This document shows positions 1 to 64,000 of a DNA stretch of 64,000 bases, piece after piece. Each line of letters starts with the position of its first letter. Position 1 is the stretch's first letter. Made by a program: the position numbers and the translations under genes. Source of the DNA: Deinococcota bacterium (GTDB lineage Bacteria; Deinococcota; Deinococci; Deinococcales; Trueperaceae); assembly GCA_963170125.1 (NCBI GenBank), contig CAUJFI010000052.1, forward strand, positions 1 through 64,000, given 5' to 3'. The notes beneath the pieces are model-generated. The model worked only from the letters and a program-made list of their open reading frames with translations, searched no databases and was not told where the DNA came from.

Positions 1-1059
1 CCAGCCGTAGAGCGCAGGGTCGGCGTCGAACGGCTCCTCCGGGTCCTGGGACGTCTCGAGGATGGCGAAGCTGCCCTCCGCGCCGGTGGAGTAGGTGACC
101 GTCGCGCTCAAGGCCCCGGCGCGCCCTTGGAGCGCCGTGACCTGCGCCGGCAGGCGATGGCGTTTCGTGACCTTGCCCGTCCTGGCGTCGACCTTGAGCA
201 CGTGGTTGCCATGCCCGACGTAGACGTCTACCCCTGATTGGACCAGGCCGGCCGTCTCGCCCGAGCCGCCGGGGAAACTCAGCCGCCAGACGACCTCCTC
301 GCCCTGTACCCCTTGCACCTCGCCGCCTGCGAGCCGCGCCGTCGGGTACGTCTGGATCGGGACCTGCTGAGGCTCGGTCGCGGCGGGTGGGGTCTGCGTC
401 TGCCCGGTCGGTGCCTCTGGTTGGACGGGCTGCGTGGTCGCGCTCGGCTGGCCCTCCGCCCGCTCAGGCGTCTCGGCGTCCGTCTCGGGGGCGGTCGTTC
501 CCGGTGCCGGGGCCTCCGGTGCGGCGCCAGCGGTGGTCGGCTCCTCGACGCCTCGCCCGGCGGTGTCGTCCGCGGCGGCAGGCGGCGTGGCGCCAGCTCC
601 CGCTGGCTCCTGGTCCGCGGCGGCGGGCGCCGGACCGGACCCGCGCACGCTCACCGTGAACGCCGCGTGTATGTCTTGGCCGTCGATGCTGACCCCGTGA
701 TCGCCCGGTTCCGTGAGCACGGTCGCGAAGCGGATGGAGCCGTTGCGGTCGGCCTGCACGAGGCTGACGGTCGCCGCGCCCCCGACTGGGCCGACGGCGA
801 TACGGTAGTCGCCTCCCGGCGTCAGGCGATCGCCGCTCACCTCGAGCGTCTGGCCGACCTCGAGGTCGTACGCGCCGAGGCCGACCACCGGCGCGACCTG
901 CGCGAAGGCGAGGCCGAGGGCCATGACCGCGGCGGCCGTGACCGCCAGGAGCGCGCCGACCCGCCGTCGGCGCGCGGGGGACGGCGACGGCGACTTGCCG
1001 GCGCGCGCGCCGCGAGCGCGCGCGCCGACGCGGTTCGATACGGCGCTAGGTCTGGACAT
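1..1059 (-). CDS. Secreted/anchored protein with propeller-like repeat, 3' end outside window
   Basis: An open frame of 353 codons runs from an ATG at 1059 to the left edge without a stop, so the C-terminus is missing. The N-terminus is Arg-rich with a hydrophobic segment at about residues 35-54 ending in AFAQ, which fits a Sec signal peptide or signal anchor. Residues 60-140 look like a small beta-sandwich domain. A Pro/Glu/Thr/Ala-rich low-complexity linker follows to about 240. A segment near 285-310 (YVGHGNHVLKVDARTGKV) resembles a PQQ/YncE-type beta-propeller blade. A -10 hexamer TAATGT (1067-1072) lies 7 nt before the ATG, so the gene is probably leaderless. It diverges from ddrA. The specific function is not recognised; an extracytoplasmic binding or sensor protein is the most I can infer. 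Confidence 0.72.
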   Translation of the reverse strand, partial: MSRPSAVSNRVGARARGARAGKSPSPSPARRRRVGALLAVTAAAVMALGLAFAQVAPVVGLGAYDLEVGQTLEVSGDRLTPGGDYRIAVGPVGGAATVSLVQADRNGSIRFATVLTEPGDHGVSIDGQDIHAAFTVSVRGSGPAPAAADQEPAGAGATPPAAADDTAGRGVEEPTTAGAAPEAPAPGTTAPETDAETPERAEGQPSATTQPVQPEAPTGQTQTPPAATEPQQVPIQTYPTARLAGGEVQGVQGEEVVWRLSFPGGSGETAGLVQSGVDVYVGHGNHVLKVDARTGKVTKRHRLPAQVTALQGRAGALSATVTYSTGAEGSFAILETSQDPEEPFDADPALYGW

Positions 1060-1161
1060 GGTCTCAACATTACCGCACCCCCGCAAGCCTCCCTCCGACC
1101 GGTGGCGTACGGGTGGCTTCTTTCGCGTCCTACGCGCTGTGGGCGTTGCTATAGTGCTGAG

Positions 1162-1926
1162 GTGCAGTCCGAGCTGAGCGCCAGACTCGCTCCGCCTCTC
1201 ACGTCCGACGCCTTGCGCTGGCATGTCGCCGAAATCGAGCCCGGTGGCGCGAGGGCGCGGCTGGAGCCCTACGCGGTGCGCGAGGCCGTGGTCGAGCGTC
1301 TCGACGTGGCCTGCGGCCCATGGGGCTGGTCGTTCACCCTCGACCCCCTGGGCGCGTCCGCGCTCGTCGCCAACCTCACCGTCGCCGGCGTCACGCGCTC
1401 CGACGTCGTCACGGCGCCCCTGGGCGCGGCGGCCGCGCCGCCAGGCGGTTGGCCGCCGGAAGGCCGCACGTTTGCGCGCTTGGGAGAGATCGCCCTGGCG
1501 CGTTGTGCTTCCCAGTTCGGCCTGCGGCTGCCATACGCCGATGAGGCTCCCGACTACTGGGTCGACTGCGACCCGGAGACTGGCGAGGCGCTGTTCGAGC
1601 CGGAGCCCGTGCCCGCCCCCGGCGCACGAGGCTCCAGCCGGGCACAGCCGACCGCGCACGTCGGCGTGGGGTCCGTCGTTGGGGCGGATGCGGACCCGGG
1701 CGCCGAGGGAACGGCGGAGCGGCAGACGCGGCAGGCCGCAGGCAACCCAAGCGGTCACGAGGTGATCGAGCGCCTCGTGGAGCGGCTCAACGAGGCAGGC
1801 CTCGGCAAGGATGCCGCCAAGCTCGTCGTTCGTTACGGCGGCTACGGGCGCACCCCGGAGGAGTCGCGCGAACTGTACGGGCAGCTGCGGGCCGTCCTCC
1901 TGCGACGGGAGGCGGAGCCGACATGA
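1162..1926 (+). CDS. ddrA: DdrA-like Rad52-family single-strand DNA end-protection protein
   Basis: The first 150 residues match the DdrA/Rad52-like core as I know it: a conserved start (LSARLAPPLTSDALRWH), VVERLDVACGPWGWSFTL, and RLGEIALARCASQFGL preceding a YWVDCD segment. In Deinococcus, DdrA binds 3' ends of single-stranded DNA and protects the genome during recovery from radiation or desiccation. The protein is 254 aa. A disordered Ala/Gly/Pro linker at about 150-195 separates the core from a charged helical C-terminal tail. The GTG at 1162 is chosen because the homology begins there and a -10 TATAGT (1150-1155) sits 6 nt upstream, a leaderless arrangement. The frame extends upstream to 238, but that part is antisense to the neighbouring gene and is not coding. 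No radiation-response palindrome is visible upstream. Confidence 0.82.
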   Translation: MQSELSARLAPPLTSDALRWHVAEIEPGGARARLEPYAVREAVVERLDVACGPWGWSFTLDPLGASALVANLTVAGVTRSDVVTAPLGAAAAPPGGWPPEGRTFARLGEIALARCASQFGLRLPYADEAPDYWVDCDPETGEALFEPEPVPAPGARGSSRAQPTAHVGVGSVVGADADPGAEGTAERQTRQAAGNPSGHEVIERLVERLNEAGLGKDAAKLVVRYGGYGRTPEESRELYGQLRAVLLRREAEPT

Positions 1927-1960
1927 GCGCGTGGGCGTCGGCGACGCGCGGGGCGGAAGC

Positions 1961-2725
1961 GTGATCAAGGTCATCGCTATCGGCGACGTGCACGGCCAGT
2001 GGCCGGAGCTCTGGCGCGTGCTGCGCGCCGCCTCCGCGGCCACCGCCACGCTCGAGCCGACGCAGGCCGTCATCGAGGGGCGCTACCGCGTCGTCTGCGT
2101 CGGCGATCTCGTGCACTACAAGGACGCTCGCGACTACGCCAACGCCGTGGGCGTCGAACCGTACGACCCGTCCGACCCCGACCACCTGCGCCGGGCGGCC
2201 AAGGCGCAGATCAGGGAGCTCTACCGCTTCAAGCGGTACGTCGACGAGAGCGAGGGCAACGTCTCGGTCATCATCGGCAACCACGACGAGGCCGCCTTCG
2301 ACCACCGCTACGAGCTCTCGACGCGTGGCGGGATGAGCCACGTGGAGTTCGACGCCACGAAGGGCGGCGTCGAACTGCCCGACGACCTGCGCGCGTGGTT
2401 CGCGGCCATGCCGCGCGAGGTCGTGTTCCACGGCGTGCAGTTCGCCCACGCCGGGCCGCTGCCGGGCATGCAGGTCTTCGACGACTTCTTCTATCACGAC
2501 CCCGACACGAAATCGTGGTGGTTCAACAAGCCGGAGCTCGTCAAGCATGCCGGGCACCGCTTCGGGGTGTACGGGCACACCGTCATGAAAGACGGTGTCT
2601 ACGTGGACAAGGAGAACGGCTTCGCCATGGTCGACGCCCTCGGCAAGCTTCAGTTCCTGGAACTGCTGCTCGACGACGACCGGCTCGACCTCAGCGTGAT
2701 AGCGCTGGCGGCCTCCCAACCCTGA
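1961..2725 (+). CDS. Calcineurin-like metallophosphoesterase
   Basis: A 254-aa protein with the complete motif set of the binuclear-metal phosphoesterase fold: GDVHG at residues 8-12, GDLVHY near 49, GNHDE near 107, a His in the QFAHAG segment, and a GHT motif close to the C-terminus. These residues ligate two metals and activate water. Family members include Ap4A hydrolases and PPP-type protein phosphatases; the substrate cannot be told from sequence. The GTG at 1961 puts the first motif at the usual distance from the N-terminus; another in-frame GTG lies at 1931. It starts 34 nt after ddrA on the same strand and may be cotranscribed with it. It converges on ftsE. Confidence 0.8.
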   Translation: MIKVIAIGDVHGQWPELWRVLRAASAATATLEPTQAVIEGRYRVVCVGDLVHYKDARDYANAVGVEPYDPSDPDHLRRAAKAQIRELYRFKRYVDESEGNVSVIIGNHDEAAFDHRYELSTRGGMSHVEFDATKGGVELPDDLRAWFAAMPREVVFHGVQFAHAGPLPGMQVFDDFFYHDPDTKSWWFNKPELVKHAGHRFGVYGHTVMKDGVYVDKENGFAMVDALGKLQFLELLLDDDRLDLSVIALAASQP

Positions 2726-2800
2726 CGCGCCCGTTACCTTGGCGGGCCTGGGCCCTCGCCCGGAACGGCGCCGAGTTCCGAGCGCGCGCCGGGGCGGGGC

Positions 2801-3481
2801 CTAGAGCGAGTAGCCGCCGCGAGTGTCGTCGCGGACGAGTTCGCCGTTACGCAGCACCAGTGTGCGGCGCTTGTAGCTGTCGACGAGGTCGCGGGCGTGC
2901 GTCGCGAGCAGGATGGTCGTGCCGCGCAGGTTGATGTCGTCGAGGAGCTCCATGATCTCGAGCGCGGTGTCCGGGTCGAGGTTGCCCGTCGGCTCGTCCG
3001 CCAGCAGGAGCGGGGCGTCTGTCACCATCGCCCTCGCGATGGCGACTCGCTGCTGCTCGCCGAGGCTCAGCTCGATCGGGTAGGCCTTGCGCTTGTGCGC
3101 CAGCCCTACCTGGCGGAGCACGGCCATGGCGCGCTGCTCGTGGTTGCCGCGCGCCGCGACGGCCCGCAGGGTGAACGTCAGGTTCTCGAAGGCGGACAGG
3201 TGGCCGAGCAGGCGGTGGTCCTGGAAGATCATGCCGATGTGGCGCCGCAACATGGGCAGACGCGAGTCAGGGACGCGTGCGACGTCCTGCCCGGCGACCG
3301 CGACGGTCCCCTCGGTGGCGACGATCCTGCGCAGCATGAGCGCGAGCATGGTCGACTTGCCGGCGCCGGAGTGGCCGGTCACGTAGACGAACTCGCCCTT
3401 GGCGATGTGGAAGTCGACGTCCTTGAGGGCGTGCGTGTGCGTGCGCGGGTAGGTCTTGGTGACGTGCCTGAACTCGACCAT
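2801..3481 (-). CDS. ftsE: Cell-division ABC ATPase FtsE
   Basis: A 226-aa ABC ATPase with Walker A GHSGAGKST (residues 36-44), signature LSLGEQQR, Walker B LLLADEPTG and the H-loop ATHARD. The opening (VEFRHVTKTYPRTHTHALKDV) and overall length are typical of FtsE, which with FtsX controls peptidoglycan hydrolases at the division site. The ABC signature reads LSLGE rather than LSGGE. The ATG at 3481 is chosen because family homology starts there; the frame is open 16 codons further. No ftsX is adjacent: downstream is the convergent phosphoesterase and upstream a nucleoside hydrolase. A lipoprotein-export (LolD) or MacB-type ATPase is a less likely reading. Confidence 0.86.
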   Translation of the reverse strand: MVEFRHVTKTYPRTHTHALKDVDFHIAKGEFVYVTGHSGAGKSTMLALMLRRIVATEGTVAVAGQDVARVPDSRLPMLRRHIGMIFQDHRLLGHLSAFENLTFTLRAVAARGNHEQRAMAVLRQVGLAHKRKAYPIELSLGEQQRVAIARAMVTDAPLLLADEPTGNLDPDTALEIMELLDDINLRGTTILLATHARDLVDSYKRRTLVLRNGELVRDDTRGGYSL

Positions 3482-3575
3482 GCCGGTGGAGACGGGCGCG
3501 GCGCCGCGGCCGCCAGGCGCGGGCCTCACGACGGCGCCCCGGGCGCGTTCCTGTCAGGCTCGGCGGGTCGGAGCC

Positions 3576-4502
3576 TCATAACGACGCCCCCAACGCGTCC
3601 ATCAGGACCTGGAAGGCGGCCTCGTCGTCGATGTTCGTCAACACCGTGGCGTTGGGTGGCAGCACACGAGGGCCAGTGCGTCTGTCGACGACGGTCATCC
3701 CGCGGGTGAACTCGCCGGCGCACTCCACCGCCACGTGCCGCGGTTCGGAAGCGAAGAGGTGCGGGTCGGTCACCGCGAGGACCGAGCAGGGGTCGTGCAG
3801 GGGCCCTTGCGCCGGGCCGCCGTACGAGCGGGCGTACGCCGCCGCGAAGTAGTCGAGCAGGTCGGCGCTGAAGAGCGCCGTCTGCGTGCCGAGCGCCCTG
3901 ATCTGCGCGATGCGCCCCCGGTCCATGACGAACTGGTGGGTCAGGTCGAGACCGGCGAGGACGACGTTGGCGCCCGCCTCCAGCACCACCTGCGCCGCCT
4001 CCGGGTCGGCCCAGACGTTGAACTCGGCGGCGGCCGTGACGTTGCCGGGGCCCCACGTGCCGCCCATGACGCTGATGCCGGCGAGGCGCTGGGCGAGACC
4101 CGGCTCGAGGAGCAGGGCGAGGGCGACGTTCGTGAGCGGGCCGACGGCCACGACCCACAGGCCGGCGTGCTTCTCGGCCGCGTCCAGGAGCGCCCGCACG
4201 GCGGGCACCTCGCTCGCTTTCCTCGTCAGGGTCGGGATTGCCGGACCGTCCAGGCCGGACTCGCCGTGGATGTACTCGGCGTGCTGCGCCGGTCGCACGA
4301 GGGGCTTGGCCGCGCCCCTGTGCACGGGCGTGGCGAGCCCCGCGACCTGGCAGGCCGTGAGGCCGTTGCGTTCCGTGAAGGCCAGGGGAGCGTTGCCGCT
4401 CACCACGCTGATGCCGATCAGGTCCGACCGCTGGGCCGCCAGGAAGATGGCGATGACGTCGTCGTGACCCGGGTCGCAGTCAAGCCAGATGGGTACGGGC
4501 AC
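3576..4502 (-). CDS. Inosine/uridine-preferring nucleoside hydrolase
   Basis: A 308-aa protein of the IUNH family, which cleaves the N-glycosidic bond of ribonucleosides for purine/pyrimidine salvage. The calcium-binding DCDPGHDD motif lies at residues 8-15. GPLTNVALAL, a WADPEAA segment and the late HDPCSV metal ligand follow in the family order. The GTG at 4502 is preferred over an ATG 14 codons upstream because a -10 TATCAT (4509-4514) sits 6 nt before it and overlaps the longer version. Salvage fits with the purine genes elsewhere in the window, but base preference cannot be told from sequence. Confidence 0.88.
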   Translation of the reverse strand: MPVPIWLDCDPGHDDVIAIFLAAQRSDLIGISVVSGNAPLAFTERNGLTACQVAGLATPVHRGAAKPLVRPAQHAEYIHGESGLDGPAIPTLTRKASEVPAVRALLDAAEKHAGLWVVAVGPLTNVALALLLEPGLAQRLAGISVMGGTWGPGNVTAAAEFNVWADPEAAQVVLEAGANVVLAGLDLTHQFVMDRGRIAQIRALGTQTALFSADLLDYFAAAYARSYGGPAQGPLHDPCSVLAVTDPHLFASEPRHVAVECAGEFTRGMTVVDRRTGPRVLPPNATVLTNIDDEAAFQVLMDALGASL

Positions 4503-4556
4503 CTGCGCATGATAACGCGGTGCAAAGCGAGCGACCCGGGTCACGACGCGCCGCCC

Positions 4557-7043
4557 CTAGTTCATCGCTTCCAGCTCGGCCTCGCTCGGCATGACCATGG
4601 CGGCCACCACGCGGTCGCCGTCGTCGAGCCGCATCACGGTGACGCCCTGCGTGGAGCGACCGTACGAGCTCACCTGCGCGACCGACGTGCGGATCAGGAT
4701 GCCGTTCTCCGAGAGCACGAACAGCTCCTCGCTGCCCAGGACGGGAGAGAGCGTGACCATGGCGCCAGTCCGGTCGGAGAGCCGGTGGCCGATGACGCCC
4801 TGACCGCCGCGGCCCTGTACGGGGTACTCGGCCAAGGACGTGCGCTTGCCGAGGCCGCTCTCCGTGACGCTGAGCAGCTCGGCCTGCTCCTTCTGGCCCT
4901 GCTGGATGACCGCGAGGCTGACGACGGCGTCGCCCCGCTTGAGGCGTATGCCGATGACGCCCTGGGTGGCCCTGCCCGTCTCGCGGGCGTCCTCCTCGGC
5001 GAAGCGGATGGCCTGGCCGTCGCGCGTGCCGAGCACCACGTCGGCGTTGCCGTCCGTGATGCGCACGGCCACGAGCTCGTCGCCGTCCAGCAGGTTGATG
5101 GCCACGAGGCCGGCGGCGTTGATGTTGCCGTACTCGCGGATGCGCGTGCGCTTCACGAGGCCGCCCTTGGTGGCGAAGACGAAGTGGCCGTCCTGGTCGA
5201 GGTCCTTGAGAGACAGGACCGTCTGGACGTTCTCGCCTTCTGCCAGCGGCAGGAGGTTGCGGATGTGGCCGCCGCGCGCCGCACGCTCGGCCTCGGGGAG
5301 GTCGTAGATCTTCTCGCGGTAGACGCGGCCGCGGTCGGTGAAGAAGAGGAGGTAGTCGTGGGTGCTGCCCACGAGGAGGATCGAGTTGACGTCGTCCTCC
5401 TTCGCCTTCTGCGCCGTCGAGCCGCGCCCGCCCCGCGCCTGGCTGCGGTAGCTCGTCAGGGCGGTGCGCTTGATGTAGCCGCCGCGCGTGAGCGTCACGG
5501 CGACGTTCTCCTCCGCGATGAGGTCCTCCTTGCCGATCTCGTCCGTGAGGTCCGTTATGAGCGTGCGGCGCGGGTCGGCGAACTGCTTCTTGACGTCCTG
5601 CAGCTCCTTGCGGATGACGCGCCAGAGCTCGGCCGCGTCGGTGAGGATGAGCTCGAGCCTCGCGATCTGCTCCTGCAGCTCGCGGTACTCCTCGTTGATC
5701 TTCTCGCGCTCGAGGCCCGTCAGGCGCTGCAGGCGCATGTCGAGCACGGCCTGCGCCTGCGGGTCGGAGAGCCCGAACTCGCGCATGAGCGCCGCCTTGG
5801 CCTCCGGCCCGTCCTTCGAGGCGCGGATGAGCGCGATGACGGCGTCGAGGTTGTCGAGGGCGATGAGGTAGCCCTCGAGGATGTGCGCCCGCTCACGCGC
5901 CCTGCGCAGCTCGAACTCCGAGCGGCGCCTCACGACGATGACGCGGTGGTCGAGGAAGTACCGCAGCATCTCCCTGAGCGAGAGGATGCGCGGCGAGTTG
6001 TCGACGATGACTACGTTGTTGACGGCGAAAGTCGTCTGGAGCTGCGTGAACTTGTAGAGCTGGTTGAGGACGAGCTCGCCCAGGGCGCCGCGCTTGAGCT
6101 CGAAGACGATGCGCATGCCGTGGCGATCGGACTCGTCACGGATGTTGCTGATGTCCTCGATCTTCTTGGCGCGCACGAGCTGCGCTACCGTCTGGATGAG
6201 CGACGTCTTGTTGACCTGGTAGGGGATCTCGGTGACCACGACGGCCGTGCGCTGGTTGTGGTCCTCGATGCGCGCCCGCCCGCGCACGCGGATGCTGCCG
6301 CGGCCCGTCTCGAACGCCTGCCTGATCCCGTCGCGGCCGATGATGCCGCCCGTGGGGAAGTCGGGGCCGTGGACGTGGCGCATCAGGCCGGAGGTGTCTA
6401 TCTCCGGCTCGTCGATCATGGCCACGAGCCCGTCGACGATCTCGCCCAGGTTGTGCGGCGCCATGTTGGTCGCCATGCCGACCGCGATGCCGGCGGCGCC
6501 GTTCACGAGCAGGTTCGGGACGGCCGACGGGAGCACCGTCGGCTCCTGGAGGGTGCCGTCGAAGTTGTCGCGGAAGTCGACGGTCTCCATGTCGATGTCC
6601 GCGAGGATGGCCTCGGCGACGCTCGTCATGCGCGCTTCCGTGTAGCGGTAGGCGGCCGGCGGGTCGCCGTCGATCGAGCCGAAGTTCCCCTGCCCGTCCA
6701 CGAGGCGGTAGCGCAGGTTCCAGTCCTGCGCCAGGCGCACCATGGCGTCGTAGATGGCCGAGTCGCCGTGCGGGTGGTACTTGCCGATGACCTCGCCCAC
6801 GACCCCGGCGCTCTTGATGTGCTTGCGGTTCGACGCCAGGCCCATCTGGTGCATCGCGAACAGGATGCGGCGCTGCACGGGCTTGAGGCCGTCGCGGACG
6901 TCGGGGAGCGCTCGCTCAACGATGACCGACATGGCGTAGTTGATGAAACTCGTCTTGATCTCGTCCGTGATCTGGACGGGGACGACTTGACCCTCGTTCA
7001 ACGCGACCTCCGATGCCGCTTGCTTGCCCCTGACGCGCGCCAC
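4557..7043 (-). CDS. gyrA: DNA gyrase subunit A
   Basis: An 828-aa type IIA topoisomerase A subunit. The catalytic tyrosine is Y134 in RYTEARM. The quinolone-determining stretch [10 protein letters not shown] has Ser95 and Asp99 at the positions of E. coli S83 and D87, the sensitive-type residues. The C-terminal pinwheel carries a GyrA box (QARGGRG) in the segment encoded near 5440, which marks it as gyrase rather than topoisomerase IV. The start is a GTG at 7043, about 100 nt downstream of the likely promoter -10 TAAACT (7151-7156), so unlike many neighbours it has a leader. It diverges from purB. A 1157-aa antisense frame across it is a shadow. Confidence 0.97.
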
Positions 7044-7150
7044 GCGTCCAGCCGACGTGCCGCGCCGCTACGCTCGCGCGGGCACACCACGCCCCGAGCC
7101 GTTCGCAAGGATGGGTCGTCGTGGAGAGCCGGCAGGCGGCCTGACAGGAG

Positions 7151-7211
7151 AGTTTACCATCCGGCACGCCCCCTGCCCGGTTCTAGCGTGAAGAACTCAG
7201 CGTGGTAGCTT
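7151..7211. promoter_or_regulatory. Divergent gyrA/purB promoter region
   Basis: Two -10 hexamers point away from each other. TAAACT on the minus strand at 7151-7156 would drive gyrA with a leader of about 100 nt. TAGCTT on the plus strand at 7206-7211 ends 7 nt before the purB ATG. No palindrome like the Deinococcus radiation/desiccation response motif is visible between the two genes. Confidence 0.5.
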
Positions 7212-7218
7212 GCCCGCG

Positions 7219-8523
7219 ATGATCGAACGGTATTCCACCCCAGACATGCAGCGCCTGTGGAGCGAGGCCGAGCGCTATCGCGCGTGGCTCGAGGTCGAGC
7301 TGGCCGCCACCGAGGCCTGGGAGCGGCTCGGGGAGGTGCCGGCCGGCACGACGGCCGAGCTGAGGCGCGCGGCGCAGGCGCGACCGCTCGACGAGGAGTT
7401 CGCTGTTCGCGTCGCGACCTTGGAGGCCCAGACGCGTCACGACATCGTCGCGTTCACCCGCGCGCTCACGGAGCGGCTCGGTGAGGCCGCGCGCTTCGTG
7501 CACTACGGCCTCACGAGCACCGATGTCGTCGACACGGCGCAGAACCTGGTCCTCGGCCGCGCCCTCGCCACCGTCCTCGCCGACCTCGCGACCGTCAGGG
7601 AGCGGCTCCTCGAGCTCGCGCAGCGTTACCGCCACACACCGTGCATCGGGCGTACCCACGGCATCCATGCGGAGCCGATGACGTTCGGCCTGAAGTTCCT
7701 CAACTTCGCCGCCGCCTTCGGGCGCGACGCGGAGCGCCTGCGCCGCGCCAAGGCCGGCATCGAGGTCGCCATGCTCTCCGGCTCCGTCGGCACCTACGCG
7801 CACGTGCCGCCGCAGGTCGAGGCGGCGGTCGCCTCCGCCCTCGGCCTCACGCCCGATCCGGTCACGAACCAGACGGTGGCGCGCGACCGGCACGCCGAGG
7901 TCATGGCGGCGCTCGCGATCCTCGGCACGAGCATCGAGCGCGTGGCCCTCGAGATCCGCCACCTTCAGCGCACCGAGGTCCGCGAGGCGCAGGAAGGGTT
8001 CGCCCGTGGCCAGACCGGCTCGTCGTCCATGCCGCACAAGAAGAACCCGATCGCCTCCGAGAACCTGACGGGTGTGGCCCGCGTCATGCGCGCCAACCTG
8101 CAGGCGGCCCTCGAGAACGTGGCGCTCTGGCACGAGCGCGACATCAGCCACTCCGCCGCGGAGCGCATCATCCTCCCCGACTCCACGACGCTGGCCGCGT
8201 ACGCCCTCAGGCGCCTGGCCTCCGTCCTAGCGGGCCTCGTCGTCTACCCGGAGCGGATGGGCGAGAACCTGGACGCGCTCAAGGGGCTCGTCTACTCGCA
8301 GCGCGTTCTGCACCTCCTCATCGAGGCCGGCATGAGCCGCGAGGCCGCCTACGGCCTCGTGCAGCGCGCGTCGCTGCGCTGCTGGGAGACCGGCGAGCAC
8401 CTGCGGGACCTGCTCGCCGTCGAGCCGGGGCTCCCCTTGAGTCCGGCCGAGCTGGCTGCCGCGTTCGACCCCGCCTGGTACCTGCGCTTCGTGGACCGAA
8501 TCTTCCAGGCGAACGGGCTGTAG
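7219..8523 (+). CDS. purB: Adenylosuccinate lyase
   Basis: A 434-aa member of the fumarase/aspartase superfamily that removes fumarate from SAICAR and adenylosuccinate in purine synthesis. The superfamily signature SSMPHKKNP is present at about residue 271. [14 protein letters not shown] and the [11 protein letters not shown] segment are typical PurB active-site regions. The ATG at 7219 is used because the -10 TAGCTT lies 7 nt upstream; an in-frame TTG three codons earlier would overlap the promoter. It is followed by the purC-purS fusion gene, giving a small purine cluster. Confidence 0.96.
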
Positions 8524-8609
8524 CCCCGGACCAGCGGATTTGAGCACGTGGCGCTCGGCGAAGGCCGGCCGCGGGTCGGCGGCCCCGGTGCCCCTGCTAT
8601 CATCGGCCC

Positions 8610-9752
8610 GTGAGTGTCCAGAGGACCGAACTGCTGTACGAGGGCAAGGCCAAGAAGGTCTACGCGACAGCCGACCCTGAGCTGCACGTCATCGAGTACA
8701 AGGACGACGCCACGGCCTTCAACGCGCAGAAGCGCGGCAGCATCGCAGGCAAGGGCGAGGTGAACGCCGCCGTCGCCACGCGCATCTTCGAGTTCCTGGC
8801 GGAGGCCGGGGTGCCGACGCATCTGGAGGCGCTCCTGTCGCCGAGGGAGCAGCTCGTCAAGGCCGTGCGGATCGTGCCGCTCGAGGTCGTCGTGCGCAAC
8901 CGCGCGGCGGGCTCGTTCGCCAAGCGCTACGGCGTGCCGGAGGGCGGCGAGCTCGACCCCGTGGTCGTCGAGTGGTGCTTGAAAGACGACGCGCTCGGCG
9001 ACCCCATGCTGAACGACGCGGCCGCCGTGGCCCTCGGCATCGTCACGCCCGAGGAGCTCGAGACCCTGTTCGAGCTGACGGCGGAGGTCAACGACCTCCT
9101 CAAGCCGTTCTTCGCGGCTCGGGGGCTCGACCTCATCGACTTCAAGCTCGAGTTCGGCGTCGACCCGGACGGCGCCATCGTGCTGGCCGACGAGATCAGC
9201 CCCGACACGTGCCGGCTCTGGGACTCGGCGACTGGAGACAAGCTCGACAAGGACCGCTTCCGGCGCGACCTCGGCGGCGTCGAGGAGGCGTACCAGGAAG
9301 TGCGCGCTCGCGTGCTGACGCGTACCGAGCAGGACGCCGAGATCGTCAGGGAGCACGTCGCCGAGCGCGAGGCCTGGGAGCTGGGCGAGGCGCACGTTGG
9401 CCACTCGCATGGCGGCGCCAACGATCAGGACCATCAGCACCCGCACGCAGGCGCTGGCCGGCACACGAGTGCCGGCGCTAGGGGTGACGCCGGCGCGCGG
9501 ACCTTCAACGCGGTGGTCGACGTCATGCTGCGACGCTCGATCCTCGACCCGCAGGGCAGGGCGGTCGAGGCGACCGTTCGGCGCCTCGGGCACGGCAACG
9601 TGCGGGGCGTCAGGGTCGGCAAGCGCATCACCTTCGCCATCGACGGCGAGCTGGCCGAGGTAGAGGCCCAGGTCGCGGCGCTCGCCACCGACCTCCTGTC
9701 CAACCCGGTCATGGAGGACGTCCAGGTCGAGCTGGAGCCGGCGGCCGGCTGA
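8610..9752 (+). CDS. purC: SAICAR synthetase fused to PurS (PurC-PurS)
   Basis: A single 380-aa frame. Residues 1-236 are SAICAR synthetase: [44 protein letters not shown]. Residues 298-376 are a complete PurS, the small subunit of FGAM synthase ([37 protein letters not shown]). The linker, about 237-297, has seven His between residues 262 and 285. PurC and PurS are normally separate adjacent genes. The frame is continuous with no ATG or GTG just before the PurS domain, so I read it as a genuine fusion. A GTG start at 8610 has -10 TATCAT (8598-8603) 6 nt upstream. PurQ and PurL, the partners of PurS, are not in the window. Confidence 0.92.
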
Positions 9753-9755
9753 ACT

Positions 9756-10607
9756 GTGACCGCCTCGGCTGCCGCCACCACGCTCGAGGTCCGTGACGGC
9801 GTCAGCCTGTCGCTGAGCAGGTGGCGACCGGAAGCACCGGTCGGCGCGCTCGTCATCGTCCACGGTTACGGGGAGCACGCTACCCGGCACCTCGACCTGG
9901 CCAAGAGCGCCCAGGCAGTGGGCTACGACGTGTTCGCCCCCGACCTGCGCGGCCATGGCAAGAGCCCCGGCGTGCGTGGCGGCGTCCCGGGGTTCGAGGG
10001 GATCATCGCCGACCTGGCGGTGGTCTTCGCGCAGGCGCGCGCAGCCAACCCCGGGCTCCCGATCCTGCTCTTCGGCCACTCCATGGGCGGCGCCGTCGCG
10101 CTGCGTTACGCCCTGGAGCGACCCGCGGAGGTTAGCGCGCTCGCCCTCTCATCGCCGTTCCTGCGGGACGCCGTCGTGCGCCCGGCCTGGCTCCTCGCCG
10201 TCGCGGGCTTCCTCGGCAAGGTCTTGCCGAACCTGCCGACCGTGAAGCTCGACCCCGCCCTCATCTCGCGCCACCCCGCCGAGGTCGAGCGTTACCGCAC
10301 CGACCCGCTCATATACCACGGCGGCGTAAGGGCCAACGCCGGTGCCACCCTCACGGCCCAGGGGGCGGAGCTGCTGGCGCGCGCTCCCGGACTCACGGTG
10401 CCGACGCTCGTGATCGTCGGCACGGCCGACGGCATCGCGGACCCCGCCGGCGCCAGGGCGTTGGCCGCCGCGAGCGACCGCGTGAGACTCGAGGAGCTGC
10501 CCGGCGGCTTCCACGAGCTGCACCACGACGACCCGGGAACGGGCGTGCCGGAGCAGTTCAAGCGCCTGCTCGTCGCGTGGTTGGAAGCCAACGCGCGGCG
10601 CGCTTAG
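9756..10607 (+). CDS. Alpha/beta hydrolase, monoacylglycerol-lipase-like
   Basis: A 283-aa serine hydrolase of the lysophospholipase/monoglyceride lipase group. It has the oxyanion strand VIVHGYGEH, nucleophile elbow GHSMGG with Ser109, and the DLRGHGKSPG segment typical of this group. The acid lies in the GTADG segment and the His in GGFHELHHD. No signal peptide is seen, so it is cytoplasmic. The GTG start at 9756 begins 3 nt after the purC-purS stop, so it is probably cotranscribed, though no metabolic link to purine synthesis is evident. Confidence 0.85.
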   Translation: MTASAAATTLEVRDGVSLSLSRWRPEAPVGALVIVHGYGEHATRHLDLAKSAQAVGYDVFAPDLRGHGKSPGVRGGVPGFEGIIADLAVVFAQARAANPGLPILLFGHSMGGAVALRYALERPAEVSALALSSPFLRDAVVRPAWLLAVAGFLGKVLPNLPTVKLDPALISRHPAEVERYRTDPLIYHGGVRANAGATLTAQGAELLARAPGLTVPTLVIVGTADGIADPAGARALAAASDRVRLEELPGGFHELHHDDPGTGVPEQFKRLLVAWLEANARRA

Positions 10608-10619
10608 GCCGTAGGGCCG

Positions 10620-10639
10620 TCGCCGTCGGAGGACGGCGA
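10620..10639. terminator. Bidirectional hairpin between convergent genes
   Basis: A perfect 8-bp stem (TCGCCGTC / GACGGCGA) with a GGAG loop lies between two convergent genes (stops at 10607 and 10696). No strong T-run follows on either side, so termination is inferred from position and structure. Confidence 0.45.
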
Positions 10640-10695
10640 TACGTCTGTTGCCCCGGCGTCCGAAGGCGAGACGGCCTCAGCAGGCGGGTTCGCCC

Positions 10696-11874
10696 TCAGG
10701 CGAGTACCCTGACCAGCAGGCATTTCAGGTAGCGCCCCTCCGGGAACGCCAGGGGCACCGGATGGTCTTGCGCGTGGCCGTTCTCGGCGACGACCTGTGC
10801 GCGCACACCTGCGGCGCGCGCCGCCTCCGCGACGACCTCCTTGAAGGCGTCTGGCGTGACCTGGGCGGTGCACGACGCCGTGAGGAGGAAGCCGCCCGGC
10901 CTGACGAGGCGGAAGGCGTCGCGGTTGAGCTTCAGGTAGGCGCGCTGGGCGCGGCGGCGCTGCGAGCTCGCGTTGGCGAGGGAGGGCGGGTCGAGGACGA
11001 CGATGTCGTGCGTCGGGCCGGCCTCGGCCCAGACGGGCAGCGACGCGAAGATGTCCGCCACCATGGCACTGTGCTCGCCGCCGGTGTCGTTGAGGCGCAC
11101 GTTCTCCTCGGCGGCCTCGAGAGCCGCCCGCGACACGTCGACACTGACGACGGACGCGGCCCCACCCGCCAACGCGTAGACGCTGAAGCCGCCGTGGTAG
11201 GCGAAGAGGTTGAGCACCGACCTCCCGGCGGCCATACCCCTGACGAGCTGGCGGTTGTCGCGCTGGTCGAGGAACATCCCCGTCTTCTGACCGCGCCACG
11301 GATCCATCTTGAAACGCAGCCCGTTCTCGCTGACGGTGAGCTCCGGCGGCGGGAGCTCGCCCCAGAGCGCCGTGAGGCCCCGGCTCTGCGGCTCGTCCGC
11401 CTCGTCGTCCACCTCGGAGCGCAGCGCCACGCCCTTGAGCTTGAGGCGTGTCCCTACCTCCTTGGCGAGGTCGGGCAGCAGCTGGTCCAGGGAGGCCGAG
11501 TACCGCTTCATGATCGCGTAACGCCCGTACCGGTCGCAGACGATGCCGGGCAGGAAGTCGCCTTCGCCGTAGAGGAGGCGGTAGGCGTCCGTCCCCGTGT
11601 CCGGCAGGCGCTCGCGCAGCTCCAAGGCCGTCGCCACGCGCGCTCCGAGCCACCCCCTAGTGGGACGCGTGGCGCCGTACAGCCGCACGGCGATGGCGCC
11701 CTCCGCGTCGTACACCCCGTACGCCGCGCCGCGCCCGGCCTCGACGCGCACCCACTCCCCGCCCCGCAGCAGGTTGTGCGGCACGTGGTTCCGGTACACC
11801 CATGGATGCCCCGACCTGACGGCGGCTTCCAGGCCGGGCGCCAGGCGGAGCGTCTGGAGTTCCGCGGTACTCAA
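10696..11874 (-). CDS. RlmI-like class I SAM-dependent rRNA (cytosine) methyltransferase
   Basis: A 392-aa protein with an N-terminal PUA-like RNA-binding domain (GHPWVYRNHV... at 22-31), a middle substrate-recognition region (GEGDFLPGIVCDRYG) and a C-terminal Rossmann methyltransferase. The SAM motif is VLNLFAYHGGFSVYALAGGA and the catalytic-type motif is VLDPPSLAN. This architecture belongs to the RlmI/RlmK-N family that makes m5C in 23S rRNA; the exact position modified is not known here. The best start is a TTG at 11874. It is transcribed toward the alpha/beta hydrolase. Confidence 0.85.
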   Translation of the reverse strand: MSTAELQTLRLAPGLEAAVRSGHPWVYRNHVPHNLLRGGEWVRVEAGRGAAYGVYDAEGAIAVRLYGATRPTRGWLGARVATALELRERLPDTGTDAYRLLYGEGDFLPGIVCDRYGRYAIMKRYSASLDQLLPDLAKEVGTRLKLKGVALRSEVDDEADEPQSRGLTALWGELPPPELTVSENGLRFKMDPWRGQKTGMFLDQRDNRQLVRGMAAGRSVLNLFAYHGGFSVYALAGGAASVVSVDVSRAALEAAEENVRLNDTGGEHSAMVADIFASLPVWAEAGPTHDIVVLDPPSLANASSQRRRAQRAYLKLNRDAFRLVRPGGFLLTASCTAQVTPDAFKEVVAEAARAAGVRAQVVAENGHAQDHPVPLAFPEGRYLKCLLVRVLA

Positions 11875-11986
11875 CCCGTACCCCGCTCACACGACATCGG
11901 GGACGTGATGCGTGCGTGACCCCTCGCCGGTGCATGGGCCATCGCCGGCTCGAGCGCAGCCACCGCCTGATCGCGGTCCGTGGCGC

Positions 11987-13189
11987 TCAGTCGCGCGGCG
12001 CGGTGAAGGCCGTGGTGGCGGACTGGGTGCCGGACGAGATCACCGACGCCATGCGCTCCAACGCCTCGCTCAGGATGGCGCGCGACGTGGCGAAGTTCAG
12101 GCGCACGCAGCCGGCGCCGCCCTTCCCGAAGCTGCTGCCCTCGTTGAGGCCGACCTTGGCCCGCTCGGCCAGCGCCTTGCCGGGCGTCTCGCCCAGGTCC
12201 GTCGCCCGCATGTCGAGCCAGGCCAGGTAAGTGGCCGCCGGCACGTGCATCCGGACGTTCGGGAGGCGCTCGCGCACGAAGCTCACCACGTGGTCGCGGT
12301 TGCCTCTGAGGTACGCGACCGTGTCGGCCAACCAGGGGCCGCCGTCACGGTAGGCGGCGAGCGTGGCGGCCATCCCCAGGCTGTTGGGGCTCGGAGCGAG
12401 CCCGGAGCCCGCCGCCTTCACCCGCTTCAGGAGGCCGGCGTTGGCGGCGACGGCGAATGAGATGCGCAGGCCGGGGATGTTGAACGCCTTCGTGGGGCCG
12501 TAGAGGGTGAGCGTGCGCTGGGCGGCGGAGTCCGACACTGTGGCGAACGCCACGTGCTCCCCGTCGAAGAGGAGGTCGGCGTGCAGCTCGTCGGACACGA
12601 CCCAGAGGTTGTGTCGCTCGGCGAAGGCGGCAAGCTGCGTGAGCTCGGCGCGCGTGAACACCTTGCCGACAGGGTTGTGCGGGCTGCAGAGCATCATGAT
12701 GCGCGTGGCGGGGGTCACGGCCGCCTCGAGCGCCGCGAAGTCGATGGAGTACCCGTCCTCGCCCCGCACCATCTCCACCTCGACGGGTACGCGCCCGACG
12801 GTCTCGATGGCGTGCTTGAACGGGGGGTAGAGGGGCGTGAGGAGCAGGACCTCGTCACCCGGCCCAGCCAGGGCCAACGCCGCAAGGCCGAACCCGGCGC
12901 TGGTGGACGACAGCATCTCCACCTGTTCCGGCGCGACGACGAGGCCGTACCGCGACCCGAGGCGCTCCACCACGGCCTCGCGCAGGCCGGGTGGCCCGTA
13001 ACGGTCGGGGTAGCCGAGGTCGTCGGCGGCCAGGCTCGCCCGGACGGCGTCCTTGATGGGCTCGGCGAGAGGGAAGTCCATCTCCGCCACCCAGAGGGGC
13101 AGCACGTCGGCGGGGAAGGCATGCCACTTGGCGCCGGGCCGGGCCTTGAGCGAGTCGAGGGAGATGTCGTCGTAACGATTGCGCTCCAT
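11987..13189 (-). CDS. PatB/MalY-type PLP aminotransferase or C-S lyase
   Basis: A 400-aa fold-type I PLP enzyme of the PatB/MalY group (cystathionine beta-lyase-like). The N-terminus RYDDISLDSLK...KWHAFPADVLPLWVAEMDF is typical of the group. CSPHNPVGKVF holds the PLP-phenol contact region, VVSDELHADL the conserved Asp, and YGPTKAFNIPGL the Schiff-base Lys. It may split cystathionine to homocysteine or act as an aminotransferase. The ATG at 13189 is supported by -10 TAGACT (13197-13202) 7 nt upstream, against a frame open to 13363. It diverges from the esterase gene, whose own TAGACT lies 50 bp away. Confidence 0.87.
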   Translation of the reverse strand: MERNRYDDISLDSLKARPGAKWHAFPADVLPLWVAEMDFPLAEPIKDAVRASLAADDLGYPDRYGPPGLREAVVERLGSRYGLVVAPEQVEMLSSTSAGFGLAALALAGPGDEVLLLTPLYPPFKHAIETVGRVPVEVEMVRGEDGYSIDFAALEAAVTPATRIMMLCSPHNPVGKVFTRAELTQLAAFAERHNLWVVSDELHADLLFDGEHVAFATVSDSAAQRTLTLYGPTKAFNIPGLRISFAVAANAGLLKRVKAAGSGLAPSPNSLGMAATLAAYRDGGPWLADTVAYLRGNRDHVVSFVRERLPNVRMHVPAATYLAWLDMRATDLGETPGKALAERAKVGLNEGSSFGKGGAGCVRLNFATSRAILSEALERMASVISSGTQSATTAFTAPRD

Positions 13190-13265
13190 GCCGGCGAGTC
13201 TACCGCTTGCGCCGGTCTCGTCGGCCAACGCGATGGCCGAAGCGACCGGGCTAGACTCGTGAGCC

Positions 13266-14246
13266 GTGCGAGTCTCCGTCAGAGTCCCAGAGTGGGCAAC
13301 GCAGCTCGTGTCGGACGACACCGACATGCTGCGCGCGCCCGAGCCGCTCGACCCGGCTGCCACGCACCACGTCGAGTTCGAGTTCCCGGACGACGCCTAC
13401 TTCGAGTACGGCTTCGTCGACGCCCAGGGCAAGCTGCGCCCCGACCCCGCCAACCCCGCGCGCGCCGACAACCCGTGGTTCCCCGACGCCAGCGCCCTCA
13501 AGGGTCCCGAGTACGCCCCCGATCCGCTCGCCACGCCGGACCGTGCGTGGGAGCGCGGGCGGCTCGAGCGGCTGCGCCTCGTCAGCGATGCGCTGGACGG
13601 CCAGGCGCGGCGCGTGAGCGTGTACACCCCGTTCGGTGAAGGGCGCGCCGAGTTGCCCCTCGTGATCGCGCAGGACGGCGTCGCCTTCCAGCGGCTCGCC
13701 GGCGTGCACCTGGCCGCCGAGTCTCTGGCCGGCCGCGGCGAGGCGCGGCCCGCCCGCTTCGCGTTCCTCGAACCCGTAGACAGGCGTGTGGAGTACGGCT
13801 TCTCGCGCGCATACCTCGACTTCCTGCTCGAGGAGCTCGTTCCGAAGCTCGAGCGTGAGAACCCGAGCAGCGGCGAGCGCGTCTGGCTCGGCGTCAGCCT
13901 CGGCGGGCTCGTGTCCGCCAACGCCGCCATGGCGCGCCCGAACGGCGCCGACACGGTGGTGACGCTCTCCGGCGCCTTCCTCGGCACCCCCGAGACGCCC
14001 GAGTTCTACGCCTCACGTGACTCCTGGTTGCTGGAGCGCCTGGCCGACCCCGCCGTCGGCCTGCCGGGCAGGTGGTACCAGGAAGTCGGCACCATCGAGT
14101 GGCTGACGGGCGTGAACAGGCGGGTCGCCGCCGCGCTCGGCGCGCTCGGCGGCGAGGCGGCTTACGCGGAGCGGCACGCCGGTCACAACTGGACGAACTG
14201 GCGCAACGGCATGGCCGCCGCGCTGCGCTTCGCCTTGCGCCCCTAG
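13266..14246 (+). CDS. Enterochelin-esterase-like alpha/beta hydrolase
   Basis: A 326-aa protein. An N-terminal half (to about 110) resembles the beta-sandwich module found in front of Fes-type esterases. The hydrolase domain has a GVSLGG nucleophile elbow and HAGHNWTNWR near the C-terminus, where these esterases place the catalytic His. RRVSVYTPFG at about 118 is the usual opening strand of the putative-esterase family. No signal peptide is visible. The GTG at 13266 lies 8 nt after -10 TAGACT (13252-13257), so it is probably leaderless. The substrate is unknown; siderophore esters are only one possibility. Confidence 0.8.
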   Translation: MRVSVRVPEWATQLVSDDTDMLRAPEPLDPAATHHVEFEFPDDAYFEYGFVDAQGKLRPDPANPARADNPWFPDASALKGPEYAPDPLATPDRAWERGRLERLRLVSDALDGQARRVSVYTPFGEGRAELPLVIAQDGVAFQRLAGVHLAAESLAGRGEARPARFAFLEPVDRRVEYGFSRAYLDFLLEELVPKLERENPSSGERVWLGVSLGGLVSANAAMARPNGADTVVTLSGAFLGTPETPEFYASRDSWLLERLADPAVGLPGRWYQEVGTIEWLTGVNRRVAAALGALGGEAAYAERHAGHNWTNWRNGMAAALRFALRP

Positions 14247-14407
14247 AGCCTCCCGCGCGCCCCTTGCGCTGGGTAGCATGTGACCATAGGCGCAAGCCGG
14301 CCGCGCCCGCGTATACGACTCGCGCATAGCTCGTGCCTCGCCCGCTCATCGGCAGGCTCCGACGTGGGCGAACGGCGTGAGCGAGCAGACGACGGAGGCA
14401 GCAGGAC

Positions 14408-15790
14408 ATGGGATATCGCATCGAGAAGGACACGCTGGGCGAGGTCAAGGTGCCCGAGGAGCGCTACTGGGGCGCGCAGACGCAACGGTCGCTCGAGAAC
14501 TTCAAGATCGGCGGTCAGCGCATGCCGCTCGAGCTCATCCGGGCCTTCGCCGTCCTCAAGAAGGCGGCCGCCCAGACGAACGCGGAGCTGACCGACTTCC
14601 CGGCCGCCAAGGCGGACCTGATCGCGCGCGTCTGCGACGAGATCGGCGCGGGCAAGCTCGACGACGAGTTCCCCCTCGTCGTGTGGCAGACGGGCTCCGG
14701 CACGCAGTCGAACATGAACGTCAACGAGGTCGTCGCCAACCGGGCCAGCGAGCTGATGGGCGAGGCGCGCGGGAGCAAGAAGCCCCTCAACCCGAACGAC
14801 GACGTCAACAAGAGCCAGTCGAGCAACGACACGTTCCCGACCGCCATGCACATCGCGGGCTACAGCGTCATCGCCGAGCGCACCCTGCCGGAGCTGCGCG
14901 CGCTGCAGGCGGCGCTCGAGGCGAAGGCGCGCGAGTTCGCCCACCTCGTCAAGATCGGCCGCACGCACCTCATGGACGCGACCCCGCTAACCCTCGGCCA
15001 GGAGTTCGGCGGCTACGCCACACAGGTACGCAAGAGCATCGAGGCCGTCGAGAACGCGCAGGAGCACCTGGCCGAGCTCGCCCTCGGCGGCACGGCCGTC
15101 GGCACTGGGCTCAACACCCCTCCGGGCTTCGCCGTGAAGGTGGCCGAACGGATCGCCGAGCTGACCGGGCTGCCCTTCAGGACGGCGGACGACAAGTTCG
15201 AGGCGCTCTCGGCGCACGACGCCGTCGTCGAGGCCTCCGGCGCCCTCAAGCGCACGGCCGTCGCCCTCTTCGCCATCGCGAACAACGTGCGCCTCCTCGG
15301 CTCGGGGCCGCGCTGCGGGATCGGCGAGCTGCGCCTGCCGGAGAACGAGCCCGGCTCGAGCATCATGCCGGGCAAGGTGAACCCGACCCAGGCCGAGGCC
15401 ATGACGATGGTCTGCGCCCAGGTGATCGGCAACGACGCCGCCGTCAGCGTGGCCGGCACGCACGGCCACTTCCAGCTGAACGTCTTCAAGCCCGTGATGA
15501 TCTACAACCTGCTCATGTCGGCGAACCTGCTGGCGGACGCCTGCAACAGCTTCCGCGTCCACTGCGTGGACGGCATCGAGGCCGACGAGCGGCGCATCCG
15601 CATGCACCTCGACAACTCGCTGATGCTCGTCACGGCCCTCAACACGCGCATCGGCTACTACAAGGCCGCCGAGATCGCGCAGAAGGCGCACCGCGACGGC
15701 TCGACGCTCAAGGAGGCCGCCGTCGCGCTCGGCTACCTCACGGCCACCGAGTTCGACGAGACCGTCGTGCCGGAGAAGATGGTCGGCTGA
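14408..15790 (+). CDS. fumC: Fumarate hydratase class II
   Basis: A 460-aa class II fumarase interconverting fumarate and malate in the TCA cycle. It has the class II substrate-site motifs GSGTQSNMN and [14 protein letters not shown], the site-B region [20 protein letters not shown], and the superfamily signature [11 protein letters not shown]. The ATG is preceded by a GGAGG-type ribosome site at about 14394-14399, so this gene is translated conventionally. It sits alone between convergent and unrelated genes. Aspartate ammonia-lyase is a close relative, but the sequence reads as FumC. Confidence 0.96.
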
Positions 15791-15885
15791 GGGACCTCGC
15801 CCCGCCCGCTCGGCCCGTCCGTGCGGCTCGGGTCGCGCACCTGCCCCACCCTAGCCGCACGGTCACGGTCGTCCTCGGCGCGGTA

Positions 15886-16632
15886 TCAGCGCCGGTTGTC
15901 GATGACCTCCGCGTCGTCGGGCAGGCGCCGCACCTCGTCCGGGTCGAGTCCCTGGTCGATCAGGAGGTCGTTCGCGTTCAGCTCGGCCATGACGCGGCCG
16001 TCCGCCTCCATGAAGACGAGTTGGCGCGGGAGCCAGTCCGACGCGAAGACGCGAGCGATCACGTCGAGGATCAGCGCCTCCGGGTCCTTGTTTCTGAACT
16101 CGATGACGTAGACGTCGCCGTTGGCTCCCTGCTCGACGTCCGCGATGGTCGCCACGTAGCCGGCGAATATCGCGCCGATGTCGAAGGAGATCTCGGCGCT
16201 GGCGCCGTCCTCGCCCTTGGGCAGGAGGCCGCCGAGCGCGTCGGGGTCGTCGGCGTCGAACACCATCACCTGATTCGTCAGGAACGTGTAGTTGTACACG
16301 GCGGGACCGTCGAGGACGATCTCGTTGTCCGCGAGCGCATCCGGCTGGATGATGTAGGCGCTCGCGAGACCGGCCGGCGGCACGACGCGGATCTCGATCT
16401 CGAGCGCGATGATCGTGCCGTCCGTGTCGACGAGCTTGCCTTCCAACAAGAAGGAGGCGTCCCGCAGGTCGCGCGCCGCGGTCGTGACGTTGTCGAGCAC
16501 GGTGTCGACGTCCAGCGCCTGGGCGGCGGCGGACGGTGCGACCAGGGCGGCGCACACGGCCAAGGCGCCGAGGATGGCGGAGAAGCTGCGTCGGGTACGT
16601 GGCGCGAGGTTGTAGCTCGTCTGCTTGTGCAT
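15886..16632 (-). CDS. LolA-like outer-membrane lipoprotein-sorting family protein
   Basis: A 248-aa exported protein with a signal peptide (Arg-rich, then about 19-38 hydrophobic, AAAQA cleavage). The rest resembles the LolA/LolB-like fold: VLDNVTTAARDLRDASFLLEGKL, then paired strands such as YNYTFLTNQVMVFDADD and DWLPRQLVFMEADGRVMAELNANDLLIDQGL. It would act in the periplasm on lipoproteins or lipids. The ATG at 16632 has -10 TAACAT (16639-16644) 6 nt upstream. It diverges from a PEGA-repeat envelope protein. The family assignment is by general pattern, so moderately sure. Confidence 0.7.
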   Translation of the reverse strand: MHKQTSYNLAPRTRRSFSAILGALAVCAALVAPSAAAQALDVDTVLDNVTTAARDLRDASFLLEGKLVDTDGTIIALEIEIRVVPPAGLASAYIIQPDALADNEIVLDGPAVYNYTFLTNQVMVFDADDPDALGGLLPKGEDGASAEISFDIGAIFAGYVATIADVEQGANGDVYVIEFRNKDPEALILDVIARVFASDWLPRQLVFMEADGRVMAELNANDLLIDQGLDPDEVRRLPDDAEVIDNRR

Positions 16633-16742
16633 GGCTGAATGTTATCCGTCTCACACCCGGTGCTCCATGAAGGCCGCTTTAAGCTGCCCATCATGCCGCC
16701 GATGACCCCGGTGCTACTCTTTCGCCTGAAAGGGGGCAGGTC

Positions 16743-17972
16743 ATGAAGAGACTCTTCGGAGCCATCCTGCTACTCATCCTCGCACCGATCGTGCTCGCCC
16801 AAGGCATCGTCGTGAGCCCGCAAGCCATCGTCGTCAACCCGGTTCCCAGCTTCGGCGTTCAGGTCTGGCTGGACCGCGATACCACGGGCGACGCCAGCCC
16901 CGTTTACCAGATCGGGGAGGAAGTCCGGATCAGCGCGCGCGTGGACCAGGGCGCCTGGGTCTACATCTTCGACGTCCGTCCGAATGGCGACATCACCCAG
17001 ATCTTCCCGAACCGCTACGACGACAACAACTACCTGGCCGCGGGCGAGACCAAGACCCTGCCCCCGAGCAGCGCCCGTTACGTCTTCAACATCGCCGCCC
17101 CCCGCGGCCTGTCGAAGGTCATCGCCGTGGCCAGCAAGACGCGGCTCGACACGTCGACCCTCGCCCGCTTCCAGCGCGAGAGCGACATCTTCGCCCAGAG
17201 CACCATCGGCGAGCAGGGCTTCGTCCAGAGCTTCGCCATCGTCGTCAGGCCGATCCCCCAGCAGGACTGGGTGACGGACACTGCCCTCTACTACGTCGGC
17301 GACCGCCCGGCGCAGGCCGAGTACGGCACCATCGAGTTCCGCTCCAGCCCGAGCAGGGCCTCCGTCTACGTCGATGGCGACTTCGTCGGCTACACGCCCA
17401 TGCGCTTCGGCGCCCGCGCCGGTAGCCACAACGTGCGCGTCGAGTCCGACGGCTACGAGCCGTACACCGAGTCCTTCAACCTGCGCGGCGGCGAGACCAA
17501 GTCGGTGAGCGCCCAGCTCCAGCAGGTCCAGCGCGGCGGCACGATCTCGTTCACGAGCTCGCCGAGCAACGCTGACGTCTACGTCGACGGTCGCTACGTC
17601 GGCACCACCCCGACCGGCCAGCTCCGCTTCGAGCCCGGCACGTACACGGCGCGCTTCGAACGCGAGGGCTACCAGTCCACGAGCGTGCAGTTCACCGTCC
17701 GCCGCGGCGAGGACCGCACGGTCGACGGCCGCCTCGCGGCGCTCACCTCGGCCGTGGTCGTGCGCGGCAACATCGGCGGCGCCCTCGTGTTCATCGACGG
17801 CCGCCAGGTCGGCACCCTGCCCAACGGCTCCGGTCGCCTGCAGATCAACGACGTCGCTCCCGGCAGGCACGAGCTCGTCCTGATCGCGCCCGGGTACGCG
17901 ACCTACGTGACGACCTTCGACGTCAGCGCCGGCCGCGACACCGAGTTGAACGTCCGCCAGTCGCGCTTCTAG
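16743..17972 (+). CDS. Secreted DUF4384 + three PEGA repeats envelope protein
   Basis: A 409-aa exported protein. A signal peptide covers about residues 1-20 (LLLILAPIVLAQG). A DUF4384-like domain covers about 35-165 (VYQIGEEVRISARVDQGAWVYIFDV...). Three PEGA-type repeats follow: IEFRSSPSRASVYVDGDFVGYTP, ISFTSSPSNADVYVDGRYVGTTP with its partner strands, and a diverged third with ALVFIDGRQVGTLP. PEGA domains are found on surface or S-layer-associated proteins. An AGGGGG ribosome site lies just before the ATG at 16743. A strong hairpin follows the stop. Confidence 0.85.
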   Translation: MKRLFGAILLLILAPIVLAQGIVVSPQAIVVNPVPSFGVQVWLDRDTTGDASPVYQIGEEVRISARVDQGAWVYIFDVRPNGDITQIFPNRYDDNNYLAAGETKTLPPSSARYVFNIAAPRGLSKVIAVASKTRLDTSTLARFQRESDIFAQSTIGEQGFVQSFAIVVRPIPQQDWVTDTALYYVGDRPAQAEYGTIEFRSSPSRASVYVDGDFVGYTPMRFGARAGSHNVRVESDGYEPYTESFNLRGGETKSVSAQLQQVQRGGTISFTSSPSNADVYVDGRYVGTTPTGQLRFEPGTYTARFEREGYQSTSVQFTVRRGEDRTVDGRLAALTSAVVVRGNIGGALVFIDGRQVGTLPNGSGRLQINDVAPGRHELVLIAPGYATYVTTFDVSAGRDTELNVRQSRF

Positions 17973-17994
17973 GCGCCAAGCCCCCAGGAGAACC

Positions 17995-18030
17995 GAACGC
18001 CCCGCCCCGGCACGCCGCGGCGGGGCGTTC
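17995..18030 (+). terminator. Strong hairpin terminator after the PEGA protein
   Basis: A perfect 12-bp inverted repeat (GAACGCCCCGCC / GGCGGGGCGTTC) with a 12-nt loop starts 22 nt after the stop codon. No long T-run follows, as is common at high GC. Confidence 0.7.
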
Positions 18031-18146
18031 TCGTGACGCGCGAGCATGTTCGCTCGGCGGTACGGGGCACGCGCGGGCTAGGTGGCGCCTGGTGAGCCAG
18101 TACGCCAGCGGGCGGCACGGGTACGGCCGCGTTACAATCCGCGCAT

Positions 18147-18971
18147 ATGCGTGAGGCGAACCCGCTCGTCGCCGTCGTCCTCGCCGGCGGCGGGCACCGC
18201 GACCGCCTGGCGCGCGCTGTCGGGGTGGCGTCCAAGGCTCACGTGCCCCTGGGCGGCGTGCCGCTGGGAGAGTACGTCCTCGCGGCGTTGCGCGCGGCCG
18301 ACTGCGTAGGCAGGACGGTGTACGTCGGCGACCCGGCGGGGAGCTTCGCCGGCCTCTACGACGTTCGGGTACCGGCCGGCGAGCGGCTCGTCGACTCGCT
18401 GGCGCTTGGCGCCGGGGCCGCGCTCGCCCAGCCGGGCGACCCGCGGTGGTTGCTCATCGTCACGGCGGACGTCCCCTGGCTCAGTGCCGCCGCCGTCGAC
18501 CGCTTCGTGGCTGGCGCCACGGCCCTCGCCGCTCCTGACGGCTCGCCCGCGCGCCTCGTGTACCCGGTCGTCGCCGAGGCCGACGCGCGCGCGCAGTTCC
18601 CGCAGCAGGACCGCACCTACGCGGCCCTCGCCGACGGACGGTTCACCGGCGGCAACCTGGTGCTGCTCAGCGCCGACGCCGTACCGGCCCTCCTGCCCCT
18701 CATGGAGCGGGCGTACCGCAACCGTAAGAACCCCCTCGCCCTCGCGCGCCTTGTCGGCCTCGGCACCCTCCTCAAGCTCCTGGTCGGGCGTGCCTCGGTG
18801 CCGCAGCTCGAGCGCCGCGTCAGCGACCTGCTCGGCGCCCCGGCTCGTGCCCTGATCAGCCACGACGCCTGCGTGGCCGCCGACGTCGACCGGCTGGAGC
18901 ACCTGCCGGGCACCCTCGACCCGGACCTGCCTCACCTCGCCGCGCCGGTAGACCTAGCCCGGCGGACCTAA
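18147..18971 (+). CDS. MobA-like nucleotidyltransferase
   Basis: A 274-aa protein beginning with the NTP-transferase signature VVLAGGGHRDRLARAVGVASKAHVPLGG, in which the G-rich loop and Lys bind the nucleotide. A TADVPW motif near residue 111 provides the metal-binding Asp. Relatives attach GMP or CMP to cofactors or sugars (MobA, MocA, GlmU); the substrate here is not evident, and no molybdenum-cofactor genes are near. The ATG at 18147 follows -10 TACAAT (18133-18138) by 8 nt. A two-TM protein gene follows 17 nt downstream, probably in the same transcript. Confidence 0.75.
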   Translation: MREANPLVAVVLAGGGHRDRLARAVGVASKAHVPLGGVPLGEYVLAALRAADCVGRTVYVGDPAGSFAGLYDVRVPAGERLVDSLALGAGAALAQPGDPRWLLIVTADVPWLSAAAVDRFVAGATALAAPDGSPARLVYPVVAEADARAQFPQQDRTYAALADGRFTGGNLVLLSADAVPALLPLMERAYRNRKNPLALARLVGLGTLLKLLVGRASVPQLERRVSDLLGAPARALISHDACVAADVDRLEHLPGTLDPDLPHLAAPVDLARRT

Positions 18972-18988
18972 GTCATCGGGAGAGACCC

Positions 18989-19549
18989 TTGAGACGACCT
19001 GCCCAGCTCCGCATCGCCGCCCTCCTCGGCGCGTCTTCGGCAGCCGCGTTCGCGCTGCTGCTCGCCCTCCTCGTGCACTGGGCCTTCGGGCGCGCGGGGC
19101 GCCTGGGCTACTCCGACTTCAACCTCCCCGGCCTGGTCGAGGGCGTCGTCTTCGTGCTCACTTACTCCGGCGCGCTCATCTACGTGCGCAGCGCGCTGCG
19201 CCTGCCCAGCCCGACGCTCTTGAGCTTCGGCCTTCTAGTCCCACCGACGACGGGTCGCTCCGCCGCCAAGGTCCCCGTCGTCGACGCGGCGCAAGTGGCG
19301 CGCACCATGCTCGAGAACCGCATCGTCATCGTGCAGGACGGCGGCGTCCCCATCGGGATCACGGGCCTGCACCACGACAGGATCACCTCGTGGGAGGAGC
19401 TCGTCAAGGTCGAGGAGGACATGGCCGTCACCGACCTGCGCCGCGTCCTCGCCCACGAACAGTTGGCCGTGATCGTGGCCGGCTCCGAGGTGCGTGGGAT
19501 CGTCACGCAGGAGATGTACCTGGCTGGGCTCTGGGGGAGCGTGCGCTGA
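18989..19549 (+). CDS. Membrane protein with CBS-like C-terminal domain
   Basis: A 186-aa protein with two predicted membrane helices (about 10-30 and 50-70). A soluble domain reads like a CBS pair fragment (VPVVDAAQVARTMLENRIVIVQDGGVPIGITG ... VIVAGSEVRGIVTQEMYL). The start is a TTG at 18989, preceded by GGGAGA. It follows the MobA-like gene closely. The function is unknown; CBS domains usually bind adenosyl ligands. Confidence 0.6.
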   Translation: MRRPAQLRIAALLGASSAAAFALLLALLVHWAFGRAGRLGYSDFNLPGLVEGVVFVLTYSGALIYVRSALRLPSPTLLSFGLLVPPTTGRSAAKVPVVDAAQVARTMLENRIVIVQDGGVPIGITGLHHDRITSWEELVKVEEDMAVTDLRRVLAHEQLAVIVAGSEVRGIVTQEMYLAGLWGSVR

Positions 19550-19630
19550 CATGGACCATGGGCGGCCGAACGGTGGCGTACTCGTGGCGCTGGTCGCTAC
19601 CGAGTCGCGAGCCCCGCGTTCGTGCCCGTC

Positions 19631-20653
19631 CTAGGCGCCCACCAGCGGTAGGTACGGCTCGGCGTCCGCCCGCAGGGGATGCTCGGACACGCGACCGGAT
19701 GCCAGCCGCATGGCGCCCGCCAACGCGATCATCGCGCCGTTGTCCGTCGCCAGCGCCGCTGGCGGGAACGAGACGTCGACGCCGGCCGCCGCGAACTCGC
19801 GGCGCAGCCTGGCGTTCGCGGCCACCCCGCCGGCCACCACCAGCCGCGAGAGCCCGGTCCGTGCCAACGCCCGCAAGGTGACGCTCACGAGCGACGCGAC
19901 CACCACGCGTTCGAAGGCCGCGGCCACGTCCGCCGGCCTCAGGCCGGGCTCCCGTTCCACAAGGAGCGCCACGGCGGTCTTCAGGCCGCTGAAGGAGAAC
20001 TCCAGGCCCTTGTCGCCCTGCATCGGGAAGGGGAGGGCGACGGCCGTGTCGTCCCCGTCGGCCGCCAGCCGCGCCAGTGCCGCCCCACCCGGGTAGCCGA
20101 GGCCCAGAAGGCGCGCCACCTTGTCGAACGCCTCACCGGCGGCGTCGTCGCGACTGCGGCCGAGCTCCTCGATGTCGTCCCAGTCGCGCACGGCGAAGAG
20201 GACCGTGTGACCGCCCGAGGCGAGCAGTGCCACGAACGGCGGCTCTGCGGCCGCGGCCGCTAGGTGGCCCTCGAGGTGATGGACGGGTACGAACGGCACG
20301 CTCAAGCCCCAGGCGAGGGCCTTGCCGTAGCCGAGCCCGACCAGGAGCGCGCCGACGAGCCCCGGGCCACGCGTGGCGGCGATGGCGTCCAGGTCGCCGA
20401 GACCCACCCCGGCCTGCGCCAGGGCGCGGTCCAGCACGTCGTCGATGACCTCGAGGTGCTCGCGGCTCGCGAGCTCGGGCATCACGCCGCCGAAGCGCGC
20501 GTGCAGCGCCGTCTGCGACTCGACGACGTTCGCGAGGATCTCCCCCCCGAGGGCGATCCCGACCCCCGTGTCGTCGCACGACGTGTCGATGCCGAGGACG
20601 AGCGGCGGCTTCCGCGACGAGCCGCCGCCCCGCACGTCCACGCTCCCCGCCAC
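19631..20653 (-). CDS. tsaD: tRNA N6-adenosine threonylcarbamoyltransferase TsaD
   Basis: A 340-aa ASKHA-fold protein that transfers the threonylcarbamoyl group to A37 of ANN-decoding tRNAs with TsaB and TsaE. Motifs: GIDTSCDDTGVGI at the N-terminus, metal-binding HHLEGH near residue 129, SGGHT, GEAFDKVARLLGLGYPGG, and VAGGVAANARLR at the C-terminus. The GTG at 20653 lies 2 nt past the thrB stop codon (20656-20658), giving tight coupling; the open frame running on to 21148 is out of phase with thrB and is a shadow. Confidence 0.94.
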   Translation of the reverse strand: MAGSVDVRGGGSSRKPPLVLGIDTSCDDTGVGIALGGEILANVVESQTALHARFGGVMPELASREHLEVIDDVLDRALAQAGVGLGDLDAIAATRGPGLVGALLVGLGYGKALAWGLSVPFVPVHHLEGHLAAAAAEPPFVALLASGGHTVLFAVRDWDDIEELGRSRDDAAGEAFDKVARLLGLGYPGGAALARLAADGDDTAVALPFPMQGDKGLEFSFSGLKTAVALLVEREPGLRPADVAAAFERVVVASLVSVTLRALARTGLSRLVVAGGVAANARLRREFAAAGVDVSFPPAALATDNGAMIALAGAMRLASGRVSEHPLRADAEPYLPLVGA

Positions 20654-20655
20654 CC

Positions 20656-21561
20656 TCAGCAGCGCTCCACCGTGTAGCCGCCCGCCGGCGCCAGCTCCAG
20701 CACCTCGCCGCCGCTGCCGACGAAGCGCTCGAGCGCCGCCTTGCAGGCGGCGACGCCGTCGGCGTCGGTCACGGCGCCGACCGTCGGGCCCGCACCCGAC
20801 AGGAAGGCCGCGAAGGCCCCGGCCGACGCGAGGTCGGCCAGGGCCGTGGCGAAGCCCGGCACGAGATGGGCGCGGTACGGCTGATGCAAGACGTCGAGCG
20901 AGGCCGCGCGCAGGAGCCCGGGGCGCGACCCGGCGACGGCGGCGACCCAGAGGGCAGAGCGGGAGGCCGTGAGGACGGCGGCGCGCCTGCTGTACTCGTC
21001 CGGGAGCGCCGCGCGCGCCTCGGACGTGGCCAGCTCGAACGGCGGCACCCCGAAGAGGAGCCGCCAATCTGGCGGCACGGTGAGCGCCGCCGCCTGGAAG
21101 TTGCCGTCCGCGCCGGCCGCGGCGACGGTGAAGCCTCCGAACACGCACGGGCCGACGTTGTCAGGATGGCCCTCGAGCGCTGCCGTGAGGTCGAACACGC
21201 CGTGCCTGCCCAGAGCCCCGCCCGTGACGGCGTCCGCCAGGGCGGCGCCGGCGACCAGGGCCGCCGACGAGGATCCGAGCCCGCGCGCCAACGGTATCGG
21301 GTTGTCGGCAGCGATGGCGACGGGCGGAGCCGCCAGGCCCAGGTGCTCGTGGACGGCACGGAAGCCGCGGTGGATGAGGTTGTCCGGCGTGTTGGGGACG
21401 CCGCCGTCGCGGCCCCCGCCGCTACTCCGACCGCGGTACACGAAGAGGTCGGTCTCGGAAGGCTCGAGCGTGACCTCGAGGTGAAGGTCGAGCGCCAGGC
21501 CTAGGGTGTCGAAGCCAGGCCCCAGGTTGGCGCTGCTGGCCGGGACGCGCGCGCGGAACAT
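20656..21561 (-). CDS. thrB: Homoserine kinase
   Basis: A 301-aa GHMP kinase phosphorylating homoserine in threonine synthesis. It opens with VPASSANLGPGFDTLGLAL, carries the ATP-binding loop PLARGLGSSSAA, and ends with the third GHMP motif AAFLSGAGPTVGA. The ATG at 21561 has -10 TAGCGT (21569-21574) 7 nt upstream. thrC and hom are not adjacent; instead tsaD follows immediately. The pairing links threonine supply with a threonine-consuming tRNA modification, which may be coincidence. Confidence 0.93.
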   Translation of the reverse strand: MFRARVPASSANLGPGFDTLGLALDLHLEVTLEPSETDLFVYRGRSSGGGRDGGVPNTPDNLIHRGFRAVHEHLGLAAPPVAIAADNPIPLARGLGSSSAALVAGAALADAVTGGALGRHGVFDLTAALEGHPDNVGPCVFGGFTVAAAGADGNFQAAALTVPPDWRLLFGVPPFELATSEARAALPDEYSRRAAVLTASRSALWVAAVAGSRPGLLRAASLDVLHQPYRAHLVPGFATALADLASAGAFAAFLSGAGPTVGAVTDADGVAACKAALERFVGSGGEVLELAPAGGYTVERC

Positions 21562-21683
21562 GTGGGGAACGCTACCACCTGACGCCACCGCGCGTCGTCC
21601 GGCGCCGGCGCCCGGCGCCGGCGGTGAGAGCTCCGCTTGGCGCCCTCCGATGGTCGTGGCGGGGCAGTACGTGCGAGCCCGCG

Positions 21684-23252
21684 CTAGCCCAACTCGGCGA
21701 GAGCGTCTGGCAGGGCCTCGGCGACGTCGCTCGCCACGAGGCCGATGCCGTGCCGCCGCGCCGCGACCTCGCCGGCGACGCCGTGCAGCCAGACGGCCGC
21801 GCACGTGCGTTCGAACGCCGCTTCGCGCCCGCCGGCCGGCGCGAGCACGGCTCCCAAGACCCCGGCCAGCACGTCGCCCGTGCCGCCCGCCGCCATCCCC
21901 GGGTGGCCGCGCTCCGAGACGGCGAGGCGACCGTCGGGCGCCGCGATCACCGTGGTGGCGCCCTTCAGCACGACCACGGCGCCGTACCGCGCGGCCAGGG
22001 CGTTAGCGGCAGCCACCGGGTCCTCCGCGACGACCGCGGTGCTCGTGCCGAGGAGGGCGGCGGCCTCGCCGGCGTGCGGGGTTAGCACGGCGGCGCCAGG
22101 CCGCTCGCGGGATGCCGGCGCGGCGCCGGCGTGGGAGGCGACCCCGAGCGAGATCGTTCCGGCGGCGAGCGCCCCGAGCGCGGCGGCGTCCAGCACGACT
22201 GGGCCGGGGGCCAGGGTCAGGAGTTCGGGCAAGTGGGGGAGGAACTCCTCGGCGAGGCCCGGTCCGATGACGAGGGCGGCAGCGCGCTTCGGCTCGATCA
22301 GTGCCGCTACCGTGTCGGGAACGGTGCCGGTTGGCACGCTCATGGCCTCGCCCCTGGCCCCGCCGGCTTGGGCCCGCTCGAAGATGGTCTCCGGCCACGC
22401 CGCCGGGTGGCGCTCCGGGCCGACGAGCGTGACGAGGCCGGCGCCTGCCCGCCAGGCGCCCCGGCAGGCCAGCTCGGCCGCTCCGGCGTAGCGCCCGGAC
22501 CCGGCCAAGATCGTGACGGTGCCGGCCGTGTACTTATGGGCGGAGCGCTCTCGAGCGGGCAGCCACGCCCTCGCAGCGTCGGCGTCCAGGAGGGCGATGC
22601 CACCCACCTGGGCCAGGACCGCGCTCGGCATGCCGATGGGCGCGAGGACCCGGACGCCGTAGTAGCGGCTCGTCGCCGGGAACGCGCCCGCCACCTTGCG
22701 TCCGGCTAGTTCAACGGTGACGTCCGCCCTCACGTGCGGCCCGATCCCCCGCGGCGTGTCGGTAGGCAGGCCGCTGGGGACGTCGATGGCCACGACGGGC
22801 GCCTCGAGCCCCGAGAGCGCGCTGAGCAGGCCGCCTAGCCACCCGTCCGCCGCCCGGTCGAGGCCGCTGCCGAGGAGGGCATCGACGATGATCGTGCGCT
22901 CGGTCACCAGTAGGCGCACATCCTCCACGCCGGTGAGCGGGGCGGTCACCGCGCCGCTGGCCAGGAGGGCCGTGCGGGCGCGCGCCGCGTCCGGCCGGGT
23001 GGGTTCGGCGCTGAGTTCGAGGACCTTGGCGTCGAGGCCCGCCGCGTGCAACTTCCTGGCGCAAACGTAGCCGTCGCCACCGTTGTTGCCCTTGCCGCAG
23101 AGGATCACGGCCCTGCGCGTGCCGGGGTAGCGGCGCAGCGCCTCGCGCGCCACCGCCGCGCCGGCGCTCTCCATGAGCGTCTCGCCGGTGACGCCGGCCG
23201 CGGCCGCGCGCTCGTCGGCTTCCCGCATCTCGGCCGCCCGGTAGAGCTTCAA
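21684..23252 (-). CDS. Bifunctional NAD(P)HX epimerase / ADP-dependent dehydratase
   Basis: A 522-aa fusion of the YjeF N-terminal epimerase (about 1-215; CGKGNNGGDGYVCARKL, IVDALLGSGLDRA, DVPSGLPTDT) and the YjeF C-terminal carbohydrate-kinase-like dehydratase (about 225-515; LTPHAGEAAALLG, VLKGATTVI, GTGDVLAGVLGA). It repairs hydrated NADH/NADPH. The start is a TTG at 23252, 19 nt downstream of the aldo-keto reductase gene, so the two are probably cotranscribed. This bifunctional layout is common in bacteria. Confidence 0.93.
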   Translation of the reverse strand: MKLYRAAEMREADERAAAAGVTGETLMESAGAAVAREALRRYPGTRRAVILCGKGNNGGDGYVCARKLHAAGLDAKVLELSAEPTRPDAARARTALLASGAVTAPLTGVEDVRLLVTERTIIVDALLGSGLDRAADGWLGGLLSALSGLEAPVVAIDVPSGLPTDTPRGIGPHVRADVTVELAGRKVAGAFPATSRYYGVRVLAPIGMPSAVLAQVGGIALLDADAARAWLPARERSAHKYTAGTVTILAGSGRYAGAAELACRGAWRAGAGLVTLVGPERHPAAWPETIFERAQAGGARGEAMSVPTGTVPDTVAALIEPKRAAALVIGPGLAEEFLPHLPELLTLAPGPVVLDAAALGALAAGTISLGVASHAGAAPASRERPGAAVLTPHAGEAAALLGTSTAVVAEDPVAAANALAARYGAVVVLKGATTVIAAPDGRLAVSERGHPGMAAGGTGDVLAGVLGAVLAPAGGREAAFERTCAAVWLHGVAGEVAARRHGIGLVASDVAEALPDALAELG

Positions 23253-23271
23253 GAACTCGCCGGCCGGTCCG

Positions 23272-24228
23272 CTAGATGAGCGCCCGGTCGATGCGCGCGA
23301 GCACGTCGTCGGTCAGGCTCAGCTTGGCCGCGCCGACGTTCTCCTCGAGCTGCTCGACGCGGGTGGCGCCCGTGATGACGGAGGTCACGTTCGAGTTGCG
23401 CAGGATCCAGGCGAGGGCCAGCTGACCGCGCGTGACGCCCAGGTCGTCGGCCACGTCCTTGAGGGCGCGTACGCGGGCGGCGTTCTCGTCGCTGAAGAAC
23501 CGCTCCTTGAAGCTCTCGAACTCCGCGAAGCGGGAGCCGGCCGGCACGCCGCCGTCGTACTTGCCGGTGAGCATGCCTTGCGCCAACGGGCTGAAGACGA
23601 CCACGCCCACGCCCTTGGCGCTCGTGACCGGCAAGACCTCGTTCTCGGCGCGCTCGCGACGCAGCATGGAGTACTCGGCCTGCTCGACGACGGGAGCGAC
23701 GAGGCCGTTCGCCTTAGCGAACGTGACGGCCTCCGCGATCTGAGCGGCCGACCACATGCTCGTGCCCCAGTAGTGCGTGCGGCCGGAGCGCACGACGTCG
23801 GAGAACGCCTCGACGGTCTCCTCGAGAGTGGTCTCCGGGTCGTAGCGGTGCGCGAAGTAGATGTCGAGGTAGTCGAGGCCGAGACGGTCCAGGCTGCGGT
23901 CCACCGACTCCAGGACGTGCTTGCGGCTCAGGCCGCGGTCGTTGACGTCGTCGGACATCTTCCCGAACACCTTGCTGGCCACCACGAGGTGGTGGCGCGG
24001 AGCGGCGCCGGCCAGGGCGGGGCCCATGACCTCCTCGCACTTGCCGTTCGCGTAGACGTCGGCCGTGTCGAAGTAGTTGACCCCGAGCTCGACGGCACGC
24101 TCGATCAGGCGGGTCACGCGGTCCTGTTCGGCGACCGTCTGTCCGTAAGTCGTCCAGCCGCCCAAGCTCACCGTGCTCAGCTTGAGGCCGCTGCTGCCAA
24201 GCCTGCGGTAGGTCATCTCGTTAGCCAT
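23272..24228 (-). CDS. Aldo/keto reductase (K+-channel beta-subunit-like)
   Basis: A 318-aa (beta/alpha)8 NADPH-dependent reductase. The tetrad is visible: Asp and Tyr in YFDTADVYANGK, Lys in VVASKVFG, His in IYFAHRYD. The GWTTYGQTVAEQD opening and the C-terminal ITGATRVEQLEENV cofactor loop are typical of the YghZ/Kv-beta group. The ATG at 24228 has -10 TAGCCT (24235-24240) 6 nt upstream. It leads a two-gene unit with the NAD(P)HX repair enzyme. The substrate is unknown. Confidence 0.92.
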   Translation of the reverse strand: MANEMTYRRLGSSGLKLSTVSLGGWTTYGQTVAEQDRVTRLIERAVELGVNYFDTADVYANGKCEEVMGPALAGAAPRHHLVVASKVFGKMSDDVNDRGLSRKHVLESVDRSLDRLGLDYLDIYFAHRYDPETTLEETVEAFSDVVRSGRTHYWGTSMWSAAQIAEAVTFAKANGLVAPVVEQAEYSMLRRERAENEVLPVTSAKGVGVVVFSPLAQGMLTGKYDGGVPAGSRFAEFESFKERFFSDENAARVRALKDVADDLGVTRGQLALAWILRNSNVTSVITGATRVEQLEENVGAAKLSLTDDVLARIDRALI

Positions 24229-24339
24229 GCGGTTAGGCTAACCCCTCCGCGGGGCCATGAGCGCGGCGGGCGCTTCCGGTCCGGCGTACGGGCGTGGTGG
24301 TGGTCCGGTCGTCGGTCGCCCCCTGGCGGGCCGGCGGTG

Positions 24340-24702
24340 TCAGCGCTTCCCGAAGGAGTGGTCGAGCATCGGACCGAGCGGCCTGCCGCCCAGCAGGTGC
24401 ATGTGCAGGTGGTAGACCTCCTGGTGGCCGTGCTCCTTACAGTTGACGATCAGGCGATAGCCTTCGCCCAAGCCCTCCCGCTCGGCAATCCTGCGCGCCG
24501 CCGTGAACATGCGGCCTAACGCCGCCTCGTGCTCGGCCTCGACGTCGGCCGCCGTCGGGATGACGGCGTTGGGCACGATGAGCACGTGCACGGGGGCCTG
24601 TGGGTGGATGTCGCGGAAGGCGGTGACGAGGTCGTCCTGGTAGACGATGTCGGCCGGGATCTCGCGGCGCACGATCTTGGCGAAGAGCGTGTCCTGGGTC
24701 AT
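24340..24702 (-). CDS. HIT-family (HINT-like) nucleotide-binding protein
   Basis: A 120-aa histidine-triad protein. The catalytic motif [12 protein letters not shown] is near the C-terminus, and [18 protein letters not shown] opens it as in HINT1/HinT purine phosphoramidases. The ATG at 24702 is chosen over an ATG 40 codons upstream because homology starts there and a -10 TAAACT (24708-24713) ends 5 nt before it. It is a single-gene unit. Confidence 0.93.
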
Positions 24703-24853
24703 GACCAAGTTTACGCGGGCCGGCAGGAGACTCGTCCGCGGGCCGGTGGACGGACGCGTGCAACGGGCGGTGGTCGCGTGGCCGCTTGCCACGGTGACGA
24801 TACGCCGTCCAGGGAGGCTCATGACGCCGACTCACGGCCCCCGCGAGGGGCGC

Positions 24854-25375
24854 TCAGGCCGCCTTCAGCTCGCTCATGGTGAAGAGCGCTCTGAGCGCCA
24901 CGCCCTCGGCCGCCAGCGCGGCACCGCCGCCCGCCTCGCGGTCGATCACGCACAGCGCCGTCTCGACGGTGGCTCCCGCGCCGCGCAGGTCGCGGGTCGA
25001 GAGCACGACCTGGCCGCCGGAGGTGACCACGTCCTCGATGACAAGAAGGCGGCTGCCCGCCACGTCGCCCCCCTCGGCGAAGCGCATGGTGCCGTACTCC
25101 TTGGCCCTCTTGCGCACGAACAAGGTCGGGATGCCCGTCACTTGCGCGAGCATGACGGCCAGCGGCACGCCGCCGAGCTCGAGCCCCGCCAGTGCGTCGA
25201 CGCCGGCCGGCACGAGAGGAGCGAGCGCCTCGGCGATGGCGCGCAGCAGTCGCGGGTCCGACTCGAACATGTACTTGTCGAAGTACTCGGTGCTCGTCGC
25301 GCCGGAGCGCAAGCGGAACTGGCCGTGGACGAGGGAGCGGTCGGTGATGGCGCGAGCGAGGGCTTGGCGCTGCAT
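24854..25375 (-). CDS. pyrE: Orotate phosphoribosyltransferase
   Basis: A 173-aa type I PRTase making OMP from orotate and PRPP. The PRPP-binding motif is VIEDVVTSGGQ (about 111-121). FRLRSGATSTEYFDKY and FVRKRAKEYGT complete the active site. It is shorter than the E. coli enzyme but within the range of the Thermus/archaeal type. The ATG at 25375 is leaderless by appearance: TAACAT (25382-25387) is 6 nt upstream. No other pyr genes are adjacent. Confidence 0.93.
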   Translation of the reverse strand: MQRQALARAITDRSLVHGQFRLRSGATSTEYFDKYMFESDPRLLRAIAEALAPLVPAGVDALAGLELGGVPLAVMLAQVTGIPTLFVRKRAKEYGTMRFAEGGDVAGSRLLVIEDVVTSGGQVVLSTRDLRGAGATVETALCVIDREAGGGAALAAEGVALRALFTMSELKAA

Positions 25376-25459
25376 GCCGCGATGTTACCCGCTGGGCGGG
25401 TCGTCCGGCCGGTCGCAAGCGCCGCGCTCGGGCCGGACCTGTGCGCAAGCGGGCGGCCT

Positions 25460-25559
25460 ATGCTAGACTCGCTTGCTCGTAAGCGGGGCGCTTTGTTCGC
25501 GCCGCACCGTAACTCATGCTCTACCGGGGTCTTCGAACCCCGTAGCAACGGAGGAAGCA
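25460..25559 (+). promoter_or_regulatory. rpmB promoter and structured leader
   Basis: A -10-like TAGACT at about 25464-25469 would start an mRNA with a leader of about 85 nt. The leader contains a hairpin (25521-25545): CGGGGT / ACCCCG with a CTTCGA loop, extended by CTA/TAG pairs across one bulged C. A GGAGG ribosome site follows at 25550-25554. Leader hairpins ahead of ribosomal-protein genes are often autoregulatory; here that is inference. Confidence 0.45.
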
Positions 25560-25808
25560 ATGCCGCGCGTCTGTGCCGTGACTGGGAAGCGCACCCAGAG
25601 CACCACCACCAGCATCCGCAAGGGCTCCGCCAAGCGCAAGGGCGGCGTCGGCCTCAAGCAGGTCGGCGTGCATAAGCGCACCCTCAAGCCGAACCTGCAG
25701 AAGCGCACCGTCTGGGTAGACGGCCGCCCCATGCGCGTCTGGCTGAGCGCCAAGGCCATCCGTCAGCTCGACCCGACCGTGTTCGTCAACCCGAACAAGC
25801 CGGCCTGA
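25560..25808 (+). CDS. rpmB: 50S ribosomal protein L28
   Basis: An 82-aa basic protein starting [13 protein letters not shown] and containing [17 protein letters not shown], the standard L28 pattern of a large-subunit protein. The ATG at 25560 has a clear GGAGG site. Only one Cys is present near the N-terminus, so it is not an obvious zinc-binding paralogue. A terminator follows at 25833. Confidence 0.96.
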
Positions 25809-25832
25809 GAACCGCAGCACGCATGACCGGCG

Positions 25833-25862
25833 CGGCACCGCTCCACCAGGGCGGTGCCGTTT
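25833..25862 (+). terminator. rpmB intrinsic terminator
   Basis: A perfect 9-bp stem (CGGCACCGC / GCGGTGCCG) with a 9-nt loop is followed by TTT. It starts 24 nt after the rpmB stop. It lies inside the longest frame of the next gene, which argues for a later start of that gene. Confidence 0.75.
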
Positions 25863-25870
25863 GCGTTCGG

Positions 25871-26584
25871 GTGTTCCGGGTGACCGTACGCCTCGGGGAC
25901 TTCGAGGTCCTCAAAGGCGTGTCGTTCGACGTGCCGGCCGGCGCCTCGTTGGCCGTCGTCGGTCCGAACGGGGCCGGTAAGTCGACCTTGGTCAAGGTCA
26001 TCCTCGGCCTCGTCGCCCCGCTCGAGGGCACGGTCGCCGTGTTCGGCGAGCGTCCAGGGGCCAACCCGGGGCGCGTCGGGTACGTGCCCCAGCTCAAGAC
26101 GTTCGACCGCACCTTCCCGGCCACGGCTCTGGAGCTGGTGGCGACGGGCCTGCGTCGGGAATGGCCCGGCCGCGTGCGCTCCGGCGAGCGCGAGCAGGCG
26201 CTCGCGGCCCTGCGCCGCGTGGGAGCCGAACAGCTCGCCATTCGGCCACTCGCGCGCCTCTCCGGCGGCGAGTTGCAGCGCGCCTACCTGGCCCGCGCCT
26301 TCGTGCGGCGCCCAGAGCTCGTGCTCCTCGACGAGCCCGCCACGGGTGTCGACTACCTGGCCGAGCGCGACATCTACGACCTACTCGAGGAGTACCAGGC
26401 TGACAGCGGGGCCAGCGTCGTGATGGTGACCCACGACCTGACGGCCGCCCGCTACCACGCCGACCGGGTGCTGGTCCTGAACCGCACGGCGCGCGGCTTC
26501 GGCCTGCCCGAGGAGGTCCTATGCGACGAATGCCTGGAGGACGCGTTCGGCCACAAGCACCACGGGCACGGGCCGAGGGTGTGA
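25871..26584 (+). CDS. Metal (Zn/Mn)-type ABC transporter ATPase
   Basis: A 237-aa ABC ATPase: Walker A GPNGAGKST, Q-loop YVPQ, signature LSGGELQR, Walker B LVLLDEPATG, H-loop VTHDL. The ATPGVD-type D-loop and a His-rich C-terminus (GHKHHGHG) match ZnuC/MntB-type ATPases. The frame is open from an ATG at 25823, but the rpmB terminator occupies 25833-25862, so I prefer the GTG at 25871 (or 25880), which starts where family homology does. A permease gene follows 72 nt downstream; no solute-binding protein gene is present. Confidence 0.88.
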   Translation: MFRVTVRLGDFEVLKGVSFDVPAGASLAVVGPNGAGKSTLVKVILGLVAPLEGTVAVFGERPGANPGRVGYVPQLKTFDRTFPATALELVATGLRREWPGRVRSGEREQALAALRRVGAEQLAIRPLARLSGGELQRAYLARAFVRRPELVLLDEPATGVDYLAERDIYDLLEEYQADSGASVVMVTHDLTAARYHADRVLVLNRTARGFGLPEEVLCDECLEDAFGHKHHGHGPRV

Positions 26585-26656
26585 GCGCGCCGGCACCGCG
26601 CGGCCTTTCGCGAGCGGGGGCCGCGTGAGTACACCGGCCCGTCGGCGGCCAAGCGC

Positions 26657-27511
26657 ATGAGCCTGGTGGAGGCCCTCGCGCTGCCGTTCTTCCAGCGCGC
26701 CGTACTCGCCGGGCTCGCCATCGCCGTGATGTCTGGCGTTCTCGGGGTCTTCGTCGTGCAAAGGCGCTTGTCGTTCCTCGGCGACGGCCTCGCGCACGCC
26801 GCGTTCGGCGGCATGGGGATCGGCGCGTTCGTGATCGTCACGACCGGCCTGATCGGTTCCAGCGTCGCGCTTCTCAAGCACCCGTTATGGATAGCCCTGC
26901 CGTTCAGCGTCCTGGCGGCGCTGGCGATAGCGGCGTTGCGCAAGCGCACGCGCCTCAGCTCCGACACCGCCATCGGCGTGGCCTTCGCGGTCAGCGTCGC
27001 GCTCGGCGTCATGTTCTTCTCGCTCATCCCGCCCGACGTCAACCTCGGCCTCTCCGTCATGGACCTGCTGTTCGGCTCGATCCTCGGCGTGCGGCAGGGC
27101 GATCTCCTCGTGATCCTCGTCGTGGCGGCGGCGGCAGTGCTCGTGCTCCTGACCACCTGGGGGCGGTTGGCCTACGCGACCTTCGACGACGAGCTCGCGC
27201 GCGGCGACGGGGTGCGCGCCGAGGCCCTGGAACTCGTGCTCTTCCTCGTCGCCGCCGTGGTGATCGCTGTGAGCGCCACCGTGGTCGGCATCGTGCTGAT
27301 GGCCGCCTACCTGGTCATCCCGGCCGCCGGCGCCAGGCTCGTTGCCCGCACCCTGGCGCAGATGACGGCGCTCTCCGTCCTGATCGGGGTGGCGAGCACC
27401 CTCATCGGCCTGGGGCTGTCGTTCTACCTCGACGTACCGAGCGGGGCGACCATCGTCCTCACGCAGGCCGTCATGTTCGTGCCCGCGGCGGTCTTCGGCG
27501 CGAGGCGGTAG
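26657..27511 (+). CDS. Metal ABC transporter permease (ZnuB/MntC family)
   Basis: A 284-aa integral membrane protein with about eight hydrophobic segments. It carries the family's QRRLSFLGDGLAHAAFGGMGIG segment and GIVLMAAYLVIPAAGARL, typical of ABC-3 permeases for Zn, Mn or Fe. The ATG is at 26657. Its stop is separated by one base from the convergent UbiD-family gene. The missing ZnuA-type binding protein must be encoded elsewhere or replaced. Confidence 0.9.
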   Translation: MSLVEALALPFFQRAVLAGLAIAVMSGVLGVFVVQRRLSFLGDGLAHAAFGGMGIGAFVIVTTGLIGSSVALLKHPLWIALPFSVLAALAIAALRKRTRLSSDTAIGVAFAVSVALGVMFFSLIPPDVNLGLSVMDLLFGSILGVRQGDLLVILVVAAAAVLVLLTTWGRLAYATFDDELARGDGVRAEALELVLFLVAAVVIAVSATVVGIVLMAAYLVIPAAGARLVARTLAQMTALSVLIGVASTLIGLGLSFYLDVPSGATIVLTQAVMFVPAAVFGARR

Positions 27512-27512
27512 C

Positions 27513-29360
27513 CTAAGCGCCCCCCTCGACGAGCTCCGGCCACAACGCGTCGATCCGCCGCTTGACCTCTTCCGGCATGACGAGCTTCTCCGGCCAGTCG
27601 CGTGCGAACCCTTCCGCGCGCAGCTTGGGCGTGCCGTCCATGGCGAACACGGGGTCGCCGCGAGCGCTCGTGATCACCTGCACGTCGCGCTCCGGGTCGA
27701 TGTTGTTGAGAAGCGTCCACACGCAGTCTTCGAAGTCGCGGGGGTCGCACAGCTCGTCCAGCACGGCGATGACGCGCACGCCTCCCGCCGCGGCCTGCCG
27801 CGCGGCCCACTCGCCCAGGTGCCTGCCCTGGCCGGGTCGCTCCTTGCGCGTCGTGATGAACCAGAAGCCGCCGGCCACCTGGTGCTGATCGAGGATCTCG
27901 GCGTGGGCGGGCAGCTCGGCGGCGGAGCGCTCGGGGTTCGGCTCGAACGCCGGGCCCTCGTCGCCCTGGGCACCGCGCTCCTCTCGCGCCTTGCTCGTGC
28001 CGTCCAGGATGAGCTTCGAGCCGTAGCTGAACGCCCTGCTCGAGTGATCCAGGACGTCGATGGGCCCCTTGGCGAACTGGCTGTCGCGCCCCGGCACCGC
28101 CTTGGCGATGACGTGGCGCCAGAACGCGAGGTGGTCGCGCGGGTCGGCGTCCTGCGCGTCGGCCACGAGGATGACCTTGGCGAACATCATCTGCCCGAGG
28201 CCGAGGAGGCCGTTCGCGACCTTGTAGGCCTGCCCCGGGTAGCTCTTCCGGATCAGGACGTTCACGAGGTTGTGGGCGATACCGGCCGGCGGCATGTGGT
28301 AGTCGACGACCTCCGGGAGGATGAGGCGCGCCGGCTCCAGGAAGATGCGCTCGCTCGCCTCGATGAGGTAGGCGTCCTCCATGGGCGGGCGGCCGACGAC
28401 GGTGGCGGGGTAGAGGGGGTCGACGCGCGTGGTGAGCGCCGTGACGTGGAAGCGCGGGTAGAGGTCGGGCAGCGTGTAGAAGCCCGTATGGTCGCCGAAC
28501 GGCCCCTCCACGACGGGCTCCTCGAAGGGGTCGACGTACCCCTCGAGGACGATCTCGGCGTGTGCCGGCACGTCGAGGTCGACGCTTACACCCTTCACGA
28601 CCTCCAGCGCCTTGCCCCGTAGGAAGCCCGTCAGCGAGTACTCGCTCACGCCCGGCACGGGCGGCAGCGGCGCCGTGGCCGCGTAGATGAGGGCTGGATC
28701 GCCGCCGATGGCCACGGCCACCGCGAGCGGCTCGCCCAGGCGCCGGGCCGACTCCAGGTGGCGGGCGCCCGTCTTGTGCCGCTGCCAGTGCATGGCCGTG
28801 CTCCGCGGGTCCAGGACCTGCATGCGGTACATGCCGACGTTGACGTCGCCCCTCTCGGGGTCGCGGGTGATCACGAGCGGCAGCGTCACGAACGGCCCGC
28901 CGTCCTGCGGCCACGTCGTCAGCACGGGCAGCTTGGTCAGGTCGACCTCCGCGCCGCGCGCCACGACCTGCTGCGCGGGGGCGGTGCGCACCCGCTTCGG
29001 CGGCAGCGTCGCCACCTCGCGGAGCTTGGGGAGGTTCGACATGAGCCCCAGGAGGCCGCCGCCGAGCCTGACGTCCATGAGCGCCCGGATGCGCTCGCCG
29101 ACATCGTCGAGCGTCGCCACGCCGAGCGCCATGGCCATGCGCTCCCTGGTGCCGAACAGGTTCATCACGACGGGAACGCTCATGCTCCTGCCGTCGCGGT
29201 CGACGGGCTGCTCGAACAGGACCGCCGGGCCGCCGCCCTTCACCAAGCGGTCGGCGATCTCCGCCATCTCGAGGTACGTCGACACGGGCCGCCGGACCCG
29301 GACCAACTGGCCGCGCTCCTCCAGCAGGGCGACGTAGGCGCGTAGGTCGGTGAGGCTCAT
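27513..29360 (-). CDS. UbiD-family decarboxylase (menaquinone/prFMN type)
   Basis: A 615-aa member of the UbiD family, prenylated-FMN-dependent decarboxylases. Recognisable parts: N-terminal LRAYVALLEERGQLVRVRRPV, the prFMN-site region NVGMYRMQVLD...TAMHWQRHK, EGPFGDHTGFYT, GRPPMEDAYL, and AKVILVADAQDADPRD. It is longer than E. coli UbiD (about 500 aa) and resembles the menaquinone-biosynthesis decarboxylases found in organisms using MK. The ATG at 29360 has -10 TAGCAT (29367-29372) 6 nt upstream; that hexamer overlaps the stop codon of hflX. No ubiX is adjacent. Confidence 0.87.
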   Translation of the reverse strand: MSLTDLRAYVALLEERGQLVRVRRPVSTYLEMAEIADRLVKGGGPAVLFEQPVDRDGRSMSVPVVMNLFGTRERMAMALGVATLDDVGERIRALMDVRLGGGLLGLMSNLPKLREVATLPPKRVRTAPAQQVVARGAEVDLTKLPVLTTWPQDGGPFVTLPLVITRDPERGDVNVGMYRMQVLDPRSTAMHWQRHKTGARHLESARRLGEPLAVAVAIGGDPALIYAATAPLPPVPGVSEYSLTGFLRGKALEVVKGVSVDLDVPAHAEIVLEGYVDPFEEPVVEGPFGDHTGFYTLPDLYPRFHVTALTTRVDPLYPATVVGRPPMEDAYLIEASERIFLEPARLILPEVVDYHMPPAGIAHNLVNVLIRKSYPGQAYKVANGLLGLGQMMFAKVILVADAQDADPRDHLAFWRHVIAKAVPGRDSQFAKGPIDVLDHSSRAFSYGSKLILDGTSKAREERGAQGDEGPAFEPNPERSAAELPAHAEILDQHQVAGGFWFITTRKERPGQGRHLGEWAARQAAAGGVRVIAVLDELCDPRDFEDCVWTLLNNIDPERDVQVITSARGDPVFAMDGTPKLRAEGFARDWPEKLVMPEEVKRRIDALWPELVEGGA

Positions 29361-29369
29361 GCCGCCATG

Positions 29370-31097
29370 CTAGCTGCCGTGCGGAGCGCCGCTAAGTGGC
29401 GTGAGACCCGGGGGTTCGACGACGCCCCGCGGCGCAGCGCCGGAAGCGTCTAGGCGTTCGGCCAACGCTTTGCGCAAGTCGGCGAGACCCGCGCCCGTCG
29501 CGGCCGAGACGGCGACGGCGTCGTACCTGCGGCCGAGCTCCGCGATGACCTCGCGCTCGGCGGCGTCGAGCTTGTTGAGCACGACGAGGCTCGGCACCTC
29601 GAGCTTCAGGTCCGCCAGCACCCGCCGCACGGCGTCGACCCGGTCGGGCGCCCCGGGGGTCGCGCCGTCCACGACGTGAAGCAGGAGGTCGGCGTCGTGC
29701 AGCTCCTCGAGCGTGGCCCTGAACGCGTTGACGAGCTCGTCCGGGAGGTCGCGGATGAACCCGACCGTGTCGGTGAACACGGCCTTGCCGCCGACCCCTC
29801 CCAGCTCCGGCAGCCACCCCTCGCGGCTAGTGGGCCTCAGCGTGGCGAAGAGCGCGTCACGCGCCAGCACGTCCGACTTCGCCAGGACGTTGAAGAGCGT
29901 CGACTTGCCGGCGTTCGTGTAGCCCACGAGCGCGACGGTCATGACGTTGCCGCGCCTGCGCTGCTTGCGCGTCTCGCTGCGGCGTTTGCTCAGCGCGTCG
30001 ACCGTCTCCTCGAGGCTCGTGATGCGGTCGCGGATCTTGCGGCGGTCCACCTCGAGCTTGGTCTCGCCGGGCCCGCGCGTGCCGATGCCGCCACCCAGTC
30101 GGCTCATGGCCTGGCCGCGGCCGGCGAGGCGCGGCAGCTGGTAGTTGAGCTGCGCGAGCTCGACCTGCACCTGCGCGTCGCGGCCCCGGGCGTTCTGGGC
30201 GAAGATGTCGAGGATCACCTGCGTGCGGTCGAGCACCTTGAGCTTCGTGAAGGCCTCGATCTCCCGCGCCTGGGCGGGGGAGAGCTCACGGTCGAAGACG
30301 AGCAGGTCGGCGTCCTCGTGGAACGCGAGCGAGACGGCCTCCTGCAGCTTGCCCTCGCCGACCAGCGTGCGCGCGTCCGAACGGTCGCGGTGCTGGACGC
30401 TCGTGGCGGCGATCTCGCCGCCGGCGCTCCTCACCAGCTCGGCGAGCTCGCTCATGCGCGACTCGGTCTCGCCGGCCCCTTCCTTGTGGCTGGCGAGGCC
30501 GATGAGCACGGCCCGCTCGGCGCTGCTCCTGGTCACCGCGCGCGCCGCGTCGGAGCGGGCCAGCTCCTCCTCGAGGGCCCGTACGCGCTCCAGGAAGTCG
30601 ATCTCTTCCAGAGCCCGCAGGCTGAGCGGCGTCTCGATGAGCCAATCCTCCTGGTCGCTCGTCGCGGGCGCGACGAAGGCCAGGTGCGCCGGTCCGACCG
30701 TGACACCGGCGCGCGGGTCGCGCGCCTCGCCCACGTCGACGGCCACCACGGCGTCCAGCCGGTTGATGAAGAGCGTGGTGAGGTCGGGACCCGAGAGCCC
30801 CCCGGGCTTCAGGTGCGTGTGCACGAGCCGCAGGCCGTACAGTCGGGTCTCGGCCTCGCCCCTTACGGGCGGCAGCGGCGTGTCGGCGGCGTCGCCGACC
30901 GCGACGGTGAGCACACGCCCGCGCCGGTCTATCAGCAGGCACACGCCCCGCTTCAGCTCGATCGTCAGCTCCGCCATCGCGCGCGCCAACTCACCGGTGA
31001 CGGCCGCCTCGGGCGGTACGCGCCGCCGGTAAAGGTTGCTCAGACGTTTGACTTGGTTGCTCTTCAGGCCGGACGTGCGCCCGTGGATCTTCTCTAT
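29370..31097 (-). CDS. hflX: Ribosome-associated GTPase HflX, apparent ATA start
   Basis: A 575-aa long-form HflX. The N-terminal extension begins (I)EKIHGRTSGLKSNQVKRL. The HflX domain has VGEGKLQEAVSL and FDRELSPAQ, and GGIGTRGPGETKLE precedes the G domain (GYTNAGKST, FTDTVGF, NKLD). It splits stalled ribosomes. The frame is open to 31916, and an ATG exists at 31181, but that ATG overlaps the only good -10 (TAGAAT, 31180-31185), so it would not be in the transcript. Downstream are a small hairpin and GAGAGGAG (31109-31116). The first codon where family homology starts is ATA at 31097. An ATA start, or a base error, is inferred. Confidence 0.85.
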   Translation of the reverse strand: MEKIHGRTSGLKSNQVKRLSNLYRRRVPPEAAVTGELARAMAELTIELKRGVCLLIDRRGRVLTVAVGDAADTPLPPVRGEAETRLYGLRLVHTHLKPGGLSGPDLTTLFINRLDAVVAVDVGEARDPRAGVTVGPAHLAFVAPATSDQEDWLIETPLSLRALEEIDFLERVRALEEELARSDAARAVTRSSAERAVLIGLASHKEGAGETESRMSELAELVRSAGGEIAATSVQHRDRSDARTLVGEGKLQEAVSLAFHEDADLLVFDRELSPAQAREIEAFTKLKVLDRTQVILDIFAQNARGRDAQVQVELAQLNYQLPRLAGRGQAMSRLGGGIGTRGPGETKLEVDRRKIRDRITSLEETVDALSKRRSETRKQRRRGNVMTVALVGYTNAGKSTLFNVLAKSDVLARDALFATLRPTSREGWLPELGGVGGKAVFTDTVGFIRDLPDELVNAFRATLEELHDADLLLHVVDGATPGAPDRVDAVRRVLADLKLEVPSLVVLNKLDAAEREVIAELGRRYDAVAVSAATGAGLADLRKALAERLDASGAAPRGVVEPPGLTPLSGAPHGS

Positions 31098-31108
31098 AGG
31101 TCTTCGAA

Positions 31109-31185
31109 CTCCTCTCGCGAAGCGCCCCGCGTTCGCGGGCCGACCTTCGCGCGGCGGCCCAGCCGCCCTCGATGCGGCCATTCTA
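31109..31185 (-). promoter_or_regulatory. hflX promoter, leader hairpin and ribosome site
   Basis: In transcription order: -10 TAGAAT (31185-31180), a palindrome CCCGCGAACGCGGG (31139-31126) able to form a 5-bp hairpin, then GAGAGGAG (31116-31109), 11 nt before the putative ATA start. Only 19 bp separate this -10 from the divergent TAGGCT of the next gene. Confidence 0.5.
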
Positions 31186-31218
31186 GCGCTCTGGACGCGC
31201 GTGCTAGGCTCGTTCGCG

Positions 31219-32136
31219 ATGCAGTCCCCGTACGCGCGCCGCGCCGCGCCAGCCCTCGTTCTCCTCCTCGCCCTCGCGGCGAGCGGCGCGCAGAGCCCGC
31301 TCGGGCGGTCGTTACGCGCCGCGCGCAGCGTCGGCACCCTGTACGTCGAGCTGACGACCCTGGCGCGGGCCATCGGCGCCGTCGCGACGTCGGACGGTGC
31401 GGCGCTCACGTTCAGGGGCGCCGAAGGGGTGGTCACGTTCTTCGCTGGTTCCTCCGACGCGCTCCAGCAGCGACCAGGTGACCCTGGCCCCGTCGAGGTG
31501 AGCTTGAGCGCGCCGGTCCTCGAGGTCGACTCCGACTGGTGGGCGCCCCTGTCGGCACTCGACCTCCTCGGGGTCGCGCCCGCGCCCAACGCCACCCCGT
31601 CGGGCACGACCGACGCCGTGACGGCGGGCGGCGAGGAGTTCCAGCTCGCGCTCGAGCCGTTCCCGGGCGCGCAGGCGCCCGCCCGGGTCGCGGCGGAGGG
31701 CGACGACGGCGCGCCGTGGGAGACCGACGTGTTGCCCGGCGACGTGCCCGTCCTGCGCTTCTTCGACGGCGACGTCAGCCTCTCGCTCCTCGACCTTGCG
31801 CTCCTGCCCATCGCCAGGCCCGACCTGACCCGCGCCGTCGACGCGGTCCTCGACGAGGCCGCGCAGGCCGCCGGGGCGGGCGACAACCTGCTGCTCCTCC
31901 AGGTCGTGGCGCTCACGGAGGCCGCCTGGGAGCCGGCGCTGCGGTTCTCCCAAGGCGACAGGGAGCTCGAGGTCCGCTACCCCTATCGCCTGCTGGTGGT
32001 GAGTGGGGGCGCCGACAGCGTCGGCCCGGAGGGGCCGGTGGCCGGCGTGGTCCTCCTGCCGGCCGGTTTCGACCTCTACGCGCCCCTGCAGGTCGAGTGG
32101 CGCGGAACGCACGCCGTGGTCACGTTCAGACGCTGA
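31219..32136 (+). CDS. Exported hypothetical protein
   Basis: A 305-aa protein with an evident signal peptide (residues 1-24, LVLLLALAASGAQS). The mature part has SLRAARSVGTLYVELTTLARAIGAV, reminiscent of copper-amine-oxidase-N-like stalk domains, and a C-terminal beta-rich section (LEVRYPYRLLVVSGG...VVLLPAGFDLYAPLQVEWRGTHAVVTF). The ATG at 31219 lies 8 nt after -10 TAGGCT (31205-31210). It diverges from hflX. I do not recognise a function. Confidence 0.72.
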   Translation: MQSPYARRAAPALVLLLALAASGAQSPLGRSLRAARSVGTLYVELTTLARAIGAVATSDGAALTFRGAEGVVTFFAGSSDALQQRPGDPGPVEVSLSAPVLEVDSDWWAPLSALDLLGVAPAPNATPSGTTDAVTAGGEEFQLALEPFPGAQAPARVAAEGDDGAPWETDVLPGDVPVLRFFDGDVSLSLLDLALLPIARPDLTRAVDAVLDEAAQAAGAGDNLLLLQVVALTEAAWEPALRFSQGDRELEVRYPYRLLVVSGGADSVGPEGPVAGVVLLPAGFDLYAPLQVEWRGTHAVVTFRR

Positions 32137-32151
32137 CGGCCGTCGGCCTAG

Positions 32152-32229
32152 TACGCTGGCGGTAACTCGAGACCGGCCCGCTGACGGGGACGCGCGTGTC
32201 CGTGTCAGCGGGAGCCGGTCGACCGGAGG
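32152..32229 (+). promoter_or_regulatory. Thiolase promoter and large leader hairpin
   Basis: After a -10-like TACGCT (32152-32157), the leader folds into a long stem: GACCGGC (32171-32177) with GCCGGTC (32214-32220), and CCGCTGAC (32178-32185) with GTCAGCGG (32204-32211), separated by a 2-nt bulge. The last arm can alternatively pair with GACCGG at 32221-32226, which directly precedes the GGAGG ribosome site. This is a candidate translational or attenuation switch. Confidence 0.5.
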
Positions 32230-32236
32230 TACTCCC

Positions 32237-33409
32237 GTGAACCTGGTCATCTCCAGCGCCGTGCGCACGCCCATGGGCGCGTTCCAGGGCGCGTTCGCTA
32301 CCGTTCCGGCCGCCCGCCTCGGCGCGGCGGCGGTGGCCGAGGCGGTGCGCCGCGCCGGCGTGGCGCCGGACGGCGTCGACGCCGTGCTCCTCGGCAACGT
32401 CCTGCAGGCCGGTCAAGGCCAGGCGCCCGCCCGCCAGGCAGCCATCTACGCCGGGCTCTCGCAGGCCACGCCGGCCGTGACGCTTAACAAGATGTGCGGG
32501 TCCGGCCTGGAGGCCGTGATCCAAGCGGGCAGGGCCGTCCTGACCGGCGACGCGGAGGTGGTAGTGGCGGGCGGCATGGAGTCGATGACGAACGCCCCGT
32601 ACCTGACGCTCGGCGCCCGCGCGGGCCTGCGCCTCGGCGACGCCAAGCTCGTCGACTCGCTCATCCACGACGGCCTCTGGGACGCATACGGCGACAAGCA
32701 CATGGGCTCGTGCGCGGAGCTCTGCGCCGCCAAGTACTCCTTCTCGCGCGCCGCGCAGGACGAGTATGCCGAGCGCTCCTACCGCCGCGCCCAGGCGGCC
32801 GTCGAGGGTGGCACGTTCGCGGCCGAGATCGTGCCCGTCGAGGTGGCTGGGCGCCGGGGCAGCGTCAGGGTCGAGCACGACGAGGGGCCGAGCCAGGTCG
32901 ACTTCGAGAAGATGCTCAAGCTGCGGCCGGCGTTCGAGCCGACCGGCACGATCACGGCCGCCAACGCCAGCACCTTGAACGACGGGGCCGCGGCGCTCGT
33001 CGTCACGAGCGAGGGCGTCGCCGCGAGGCGCGGCATGCCCGTGCTCGCCCGCATCCACGGCTGGGCGGGTGCCGCCGTGGCGCCGGAGTGGTTCACGGTC
33101 GCGCCCGTCGAGGCGACGCGCAAGCTGTTCGCCAAGCTGGGCTGGACGCCGGAGAGCGTCGACCTCTTCGAGGTGAACGAGGCGTTCAGCGTGGTGCCGC
33201 TGGCCGTCATGGAGGAGTTCGGGCTGAGCGCCGCGAGAGTGAACGTGCTTGGCGGCGCCGTGGCCCTCGGGCACCCCATCGGGGCCTCCGGGGCCCGGAT
33301 CCTCGTGACCCTCATGAACGCCTTGCGGCTGAGCGGCAAGCGCCGCGGCGTCGCGAGCATCTGCATCGGCGGCGGCGAGGGGCTGGCCCTGGGGCTCGAA
33401 CTCGTCTGA
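32237..33409 (+). CDS. Acetyl-CoA acetyltransferase (thiolase)
   Basis: A 390-aa thiolase. The nucleophilic Cys lies in NKMCGSGLEAV (about residue 88). The His is in VNVLGGAVALGHPIGASGARI, and the second Cys in SICIGGGEG. VNEAFSVVPLAVMEEF is the usual NEAFA segment. It condenses two acetyl-CoA or thiolyses 3-ketoacyl-CoA. The GTG at 32237 has a GGAGG site and a structured leader. It is separated by 5 bp from the convergent phosphoesterase gene. With the enoyl-CoA hydratase and the 3-hydroxyacyl-CoA dehydrogenase at 36.5-38.3 kb it forms a partial beta-oxidation or butyryl-CoA set. Confidence 0.93.
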   Translation: MNLVISSAVRTPMGAFQGAFATVPAARLGAAAVAEAVRRAGVAPDGVDAVLLGNVLQAGQGQAPARQAAIYAGLSQATPAVTLNKMCGSGLEAVIQAGRAVLTGDAEVVVAGGMESMTNAPYLTLGARAGLRLGDAKLVDSLIHDGLWDAYGDKHMGSCAELCAAKYSFSRAAQDEYAERSYRRAQAAVEGGTFAAEIVPVEVAGRRGSVRVEHDEGPSQVDFEKMLKLRPAFEPTGTITAANASTLNDGAAALVVTSEGVAARRGMPVLARIHGWAGAAVAPEWFTVAPVEATRKLFAKLGWTPESVDLFEVNEAFSVVPLAVMEEFGLSAARVNVLGGAVALGHPIGASGARILVTLMNALRLSGKRRGVASICIGGGEGLALGLELV

Positions 33410-33414
33410 GGAGC

Positions 33415-34158
33415 CTAGGTCCTGCCCTCGTCCTGCCGCGCGAGGCTCTCCGGGAGGCGGCCCATCTGGACCGCCTCCGCGACCATCGGCGAGATGCCCC
33501 AGGCGACGATCTCGAACGCCACCGCCGCGTAGTCGTACTCCATCTTGTCCATCTCGATCTCGACGGAGCCGTCCTGGATGGTCAGCACCGCGTAATCGGC
33601 GCCGGGCTCGCCGTTGAGCGACAGACCGACGGAACCGGGGTTGATGACCAGACCCGTCGGCCCCACGCGGCGGAAGAACGGCACATGGGTGCCGCCGGCC
33701 GCCAGGACGGTACAGCGGTTCCTCTCGAGGAGCCGAGTCAACGAGTGGGGGTCCTGGTTGAGGTTCAGGGGCTCGCCCGTGTCCTCGGCCGTGCCGTGGA
33801 AGAAGCGCAGCCACCCGACCGGGGTCGAGAGGCGCTTCTGGATGGGTAGGCTCCGGAGGAACGTCAGGTGCCCCGGCTCCAGGACGCCGAGCGTCCAGGC
33901 GAGGATGTCGTCGGCCACGCCCCGCCTGCGCTTGCCCGAGGCCGCGAAGCCGTACGCCAGCCGCTCGTCGGCCGCGCCCATGGTGCACATGACGCGCTCG
34001 GAGCGGATGAGGTCGAGGGTCTCGTTCGGAGCCGGCCCGTAGCCGACCAGGTCGCCGAGGCATACGATGGTGTCGACCCCCCGACGCTTCATGGCCGTCA
34101 GGGCGGCCTCCAGGGCGATGACGTTCGCGTGCACGTCGCTTATCACCCCGATGATCAC
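33415..34158 (-). CDS. YfcE-like metallophosphoesterase-fold protein with degenerate active site
   Basis: A 247-aa protein with the fold and early motifs of metallophosphoesterases: SDVHAN (D8, H10) and GDLVGYGP (D36). Motif III, normally GNHD or GNHE, is GAAD at 61-64, so the metal-bridging Asn and the catalytic His are gone. Motif V, normally GHTH, is GGTH at 155-158. A His in FFHG (121) remains. The start is a GTG at 34158. Either it binds metal weakly and acts as a non-enzymatic protein, or it uses a different chemistry. It follows the M42 peptidase gene on the same strand. Confidence 0.8.
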   Translation of the reverse strand: MIIGVISDVHANVIALEAALTAMKRRGVDTIVCLGDLVGYGPAPNETLDLIRSERVMCTMGAADERLAYGFAASGKRRRGVADDILAWTLGVLEPGHLTFLRSLPIQKRLSTPVGWLRFFHGTAEDTGEPLNLNQDPHSLTRLLERNRCTVLAAGGTHVPFFRRVGPTGLVINPGSVGLSLNGEPGADYAVLTIQDGSVEIEMDKMEYDYAAVAFEIVAWGISPMVAEAVQMGRLPESLARQDEGRT

Positions 34159-34239
34159 GGCCGAGCCCCGGCGGGCGCCGCGCGCCAGCCCGCTCCGCCA
34201 CCGACCGCCCGGCCGGTGGCCATCAGCGCCCCGGATCGG

Positions 34240-35295
34240 TCAGTCGCGGCCACCGAGCTGGACGCCTTCGCGCAGGAACGCCGTCAGGAGCTGGACGGCG
34301 CCCTCGAGGTCCGACTTCGAGACCATCTCCGTGACGGTATGGACGTAACGCGACGGCGTGGAGATGGTGAACGACGGCGCGCCATCGCGGGCCGCCTGCA
34401 GCGCGGCGGCGTCGTTGCCGCCGAGCGGCAGGACCTCGAGCTGGTAGGCGATGCCGTGCTTCTCGGCCAGCGCTATGAAGTGGTCGAGTAGCCAGCGGGT
34501 GCTGATGATGCTCGAGTCCATCACCTTCAGCGCCGTGCCCTTGCCGAGCTGCGTGACGCGCAGGTGCTCGGGGATCTCGGGTGTGTCGACCGCCAGCGTC
34601 GTGTCGAGCGCGATGCCGACATCAGGCGCGACCGCGTAAGCGCCCGTCCTGGCGCCGCGCAGGCCGACCTCCTCCTGGGTGGTGAAGACGGCGTAGAGGT
34701 CTGTCGCCATGCTCGCCGCGTCGAGCCGCTTGATGGTCTCGATGAGGATCCAGCAGCCCGTGCGGTCGTCGAGGGCCTTGCCCGTGACGACGGCGCCCAG
34801 GTCCTCGAACGGTTGCCTCAGGGTGACCATGTCGCCGAGGCGAACCTTCGCCCTGACCTGCTCGCCGCTCAAGCCGAGGTCGACGTAGAACTGGTCGAGC
34901 GTCGGCACCTTGGTGCGCTCTTCGGGCGTGCTGATGTGGATGGGCTTGCCGGCCGGGTTCATCACGCCGACGAGCGTCTCGCTGGAGACGGAGGCGTGCA
35001 CGAGCACCTGGCGCGCGAAGAGGTTGCGCGGGTCGAAGCCGCCCAGTTGCTGCACGCGCAGGAACCCCTTGTCGTCGATGTGCCTGACGAGGAAGCCGAT
35101 CTCGTCCATGTGAGCGGCCACCATCACCTTGGGCGCGCCGGGCCTCGCGCTGCGCTTGACGGCGGTCAGGTTCCCGAAGGCGTCGACGCTCAGCTCGTCG
35201 ACCAGGCCGGTCAGCTCGGCGCGCACGACGGCGCGCACCTGCTCCTCGCGCCCTGGCACCCCGGGCGCTTCACTCAGGCTCTTCAGCAGATCCAT
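34240..35295 (-). CDS. M42-family aminopeptidase
   Basis: A 351-aa co-catalytic dizinc peptidase of family M42 (glutamyl/TET aminopeptidase-like). Metal and catalytic motifs: AAHMDEIG, DDRTGC, TTQEEVGLRGA, ALDTT and PSRYVHT, in the family order. These enzymes form cytosolic tetrahedral dodecamers that trim peptides. The ATG at 35295 has -10 TACACT (35303-35308) 7 nt upstream. It is probably followed by the degenerate phosphoesterase in one transcript. Confidence 0.92.
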   Translation of the reverse strand: MDLLKSLSEAPGVPGREEQVRAVVRAELTGLVDELSVDAFGNLTAVKRSARPGAPKVMVAAHMDEIGFLVRHIDDKGFLRVQQLGGFDPRNLFARQVLVHASVSSETLVGVMNPAGKPIHISTPEERTKVPTLDQFYVDLGLSGEQVRAKVRLGDMVTLRQPFEDLGAVVTGKALDDRTGCWILIETIKRLDAASMATDLYAVFTTQEEVGLRGARTGAYAVAPDVGIALDTTLAVDTPEIPEHLRVTQLGKGTALKVMDSSIISTRWLLDHFIALAEKHGIAYQLEVLPLGGNDAAALQAARDGAPSFTISTPSRYVHTVTEMVSKSDLEGAVQLLTAFLREGVQLGGRD

Positions 35296-35415
35296 GAGGC
35301 CGAGTGTACCGCGCGCCCGCCGGCCGCGCCGCCGTGGCCGGCCACGGGTGTCGGGCTGGGGCCGACAACGGCCCCAGCCCGCGCGCTCGTTAGCCGCGCT
35401 AGCGCGAGGCGTCGG

Positions 35416-36429
35416 TCAGTGTGCGCTCAGCCCCTGGCCTCCCAACCAGGCCGCGACGCGGTCGACGAACTGCCCCGGGCACTCCTCCTGCGGGAGGTCG
35501 CCGCAGGCGTCGAGGCGCTCGAGGGTTGCGTTGGGGAGCTCGGTCGCCAGGCGTTCCGACTCGCTCGCCGGCACGCTGCCGGCCGCCGCGCCGACCAGCA
35601 CGAGCGCCGGGGCCGCCACGCCGCCCAGGCGCTCTGCGAGGCTCGGCGGGGCGCCGGCGAGGGTCACCTGCCACAGGGCCGCGTCCCAGCCTTCGACCGT
35701 GGTGCCGACGGACCGCGCCGCGCGTTGAGCCGGCGTGATCCGGCTAGCGTCGAACCATGCGCCGGTGTAGAGCTGCTCGCCAGGTTGTCCGGCGAGCTGG
35801 CGCATGAACACGGGCCCGAGGCGCGCGAGCTGTGGCGTGCGCAGCACCCACCTTGGCGCGCCGCCACCCTGCTGCAACAGGTACGCCGGCGTGCCGACCA
35901 ACACGAGGCCCGCGACCAGGTCCGGCCTGGCGCTGGCCACCTCGAGGGCGAGCACCCCGCCGGCGTTGTCGCCGACGAGCACGACGTCCGAGAGGCCGAG
36001 GCGCTCGATCAGCGCCACGGTCTGCTCCACCTGCGCCGCCTGGGAGTATGGGCCTGCGCCCGAGCCCAGGTCCGGCGGGGCCGGCCTCTCGCTCAGACCG
36101 AAGCCCGGGCGGTCGAAGGCCACGACGTCGCCGTACCGCGCCAGGTCGTCGAGGACGAGGTTGAACGAGAACGCGTTGGAGCCGTAAGCGTGCAGGAGCA
36201 CGAACGAGATGGGAGCGCCCCCCGGTCCGGAGTAGGGGCGTCGCACGGTGTAGAGCTCGACGGAGCCTACCGGTACGAGGCCGGCGTCCGGCCTGGCGGC
36301 CTGCGCCACGGCCTCCGCCAGCGGCCGCGTGCCGGAGGGGGCGCCGATCGGCACGACGAGGGGCACGACGACCACCAGCGCGACGAGCAGCGCAACGATG
36401 ACGAGTGAGACCTTGATGCGAAACGGCAT
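35416..36429 (-). CDS. Membrane-anchored alpha/beta-hydrolase-fold protein lacking the catalytic triad
   Basis: A 337-aa protein. An N-terminal hydrophobic helix (about 7-27) anchors it, or acts as a signal sequence. The rest is a typical alpha/beta hydrolase fold: VLLHAYGSNAFSFNLVLDDLARYGDVVAFDRPGFGLSERP. The nucleophile elbow is GDNAGG, with Asn155 where Ser, Asp or Cys is expected. The His position reads ACGDLPQEECPGQF, with Asp in place of the His of the usual GHxPxxExP. The acid loop is LVGAAAGSVP, without Asp. The codons are clear. The ATG at 36429 has -10 TAACAT (36435-36440) 5 nt upstream. It is probably a pseudoenzyme; the function is unknown. Confidence 0.84.
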   Translation of the reverse strand: MPFRIKVSLVIVALLVALVVVVPLVVPIGAPSGTRPLAEAVAQAARPDAGLVPVGSVELYTVRRPYSGPGGAPISFVLLHAYGSNAFSFNLVLDDLARYGDVVAFDRPGFGLSERPAPPDLGSGAGPYSQAAQVEQTVALIERLGLSDVVLVGDNAGGVLALEVASARPDLVAGLVLVGTPAYLLQQGGGAPRWVLRTPQLARLGPVFMRQLAGQPGEQLYTGAWFDASRITPAQRAARSVGTTVEGWDAALWQVTLAGAPPSLAERLGGVAAPALVLVGAAAGSVPASESERLATELPNATLERLDACGDLPQEECPGQFVDRVAAWLGGQGLSAH

Positions 36430-36532
36430 GCCCCATGTTACGTGCGAGGTGCCGTCGCTCAACGTCTCACCCCCTGGCGGCGTGGCAGTCGGGAACGCGC
36501 CCGTCGTCAGGCGCGCCGCGGCCGACCAGCGG

Positions 36533-37360
36533 TCAGCTGTCCGTCCATTCGGGGGCGCGCTTCTCCAGGAAGGCGCTCGTGCCCTCACGCATGTCCGTCG
36601 TCGTCGCGATCATGCCGAAGAGGTCGGCCTCCACCTCGAGGCCCTGCTGCAACGTCACGTCGAGGCCCCTGAACACGGCCTCCTTGGCGAGGCCGAGGGC
36701 GATGGGGGCGTTCCGCGCCGCCTGCCTGGCCAGCGCCACGGCAGTGGCGAGCGCGTCGTCAGCGACCCGGTTCACGAGGCCGAGCTGCAGCGCCTCCTCG
36801 GCCTGCACGTGGCGGCCGGTGAGGATGAGATCGAGCGCGCGCCCGACGCCGATCAGCCGCGGCAGGCGCTGCGTGCCGCCGAAGCCCGGGATGAGCCCAA
36901 GGCCGACCTCGGGAAGGCCGAGGCGGGCGCTCGTGGCCGCCACGCGCAGGTCCGCCGCGAGGGCCAGCTCCAGGCCCCCGCCGAGTGCGAAGCCGTTGAT
37001 GGCCGCCACAGTGGGGAAGGGGAGCGAAGCGAGCGTGTTCGCGACCTCCTGGCCGCCGAGCGACGTCTCCCTGCCCGCGAAGGCGTCGCTCAGGTCGCGC
37101 AGAGCGGCGATGTCGGCCCCGGCCACGAACGCCCTGCCGGCGCCGGTGAGCACGAGGGCGCGCACGGCCGAGTCGGCCGCCGCCAGCTCGAAGACGAGCC
37201 CCAACTCGAACAGCACGTCCTGGTTGAGGGCGTTGAGCGCCTCCTGGCGGTCGATCGTGACGATAGCGACCTCGCCGTCGACCTCGTAGCGCAGGTGTTC
37301 GAAGCTCACGTCCTCGGGGGCGTGGTCCTCGAAGCCCCCGGCCAGCTCGTTGTCGGTCAT
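36533..37360 (-). CDS. Enoyl-CoA hydratase/isomerase
   Basis: A 275-aa crotonase-fold protein. The CoA oxyanion region is AGRAFVAGADIAAL. The catalytic Glu segment is NGFALGGGLELALAADLR, and the second Glu is in LGLPEVGLGLIPGFGGTQRL. The N-terminus has an extra acidic stretch of about 20 residues. It hydrates 2-enoyl-CoA in beta-oxidation. It lies 64 nt downstream of the 3-hydroxyacyl-CoA dehydrogenase gene on the same strand, so the two probably share a transcript. Confidence 0.92.
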   Translation of the reverse strand: MTDNELAGGFEDHAPEDVSFEHLRYEVDGEVAIVTIDRQEALNALNQDVLFELGLVFELAAADSAVRALVLTGAGRAFVAGADIAALRDLSDAFAGRETSLGGQEVANTLASLPFPTVAAINGFALGGGLELALAADLRVAATSARLGLPEVGLGLIPGFGGTQRLPRLIGVGRALDLILTGRHVQAEEALQLGLVNRVADDALATAVALARQAARNAPIALGLAKEAVFRGLDVTLQQGLEVEADLFGMIATTTDMREGTSAFLEKRAPEWTDS

Positions 37361-37424
37361 CCGTGTCCTTCCCGCCGCGGCGCTCGTGGCCGCAGCCGGG
37401 CGCCCATCCGGGCGCTCACGCTCG

Positions 37425-38264
37425 TCAGTAGCTGTAGAAGCCCTCGCCGCTCTTGCGGCCGAGCTTGCCGGCGCGCACCATCTGGCGCACGAGGGGCGCG
37501 ACGCGGAACTTCGGGTCGCCGAACTCGCTCAGGAGCGACTCGGCGGCAGCGAGGCAGACGTCCAGCCCCACCAGGTCGGCCAGGGCGAGCGGGCCGATGG
37601 GCATGTTCGCGCCGAGCCGCATGGCCTTGTCGATGTCCTCCGCGCTGGCGACGCCCTCGGACAGGGCGTGGGCGGCGTCGTTGATGTACGGCACGAGGAG
37701 GCGGTTGACGATGAACCCGGGCTTGTCCTCGCAGACGATGGGCGTCTTGCCGATCCCCTCGGTGAAGGCGCGCGCCTGCTCCACGGTCTCTTCGCTCGAG
37801 CGCAGGCCCCTGACGACCTCGACGAGCGCCATCATGGGCACGGGGTTGAAGAAGTGCATGCCGCAGAAGCGCTCGGGTCTGCCGCTGAACGCCGCTATCG
37901 CGGTGACGGAGAGGCTCGACGTGTTGGTGGCGAGGAGCGCGCCCTCCGAGGTGCTGCTCGCGAGCTCCGACCAGACCTCCCGCTTGACGGGGAGGGACTC
38001 GAACACGGCCTCGATCACGACCCCGGCGTCCTCGAGGCCCGTGATCCCGTGCTTGAAGGCCACCCTACCGAGCGCGTCCTCGGCTTCGCGCGCCTCGATG
38101 GTCTCCTTCTTGACCATGCGCGCGAGGCTGCCGCGCATGGTCTCCCTGGCCCGCTCCAAAGCCCCGGGGTTCGTGTCGACCAGCACGAGCTCGTGACCCG
38201 CCAGCGCGCACGTCTGCGCTATGCCCGAGCCCATCGTGCCGGCCCCGACGACCGCTACCTTCAT
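37425..38264 (-). CDS. 3-hydroxybutyryl-CoA dehydrogenase
   Basis: A 279-aa protein: NAD-binding GAGTMGSGIAQ (residues 7-17), TNTSSLSVT, the catalytic His region FCGMHFFNPVPMMALVEVV, and CEDKPGFIVNRLLVPYINDA, ending in GRKSGEGFYSY. It oxidises 3-hydroxyacyl-CoA. The ATG at 38264 overlaps the stop of the upstream phosphorylase gene (ATGA), with GAGAGGAG as ribosome site, so translation is probably coupled. The same reading frame continues upstream as a shadow. Confidence 0.95.
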   Translation of the reverse strand: MKVAVVGAGTMGSGIAQTCALAGHELVLVDTNPGALERARETMRGSLARMVKKETIEAREAEDALGRVAFKHGITGLEDAGVVIEAVFESLPVKREVWSELASSTSEGALLATNTSSLSVTAIAAFSGRPERFCGMHFFNPVPMMALVEVVRGLRSSEETVEQARAFTEGIGKTPIVCEDKPGFIVNRLLVPYINDAAHALSEGVASAEDIDKAMRLGANMPIGPLALADLVGLDVCLAAAESLLSEFGDPKFRVAPLVRQMVRAGKLGRKSGEGFYSY

Positions 38265-39037
38265 GCCTGACTCCTCTCGTCGCTCATGTTGGCGGGGCCT
38301 TCCGACGCCCCGGACGTCAGCTCCTGGGCGCCGTGTTCGACGCACGCCTCTAGCGTCGCGCGGATCATGTCCAGGATGGCGGCGTCCAGGACGCTCGGCT
38401 CGACGAAGGTGGCGTCCCCGATGCGGTTGCTCGCCACCAGCATGCAGCCGGTGCGCACGTCGCGCAGCTTGCCGAGGAGGAAGAGGGCGGACGCCTCCAT
38501 CTCGAGCGCCAGCACGCCCTTGGCCGCCAGGGCGGGCACGGCTTGGGGCGTCACGGCGTAGAACGCGTCGTCGGTCTGGATGAGCCCCACGTGCGCCTTG
38601 CGCTTCAGCCGGCCGGCGCTCTGCGCCAGGGCCCGCGTGAGCCCGAAGTCCGCCACGGTGGAGTAGGCCGCGCCTCCGAGGTACTGGCGCGTGGTGCCGT
38701 CGTTCGGGACGCTGGCCGAGGCCACGATCAGGTCGCCCGGTGCGATCCCCGGCCCCACCACGCCGCTCGTGCCGATCCGCACGAGCGTCTTCGCGCCCAG
38801 GCGCACGAGCTCCTCGACGACGATGGCGAGGCTGGGGCAGCCCATGCCCGTCGCTTGCACGCTCACGGGCACACCCCGGTAGGTGCCGGTGTAGCCGTAG
38901 AGGTGACGGTACGCGTTGTAGCGCTCCGGGCCCTCGAGGAAGCGCTCGGCCACCAACGTGGCGCGGTCCGGGTCGCCGGGAAGGAGCACGATGGGAGCCA
39001 AGCTGCCTTCGGTCGCTCGCACATGGAGTTGCGTCAT
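38261..39037 (-). CDS. Purine/uridine nucleoside phosphorylase (DeoD/Udp family)
   Basis: A 258-aa nucleoside phosphorylase of the NP-I family. PIVLLPGDPDRA binds phosphate, GMGCPSLAIVVEELV and RIGTSGVV are the family core, and GVLALEMEASALFLLG carries the ribose-binding Glu-Met-Glu. These degrade nucleosides to the base and ribose 1-phosphate. The ATG at 39037 has -10 TATCGT (39045-39050) 7 nt upstream. It is translationally coupled to the downstream acyl-CoA dehydrogenase gene by an ATGA overlap, a pairing with no obvious pathway logic. Confidence 0.9.
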   Translation of the reverse strand: MTQLHVRATEGSLAPIVLLPGDPDRATLVAERFLEGPERYNAYRHLYGYTGTYRGVPVSVQATGMGCPSLAIVVEELVRLGAKTLVRIGTSGVVGPGIAPGDLIVASASVPNDGTTRQYLGGAAYSTVADFGLTRALAQSAGRLKRKAHVGLIQTDDAFYAVTPQAVPALAAKGVLALEMEASALFLLGKLRDVRTGCMLVASNRIGDATFVEPSVLDAAILDMIRATLEACVEHGAQELTSGASEGPANMSDERSQA

Positions 39038-39116
39038 CGTCCTCACGATACCAGCCGACCACATATGAACAGCCATACGGAGCGCGCGCGGGGACGGGTG
39101 CTAGAGTGCCGCCGGT

Positions 39117-39509
39117 ATGGCGAACCTCGAGGACGTCCTGGCGGGTCTCTGGGCGCAGCTGCCCGGCTGCCGCGTGGCCGCTGTCGTCGGCATGGACGGG
39201 CTCCTCGTCGAGCGCCATCCGTCCGTGGCCGTCGGTGCTGCCCTCGGCTCGGCGCCGGGCGGCGACGAGCTGGAGTACCTGGCGGCGGACCTGACCACCG
39301 CCTTCACGCTCGTCGGTGGCGAGCTGAGCAAGCAGTTGGGCTCGCGCGTCGACGAGCTCGTGGCGCTCGGCGAGTCGGGCGGCTACCTGGCGAGGCGCGT
39401 GGACGCCAACCTCTTCCTCTTCGTCGTGGTCGGCGCGACGGCCGACCTGGGCGTGGTGAGGAGCTCCGTCGCCGGTGTCTGCGAGCAGCTCGCCGCGGAG
39501 TTCGCGTGA
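39117..39509 (+). CDS. Roadblock/LC7-domain protein 1
   Basis: A 130-aa single-domain protein with the roadblock/LC7 pattern: N-terminal helix LEDVLAGLWAQLPGC, strand pair VAAVVGMDGLLVERHP, and late strands LFLFVVVGATADLGVVRSSV. Bacterial roadblock proteins (MglB-like) act as GTPase regulators or scaffolds. The ATG at 39117 lies 9 nt after -10 TAGAGT (39102-39107). It overlaps the next gene by GTGA. No MglA-type GTPase gene lies in the window. Confidence 0.78.
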   Translation: MANLEDVLAGLWAQLPGCRVAAVVGMDGLLVERHPSVAVGAALGSAPGGDELEYLAADLTTAFTLVGGELSKQLGSRVDELVALGESGGYLARRVDANLFLFVVVGATADLGVVRSSVAGVCEQLAAEFA

Positions 39510-39970
39510 GCGGTTCGCTCGTGGATGCCGAGCGCGTCGACGAGGCCGACCGGTCGGACGCGGCCAACGGCGCGGCGCCGGCCTTCGAGGCGTTGCTCGA
39601 CGAGCTCCTGGCGGTGCGCGGCGCCACCGTGGCCGCCGTCGCCGACGGTGGCGGGGTCGTGTTGGCGGCGCGCGCCGCCGACGAGGCGGCACTGCTACGC
39701 ACCACGGACGTGGTGACGAGCGCACTAGCTGCCGCCGCCGCCCTGACCGGGCTCCTCGAGGACGGGGCGGTCGGAGGGGCCGGTCGTTCGGCAGTCGCGG
39801 CACCTCGGCAGGTCATGGTGAACCTGGACGATGGCCCCATCCTGTTGGCCCCCCTAACGGCGAGCGACCACGTCCTCGTCCTCGCCCTCGCCTCCGAAGC
39901 CGACATCGGCCGGGCGCGCTTCGCCCTCAAGGGCATCCTGGCCAGGTCGGCCAAGGCGTCGGGCGCCTGA
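39506..39970 (+). CDS. Roadblock/LC7-domain protein 2
   Basis: A 154-aa protein from a GTG at 39506 that overlaps the previous stop (GTGA). An acidic N-terminal extension of about 25 residues is followed by a roadblock-like fold: FEALLDELLAVRGATVAAVADGGGVVLAAR and ILLAPLTASDHVLVLALASEADIGRARFALKG. It is weaker to recognise than its partner, but position and pattern suggest a heterodimer of the two. Confidence 0.68.
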   Translation: MSGSLVDAERVDEADRSDAANGAAPAFEALLDELLAVRGATVAAVADGGGVVLAARAADEAALLRTTDVVTSALAAAAALTGLLEDGAVGGAGRSAVAAPRQVMVNLDDGPILLAPLTASDHVLVLALASEADIGRARFALKGILARSAKASGA

Positions 39971-40006
39971 CTCGGGTACGCGGCCCGGCTTGAGTACGCT
40001 GGTCGC

Positions 40007-40315
40007 GTGAACCCCATCAAGTTCGAGATTGACAAGGAGACGGCCCGCGGCAGGCCGACCAACGGCGCCGTGATCGCGCACACGCCGGACGAGTTCCTCC
40101 TCGACTTCGTCCTGGTCGTGCCAGGCCAGCAGCCGGTCGTCACGGCCAGGCTAGTGTCGAGCCCGCGCCACGCCAAGGCGTTGCTGCGTAGCCTCGAGGA
40201 CAACATCCGGCGCTACGAGGCGCGCTTCGGCGCGATCCCGGAGCCGGTGGCGCCCAAGGAGGGCGTCGCCCGCGCCGTCGCGCCAGGCGGCGACGGGGGC
40301 GAAGACCCCAACTGA
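40007..40315 (+). CDS. DUF3467 protein
   Basis: A 102-aa protein with the DUF3467 pattern: FLLDFVLVVPGQQPVVTARLVSSPRHAKALLRSLEDNIRRYEARFG. Function is unknown. The GTG at 40007 lies 6 nt after -10 TACGCT (39995-40000). It sits between a roadblock pair and a DsbA-like gene. The C-terminal 25 residues are Gly/Pro/Asp-rich and look disordered. Confidence 0.82.
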   Translation: MNPIKFEIDKETARGRPTNGAVIAHTPDEFLLDFVLVVPGQQPVVTARLVSSPRHAKALLRSLEDNIRRYEARFGAIPEPVAPKEGVARAVAPGGDGGEDPN

Positions 40316-40378
40316 GCGGCTCGGCCGCCTGTCACGTCGGCTACGCGCACGCGCGGGAGCCGATGGTGTCATGGCCGC

Positions 40379-41008
40379 ATGTTGGAGCGCGTCACCGTCT
40401 ACTTCGACTACGTCTGCCCCTACTCCTGGCGCGCGGCCGAGCTCTTCGACATGATCGCCGGACCGCTGGCCCTCGACGTGCGTTGGGAGCACTTCTCGTT
40501 GTTCCAGAACGAGCACGGTCAGGGGACGACGAAGCCGGACGCCTGGCAGCTCTGGAACGAGCGCATCGACGAGACGGACGGCTACGGTTGCAAGGGCCTG
40601 CTGCCGTTCCTCGCCTCGCTGGCGGCGCGCAAGCAGGGGCGGGAGGCGCACGCGGCGTTCCGCCTTGCGCTCCAGCGTGCCAACCACCGGCGCTTCCAAC
40701 CGTTCACCGCCGGCACCGTCACGGCGGTCGCCGAGGCCGTCGGGCTCGACGTGCCACGCTTCCAGCACGAGCTACACAACCCGGAGGCGCGTACGGTGCT
40801 GGCGCAGGAGCACATGCGGGCGCTCTCCCGCGACGTCTTCGGCACCCCGACCGTGGTGTTCCCGGGCGGGCAGGCGGCCTACCTGAGGTTGCAGGAGCTG
40901 CCCACCGGCGTCGAGGAGGCGGTCGAACTCTTCCAGGACGTTCGGCGGCTCATGGAGCGCTACCCTTACCTCCACACGGTGCGGCGCCCGCGGGCTAAAG
41001 GCAACTGA
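40379..41008 (+). CDS. DsbA-family thiol oxidoreductase (FrnE-like)
   Basis: A 209-aa thioredoxin-fold protein of the DsbA/FrnE group without a signal peptide, so cytoplasmic. The active site is CPYS (DYVCPYSW), with a single Cys in place of CxxC. The cis-Pro loop is FGTPTVVFPGG. In D. radiodurans FrnE contributes to oxidative-stress and radiation tolerance; that role is only suggested here. The ATG is at 40379; no ribosome site is visible, and a poor TGTCAT element lies 6 nt upstream. Confidence 0.82.
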   Translation: MLERVTVYFDYVCPYSWRAAELFDMIAGPLALDVRWEHFSLFQNEHGQGTTKPDAWQLWNERIDETDGYGCKGLLPFLASLAARKQGREAHAAFRLALQRANHRRFQPFTAGTVTAVAEAVGLDVPRFQHELHNPEARTVLAQEHMRALSRDVFGTPTVVFPGGQAAYLRLQELPTGVEEAVELFQDVRRLMERYPYLHTVRRPRAKGN

Positions 41009-41053
41009 GGCGACGGCGGCCTCAAACGGCCCCGAGCAAGGTAGACTCTTGGC

Positions 41054-41821
41054 GTGCGCCTCGGTCATAACGTGGGTCACGGGTCCGATGTCGGACGCGT
41101 AAGGCCTTTCAACGAGGACTTCCACCGCGTCTGGCAGTTCCCCATGGACGGGGGCGACCTGACGCTCCTGGCGGTCGCCGACGGCATGGGTGGCGCCGCC
41201 GCTGGCGAGGTAGCGAGCAAGCTCGCCATGGAGGTGCTCGACGAGTCGTTCTCCCGTTACGTCGAAGAGGTGCGCTCGCGCCGGCCCGTCGTCGGGATCC
41301 AGAGCCTGATCGACAAGGCCATGCGCCTGGCCAACCGCCGCGTGTACGGCGAGGCCATCAGGCAGTCGGGCCGGCGCGGCATGGGCAGCACGCTGACGTG
41401 CGTCGCGATCCGCAAGCGGAAGGCTTACATGGGCCACGTCGGCGACTCGCGCGCGTTCCTCGTGCGCGGCAGCAAGATCTACCAGCTCACCAAGGACCAC
41501 TCCTGGGTCGAGGAGCAGGTCGAGAAGGGCCTCTTGAACGAGGAGGAGGCGGAGAACCACGAGTGGCGCAACCTGATCACGCGCGTGCTCGGCACGCGGC
41601 AGCAGGTCGCGCCTGACGTCGCCGAGCTGGACGTGCAGGCGGGCGACGTCTTCCTCCTCTCGACCGACGGGCTCCACGGCCTCGTCTCACCCGAGGAGAT
41701 GCTCGCCGAGATCCAGGAGAACTCCGACAGGCAGCTGAACGTCGAGGTGCTCCTCGCGCAAGCCAACGAGCGCGGCGGCCCGGATAACATCACGGTAGTG
41801 ATCTTCGAGGTGGACACGTGA
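41054..41821 (+). CDS. PP2C-type Ser/Thr protein phosphatase
   Basis: A 255-aa PPM phosphatase. It has the metal-binding motifs RVRPFNEDF, VADGMGG, GHVGDSRAFLV, STDGLHG and GGPDNITVV in the family order. It would dephosphorylate substrates of the kinase encoded 16 nt downstream. The GTG at 41054 lies 6 nt after -10 TAGACT (41042-41047). This phosphatase-kinase pairing resembles PrpC-PrkC, although no penicillin-binding or RsgA genes accompany it. Confidence 0.94.
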   Translation: MRLGHNVGHGSDVGRVRPFNEDFHRVWQFPMDGGDLTLLAVADGMGGAAAGEVASKLAMEVLDESFSRYVEEVRSRRPVVGIQSLIDKAMRLANRRVYGEAIRQSGRRGMGSTLTCVAIRKRKAYMGHVGDSRAFLVRGSKIYQLTKDHSWVEEQVEKGLLNEEEAENHEWRNLITRVLGTRQQVAPDVAELDVQAGDVFLLSTDGLHGLVSPEEMLAEIQENSDRQLNVEVLLAQANERGGPDNITVVIFEVDT

Positions 41822-41837
41822 CCTGCGGGGCGAGCTC

Positions 41838-43901
41838 GTGATCCTGTTATGGGCCGTCGGCGCCGTACTCGTGGCGCTGCTGTTCCGTGCACCCGTCTGG
41901 CTACTCGGCGTGCTCCTCACGATCGCGGTCGTACTCACCGGCGGCGTGCTGTGGCTCGGAGGCGCGGAACGCGCCATCACGCCGCTCGTCCTGACCGTCC
42001 TCGCGCTCGGGCTGCTCGTGCCTGCCACGGTCCAGGTGGCGAGGAGCAACCGCGTGGCACCGGCCCGGCGCGGACCGCGGCGGGCCGCGGAGGCCAAGGC
42101 GGCGGCCGGCGGCGGCCAGCAGCAGCAGTTCGACGCGGCAGACGTGCCGGGGTACACGCTCCTCGAGAAGGTCGGCTCCGGCGGCATGGCGAGCGTCTAC
42201 CGCGCGAGGCGCGTCAGCGACGGCCAGATCGTCGCCCTCAAGATCCCTATGGAGCAGTACGTGGCGGACGCCAAGTTCATCCGCCGCTTCCACCGCGAGG
42301 CGGAGGTCGCCCAGCGCCTCAACCACACGAACATCGTGCGCACCGTCGAGCACGGCGCCGTCGGCGTCCAGCACTACATGGTCATGGAGTACGTCGACGG
42401 GCGTTCCCTCGAGGGGTACATCGAGGGCCACGAGCTCGACATCCACCTGTCCGTCGAGATCATGCAGCGCGTCGTGCGCGCCCTGCAGCACATCCACTCG
42501 GCGGGCATCATCCACCGGGACATCAAGCCGGCCAACGTGATGATCACGCGAGGCGGCATCAAGCCGTCTGGCAGCGGACACCCGGAAGGCGGGCGGCTCA
42601 AGCCGGACGCGGTCAAGCTCATGGACTTCGGCATCGCGGGTGGCAAGGTCCTCTCGCGCCTCACGATGACCGGCGCGCGCGTCGGCACGCCCGTGTACAT
42701 GTCCCCGGAGCAGGCACGCGGCCTGAAGATCGACCACCGTTCCGACATCTACTCGCTCGGGCTCGTGTTCTACGAGATGCTGACGGGCCAGACCGCCTTC
42801 AAGGGCGGCTACGAGGCCATCGTCCACCAGCAGATCTTCCAGACGCCCCCGCCGCCGCGCCAGGTCGACCTGCGCATCCCGAAGGCGCTCGACCAGCTCG
42901 TCATGCGCATGATCGCGAAGGACCCCGACGAACGCCCGACCCTCGACGAGGTCTACGACACGCTCGAGACGGTCGACCTCGAGGCCGACGAGACGGCCAA
43001 CCTGCCCACGCGCCTCCTCGTCACCGTCAGCGCGCGCCAAGGCGTGCTGCGCATCCTCGACCCGGAAGGGAACCTGCACGCGTCCATCGGCGACATCGGG
43101 GTCGGGCCGAGCAACTTCTCCGCCGCGCCCCTCTCCGTGAGCGTCGACTCTGGCGGCGACCTCTTCGCGGCCATCTTCGAGTACCGCGTCGGACAACAGA
43201 GCCATCGCATGATCCACAAGCTGGCGCCGGACGGCAGCGTCAAGGCGTCGTTCGGACCGTACGGCATGCAGCCGGGCGAGTTCCTCTACCCGGTGGCGCT
43301 CGCGGTGGCCCCCGACGACACGGTGTACGTGCTTGACAGCGAGACGCACCTCGTCTCGCGCTTCACGAACGACGGCCGGCACCTGGCGAGCTTCGGGGGG
43401 CGCGGCAACGGCCACGGCATGTTCAACGACCCGCGCGACGTCATGGTCGACGTGCGCGGGAACGTCTACGTCCTCGACTACGGCAACCGCCAGGTGCAGC
43501 GCTTGAGCGCCGACGGCGAGTACCAGACGCGTTGGGCGTTCAAGGTCTCCGCCGACCAACCGGGCCTGCGGCTCCTGGACGGCATGACCGTTGATCGCGA
43601 CTGCAACGTCTACGTCTCGGACGCGAGCGCTGGCAAGATCCGCAAGGTCACGTCGGATGGGAAGGTCGGCGTGTCGTTCACGCTCGACGCCCGCCAGGGC
43701 GAGGCGACGGACGCGCTCGTCGACCTGGGGGTAGACGACTCCGGTTACCTGTACGCCGGCCGGCGCGGCGGACACCTCATCCGCAAGTACGACCCGGCCG
43801 GACGCCTCCTCGAGACGTTCGAGACCTACGCGCCGATGGTGACGATGGTCGTAGACGTGCGTGAACCGTCGCGTGAGCCTATCTCCACGCTCGTCGGCTG
43901 A
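41838..43901 (+). CDS. Membrane-anchored Ser/Thr kinase with C-terminal NHL-like propeller
   Basis: A 687-aa protein. Three hydrophobic segments (about 2-18, 22-41, 47-66) precede a Hanks-type kinase domain (about 106-378: VGSGGMASVY, ALKI with Lys135, HRDIKPAN at 226-233, DFG at 263-265, MSPEQ). Residues 400-670 hold NHL-type blades (GPYGMQPGEFLYPVALAV, GNGHGMFNDPRDVMVD, GNVYVLDYGNRQVQRL). With the anchor at the N-terminus, kinase and propeller would be on the same, cytoplasmic, side. In D. radiodurans the DNA-damage kinase RqkA also couples a kinase to a propeller, so an analogous role is possible. A Gly-Gln low-complexity stretch lies at 90-97. GTG start at 41838. Confidence 0.92.
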   Translation: MILLWAVGAVLVALLFRAPVWLLGVLLTIAVVLTGGVLWLGGAERAITPLVLTVLALGLLVPATVQVARSNRVAPARRGPRRAAEAKAAAGGGQQQQFDAADVPGYTLLEKVGSGGMASVYRARRVSDGQIVALKIPMEQYVADAKFIRRFHREAEVAQRLNHTNIVRTVEHGAVGVQHYMVMEYVDGRSLEGYIEGHELDIHLSVEIMQRVVRALQHIHSAGIIHRDIKPANVMITRGGIKPSGSGHPEGGRLKPDAVKLMDFGIAGGKVLSRLTMTGARVGTPVYMSPEQARGLKIDHRSDIYSLGLVFYEMLTGQTAFKGGYEAIVHQQIFQTPPPPRQVDLRIPKALDQLVMRMIAKDPDERPTLDEVYDTLETVDLEADETANLPTRLLVTVSARQGVLRILDPEGNLHASIGDIGVGPSNFSAAPLSVSVDSGGDLFAAIFEYRVGQQSHRMIHKLAPDGSVKASFGPYGMQPGEFLYPVALAVAPDDTVYVLDSETHLVSRFTNDGRHLASFGGRGNGHGMFNDPRDVMVDVRGNVYVLDYGNRQVQRLSADGEYQTRWAFKVSADQPGLRLLDGMTVDRDCNVYVSDASAGKIRKVTSDGKVGVSFTLDARQGEATDALVDLGVDDSGYLYAGRRGGHLIRKYDPAGRLLETFETYAPMVTMVVDVREPSREPISTLVG

Positions 43902-43970
43902 GGGGTAGCGTGGCTCGCCGGGCCTCGGCGCTCGCCGGGGTCGGCCTGGTCGGCAGAGACGGTCGGTGGG

Positions 43971-44603
43971 CTACAGGCCCGGTATGAGGCCGATGATGTC
44001 CGAGAACAGCCGGTCGAAGAAGGACATCACGCGCCCGATGGCGCCGGTGGCGTTCAGCACGAAGAAGAAGACCATGAACCCTAGGATCCCGAACTGGGCG
44101 ACCTGCATGATCACGCGACGCACGTCCGGATGGCCCCAGGCCAGTGCGGCCCTACCCATGTCCAGCGGCAGGATCGGGACGAGGTTGATGACGGCGTGGA
44201 GCAGGGCGTAGTTGGCGGCCACCTCGAAGGAGAGGTAGAGCACCGAGCTGCCGAGGCTCCTGAACACGGCGGCGACGAGGAGACTGATGAACGCGACGGC
44301 CAGGTACGAGCCGATGCCGGCCAGCCACACCCAGGCCTCGCCGCGCCCGCGGCCGCGGTAGTTGCGGGAGTTGACGGGCACCGCGCGCGGCCAGCCGAAG
44401 CCGAGGAGCAGGAGGAAGAGCACGCCGAACGGATCGAGCTGCCGCTGTGGCTCGAAGGCGGCGAAGCCGGCGAGGCGGGGGCTGCGATCGCCGAGGCGTT
44501 CGGCGACCAGCGCCTGGACGATGTTGTGGAAGATCAACGCCATGACCATGACGATGGCCGCGATGACGAGGACAGTCGGTTCGCTTACGAGCCTGAGGAA
44601 CAT
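43971..44603 (-). CDS. Site-2-protease-like membrane protein with degenerate HExxH
   Basis: A 210-aa protein with about five hydrophobic segments, matching the short site-2 protease (M50) family in the segments LGFGWPRAVPVNSRNYRGRGRGE and HAVINLVPILPLDMGR. The zinc motif HExxH is HNIVQ at residues 26-30, so the catalytic Glu and second His are absent. The distal Asp (PLDMG) remains. It is probably not a protease. The ATG at 44603 lies 4 nt after the stop of the DHH-CBS-nucleotidyltransferase gene, so the two form an operon. Confidence 0.82.
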   Translation of the reverse strand: MFLRLVSEPTVLVIAAIVMVMALIFHNIVQALVAERLGDRSPRLAGFAAFEPQRQLDPFGVLFLLLLGFGWPRAVPVNSRNYRGRGRGEAWVWLAGIGSYLAVAFISLLVAAVFRSLGSSVLYLSFEVAANYALLHAVINLVPILPLDMGRAALAWGHPDVRRVIMQVAQFGILGFMVFFFVLNATGAIGRVMSFFDRLFSDIIGLIPGL

Positions 44604-44607
44604 CCGC

Positions 44608-47193
44608 CTACTCCGGGCCGCCCGGTTCGCCTGCTGCGATGAGCCGTTCGGCGAGGGCGAGTTCGTCTTCGAATGTGGTCACCGTTCGTTCCGCCCTGGC
44701 GCGGGCGACCTCTTCGAGCACGTGCCCGACGCGAGGTCCGGGCTGCAGCCCCAAAGCTACCACATCGCTTCCGCGCAGCCGCCTCGGGGGCGGGCCTTGT
44801 TCGATGCGCTCCAGCCTGATGGCGAGCTCGGCGTCTACGACGCGTAGGAGCATGCGAGCGGGTGCGTCGAGCTCCTCAAGCTCCTCGTCGCGCAGGGCCT
44901 CCGGTCGGCCAGCGAACGTCGGGCGCTGGCTCGGGTCGATGAGCCGGTGGAGCTTCGCCACCGCGATGAGGTGGCGCCGTGGCCAGTTGAACGCGTCGAC
45001 GTGCGCTTCCAGCGCGGGGGTGGGCACGCCGAGGAAGAGGGCGAGGAGGTAGGCCTCGCCCGGCACCGCGCCGGACTCGCGAAGCGCGTCGAGGCCCGCG
45101 CTGAGCTCGAGCGGGTCGAGGCGGCCTTCCACCCTGGGCAGCCCGAACATCTCCTGGAGGGCGTTCAGCTCGCTCAGCACGCGCAGCGCCGGCGTCACGC
45201 GCGGCTCTTCGAAGGTCAGTTCCAGCTCCGCGCGCAGACGGGCGTGGCTCACGTTGGCGAGGAACCTGCGTTCGAGCGCGGCCCGCGCCTGCGCCAGCGT
45301 GTTCGGTTCGAACCGGAACCCGAGGCGTCCCGCCAGCCGCGCCCCGCGCAGGACGCGCGTCGGGTCCTCTACGAAGCTCAAGGGGTGCAGGGCCCTGAGC
45401 TGCCTGGCCGCCAGGTCGGCCGCCCCACCGAACGGGTCGAGGAGCTGGTGCGGCAGGGGCCCGAGCCTGATCGCCAGGGCGTTGACGCTGAAGTCGCGCC
45501 GCGCCAAGTCCTTACGCAAGGTCGAAGGTGTGACGGCCGGCAGTACGCCCGGCCGTGAGTACGTCTCCTCGCGGGCCGTGGCGAGGTCGAGCGTGACGCC
45601 GTCCTCCAGCGCCAGGGTGCAGGTGCCGAAATCGACGTGACACGACAACGTGCCCCCGAGCCGCGCCTGCAGCCTCGTTCCGAAGCTCTCGGCAGCCTCG
45701 CGCTCGACCACCAGGTCCAGGTCCTTGACGCCGGCGCCGAGTATGAGGTCGCGCACGGTGCCGCCTACCAGGTAGAGGGGAGACCGTGTGCCGACGCCCT
45801 CGCGCGCCGTGCCGCCCGGGCCGCCGGCGGCCACCTCGGCCGCCGCCGCGAGGACGACCTTGGCGCTGCTGGGGAGCCGCTGGAGCAACTGGTCGGCGCC
45901 GTCCGGCCCGGCACCGACGCGGTGGTTGGCCCCGATCAGGTCCGTGCGCGTGACGATGCCGACGAGCCTGCCGCCGTCGACGATCGGGATGCGGCCGATG
46001 TTGTGCTCCAGCACGAGCGCTTCGAGCTCGCTCAAGGAGGCGGCCGGCGTGGCGCTGATGACGTCGCGGCTCATGAAGCCGCTAACTCGCGAGTCGCTGA
46101 GGCCGTGGCGGGAGGCCCGGTCGAGGTCGCGGCGCGACACGATCCCGATCACCTGCCCGGCCCCGTCGACGACCGGCATGCCGTTGTGCCCGAAGAGGAG
46201 GAGCTGATCGGCCGCCTCGGCCACCGTCGTCTCCGCCGTCACGCTGCGGACGGGGCTGCTCATGAGGTCCTTGGCCAGGACGGCGGGCGTGGCGTTGAGC
46301 GCGAGGGCGGCCAGCGCGGCCTCGAGGGCTACCGCGGGGGTGGCGCTCGACCTACCGAAGGCGGCGCCGGGGTGACCCCCGCCGTCGACCGCCGCGCTCA
46401 GGGCCGCGGCGCAGTCGAACCGGCCGCCGGAGCGCGCGAACACGAGCGTGCGCCCCTCCATGCCGACGGCGGCCACGGCGGCATCGGCGGCGAACAGGTC
46501 GAGCAGGTCGTTGACCGTGCCGCTGATCCCGGCCACGTACTTGGGGTGGTCGAAGGCCGCGGCCGCTACGGGGCGCTGCGCGACGTGCACGAGCTCGGTG
46601 TTGGCCAGCAGCGCCTCGCGGAACGCGGTCTGGTCGGGGTCCAGGGCGCCGTGGGCGAAGCGCCTGACTAGTTGCAGGTTCGCGCCGCTGGTCAGCAGGT
46701 GCGCGGCGCCCCGGTAGTCGTCCCGCGTCGTCTGGTCGAAGGTGAGGTTGCCGGTGTCCTCGTGGATGCCGAGGAGCGCTAGGGTGGCGACGGGCGGCGG
46801 GATCGTGATGGTCGTCGCCATGAGCTCGCGGGTGAGCAAGGTGGCGGTCGAGCCCAACGGCTCGCTGATCCCGCGTGCCGCCGCGATGTTCCCCGCCGCC
46901 TGAGGGTGGTGGTCGTAGAGCGTGACGGGCACGCGACCGACGAGGGCGTCGAACGGCTTGATGCGGCCGGAGTCGTTCGTGTCGACCACGACGAGCTCGG
47001 TGACGGCTTCGACGTCGATCTGGTCGTGGGGCGTGAGGTCGAGCTCGTCCTTGTACAGGCGCAGGAACGCGCTCAACTGGCGGCTGAGGGCGCCCTGGAT
47101 GGTGGCGACGGAACCCGGGTAGAGGAGCCTGGCGAGCGCCAGGCTGGCGAGCGCGTCGAAGTCGGGCTGCTCGTGGGTGACTATCAGGCGCAC
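44608..47193 (-). CDS. DHH phosphoesterase - CBS pair - tRNA nucleotidyltransferase fusion
   Basis: An 861-aa three-module protein. Residues 1-300 form a DHH/DHHA1 domain (THEQPDFDALASL, VVVDTNDSGRI, LYDHHPQ, GGGHPGAAFG). About 305-430 hold two CBS motifs (DLMSSPVRSV; GFMSRDVISA). About 460-861 hold a class II CCA-type nucleotidyltransferase/poly(A) polymerase (LVGGTVRDLILG, DLDLVVE, RRDFSVNALAIR, EDPTRVLRGARL). The architecture is known in Deinococcota and a few other lineages, where CC- and A-addition are split. Which nucleotide it adds is not decidable here. The GTG at 47193 starts exactly at the DHH domain; the frame is open to 47220. Confidence 0.92.
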   Translation of the reverse strand: MRLIVTHEQPDFDALASLALARLLYPGSVATIQGALSRQLSAFLRLYKDELDLTPHDQIDVEAVTELVVVDTNDSGRIKPFDALVGRVPVTLYDHHPQAAGNIAAARGISEPLGSTATLLTRELMATTITIPPPVATLALLGIHEDTGNLTFDQTTRDDYRGAAHLLTSGANLQLVRRFAHGALDPDQTAFREALLANTELVHVAQRPVAAAAFDHPKYVAGISGTVNDLLDLFAADAAVAAVGMEGRTLVFARSGGRFDCAAALSAAVDGGGHPGAAFGRSSATPAVALEAALAALALNATPAVLAKDLMSSPVRSVTAETTVAEAADQLLLFGHNGMPVVDGAGQVIGIVSRRDLDRASRHGLSDSRVSGFMSRDVISATPAASLSELEALVLEHNIGRIPIVDGGRLVGIVTRTDLIGANHRVGAGPDGADQLLQRLPSSAKVVLAAAAEVAAGGPGGTAREGVGTRSPLYLVGGTVRDLILGAGVKDLDLVVEREAAESFGTRLQARLGGTLSCHVDFGTCTLALEDGVTLDLATAREETYSRPGVLPAVTPSTLRKDLARRDFSVNALAIRLGPLPHQLLDPFGGAADLAARQLRALHPLSFVEDPTRVLRGARLAGRLGFRFEPNTLAQARAALERRFLANVSHARLRAELELTFEEPRVTPALRVLSELNALQEMFGLPRVEGRLDPLELSAGLDALRESGAVPGEAYLLALFLGVPTPALEAHVDAFNWPRRHLIAVAKLHRLIDPSQRPTFAGRPEALRDEELEELDAPARMLLRVVDAELAIRLERIEQGPPPRRLRGSDVVALGLQPGPRVGHVLEEVARARAERTVTTFEDELALAERLIAAGEPGGPE

Positions 47194-47269
47194 GGGGCAC
47201 CGGCTGCGAGCAGCCCGCACTTCTCGAGCGGGGGCTTAGCGGCGCAGGAGCGCGGGGCTCGCCCGCTCG

Positions 47270-47872
47270 TCAACCGCGCCCCTCGTCGGCATCGGAGCCC
47301 GTGGGCTCTTGGGCGGCGAGCCCGCCGGGACGGCCGGCGGGGCCCGCGGGCGCCGCGGCGCTCGGGCCCGGACGGTTGCGGCTGTTCAGGTACAGGAGGA
47401 CGCCGCCGGCCGCGATCATGCCGATGGGCAGCACCCAGCGCATGAAGACGCTGCGGGCGCCGAACACGAACAGCTCGAAGAAGAGCCCGAGGCCGACGAA
47501 GGCGACGACGCCGTACAGGGCCGTGCGCGTGCCGGAGCCGACCAGGGCGGCGTCGTTCGTCGCCCTGCCCCGGAGGTAGTTGCCGACCCCGGTGGCGGCG
47601 ATGATGAGCGCCCACGCGTACGACCAGCCCTGCCAGTGGCCCGTGAGCGAGAAGACGAGCAGGATGAGGCCGATGACGGTGACGATGGTGCCGGGCACGG
47701 CGAGGGCGCTGTTGGAGACGGTGGTGGTCAGCGCGATGAACAGCAGCGCGATGCCGGGGAGGAGCACGAAGAACGGCCAGCCGTACTGGCTGAAGTTGAC
47801 CGTTGGTCCGACGAGGAGCAAGAGTCCGAGGGCTATGAGCAGGATGCCGATCCACAGGTCGCGTTGTTTCAT
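47270..47872 (-). CDS. Polytopic membrane protein of unknown function
   Basis: A 200-aa protein with about six hydrophobic segments (LWIGILLIALGLLLLVGP; WPFFVLLPGIALLFIAL; and so on to about residue 165). A Pro/Ala/Gly-rich cytoplasmic tail (about 168-200) follows. The pattern resembles DUF5668/LiaF-type N-terminal membrane repeats. The ATG at 47872 has a strong AGGAGG site and a -10-like TACACT about 30 nt upstream, so it is conventionally led. Confidence 0.72.
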   Translation of the reverse strand: MKQRDLWIGILLIALGLLLLVGPTVNFSQYGWPFFVLLPGIALLFIALTTTVSNSALAVPGTIVTVIGLILLVFSLTGHWQGWSYAWALIIAATGVGNYLRGRATNDAALVGSGTRTALYGVVAFVGLGLFFELFVFGARSVFMRWVLPIGMIAAGGVLLYLNSRNRPGPSAAAPAGPAGRPGGLAAQEPTGSDADEGRG

Positions 47873-47935
47873 CGCGTGGACCTCCTAAGAGACGAGTGTA
47901 GCGCCCCAGGGTGGTGCGAACCCCTGCGAGGGCCC

Positions 47936-49000
47936 TCAGCCCTCCAGGGGGAACACCGGCCCGTCAGGGCGCTTGTCGCCTAGCGCCCGCTTGCGCGCCA
48001 GGCGGTTGGCGATGGTGGCGAGCGCGACCTCGGCGTGCACGAGGCCGTTCTCGATGAAGACGTCCGACGTGCGCGTGCCGAAGCCGGCGGACCCGACGAC
48101 GAAGAGGCCGGGCACGTTGGTCTCGAACGTGGCCGGGTCCAGCCGGGCCGCCAACGTAGAGCCGTCTATCGCCACCCCGGCTGCGGCCAGGAGGTCCGGC
48201 TTCGCGCAGTAGCCCGTTAGCAAGAAGACGCGGTCGGCCGGCAAAGTGGCCTCCTTGCCCGCCTCCTCGACGACCACATACTCGGGCGTTATGGCCTTGA
48301 GCGTGGCACCGAAGCGGGCAGCGATGGAGCCTTCCTTCACGCGGTTCTCGAGGTTCGGCCTTACCCAGTACTTGAGGCTGCGGCGGAAGTCCTCGCCGCG
48401 GTGGACGATGGTCACTTTCGCGCCGGCGCGGTAGAGGTCCAGAGCCGCGTCCGCCGCGCTCGAACCCGCCCCGACGATCACCACGTTCCTGCCGTAATGG
48501 CCGTGCCCCTCGTCGTAGTAGTGGGAGACGTGCGGGAGGTCCTCGCCCTGCACCCCCAGGAGCTTGGGGGTGTCGAAGTAGCCCGTCGCCACCACCACCG
48601 CGCGCGCGTACGCGACGCCCTCGACACGGTCATGCCGACGCCACGGCTCGGCGCGCCGGGTGCGCACCTCGAACGCGGGCTCCGAGCCCTCGACGAGCGT
48701 GCGCTCGATGGCCACGACCTCCGTGTAGGTGCTCACCTCGAGCTGTTCGTTGGCGACGACCTTCCGGTAGTAGTCGAGCGCCTCCTTGCGGGTCGGCTTG
48801 TCCACCGCCGAGACGAGGGGGTGGCCACCTACCTCGAGCCGCTCGGACGTGGTGAAGAAGAGCATGCCGACCGGGTAGCGCCGGATGGCCTCCACGACGG
48901 CGCCCTTCTCGATCACCCGGTACGCGAGGCCGGCCCGCTTGGCGAGGATGGCGGCACCGATTCCGATGGGGCCGGCGCCGACGATGATCAGATCCAACAT
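47936..49000 (-). CDS. YpdA-type bacillithiol-disulfide reductase
   Basis: A 354-aa FAD/NAD(P)-binding oxidoreductase. The FAD motif is LIIVGAGPIGIGAAI (residues 4-18) and the NADPH motif is NVVIVGAGSSAADAALDL. The signature RYPVGMLFFTTSERLEVGGHPL belongs to the YpdA/BdrA family, which reduces bacillithiol disulfide. Bacillithiol is the low-molecular-weight thiol of Deinococcus and Firmicutes. The ATG at 49000 is chosen over 49039 because homology starts there and TACGGT (49007-49012) lies 6 nt upstream. No other bacillithiol genes are adjacent. Confidence 0.9.
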   Translation of the reverse strand: MLDLIIVGAGPIGIGAAILAKRAGLAYRVIEKGAVVEAIRRYPVGMLFFTTSERLEVGGHPLVSAVDKPTRKEALDYYRKVVANEQLEVSTYTEVVAIERTLVEGSEPAFEVRTRRAEPWRRHDRVEGVAYARAVVVATGYFDTPKLLGVQGEDLPHVSHYYDEGHGHYGRNVVIVGAGSSAADAALDLYRAGAKVTIVHRGEDFRRSLKYWVRPNLENRVKEGSIAARFGATLKAITPEYVVVEEAGKEATLPADRVFLLTGYCAKPDLLAAAGVAIDGSTLAARLDPATFETNVPGLFVVGSAGFGTRTSDVFIENGLVHAEVALATIANRLARKRALGDKRPDGPVFPLEG

Positions 49001-49221
49001 GGGGCGACCGTACCAGGTGCATGGCTCCGTGCGGGTCACCTCGCCGGCGAGTCACCTAGGGCCTCTAGTCCGGGGTGGGGGTAGGTCACCCCGCACTGCG
49101 CCCGGTGGCGCATGCTGGGTGCACGGCCGTTCGGCGGCGGCCGGCCATCGACGCTGGTCGGGGTTCTCAGGGTGCGGACCTTGCCCCGAGCGGCACTAAG
49201 CGCGCTCGGCCCCGGACCCGC

Positions 49222-49890
49222 TCAGACGTTGCCGCAGGACGGGCAGTCCGCGCAGAGGAGACAGTGGGCGCAGTCTGGCTTGCGAGCCGAGCAGACCCGG
49301 CGACCGTGGAGGATGAGGCCGTGGTGGAGGAACACCCATTCGTCGCGAGGGAAGGTGGCCTGCAGGTCGAGTTCCACCTTGTTCGGGTCCGCGTTCTGGG
49401 TGAAGCCGAGGCGCCGGGAGACGCGCCCGACGTGGGTGTCGACCGCGATGGTCGGCACTCCGAACGCGTTCGCCAGCACGACGTTGGCCGTCTTGCGGCC
49501 CACCCCGGGCAGCCCGGTGAGTTCCTCCATGGTCCGGGGCACCTCGCCGCCGTGGTGTTCGACGAGGAGCGCGGCCGTCTTGACGATGTTCTTGGCCTTC
49601 GTGTGGAAGAGGCCGATCGTCCTGATGTACGGCTCGATCTCCTGCGCGCTCGCCTTGGCCATGCTGGGCGCGTCCGGATAGGCGGCGAACAGGGCGGGTG
49701 TGGCGAGGTTGACGCTCACGTCCGTGGCCTGGGCGGAGAGCATGGTGGCGACGAGGAGCTCGAACGGCGTGCGGAACTCCAGCTCCGTACGCGCGTCGGG
49801 ATAGAGGGTCCGCAGCCCGACCAACACGCGCTGGGCGCGTGCGCGACGTGCTTTCAATGACTCCGGCTTCGGGCTCGGCACGGCCCGCAT
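49222..49890 (-). CDS. nth: Endonuclease III
   Basis: A 222-aa base-excision-repair DNA glycosylase/AP lyase. It has the helix-hairpin-helix GLPGVGRKTANVVL with the catalytic Lys, the catalytic Asp in VDTHVGRV, and a C-terminal 4Fe-4S loop with Cys spacing C-x6-C-x2-C-x5-C. It removes oxidised pyrimidines. The start is an ATG at 49890 with about 15 basic extra residues at the N-terminus. The 220 bp between its stop and the ypdA gene hold no recognisable gene. Confidence 0.96.
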   Translation of the reverse strand: MRAVPSPKPESLKARRARAQRVLVGLRTLYPDARTELEFRTPFELLVATMLSAQATDVSVNLATPALFAAYPDAPSMAKASAQEIEPYIRTIGLFHTKAKNIVKTAALLVEHHGGEVPRTMEELTGLPGVGRKTANVVLANAFGVPTIAVDTHVGRVSRRLGFTQNADPNKVELDLQATFPRDEWVFLHHGLILHGRRVCSARKPDCAHCLLCADCPSCGNV

Positions 49891-50038
49891 GCTAACCCCG
49901 CTTGGCGGCGAAGTGACCTATCCACCAGCTTCCGCCCGCGGCGGTCGGGTACGCTTGCGTGCGGTCTAGGTCGGTTCCTCACGCAGTAGCTGCGATCCCG
50001 GAGACGACCCGTACCGGTGCACAGGGAGGCAGGGCAGG

Positions 50039-51268
50039 ATGCCGATTTTCGAGTACAAGGTCCGTGACAGGGGGGGCAAGGTCATCACGGGCACCACCGA
50101 GGCGCTCTCCCAGCGCGACGTGGCCACCGCGCTACGCCAGAAGGGCTACTTCGTAACGGAGATCAAGGCCCCGAAGACCGGCCTCCAGTCCGACCTAAGA
50201 CTGCCCAAGTGGCTCGACATCGGGAGCGTCCCGAACGTCCGCGACATCACTATCTTCTCGCGCCAGTTCGCCACGGTCATCAACGCCGGCCTCCCCGTCG
50301 TCCAGAGCCTCGCCATCCTCCAGCGCCAGGCGCCGAAGCAAGGCTTGAAGGACGCCCTCAAGCAGGTGCGCGAGGACGTCGAGACCGGCCAGCAGCTCTC
50401 GAACGCGCTCGCCAGGCACCCGCGGCTCTTCAACAAGCTGTACATCTACCTCGTGCGCGCCGGCGAGGTGTCTGGCAACCTCGATGGCATCCTGGACCGC
50501 ATCGCGGCGTACATGGAGAAGCAGGCCGCCCTGCGCGGCAAGATCAAGACGGCGCTCACGTACCCGACGGTCGTGCTCGTCATCGCCCTGGCCGTAACGT
50601 GGTTCTTGCTCACCGGCATCGTCCCCCAGTTCGCACAGATCCTGGACCAGCTGGGCGGCGAGATGCCCGTGATCACCAAGGCGCTCATCGCCGTCTCCGA
50701 CTTCCTGCGCTACCAGTGGTACATCCTCTTCGGCCTGATCATCGCGGTCGTCGTCGGGCTCGTCCTCTTCTACCGCACGAAGAACGGCAGGCGCGTGCTG
50801 GACGGCTTCACGCTGCGCATGCCCATCGTTGGCACCCTCGTGCAGAAGACGGCCATCGCGAGCTTCTCGAACACCTTCGGGCTGCTCCTGCGCTCGGGCG
50901 TGAACATCATCGAGTCCATCGACATCACGAAGGGCACGGCCGGCAACGCCATCGTGGAGGACATCCTCGACGAGACGAAGGATAACGTGCAGCGCGGCGA
51001 GCAGATCAGCACGACGCTGATCAAGTACCCGGGCGTGTTCCCGCCGATGGTCTCGTCGATGATCTCGATCGGCGAGGAGACGGGCGCGGTCGACCACATG
51101 CTCCAGAAGGTCGCCGACTTCTACGAGCGCGAGGTCGACGAGGCCGTCGACAGCCTGACCGCCGCGCTCGAGCCGATGCTCATAGTGTTCCTCGGTGTGA
51201 TCGTAGGCTTCATCGTGGCCGGCATGTTCCTGCCGATGTTCTCGATCATCGGGCAGTTGAGCCAGTAG
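50039..51268 (+). CDS. pilC: Type IV pilus inner-membrane platform protein PilC
   Basis: A 409-aa PilC/GspF family protein: MPIFEYKVRDRGGKVITGTTEA, then two T2SSF domains (about 70-193 and 275-395, each with FSRQFATVINAGLPVVQSL or ASFSNTFGLLLRSGVNIIESI) and membrane helices near 170-190, 225-245 and 375-400. It supports pilus assembly and, in this phylum, DNA uptake. GGAGG lies upstream of the ATG at 50039. It ends the block of ordinary chromosomal genes. No other pil genes adjoin it. Confidence 0.95.
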   Translation: MPIFEYKVRDRGGKVITGTTEALSQRDVATALRQKGYFVTEIKAPKTGLQSDLRLPKWLDIGSVPNVRDITIFSRQFATVINAGLPVVQSLAILQRQAPKQGLKDALKQVREDVETGQQLSNALARHPRLFNKLYIYLVRAGEVSGNLDGILDRIAAYMEKQAALRGKIKTALTYPTVVLVIALAVTWFLLTGIVPQFAQILDQLGGEMPVITKALIAVSDFLRYQWYILFGLIIAVVVGLVLFYRTKNGRRVLDGFTLRMPIVGTLVQKTAIASFSNTFGLLLRSGVNIIESIDITKGTAGNAIVEDILDETKDNVQRGEQISTTLIKYPGVFPPMVSSMISIGEETGAVDHMLQKVADFYEREVDEAVDSLTAALEPMLIVFLGVIVGFIVAGMFLPMFSIIGQLSQ

Positions 51269-51805
51269 TCGGCGCTGGTGTAGAGCGGAAGTTAGAACTG
51301 AGAACACGGAAGTCTAGTTGAGAACAAACTGAGAACGGACGGAACTTGACCTGAGAACGCCGGTAGAAGCCGCTCCCCGCTGGCGAAGTCTTAATGGCGT
51401 GCCTGAACGCGGGACTCGGTCGCTTCAGCCTTTATCGGTTTGCGGCGCTCGACCTAGGGGAGCTGGTTCTTCTCTATGCGTCGTCCGGTTTGCTTGACAC
51501 CTGACAATTCGCCAATTCTCTAGTTCTCGACATACCTTCTACTCCTGGACGTAGCGCCTCAACTGGGAGCCGAAATCGTCTCACCGTCTCGAATAAGACA
51601 CCTCGTGCCTCAGAGTCAACTAGTGACCAGGGGGAGCATCCGAGGGTGATAAGGATTGCTGGCGCTTACGCAACGAGCAAACCTAGTTCAAGGGGTGCCA
51701 AGATGCGATGGGCCGCCCATTAGTCGGACACGCAGTGCGAAGTCGTGCAAATGGCTCAGGCCCGGTGTGTCATAGAACTTGGTCCTTGCGGTGCTCCCGA
51801 GTCGC
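51269..51805. other. AT-richer non-coding junction between core genes and metal region
   Basis: These 537 bp carry no convincing ORF on either strand and are visibly less GC-rich than both flanks. The left part holds four TGAGAAC repeats; a GAGAAC in inverted orientation lies at 51523-51528. A TTGACA hexamer occurs at 51494-51499 but lacks a good -10 at the right distance. No tRNA-like cloverleaf was found. It may be a decayed mobile-element end or an integration junction. Confidence 0.5.
51299..51358 (+). repeat. Four direct TGAGAAC repeats, helically phased
   Basis: TGAGAAC occurs at 51299-51305, 51319-51325, 51330-51336 and 51352-51358, with start-to-start distances of 20, 11 and 22 bp, close to whole turns of the helix. 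They begin 30 bp after the pilC stop. Such phased short repeats are typical of protein-binding arrays, for example operators or transposon ends. Confidence 0.7.
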
Positions 51806-52183
51806 CTATCCCTTTAGGAGCGATGGGGATAGCAGCGGCCTCACGGTGTCGCTGGCGAGCCGGTAGTACGCCATGCGGCCTTCCTTGCGGAAGGCGACCA
51901 GTCCGTGGGCGCGCAGGAGCCTGAGCTGGTGGCTCATGCTGCTCTCGTTGACGCCGGCGATCGCCGCCAGGTCGCAGACGCACAGCTCCTCTCGCGCCAG
52001 GGCGCTTAGCACGCGGTAGCGGGTGGGGTCGGCGAGGAGCTTGAGGCGCTCGGTGGCGGCCTCGACCGCCTCCGGGCTGGGCAGGGCGGCCTGGACGCGC
52101 GCGACGGCGTCGGGGTGCATGAGGCGTACCTCGCACTCGCCGCTGGTGTCGACGGCGGGCGGCGCGCTGGCGGTCAAGGTCAT
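51806..52183 (-). CDS. ArsR/SmtB-family metal repressor, CadC-like
   Basis: A 125-aa winged-helix repressor. The metal motif ELCVCDLAAIAG (Cys68, Cys70) is that of CadC/SmtB-type alpha3N sites; Cys17 in the N-terminal GECEVRLMH segment could complete it. The recognition helix is NESSMSHQLRLLRAHGLV. This pattern suggests Cd/Pb/Zn sensing. The ATG at 52183 overlaps the stop of the upstream P-type ATPase gene (ATGA) and has an AAGGAG site, so it is translated by coupling. It probably binds the dyad at 54367-54401. Confidence 0.92.
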   Translation of the reverse strand: MTLTASAPPAVDTSGECEVRLMHPDAVARVQAALPSPEAVEAATERLKLLADPTRYRVLSALAREELCVCDLAAIAGVNESSMSHQLRLLRAHGLVAFRKEGRMAYYRLASDTVRPLLSPSLLKG

Positions 52184-54357
52184 GCTGACTCCTTCCCCTG
52201 GTTGGGCTGGAAGCGCAGCAGCCGCAGGGCGTTGGCGGTGACGACGACGGTGGCGCCGGTGTCGGAGAGGATGGCGGGCCACAGGCCGGTGATGCCCAAG
52301 AGGGTGGTGACGAGGAAGACGGCCTTGAGGCCGAGGGCGAACGTCACGTTCTGGCGGATGTTGCGCATGGTGGCGCGCGACAGCTCGATCAGGTCGCTCA
52401 CGCCCGTGGCGTTGGCGCGCAGCAGCGCGGCGCCGGCCGTCTCGAGCGCCACGTCGGTGCCGCCGCCCATGGCGATACCGACGTCGGCTTGCGCCAGGGC
52501 GGGCGCGTCGTTGATGCCGTCGCCCACCATCACCACTTTGCCATCGCGCTTGAGGTCGTCGATGGCGGCGAGCTTGTCCTCGGGCAGGAGCTCGCTCCGG
52601 GCCTCCAGGCCCAGGTGATCGGCGATGGCCTGGCCGGTGCGGGCGTTGTCGCCGGTGAGCATCACGCTCCTGACGCCCAGGCGCGTCAGGCGCTTGACGG
52701 CTTCGGCGGCGTCGGCGCGCGGCTCGTCGCGGATGGCGATGAGGCCCAGCGGGGTGTGGCCCTGCAGCAGCACCACCACCGTCTTGCCCTCATCCTCCAG
52801 GCGCACGGCCTGCGCTTCGGCTGCGGGAGGCAGCGGGGCGCGCTCCGCTGCGTAGCGTGGCGAGCCGACGGCGTAGGCCTTGCCCGCCACGCTGGCGGTG
52901 ACGGCCTGGCCGGGCACGGCGCGCGCGTCCACCGCGACCGGTACGTCCAGTGCTTCGGCGCGCTTGAGGATGGCCTTGGCGAGCGGGTGAGCCGAGCCGG
53001 TCTCGACCGCGGCCGCGAGCCTGAGCACCTCGTCCTCGCTCGCGGCGAGGGGCACGACGTCGGTGACCTGCGGGCGGTTCTCGGTGAGGGTGCCGGTCTT
53101 GTCGAACGCTACCGTCTTCACGTCGCCGATCGCCTCGAGCACCGCCCCGCCCTTGATCAACAGCCCGCGGCGCGCGCCGGCGCTGATGCCGGAGGTCACA
53201 GCGGCCGGCACGGAGAGCACGAGCGCGCAGGGGCAGGCGATGAGCAGGAGCGCCAGCGCGCGGTAGACCCACTCGCCCCAGTCCGCGCCGAACAGGAGGG
53301 GCGGCACCACCGCCACCAGCAGGGCCGCCAGCATGGCGGCGGGCGTGTAGACGCTGCTGAAGCGGTCGATGAAGCGCGCCACCGGCGCCTTGCTGCTCTC
53401 GGCCTCCTCCACCAGGTGGATGATCCTGGCGATGGTGCTGTCGCTGGCGGGCCTGTCGACGCGCACCGTGAGCACCGCGTCGGTGGCGATGCTGCCCGCG
53501 AACAGCGCGTCACCGGGCGCCTTGGCGACGGGCATGCTCTCGCCCGTGACGGGCGCCTCGTCGATGCCGGCTGAGCCCTCGACGATGGTGCCGTCGGCGG
53601 GCACGCGCCCGCCCGGCTGCACGTGCACCAGGTCGCCCACGGCCAGCGCCGCCACCGGCACCTCGCGCGCCCGCCCGCCCTCCAGGAGCAGCGCCACCTT
53701 GGGCGCCAGCGCCGCCAGCGCGTGAATGCTCGCGCGGGCGCGGCCGGCGGCGACGGTCTCGAGCAGCTCGCCGATGGCGAAGAGGAACACCACGATGGCG
53801 CCCTCGGGCGCCTCGCCGATCGCCACCGCGCCCAGCGCAGCCAGGGAGATGAGGGTGTTGATGGTGAAGGGCCGCCCCAGCCGTGCGCTCGCCCACGCCT
53901 TGCGGGCGAGGGGCGCGACGCCGATGAGGGTGGCGGCGGTGAAACCCCACGGCGCCAGGCTCGGGAAGGTGAGCGCCAGGAGCGCGCTCACCACCAGTAG
54001 CGCGCCGGTGACGATGACGAAGCGGCCCTTGGCGGTCCGGTACCAGGCGGGGGGCGTCTCAGGACCGCCGTACGCTCCGCCCGCCACGGCGCCACCGGGC
54101 GCGTCCGCCAGTACCTCGCCGCCCTTGAGGCGCGGCGGGTAGCCGAGGCGCGCCAAGTCACGCTCCAGCGCCGCGCGCGGGGTGCGCGCCTCGTCAAGGG
54201 TCAGGCGCAAGGTCTGGGTGGTGAAGTTGACGCTCACGTCGCTGGCGCCGGCGACGTTGCCGATGGCGCCCCTGACCGTGCGGGCGCACTCGGCGCAGTC
54301 CATCTCGGACACGAAGTACTCGAGGGTCGCGGCTGGGGTGGCGGGGCGCTCGCTCAT
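52180..54357 (-). CDS. cadA: P1B-type heavy-metal ATPase (CadA/ZntA-like)
   Basis: A 725-aa metal-exporting ATPase. An N-terminal HMA domain carries MDCAEC (Cys21, Cys24). The transmembrane CPC motif is IACPCALVLS, the phosphorylation site DKTGTLTE, then SAHPLAKAI and GDGINDAPAL. The CPC motif with the ArsR partner suggests Cd/Zn/Pb export rather than Cu. It is preceded by a dyad operator and a -10 TAGAGT ending 9 nt before the ATG at 54357. Confidence 0.94.
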   Translation of the reverse strand: MSERPATPAATLEYFVSEMDCAECARTVRGAIGNVAGASDVSVNFTTQTLRLTLDEARTPRAALERDLARLGYPPRLKGGEVLADAPGGAVAGGAYGGPETPPAWYRTAKGRFVIVTGALLVVSALLALTFPSLAPWGFTAATLIGVAPLARKAWASARLGRPFTINTLISLAALGAVAIGEAPEGAIVVFLFAIGELLETVAAGRARASIHALAALAPKVALLLEGGRAREVPVAALAVGDLVHVQPGGRVPADGTIVEGSAGIDEAPVTGESMPVAKAPGDALFAGSIATDAVLTVRVDRPASDSTIARIIHLVEEAESSKAPVARFIDRFSSVYTPAAMLAALLVAVVPPLLFGADWGEWVYRALALLLIACPCALVLSVPAAVTSGISAGARRGLLIKGGAVLEAIGDVKTVAFDKTGTLTENRPQVTDVVPLAASEDEVLRLAAAVETGSAHPLAKAILKRAEALDVPVAVDARAVPGQAVTASVAGKAYAVGSPRYAAERAPLPPAAEAQAVRLEDEGKTVVVLLQGHTPLGLIAIRDEPRADAAEAVKRLTRLGVRSVMLTGDNARTGQAIADHLGLEARSELLPEDKLAAIDDLKRDGKVVMVGDGINDAPALAQADVGIAMGGGTDVALETAGAALLRANATGVSDLIELSRATMRNIRQNVTFALGLKAVFLVTTLLGITGLWPAILSDTGATVVVTANALRLLRFQPNQGKESA

Positions 54358-54366
54358 GGTGCGAGG

Positions 54367-54401
54367 ACTCTATCATCTGCATACCTGAGCAGATGTAGAG
54401 T
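54367..54401. promoter_or_regulatory. Dyad operator containing two back-to-back -10 elements
   Basis: An imperfect dyad with arms ACTCTA-T-CATCTGC (54367-54380) and GCAGATG-TAGAGT (54389-54401) and an 8-bp centre. The outer 6 bp of each arm is a -10 hexamer TAGAGT: on the minus strand (54367-54372) for the P-type ATPase, on the plus strand (54396-54401) for the YtkA-like operon. The core ACCTGAGCAGAT resembles ArsR/SmtB operators. One bound repressor would block both promoters. Confidence 0.6.
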
Positions 54402-54473
54402 ATGTCGGTCGCCCGCCCCGCGCGGGCGCCCGCACGATACCGCCGCCGCGCCCGCCGCGCAGGAGGAAGAGCC

Positions 54474-55193
54474 GTGAGACCGTCATGCCAACAGGGCAGC
54501 TCGCGCCCGCTAGCGCCAACACCCTCTCGCCTGGCGTCGCGGGCGCCCACCGCACGACCAGTCCGCGCGCGCCTCCGGGCGCTGCGCGCCGCCTTCGTGC
54601 TGGCGCTGAGCGGCGGCGCCCTGGCGCACGCCACTTTGGTGTTCGGCACGGTCACCACGCACCCCACGCTTTCGCGCGCCGGCGAGCGCATAACGCTGAA
54701 CCTCAAGATGCACGACCCCGTGAGCACGCCGGTCGAGGACGCCATCGTGTTCCTGGAAGCCGGTCCGCACAGCGATCTGGCGGACGTGCCGGGCGAGAGC
54801 GCGGAGAGCCTGATCATCGCGGAGCCGGTGGTGAGCAGCGAGCGCTTCGCCGAGGTCGCGCCGGGCGTTTACCAGACGGAGTTCGTGCTGCCGCATGGGG
54901 GCGCGTGGCGGCTGGTGTTCCGCGACCAGACCTTCCGCCAGGAGGAGGCGCGCGCCGGCGTCACCCTGGTCGTGGGCGAGGGCGCGACGGCCGAACCGCT
55001 CTACTTCGTGTTCCCGCCCACCGCCACCGGGCCCGAGAGCCTGGCGACCTGGCTGGTGTTCGTGGTGGGCATCCCGCTGCTGGCGGGGGTGGGCATCACG
55101 GTGGCGGCGCTGCGCAAGGGGGCAGACGAGGCGCCCACGCGGGAGCCCGCGAGCGCAGGTGGGGCCGACGCCGACTCGCCGGAAGCGCCGTGA
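54474..55193 (+). CDS. YtkA/CopC-like exported protein with C-terminal membrane anchor
   Basis: A 239-aa protein from a GTG at 54474, supported by AGGAGGAAGAG just upstream (the frame is open from 54402, but that ATG abuts a -10). An unusually long basic N-region (about 40 aa) precedes the signal sequence ending GGALAHA. A YtkA/FixH-like beta-sandwich follows (ITLNLKMHDPVSTPVEDAIVFL ... YQTEFVLPHGGAWRLVFRD), then a membrane helix at about 200-222 (ATWLVFVVGIPLLAGVGITV). Such proteins occur with copper delivery and cytochrome oxidase assembly. It is the first gene of a three-gene operon with a DsbA-like and a SCO1 protein. Confidence 0.72.
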   Translation: MRPSCQQGSSRPLAPTPSRLASRAPTARPVRARLRALRAAFVLALSGGALAHATLVFGTVTTHPTLSRAGERITLNLKMHDPVSTPVEDAIVFLEAGPHSDLADVPGESAESLIIAEPVVSSERFAEVAPGVYQTEFVLPHGGAWRLVFRDQTFRQEEARAGVTLVVGEGATAEPLYFVFPPTATGPESLATWLVFVVGIPLLAGVGITVAALRKGADEAPTREPASAGGADADSPEAP

Positions 55194-55259
55194 CCCGGGC
55201 CGCCAGCCTTCCCGCCGCCCCACGCAAATGAACCCGCGCCACGATTGGAGCCTCACCCC

Positions 55260-55913
55260 GTGACCCAGCGCCGCCTCACCCTCGCCACTCTCGCCGTCCT
55301 CGCCCTCCTCGCCGCCGGCTTCCTCGCTTACCGCCAGTTCCTCGCTCCTGCCGCCACCGTCAGCGCTCCCGCCAGCGGCTACGCCGGCCAGCCCACCCTG
55401 GGGCGAGAGGACGCGCCCGTGAAGCTGATCCTGTTCGAGAACTTCCTGTGCGAGCACTGCAAGGCGTTCGAGGAGAGCGTGTTCCCGCGCATCCAGCGCG
55501 ACTACATCGACACGGGCCAGGTGCAGGCGTACTACGTCAACCTCGCCTGGGGCGCCGAGAGCGCCACCACCGCCGGCCTGGCCGGCGAGTGCGCCTACCG
55601 CCAGGACGAGCGGGCGTTCTGGGAGTACAAGCGCGCCCTCTACGCCGCGCAGGACGATCACGCCGGCGCCTGGGCCGGCCCCGCCAACCTCGTGGCCATC
55701 GCGGAGAGCGTGCCCGCCCTCGACGCCGCGGAGCTGCGCGCCTGCCTCGCGGACGGGCGCTACCTGAGCGAAGTGCAGCGCGACCTTGAGTTGGGCGACC
55801 GAGTCGGCGTGCGCGGCACCCCCTCCATCGTGGTGGGCACGCAAGGCTTCGAGGCGCCCAGCTACGAGACGCTCGCCAGCGCCATCGAGCGCGAGCTCGC
55901 CGGCGGGCGGTGA
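55260..55913 (+). CDS. Periplasmic DsbA/thioredoxin-fold protein
   Basis: A 217-aa protein with an N-terminal signal anchor (about 7-28) and a DsbA-type thioredoxin fold: LILFENFLCEHCKAFEE with CxxC at Cys64/Cys67, cis-Pro loop GVRGTPSIVVG. The GTG at 55260 is preferred (GGAG at 55247-55250). It probably reduces or oxidises the Cys pair of the adjacent SCO1-like protein or of cytochrome oxidase CuA. Confidence 0.84.
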   Translation: MTQRRLTLATLAVLALLAAGFLAYRQFLAPAATVSAPASGYAGQPTLGREDAPVKLILFENFLCEHCKAFEESVFPRIQRDYIDTGQVQAYYVNLAWGAESATTAGLAGECAYRQDERAFWEYKRALYAAQDDHAGAWAGPANLVAIAESVPALDAAELRACLADGRYLSEVQRDLELGDRVGVRGTPSIVVGTQGFEAPSYETLASAIERELAGGR

Positions 55914-55916
55914 CCC

Positions 55917-56513
55917 ATGCCGCAAAGGCGCCTCATCCTAGTAACCGTCGCGCTGCTGGCGCTCGTGGCCGCCGGCGCCGCGCTCTTCCTCCCGCGCACG
56001 GGCGCCGCGCCGGGGTGGGCGGGCGTGCTGCTCGACAGCCCGCTGCCCATGGGCGACGTCACCCTGGCCACCACCGGCGGCGAGCGCGCCGCGCTCGCGG
56101 ACCTGGCCGCGCCCTACCTGCTGGTGTTCTTCGGTTACACGAGCTGCCCCGACGTGTGCCCGCTCACCATGGCGCGCCTGGCGCGCGCCTACCGCGGCCT
56201 GGGCGAACCGGCCGAGGTGCAGGTGGTGATGGTCACCGTCGATCCCGCCATCGACACGGCCGAGCGCCTGCGGGCCTACGTGGAGGGCTTCCACCCCACC
56301 TTCCTTGGGCTGCGCGGCGGCAACCAGGAGGTCGCCGAGGCCGCCCTGCGCTTCTACGTGGGCGTCAACGCCCTGGGCGACGGGCTCGTGGCGCACTCCG
56401 ACCCCGTCGCGCTCCTGGGGCCCGACCGCACCATGCGCCTGCTCTACCCGCAGGACAGGCTCGCGGGCCTGGAGGAGGACCTGCGGGCCGTGCTGGCGGG
56501 CCCGGCGTGGTGA
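55917..56513 (+). CDS. SCO1/SenC copper-delivery protein
   Basis: A 198-aa membrane-anchored thioredoxin-fold protein. The anchor lies at about 6-25. The copper site CPDVC is at 77-81 (GYTSCPDVCPLT), with the distal His160 in VAHSDP. SCO proteins load CuA of cytochrome c oxidase. The ATG begins 3 nt after the DsbA-like stop, confirming an operon. No oxidase subunits are in the window. Confidence 0.92.
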   Translation: MPQRRLILVTVALLALVAAGAALFLPRTGAAPGWAGVLLDSPLPMGDVTLATTGGERAALADLAAPYLLVFFGYTSCPDVCPLTMARLARAYRGLGEPAEVQVVMVTVDPAIDTAERLRAYVEGFHPTFLGLRGGNQEVAEAALRFYVGVNALGDGLVAHSDPVALLGPDRTMRLLYPQDRLAGLEEDLRAVLAGPAW

Positions 56514-56541
56514 CAGACGCCATCGTCACGGCGTCCACCGC

Positions 56542-57960
56542 TCAGGCGCAGCAGGAGAGCCTGGTCACGTCCTGGGTGAACGCCTGCGCCGCCAGCTTCA
56601 CGCCCTCCGCCCACGTCAGGTAGGGGTGGAGGGTGGAGGCGAGGTCGGCGCTGGTGAGGCCGAAGCGCAGCGCCAGCGTGGCCTCGCCGATGACGTCGCC
56701 GGCGTTGGCGGTCAGGAGGTGCGCGCCGAGCAGGCGGCCGCCGGCCACATCCGCCACGAGCTTGATGAGGCCGCGGTCGGAGCCGGTGACGGCCGCGCGC
56801 GGGATGGCCGCCGCCGGCAGCGTCGCCACTTGCACGGCGTGCCCCGCCGCCCGCGCCTGCGCCTCCGTCAAGCCCACGGCGGCGAGCTGCGGGTCGGTGA
56901 AGGTGACGCGCGGCACCACGCTCGCGTCGAGCGGCACGCTGGGCGCGCCCGTGAGGTCGGCGAGGGCGGCCTCCGCCGCGACCCGGCCCGCCGCGGCGGC
57001 GAGGTAGACGAACTGGGGGGCGCCGGTGACGTCGCCGGCGGCGAAGACGCCCGGGTTCGAGGTGCGCATGAACCCGTCGACGCGCACGAAGCCGCGCGCG
57101 TCGACCTCCACCCCCGCCGCCTCCAGGCCGAGGCCGGCGGTGGCGGGGCGGCGGCCGGTGGCCACCAGGAGCTGCTCGGCGCGCAGCGTCTCTTCCGTGC
57201 CGCCCTGCGCGACGTCGAGGCGGTAGCCGGTCGTATCGCGCTCCACGCGTGTCACGCGCGCGCCCGTGCGCAGCTCCAGGCCCTCGGCGGCGAGGGCGTT
57301 CGCCAGCGCGTTCGAGAGTTCGGGGTCCTCGGCGGGCAGGATGCGCGCTTCGGCCTCAATCACGGTGACCTTGACGCCGAAGCGCGCGAACGCCTGGCCC
57401 AGCTCCAGGCCGACGGCGCCGGCGCCGAGCACGATCAGCGACGCCGGCAGCACCTTAAGCTCCATGGCGCTGGTGCTGGTGAGGGCGCCCCCCTGCGCCA
57501 GGCCGGGGACGGGCGGTAAGGCGGGCGCCGCGCCCGTGGCGATCACCACCTTGCGCGCGCCCACCACCGCCTCGCCCACGCGCACGCGGCCCGCCCCCAG
57601 GAGCGCGGCTTCCCCGCGCAGGAGCGTCACGCCCTCGTAGCCGGCGAGCACGTCGAGGTACTTCTCCTGCCGGAGGCGCTCGATCACGGCGCCCTTGCGC
57701 GCCTGCGCCTGCTGCCAGGCGGCTCGCGCCTCGCTGGCGAGGGCCGGGAAGCTGCTGCGGGCGGCGTGGAAGTGGGCGGCCGCCTCGAGCAGGAGCTTGG
57801 AGGGGATGCAGCCGACGTTGACGCAGGTGCCGCCCACCACCGTGCCCTCGGCGATAGCGACGCGCGCGCCCAGCTCGGCGCCGCGGATGGCGGCGGCGGT
57901 GCCCGCCCCGCCCGTGCCGATGATCAACAGGTCGTGATGGGAGTTCTCTGCCCTGGCCAT
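56542..57960 (-). CDS. merA: Mercuric reductase-type flavoenzyme
   Basis: A 472-aa FAD disulfide oxidoreductase. The redox Cys pair is GGTCVNVGCIPSK (Cys46, Cys51). The C-terminus ends LSCCA (Cys470-Cys471), the vicinal Cys pair that captures Hg(II) in MerA and is absent from lipoamide dehydrogenase. HPYLTWAEGVKLAAQAF carries the MerA active-site Tyr. It lacks the N-terminal HMA domain of many MerA proteins. The ATG at 57960 is 6 nt after the -10 of a MerR-type promoter, so the mRNA is leaderless. No merT, merP or merB is present. Confidence 0.92.
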   Translation of the reverse strand: MARAENSHHDLLIIGTGGAGTAAAIRGAELGARVAIAEGTVVGGTCVNVGCIPSKLLLEAAAHFHAARSSFPALASEARAAWQQAQARKGAVIERLRQEKYLDVLAGYEGVTLLRGEAALLGAGRVRVGEAVVGARKVVIATGAAPALPPVPGLAQGGALTSTSAMELKVLPASLIVLGAGAVGLELGQAFARFGVKVTVIEAEARILPAEDPELSNALANALAAEGLELRTGARVTRVERDTTGYRLDVAQGGTEETLRAEQLLVATGRRPATAGLGLEAAGVEVDARGFVRVDGFMRTSNPGVFAAGDVTGAPQFVYLAAAAGRVAAEAALADLTGAPSVPLDASVVPRVTFTDPQLAAVGLTEAQARAAGHAVQVATLPAAAIPRAAVTGSDRGLIKLVADVAGGRLLGAHLLTANAGDVIGEATLALRFGLTSADLASTLHPYLTWAEGVKLAAQAFTQDVTRLSCCA

Positions 57961-57966
57961 GCCCGC

Positions 57967-57998
57967 AGGCTAGACCCTCCCGTAAAGGGGAGGGTCAA
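57967..57998 (-). promoter_or_regulatory. MerR-type operator-promoter of merA
   Basis: The -35 TTGACC (57993-57998) and -10 TAGCCT (57967-57972) are separated by 20 bp, the over-long spacer that MerR-family activators untwist. The spacer contains the perfect dyad GACCCTCCC / GGGAGGGTC (57973-57981, 57988-57996), centre 57984.5. The layout closely resembles the E. coli copA promoter as I recall it. The merR stop codon (57995-57997) lies inside the -35 element. Confidence 0.85.
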
Positions 57999-58417
57999 GC
58001 GGCCGCGCCCGGGCACGCGGCGGACGGGTCGGCGAGGTAGACGCAGCCCTCGCCCTCGCAGGCGGGGCGCGGGTGCGCCTCCGCCCACGCCAGCCGCTCG
58101 GCGAGCTCCGCCTCCAGGCGCGTCCACTGCGCCAGGCGCTCGCGCACGTCGCGCAGGTGCCGCACCAGGACCTCGCGCGCCTCCTGGCAGGGCGGGTGCT
58201 CGTGCTCGCGCGCGTCGAGGACGTCCCCGATCTCCCGCAGCGTGAGGCCGAGCGCCTGCGCGCCGCGGATGAACTGCGCGCGCTCGGCGGCCCCGGCGCC
58301 GTAGTAGCGGTAGCCGTTGGCGCCGCGCTCGGCCGCCAGCAGGCCCAGGTCCGTCCAGTACCTGAGGGTCTTCACCGACTCGCGCGTGCGCCGCGCCAAC
58401 TGCCCGATCGTCGTCAT
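57995..58417 (-). CDS. merR: MerR-family metal-responsive activator
   Basis: A 140-aa regulator: helix-turn-helix TIGQLARRTRESVKTLRYW and GYRYYG wing, then a dimer helix. Cys77 (HPPCQEA) sits where MerR and ZntR have the Cys of +2 metal sensors (CueR has Ser). Three more Cys lie in the C-terminal loop (120, 125, 135). With MerA next door, Hg(II) is the likely inducer, though Zn or other divalent ions remain possible. The ATG at 58417 has -10 TACCAT (58423-58428) 5 nt upstream. It is transcribed in the same direction as merA and not divergently as in classical mer operons. Confidence 0.88.
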   Translation of the reverse strand: MTTIGQLARRTRESVKTLRYWTDLGLLAAERGANGYRYYGAGAAERAQFIRGAQALGLTLREIGDVLDAREHEHPPCQEAREVLVRHLRDVRERLAQWTRLEAELAERLAWAEAHPRPACEGEGCVYLADPSAACPGAAA

Positions 58418-58483
58418 GCCCCATGGTAGCGGTGACGCTTCCGCCCACACGTCGCCGGCTCATGCGGTTCGCGGCTCCTGCTG

Positions 58484-58852
58484 CTACGTGCGCTTCAAGA
58501 TGCAACAGGGCAAGCCGGCCGTCACGTTCATGAACCGCGAAACGGTCACGATCACTTCCGTGCAGCCCGCCTTTGGCTTGAACGCCGCGTCGCGCTTGAA
58601 TAGGTCGAGCTTGCACACGAGGGCGGTCGCCGCCTTGTCGGCGCCACTTCCCAACCACACGTTGTTGCCAGAAGCGTCGCCCACGGTCGTCCCGGCCAGG
58701 TAACCGTAAACCAGCGGGTAGATCGACTCCATGAGTTGCGGGGTCGGCGCGCCGTAAGGAAAGTCGACAAGGGTGGCGCCGATGTGGACAAGCGTGTCGC
58801 GCCTTGACGACAACGCCCTTGTAGCCGGTAGCGGCGACGTCTTAGCCGACAT
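58484..58852 (-). CDS. Unrecognised ORF of 122 codons
   Basis: A 122-aa frame with lower GC than its neighbours. It lacks the extreme composition of shadow ORFs: VHIGATLVDFPYGAPTPQLM, NVWLGSGADKAATALVCKLD, TEVIVTVSRFMNVTAG. No domain was recognised, and no ribosome site or clear -10 precedes the ATG. It could be a fragment of an acquired gene. Low certainty that it is expressed. Confidence 0.35.
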   Translation of the reverse strand: MSAKTSPLPATRALSSRRDTLVHIGATLVDFPYGAPTPQLMESIYPLVYGYLAGTTVGDASGNNVWLGSGADKAATALVCKLDLFKRDAAFKPKAGCTEVIVTVSRFMNVTAGLPCCILKRT

Positions 58853-59262
58853 GGGCCGGCCTGACCCGGGGGCGCCGCCTCACGGCGCGCCTCGCGGGCC
58901 GGAACTAGAGGGACCGAGGTGCCCGGCTGGACGGCGGCGGCGCTCAGCCGGGCACGGCTCCTTTCGCCTGAAGCGCGGAGTGTCCGCCGGTTTCACCTGC
59001 GGACACTTGACGGGCCTCGTCGCTGCTCTGGGTTACCGTTTCCACATCAACATCGAGAGCGAGGACGGCTCCGGTGAGCACGGTCGGGTGCCGCCCTGTC
59101 GCTGAGCGCTCCGAAGCCCAACCGCGGCTGGGATTCAGCAGCGGACACAGGCTAAGCGAGGAACCGTCGCGCGCCTTCACCCCTGTGGGGGCGGCGGCGT
59201 TTTCATGGGGTCCGGGGGGGCGGCTGCCGCGTTCTGGCCGTCAGCGCGCGGCAGCCGGGCGC
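58853..59262. other. Non-coding stretch with inverted repeats
   Basis: These 410 bp hold no convincing gene. Two inverted repeats stand out: GTGCCCGGCTG / CAGCCGGGCAC (58919-58955) and TGTCCGC / GCGGACA (58981-59005). GCGGACA recurs at 59141-59147. A minus-strand frame at 58944-59180 reads like the tail of some protein, but I could not identify it. A mobile-element relic is possible. Confidence 0.4.
58919..58955. terminator. Perfect 11-bp hairpin
   Basis: GTGCCCGGCTG pairs perfectly with CAGCCGGGCAC across a 15-nt loop. On the minus strand it lies 310 nt past the pdxS stop; on the plus strand it is followed by CTCCTTTCG. It is terminator-like in form only. Confidence 0.35.
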
Positions 59263-60213
59263 TCACCAGCCCCGGCGGGCCAGAAGCTGGTCCTCCGCGA
59301 GCGACTCCATGCCGATACCGACCATGGCCTCCCCCAGGTTCTTGGACAGTTCGGCGAGGGCGGCGGGGTCGTCGTGGTGCTTCACGGCCTTCACTATGGC
59401 GTGGGCGCGCCGCGCCCACGCCGCTTGGCGGCGGCTCTCATCGGTCTCGCTGGCGGCGGCCTTGAAGATGCCGGATCCCACGAACACGCCGTCGACGCCG
59501 AGCTGCATCATCAACGCGGCGTCGGCGGGGGTGGCCACGCCGCCGGCCGCGAAGTTGGGCACGGGCAGGGCGCCGTGCTCATGGACGTAGCGCACGAGGT
59601 CGTAGGGGGCGCCGTGTTCCTTGGCGTAGCTCATGAGCTGCTCGCTGGCCAGGCTTTGCAGGGCGCGGATCTCGCCGATCACGCTGCGGGCGTGGCGCAC
59701 GGCTTCGACCACGTTGCCGGTGCCGGCCTCGCCCTTTGTCCTGATCATGGCGGCGCCCTCGCCGATGCGCCGTAGGGCCTCGCCGATGTTGGTGGCGCCG
59801 CACACGAACGGCACGCTGAACGCGCGCTTGTCGATGTGGTAGGCGTCGTCGGCGGGGGTCAGTACCTCGGACTCGTCGATGAAGTCGACGCCGATGGCCT
59901 GCAGGATCTGGGCTTCGACGAAGTGGCCGATGCGCACCTTGGCCATCACGGGGATGGACACGGCGGCCATGATCTGCTCGATCAGGCCGGGGTCGGACAT
60001 GCGCGCCACGCCGCCCTGCACGCGGATGTCGGCGGGCACGCGCTCGAGCGCCATCACCGCCACTGCGCCCGCCTGTTCGGCGATGCGCGCCTGGTCGGGC
60101 GTCACCACGTCCATGATGACGCCGCCCTTGAACGTTTCAGGAGATCCCGCTTTGCTCGTGCGCGCGCTGGCGGTTGCGCGCGTTGCGCTCCCCGCCCCGT
60201 TTTCCTGGTGCAT
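59263..60213 (-). CDS. pdxS: Pyridoxal 5'-phosphate synthase subunit PdxS
   Basis: A 316-aa (beta/alpha)8 enzyme making PLP from ribose 5-phosphate, glyceraldehyde 3-phosphate and ammonia. It has the conserved [24 protein letters not shown] (first active Lys), [11 protein letters not shown], and [17 protein letters not shown] (second Lys). The first 25 residues are a poorly conserved Ala/Ser/Thr-rich extension. The ATG at 60213 is preceded by GGGCAGG and a -10-like TAGCAT about 25 nt upstream. The glutaminase partner gene pdxT, normally next to it, is missing on both sides. Confidence 0.96.
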
Positions 60214-60491
60214 GTTTACCTGCCCTTCTCGTGATCATGCTACGCCCTGGCCGCGCTGGGGGGCGCCGGCTGCGGCGGCTGGTGTTTGCGAGGCAACACT
60301 AACTTTGCATGGGCCTTGAACAGCCTGAACACCCGTAGGGGAACATGGGGCATCGGCGGCGGACGCTTGCCCGGCCGCCCGGGGGGGCGTCCGGAAGGCT
60401 GCGCCAACGACGCTCCCACGAGGTGCCTGGCCCCGGGGTCGCCGCCCGCCCTTCGGATCGACGAGCGGGACGGAAAAGGAGCTGAACTGCT
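60214..60491 (+). other. Intergenic region upstream of the copper cassette
   Basis: It holds the divergent promoters of pdxS and of the plus-strand cassette. The plus strand has TTGAAC at about 60316 and a GC-rich CCCGTAGGGG (about 60332-60341) loosely reminiscent of CsoR boxes, but the symmetry is poor. An AAAAGGAG ribosome site precedes the next ATG. No gene is seen. Confidence 0.3.
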
Positions 60492-60728
60492 ATGAACGTG
60501 CGCCACATGCACCGGCACCTCGCTTGGGCTATCGCGACGGTCGCGCTGTTGGCCGTCCTCTTCACGCGCGAGTCGCTGCCGATCTGGGTGCCGCTCGCCC
60601 TACTCGCCCTCTGCCCGTTCGCCGTGCTGCTGTTGATGCGAGAGGCGCGTGCTCTCGACGAGCGGCTGCCCGAGCGGCGGCCGGCCGAGGCCCAAGGGGG
60701 GGAAGACGCCGATGGCAACTCGCGGTGA
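60492..60728 (+). CDS. Small two-helix membrane protein of a copper cassette
   Basis: A 78-aa protein with a His/Met-containing N-terminus (MNVRHMHRHLAW), two hydrophobic segments (about 10-24 and 30-48) and a charged tail. It has the size and layout of DUF2933-like small membrane proteins found beside copper genes, but the match is loose. AAAAGGAG lies about 10 nt before the ATG. The next gene starts about 150 nt downstream on the same strand. Confidence 0.6.
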   Translation: MNVRHMHRHLAWAIATVALLAVLFTRESLPIWVPLALLALCPFAVLLLMREARALDERLPERRPAEAQGGEDADGNSR

Positions 60729-60878
60729 CGGCTTGGCCCGCCCTAGGCATCCCCGGCGCGCCCGGCTGGGCTCGGCGAAGTGGGGCGGCGGCCAGCACGC
60801 GCATCCTAGGGGCCCGAGCCGCTTCGGGGCCGCGAACGCCGCCGCCCGACTCGAGCCCACGCGAAAGGAGTGGCGCTC

Positions 60879-61256
60879 TTGAGCATCGCCGCCTGGCTTG
60901 GCAACCTGGCGGGCGTAGCCGTCGTCCTTTGGCTCGTCCGCGAATTATGGCTCGCCCACCGCGAAGGCGCCACCGTGCCCCAAGTGGCCGGCGTCCAGGC
61001 GGCGCGCATCACCGTGCAAGGCGGCTACGGCCCCGCCGCGGTCTTCGTCGCGAAGGGCAAGCCGGTGCGCCTTGACTTCACCCGCCGCGAGGCGAGCCCC
61101 TGCAGCGAGCTGGTCATCTTCGACGGTGTCGACCGGCGCGCCGAACTACCCGAGAACGAGACCGTCAGCGTGGAGTTCACCCCTCGCCGCACGGGCCGCA
61201 TCACCTTCGGATGCCACCGGGGCACGCTCCGCGGCCACGTGATCGTCGTCGACTGA
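60879..61256 (+). CDS. Membrane-anchored cupredoxin-like protein
   Basis: A 125-aa protein from a TTG at 60879 (AAAGGAG 8 nt upstream; a GTG at 60870 is alternative). An N-terminal helix (about 4-22) anchors a cupredoxin-like domain: ITVQGGYGPAAVFVAKGKPVRLDFTRREASPCSEL and FTPRRTGRITFGCHRGTLRGHVIV. Potential metal ligands are Cys75, Cys112 and His113. Relatives commonly end in a CGMGM-type ligand loop; here it is CHRGT, so the Met ligands are lost. It is cotranscribed with an HMA protein. Confidence 0.8.
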   Translation: MSIAAWLGNLAGVAVVLWLVRELWLAHREGATVPQVAGVQAARITVQGGYGPAAVFVAKGKPVRLDFTRREASPCSELVIFDGVDRRAELPENETVSVEFTPRRTGRITFGCHRGTLRGHVIVVD

Positions 61257-61301
61257 GCACGCGCATGCTCGGCGCCCGCCGGCGCCGGAAAGGATCAGCG
61301 C

Positions 61302-61661
61302 ATGAAGCACGAGAACACGCCCACCTGTAACGAGCGCAGCCGAGGGACCCACGACTGCCACGAGGCGCCCGTCGCGGCCGAAGCGGCCCCGCAAGCCGGA
61401 GGCGCGCAGGCGCTCCTCTCTCTCGAGGTCAGCGGCATGGGGTGCCCCGCCTGCGCGGCGCGCGTTCGCAACGCGCTCGTCGCCGTGCGCGGCGTGATCG
61501 GCGCCTACGTGCGGCTCGAAGCCGGCCGCGGGAGCGTCATCTACGATCCGCGGCGCGCCTACCCGCTGCGGCTGCTCGAAGCCATCGAACGCGAGAGCCG
61601 GCGAAGCCGCCACGCCTACCGGGCGGCGGTCACGGGCGTGCGCTTGCTGGCAGGCCCATGA
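61302..61661 (+). CDS. HMA-domain metallochaperone
   Basis: A 119-aa protein with a His/Cys-rich N-terminal tail (HENTPTCNERSRGTHDCHEA) and an HMA domain (LLSLEVSGMGCPACAARVRNAL, Cys48 and Cys51). The C-terminal part is Arg-rich. It probably carries Cu(I) or another soft metal to an ATPase. AAAGGA precedes the ATG. Its stop overlaps the next start (ATGA). Confidence 0.87.
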   Translation: MKHENTPTCNERSRGTHDCHEAPVAAEAAPQAGGAQALLSLEVSGMGCPACAARVRNALVAVRGVIGAYVRLEAGRGSVIYDPRRAYPLRLLEAIERESRRSRHAYRAAVTGVRLLAGP

Positions 61662-61858
61662 CCGCGCCGACCGGCGTGGATGAGAACCGGGGCGCGGTCG
61701 CCCCGCGGGGTTACGGGCTGCCCGACGACGCTGACCTGAGGATCGACCCCGTGTGCGGTCAGGTCGTGAACGCCGGCTACGCCCCGTACTCCCGGGCGCG
61801 CTTCGACGCCGAGCCCGGCGCCTTCGCCGGGGACCGCGGTAACGTCCCCCACTGGTAG
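61658..61858 (+). CDS. Short YHS-like protein with internal deletion
   Basis: A 66-aa protein beginning at an ATG that overlaps the HMA gene stop. LRIDPVCGQVVNAGYAPYS is the start of a YHS domain and RARFDAEPGAFAGD is its end. The middle, which usually contains YYFCS and the second Cys, is missing, so the domain is about 12-15 residues short. Either an in-frame deletion or a minimal variant; metal binding by the remaining Cys alone is doubtful. Confidence 0.6.
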   Translation: MTAPTGVDENRGAVAPRGYGLPDDADLRIDPVCGQVVNAGYAPYSRARFDAEPGAFAGDRGNVPHW

Positions 61859-61967
61859 GCCTCGCGGTCGGTGACCCCCGCGAAGTATCCCGGCTGAACG
61901 AACGCGAGGCTCGTCGTGACGCTCGGCGCACGACCGACGTCCACCCCGCCCCGCGCGGTAAGGCTCA

Positions 61968-61994
61968 ACGGCGCCTCGGACCCCGAGGCGCCGT
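61968..61994. terminator. Hairpin after the copper cassette
   Basis: A perfect 11-bp stem (ACGGCGCCTCG / CGAGGCGCCGT) with a GACCC loop lies 110 nt past the YHS-like stop. No T-run follows; a terminator by structure and place only. Confidence 0.45.
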
Positions 61995-62444
61995 CGGCGT
62001 AGCGTGGGCGCGTCGGTACGCGCCTGGCGAGGGCCGGGCCACGCCCGTGCGCCGACGGTCGGGGCGTCGACGGCGCCGCAAGGGGCGACCGGGAAGCACT
62101 CACTGGTCCGGGCCACCCCGGCCGCTCGCGGGGTCGCGCGGGCGCTGCGGGAGTTCGGCCCCGCCCTGCGGCGCGGGCCCGGGCTTGGGTTCCTTCGGCA
62201 GCGAACGCTCGTGCGCTGGTGGGTCGGTCCTGGGCGGGTGCTAGGGCTGCCTGGAGCCCACTGCGCCAACCGACGGCGGGTCGGGGGCCTCGCGCTTACC
62301 GCCTGCCAGCTCGCCGCCGTGAGCCATGGGGCCAAGGGGCGCCCGACCACGCTCGGCTGGCGTTCAGGTGAGGGTTCGCCCTCAGGCCCGGGCGCGTGTC
62401 GCGAAGTGGCACGCGCGAACTTGAACAGCGCGCTGCTACAGACC

Positions 62445-62486
62445 GGCGCCCTGGAAGCCGTGACCGGGTCCGGCTTCCAGGGCGCC
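62445..62486 (-). terminator. Strong hairpin downstream of the CopB-type ATPase
   Basis: A perfect 16-bp stem: GGCGCCCTGGAAGCCG (62445-62460) with CGGCTTCCAGGGCGCC (62471-62486) and a 10-nt loop. It lies 50 nt beyond the stop codon of the minus-strand ATPase. Confidence 0.65.
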
Positions 62487-62536
62487 TCGGCGCTTGGGGG
62501 GCGCCTAGAGTCCGCCGGGACGCGCGGGGCGCGGCC

Positions 62537-64000
62537 TCACGCGGCGGAGAGGTCGGTGCGGCGCAGCAGCATGGCGTTGAACGCCACCACGACGGTGGAG
62601 ACGCTCATGAGCACCGCGCCCACCGCCGGGGAGAGGAGGAAGCCGATCCCCGCCAGCACGCCGGCGGCGAGGGGGATGGCGACGGCGTTGTAGCCCGTCG
62701 CCCACGCCAGGTACTGCATCAACTTGCGGTAGGTGGCGCGCGAGAGCTTGAGCGCGGCCAGCACGTCGAGCGGGTCGTTCTCCACCAGCACCAGGTCCGC
62801 GGACTCGATGGCGACGTTGGTGCCGGCGCCGATGGCGATGCCGAGGTCGGCCTCGAGCAGGGCGGGGGCGTCGTTGATGCCGTCGCCGACGAACGCGGTG
62901 CGCGCGCGCTGCTGCAGCTCGCGCACCTTGTCGGCCTTCTCGCCCGGCAGCACGCGGGCGTAGTAGCGCTCGATGCCGAGCTCGGCGGCGACGGTGCGCG
63001 CGACGGCCTCGGCGTCGCCGGTGATCATCACGGGTTCGACGCCAGCGGCCTTGAGGGCGCGGACGGTGTCCTTGGCGCTCTGGCGCACGCGGTCGGCGAG
63101 GCCGACCACGGCGAGGGCGCTCCGTTCGTTCATGAGGGCGATGGCGCTCTCGCCGCGCGCTTCGGCTTCCTGGAGCGCCGTCTGCAGCGACTCGGGGAAC
63201 GCGAGCCCCTGCTCGGCGATCCACTCGGGGCGCCCGACCGTGTAGGTGACCCCGTCGACGCGGCCCCTCACGCCCTTGCCGGCGACGACCTCGAAGTCCT
63301 GGGAGCGGGGCAGGTCTAGGCCGCGCGTGCGCGCCTCCTCCACGATGGCCTGCGCCAGGGGGTGCTCGCTGCGCGTCTCGAGGGCGGCGGTGATGGCTAG
63401 CGCCTCGCGTTCGTCCATGCCGTGGACGTGCGCGGCGCTGACGCCGAACTTCCCTTCGGTGAGGGTGCCGGTCTTGTCGAACGCCACGATGCCGATGTCG
63501 CGGGCGCGTTCGAACGCCTCGCGGTTGCGCACCAGGATGCCGTTGGCGGCGCTCATGGCGGTGGCGTTGACGGTCACGAGGGGGATGGCGAGCCCCAGGG
63601 CGTGCGGGCAGGCGATGACCAACACCGTCACGGTGCGGGTGATGGCCTGCTGCAGGTCGCCGGAGGCGGCGAGCCAGGCCACGAAGGTGATGGCGCCGGC
63701 GGCCACGGCGATGTAGAAGAGCCAGCCGGCGGCGCGGTCGGCGAGGTTCTGGAAGCGGCTGCGCGAGGCCTGGGCTTCCTCCACCAGGCGCTGGATCTGC
63801 GAGAGGGTGGTCTCGCCGCCGGTGCGGGAGACCTCGACCGTGAGGGCGCCCTCGCCGTTGACGGCGCCGGCGACGACCTCGGAGCCTTCCTCCTTGGGGA
63901 CGGGCCGCGATTCGCCGGTGAGGAACGCTTCGTTGACGCTGCTGCGGCCTTCGGTGACGAGCCCGTCGGCGGGGAGCTGCTCGCCGGGGCGCACGAGGAT
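62537..64000 (-). CDS. copB: CopB-type P1B ATPase, 5' part outside window
   Basis: The C-terminal 488 codons of a copper-type ATPase; the frame runs off the right edge. It has the actuator TGES (FLTGESRPVPKEEGS), the membrane CPH motif IACPHALGLAIP, DKTGTLTEGKFG, SEHPLAQAI, MITGDAEAVA and GDGINDAPALLEADLGIAIG. CPH marks the P1B-3 (CopB) group, associated with Cu export and often Cu(II). The N-terminal metal-binding segment is not visible. It converges on the cupredoxin/HMA cassette and differs clearly from the CPC-type ATPase at 52-54 kb. Confidence 0.93.
   Translation of the reverse strand: MLVRPGEQLPADGLVTEGRSSVNEAFLTGESRPVPKEEGSEVVAGAVNGEGALTVEVSRTGGETTLSQIQRLVEEAQASRSRFQNLADRAAGWLFYIAVAAGAITFVAWLAASGDLQQAITRTVTVLVIACPHALGLAIPLVTVNATAMSAANGILVRNREAFERARDIGIVAFDKTGTLTEGKFGVSAAHVHGMDEREALAITAALETRSEHPLAQAIVEEARTRGLDLPRSQDFEVVAGKGVRGRVDGVTYTVGRPEWIAEQGLAFPESLQTALQEAEARGESAIALMNERSALAVVGLADRVRQSAKDTVRALKAAGVEPVMITGDAEAVARTVAAELGIERYYARVLPGEKADKVRELQQRARTAFVGDGINDAPALLEADLGIAIGAGTNVAIESADLVLVENDPLDVLAALKLSRATYRKLMQYLAWATGYNAVAIPLAAGVLAGIGFLLSPAVGAVLMSVSTVVVAFNAMLLRRTDLSAA

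Follow-up and report, generated by a model that had tools for sequence, protein, structure and literature searches.

The 64,000-nucleotide stretch of Deinococcota DNA analysed here (the window) carries on its minus strand a 337-AA open reading frame that starts with ATG at 36429 and whose stop codon ends at 35416 (35416-36429, stop included). From ORF calls, a profile match and orthologues, it was assigned as the gene of a pseudohydrolase, a protein of alpha/beta hydrolase fold devoid of the catalytic triad. All features described below lie on the same strand unless stated otherwise. Upstream there is an enoyl-CoA hydratase-like gene (36533-37360), a conserved neighbour, and downstream an M42-type aminopeptidase-like gene (34240-35295), which is found beside it in the window's genus and some others; a metallophosphoesterase-like gene (33415-34158) is again a conserved neighbour. 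In most Trueperaceae examined, members with an intact triad and members that have lost it (intact and dead members) share a conserved cluster composed of hydroxyacyl-CoA dehydrogenase, enoyl-CoA hydratase, the hydrolase-fold gene, M42 peptidase (in some), metallophosphoesterase and thiolase, the neighbours being named by sequence appearance.

Five bases before the start codon lies a -10-like element, TAACAT (36435-36440), in a leaderless arrangement, which we recognised by orthologue comparison. TANNNT elements that adjoin the start codon and give leaderless mRNAs are common in Deinococcus-Thermus (PMC12340547). Such a hexamer occupies positions -11 to -6 in five of the six species of the genus that were compared (TAACAT in four, TACCAT in G002), 29 of 30 orthologues have a pyrimidine at -1, and a related element of the type TTNAAT stands at roughly this position in intact orthologues. 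The first-pass annotation had credited the gene with a leaderless promoter of its own; the element looks real, but it is not special, being typical of the phylum and common to the intact orthologues. For the same reasons the promoter was rejected as a sign of a special role, and the -10 signal has no bearing on the loss of catalysis.

The encoded protein matches the Pfam profile Abhydrolase_1 (PF00561) at 3.3e-16, with 60.2 bits against a curated cut-off of 25.8. Its match to the Ndr profile is weak and below the cut-off, and a search of the NCBIfam profiles gave no match near any curated cut-off. The structure model (pLDDT 90.2, pTM 0.89) has a normal nucleophile elbow formed by strand 149-154, residue 155 and helix 156-167, and the same order of structural elements is seen in the model of one intact orthologue. 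The profile score, the predicted elbow geometry and many PDB matches together place the protein in the alpha/beta hydrolase fold; the fold matches are broad and include haloalkane dehalogenase, C-C hydrolase, esterase and PlaF. The oxyanion-loop motif reads H80-A-Y-G83 (36181-36192; HGFG in intact members), and a cap region comprises residues ~184-258 (35656-35880), in which Y239 has changed to R. Dead proteins have clade-specific insertions at residues 37-40 (juxtamembrane, 36310-36321) and 184-186 (cap start, 35872-35880). It had been proposed that the fold motifs around the lost triad are well kept, and indeed both the fold and the active-site neighbourhood are retained.

At the N-terminal end, residues 2-25 (36355-36426) are predicted to form a membrane helix, as judged by the DSSP assignment (H2-25), a hydropathy maximum of 3.29 from residue 8, and conservation. 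The segment MPFRIKVSL with which it starts (36403-36429) is nearly invariant in Trueperaceae, although overall identity is often only ~40%, and this conservation appears to exceed what a simple anchor needs. The basic N-terminus suggests an N-in, C-out topology with the domain outside the cytoplasm. Residues C309 (35503-35505) and C317 (35479-35481) are likely disulfide partners: both are present in 83 sequences, neither in 9, and one alone in 1. This covariation, within the CGH-to-EEC motif, is consistent with a disulfide and with a domain outside the cytoplasm.

Among the solved matches that cover part of the membrane helix the best is PlaF, a membrane phospholipase A from Pseudomonas aeruginosa (PDB 6i8w), with a profile match over positions 12-326, nearly full length, at 8.5e-29 and ~19% identity. 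The two proteins share an N-terminal membrane helix, a juxtamembrane helix and a capped alpha/beta hydrolase domain. PlaF is catalytic (S137, D258, H286) and exposed to the periplasm, with fatty acids bound in its cleft (PMC9132575), whereas the window protein has this architecture without the triad.

The changes read by the first-pass annotation at the three catalytic positions, with their coordinates and motifs, all proved correct when the alignment columns were examined. The nucleophile elbow carries N155 (AAC, 35965-35967) in GDNAGG, where intact members have Ser. The acid column is A283 (GCC, 35581-35583), in an AAAGSVP loop (residues 281-287) free of Asp, the residue of intact members. 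The histidine column is D311 (GAC, 35497-35499) in ACGDLPQEECP. A replacement acid after strand 6 was also considered and rejected, since residues 172-187 of the window protein contain neither Asp nor Glu after strand 172-178. The window protein thus has none of the Ser, Asp and His of a serine-hydrolase triad.

S155, D283 and H311 are present in all 86 other aligned members, 25 from Trueperaceae and 61 mostly from Chloroflexota. The Chloroflexota members came from a scan with motif patterns that require a CG[HD] or WD motif, with the best 80 of 358 kept, and the CG[HD] pattern makes this sample lean towards members intact at that end; members broken at either motif could have been missed. Within the window's genus, Ser and His are absent from all six species compared and all three residues from five of them. 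The same changes occur in independent genomes, which rules out a sequencing or gene-calling artefact. Orthologues with normal triads, named beforehand as an observation that would speak against a pseudoenzyme, do occur in other genera, and none was found within the genus; triad loss is therefore lineage-specific and stepwise.

A close match (E below 1e-25), usually one per genome, is carried by 35 of the 39 genomes of the taxonomic family, and four have no match at this threshold. The named relatives among the best 80 of 358 belong to Trueperaceae (Deinococcota) and Chloroflexota, mainly Anaerolineae; two records in this set are labelled as archaeal metagenome bins. The intact Trueperaceae and Anaerolineae orthologues (loci L008-L030 and L039-L112) have the same fold and N-terminal membrane helix as the window protein, and in Trueperaceae their genes mostly share its gene cluster. 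Ser, Asp and His, all lacking from the window protein, are kept in these orthologues, and the window protein also differs from them by its small insertions at 37-40 and 184-186. The window protein is the positional orthologue of these intact enzymes. A search of its genome for a close paralogue found none, the next best matches being at ~6e-9. This rules out a recent duplicate beside an active copy, and it means that the protein is no surplus copy that regulates an active member of its own subfamily.

Intermediate stages of the loss were found in two genomes. In the sister-genus genome G009, residue 155 is Gly while Asp and His are kept; in G002, of the window's genus, residue 155 is Gly, residue 311 is Arg and Asp is kept. 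The other five species have Asn at 155, Ala or Pro at 283, and Asp at 311. In a protein tree built without the triad columns, the seven serine-less members form a clade (support 99/93) and so do the five triple-loss members (100/99); the branching of G002 versus G009 gets little support there (65/20). In a tree of four neighbouring genes, which is independent of the hydrolase-fold protein itself, G009 branches outside the genus, followed by G002 and then by the five; the seven are supported at 85/92, the genus at 94/93 and the five at 100/100. Given this order, the simplest account is that Ser was lost first, His next and Asp last. The occurrence of both Gly and Asn at residue 155 may reflect one loss with a later change, or two losses.

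Pairwise maximum-likelihood dN/dS is 0.066-0.100 in the closest trio of dead genes versus 0.048-0.107 in four close intact pairs; more distant pairs, saturated at synonymous sites, were left out. In the five triple-loss species the five old active-site segments are 75% invariant versus 49% elsewhere, a level matched by 4 of 600 circular shifts. For five intact members the corresponding values are 70% and 58% (33 of 600 shifts). The former active-site region is still the most constrained part of the protein, and these segments are its structural core too. Measured against the neighbouring genes for enoyl-CoA hydratase and hydroxyacyl-CoA dehydrogenase, the dead gene evolves faster than its counterpart in intact genera, and some loosening along the way is possible; relative to the metallophosphoesterase neighbour it is not faster. 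This faster evolution, with the four family genomes that gave no match at the 1e-25 threshold, would fit a loss of function under relaxed selection in a frame that is still unbroken. Such decay is disfavoured and we regard it as very improbable: the frame is open in all six species compared, dN/dS stays at 0.07-0.10, the active-site segments, the -10 element and the initiator base are conserved, and the metallophosphoesterase comparison gives no acceleration. Around the catalytic motifs and in the cap, a number of sites changed and were then fixed in the clade (82, 89, 155, 181, 239 and 311, with 283 being Ala or Pro), and these changes look like refitting, not erosion. Catalytic residues have been lost while purifying selection acts and the gene is kept across species, as expected of a dedicated pseudoenzyme.

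The fixed replacements might also be read as the active site of an enzyme of a new type, in which N155, D311, R239, Y82 or other conserved polar residues would catalyse a different, e.g. non-hydrolytic, reaction. Five species with 65-90% identity have fixed N155 and D311, as well as several further replacements, and the AAC codon of Asn155 is at least two bases away from TCN, the type of Ser codon read in three intact relatives. However, ~55% of the core columns are invariant among the five triple-loss species, so that fixed N155 and D311 by themselves are not unusual. Moreover, the classical nucleophile, general base and acid are all gone, and in G002 two of the sites read Gly and Arg. We consider a new catalytic activity improbable.

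Somewhat better placed, but still unlikely, is a structural or partner role, in which the fold and membrane helix would dimerise or bind another membrane protein with the pocket unused for ligand. The high conservation of MPFRIKVSL and the membrane helix is consistent with it, as are the changes at clade sites near the catalytic motifs (82, 89, 181), and PlaF dimerises via its membrane and juxtamembrane helices (PMC9132575). Against this, the old active-site segments are still the most invariant part, and the genome holds no close paralogue to serve as a partner.

The pseudoenzyme status of the window protein is well supported, and so is the earlier proposal of a dedicated pseudoenzyme at the membrane, given the membrane helix, the genus-wide triad loss, purifying selection and the retained fold and active-site neighbourhood. 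A putative role as a lipid- or ligand-binding receptor, also suggested by the first-pass annotation, is plausible. Our main reading, to which we give a probability of roughly 0.5, is that a membrane-anchored hydrolase lost catalysis stepwise and was kept as a non-hydrolytic binding or sensing protein for an acyl or other hydrophobic ligand. In this view an alpha/beta hydrolase that occurs in Trueperaceae and Chloroflexota, anchored in the membrane and with its domain probably outside the cytoplasm, lost Ser, then His, then Asp in one Trueperaceae lineage. The dead protein would have been retained, most likely with its capped pocket, in which a small ligand, acyl or otherwise hydrophobic, may be held next to the membrane without being hydrolysed, and the protein would thereby act in binding or sensing. 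The computations show the triad loss and its order, the orthology, purifying selection, the conservation of the old active-site segments and the predicted fold; topology, ligand class and the part played in binding or sensing are inferred. We infer the acyl ligand from PlaF and the neighbouring beta-oxidation-type genes; it is only one option, as the closest matches by fold range widely over esterases, C-C hydrolases, haloalkane dehalogenases and PlaF.

Non-catalytic alpha/beta hydrolases are a known kind of protein and, to our knowledge, are mostly known from eukaryotes. The plant hormone receptors GID1 and D14/KAI2 share the logic of using a hydrolase fold for ligand perception; they are soluble proteins, and D14/KAI2 keep the triad. 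Their relation to the window protein, which has D14 among its PDB matches, is at superfamily level only. Whether hydrolase-derived plant proteins act as receptor or enzyme is discussed in PMC3531792. NDRG and other non-catalytic proteins of this fold have, like the window protein, kept the fold without catalysis. The NDRGs are eukaryotic, of another lineage, and without such a membrane helix. A limited search of the open-access literature found no bacterial non-catalytic hydrolase of this kind; as far as searched, a bacterial membrane-anchored case in which one locus has intact orthologues as well as ones with a single, double or triple loss is new. The broader view, that a membrane lipid hydrolase has turned into a lipid or signal receptor in bacteria with the single-, double- and triple-loss stages still living at one conserved locus, is put forward tentatively, as a possibility with the odds against it. 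Since intact proteins and those lacking one, two or three of the residues exist in related species, the path from enzyme to pseudoenzyme is directly testable with natural proteins.

Two other alpha/beta hydrolases were observed in the same genome. One lies on the plus strand of the window (9846-10535) and keeps its GHSMGG motif. The second (L116; genome G000, contig C10, 4689-5168, minus strand) has GHGFGA, with Gly replacing the nucleophile Ser, and keeps Asp and the His of GHYPW. At the nucleophile site of this type, every locus read has Gly (Ala once, in L129), namely 12 loci of Trueperaceae and eight that represent four further families of the order, so that the L116 type looks like an order-wide nucleophile-less hydrolase.
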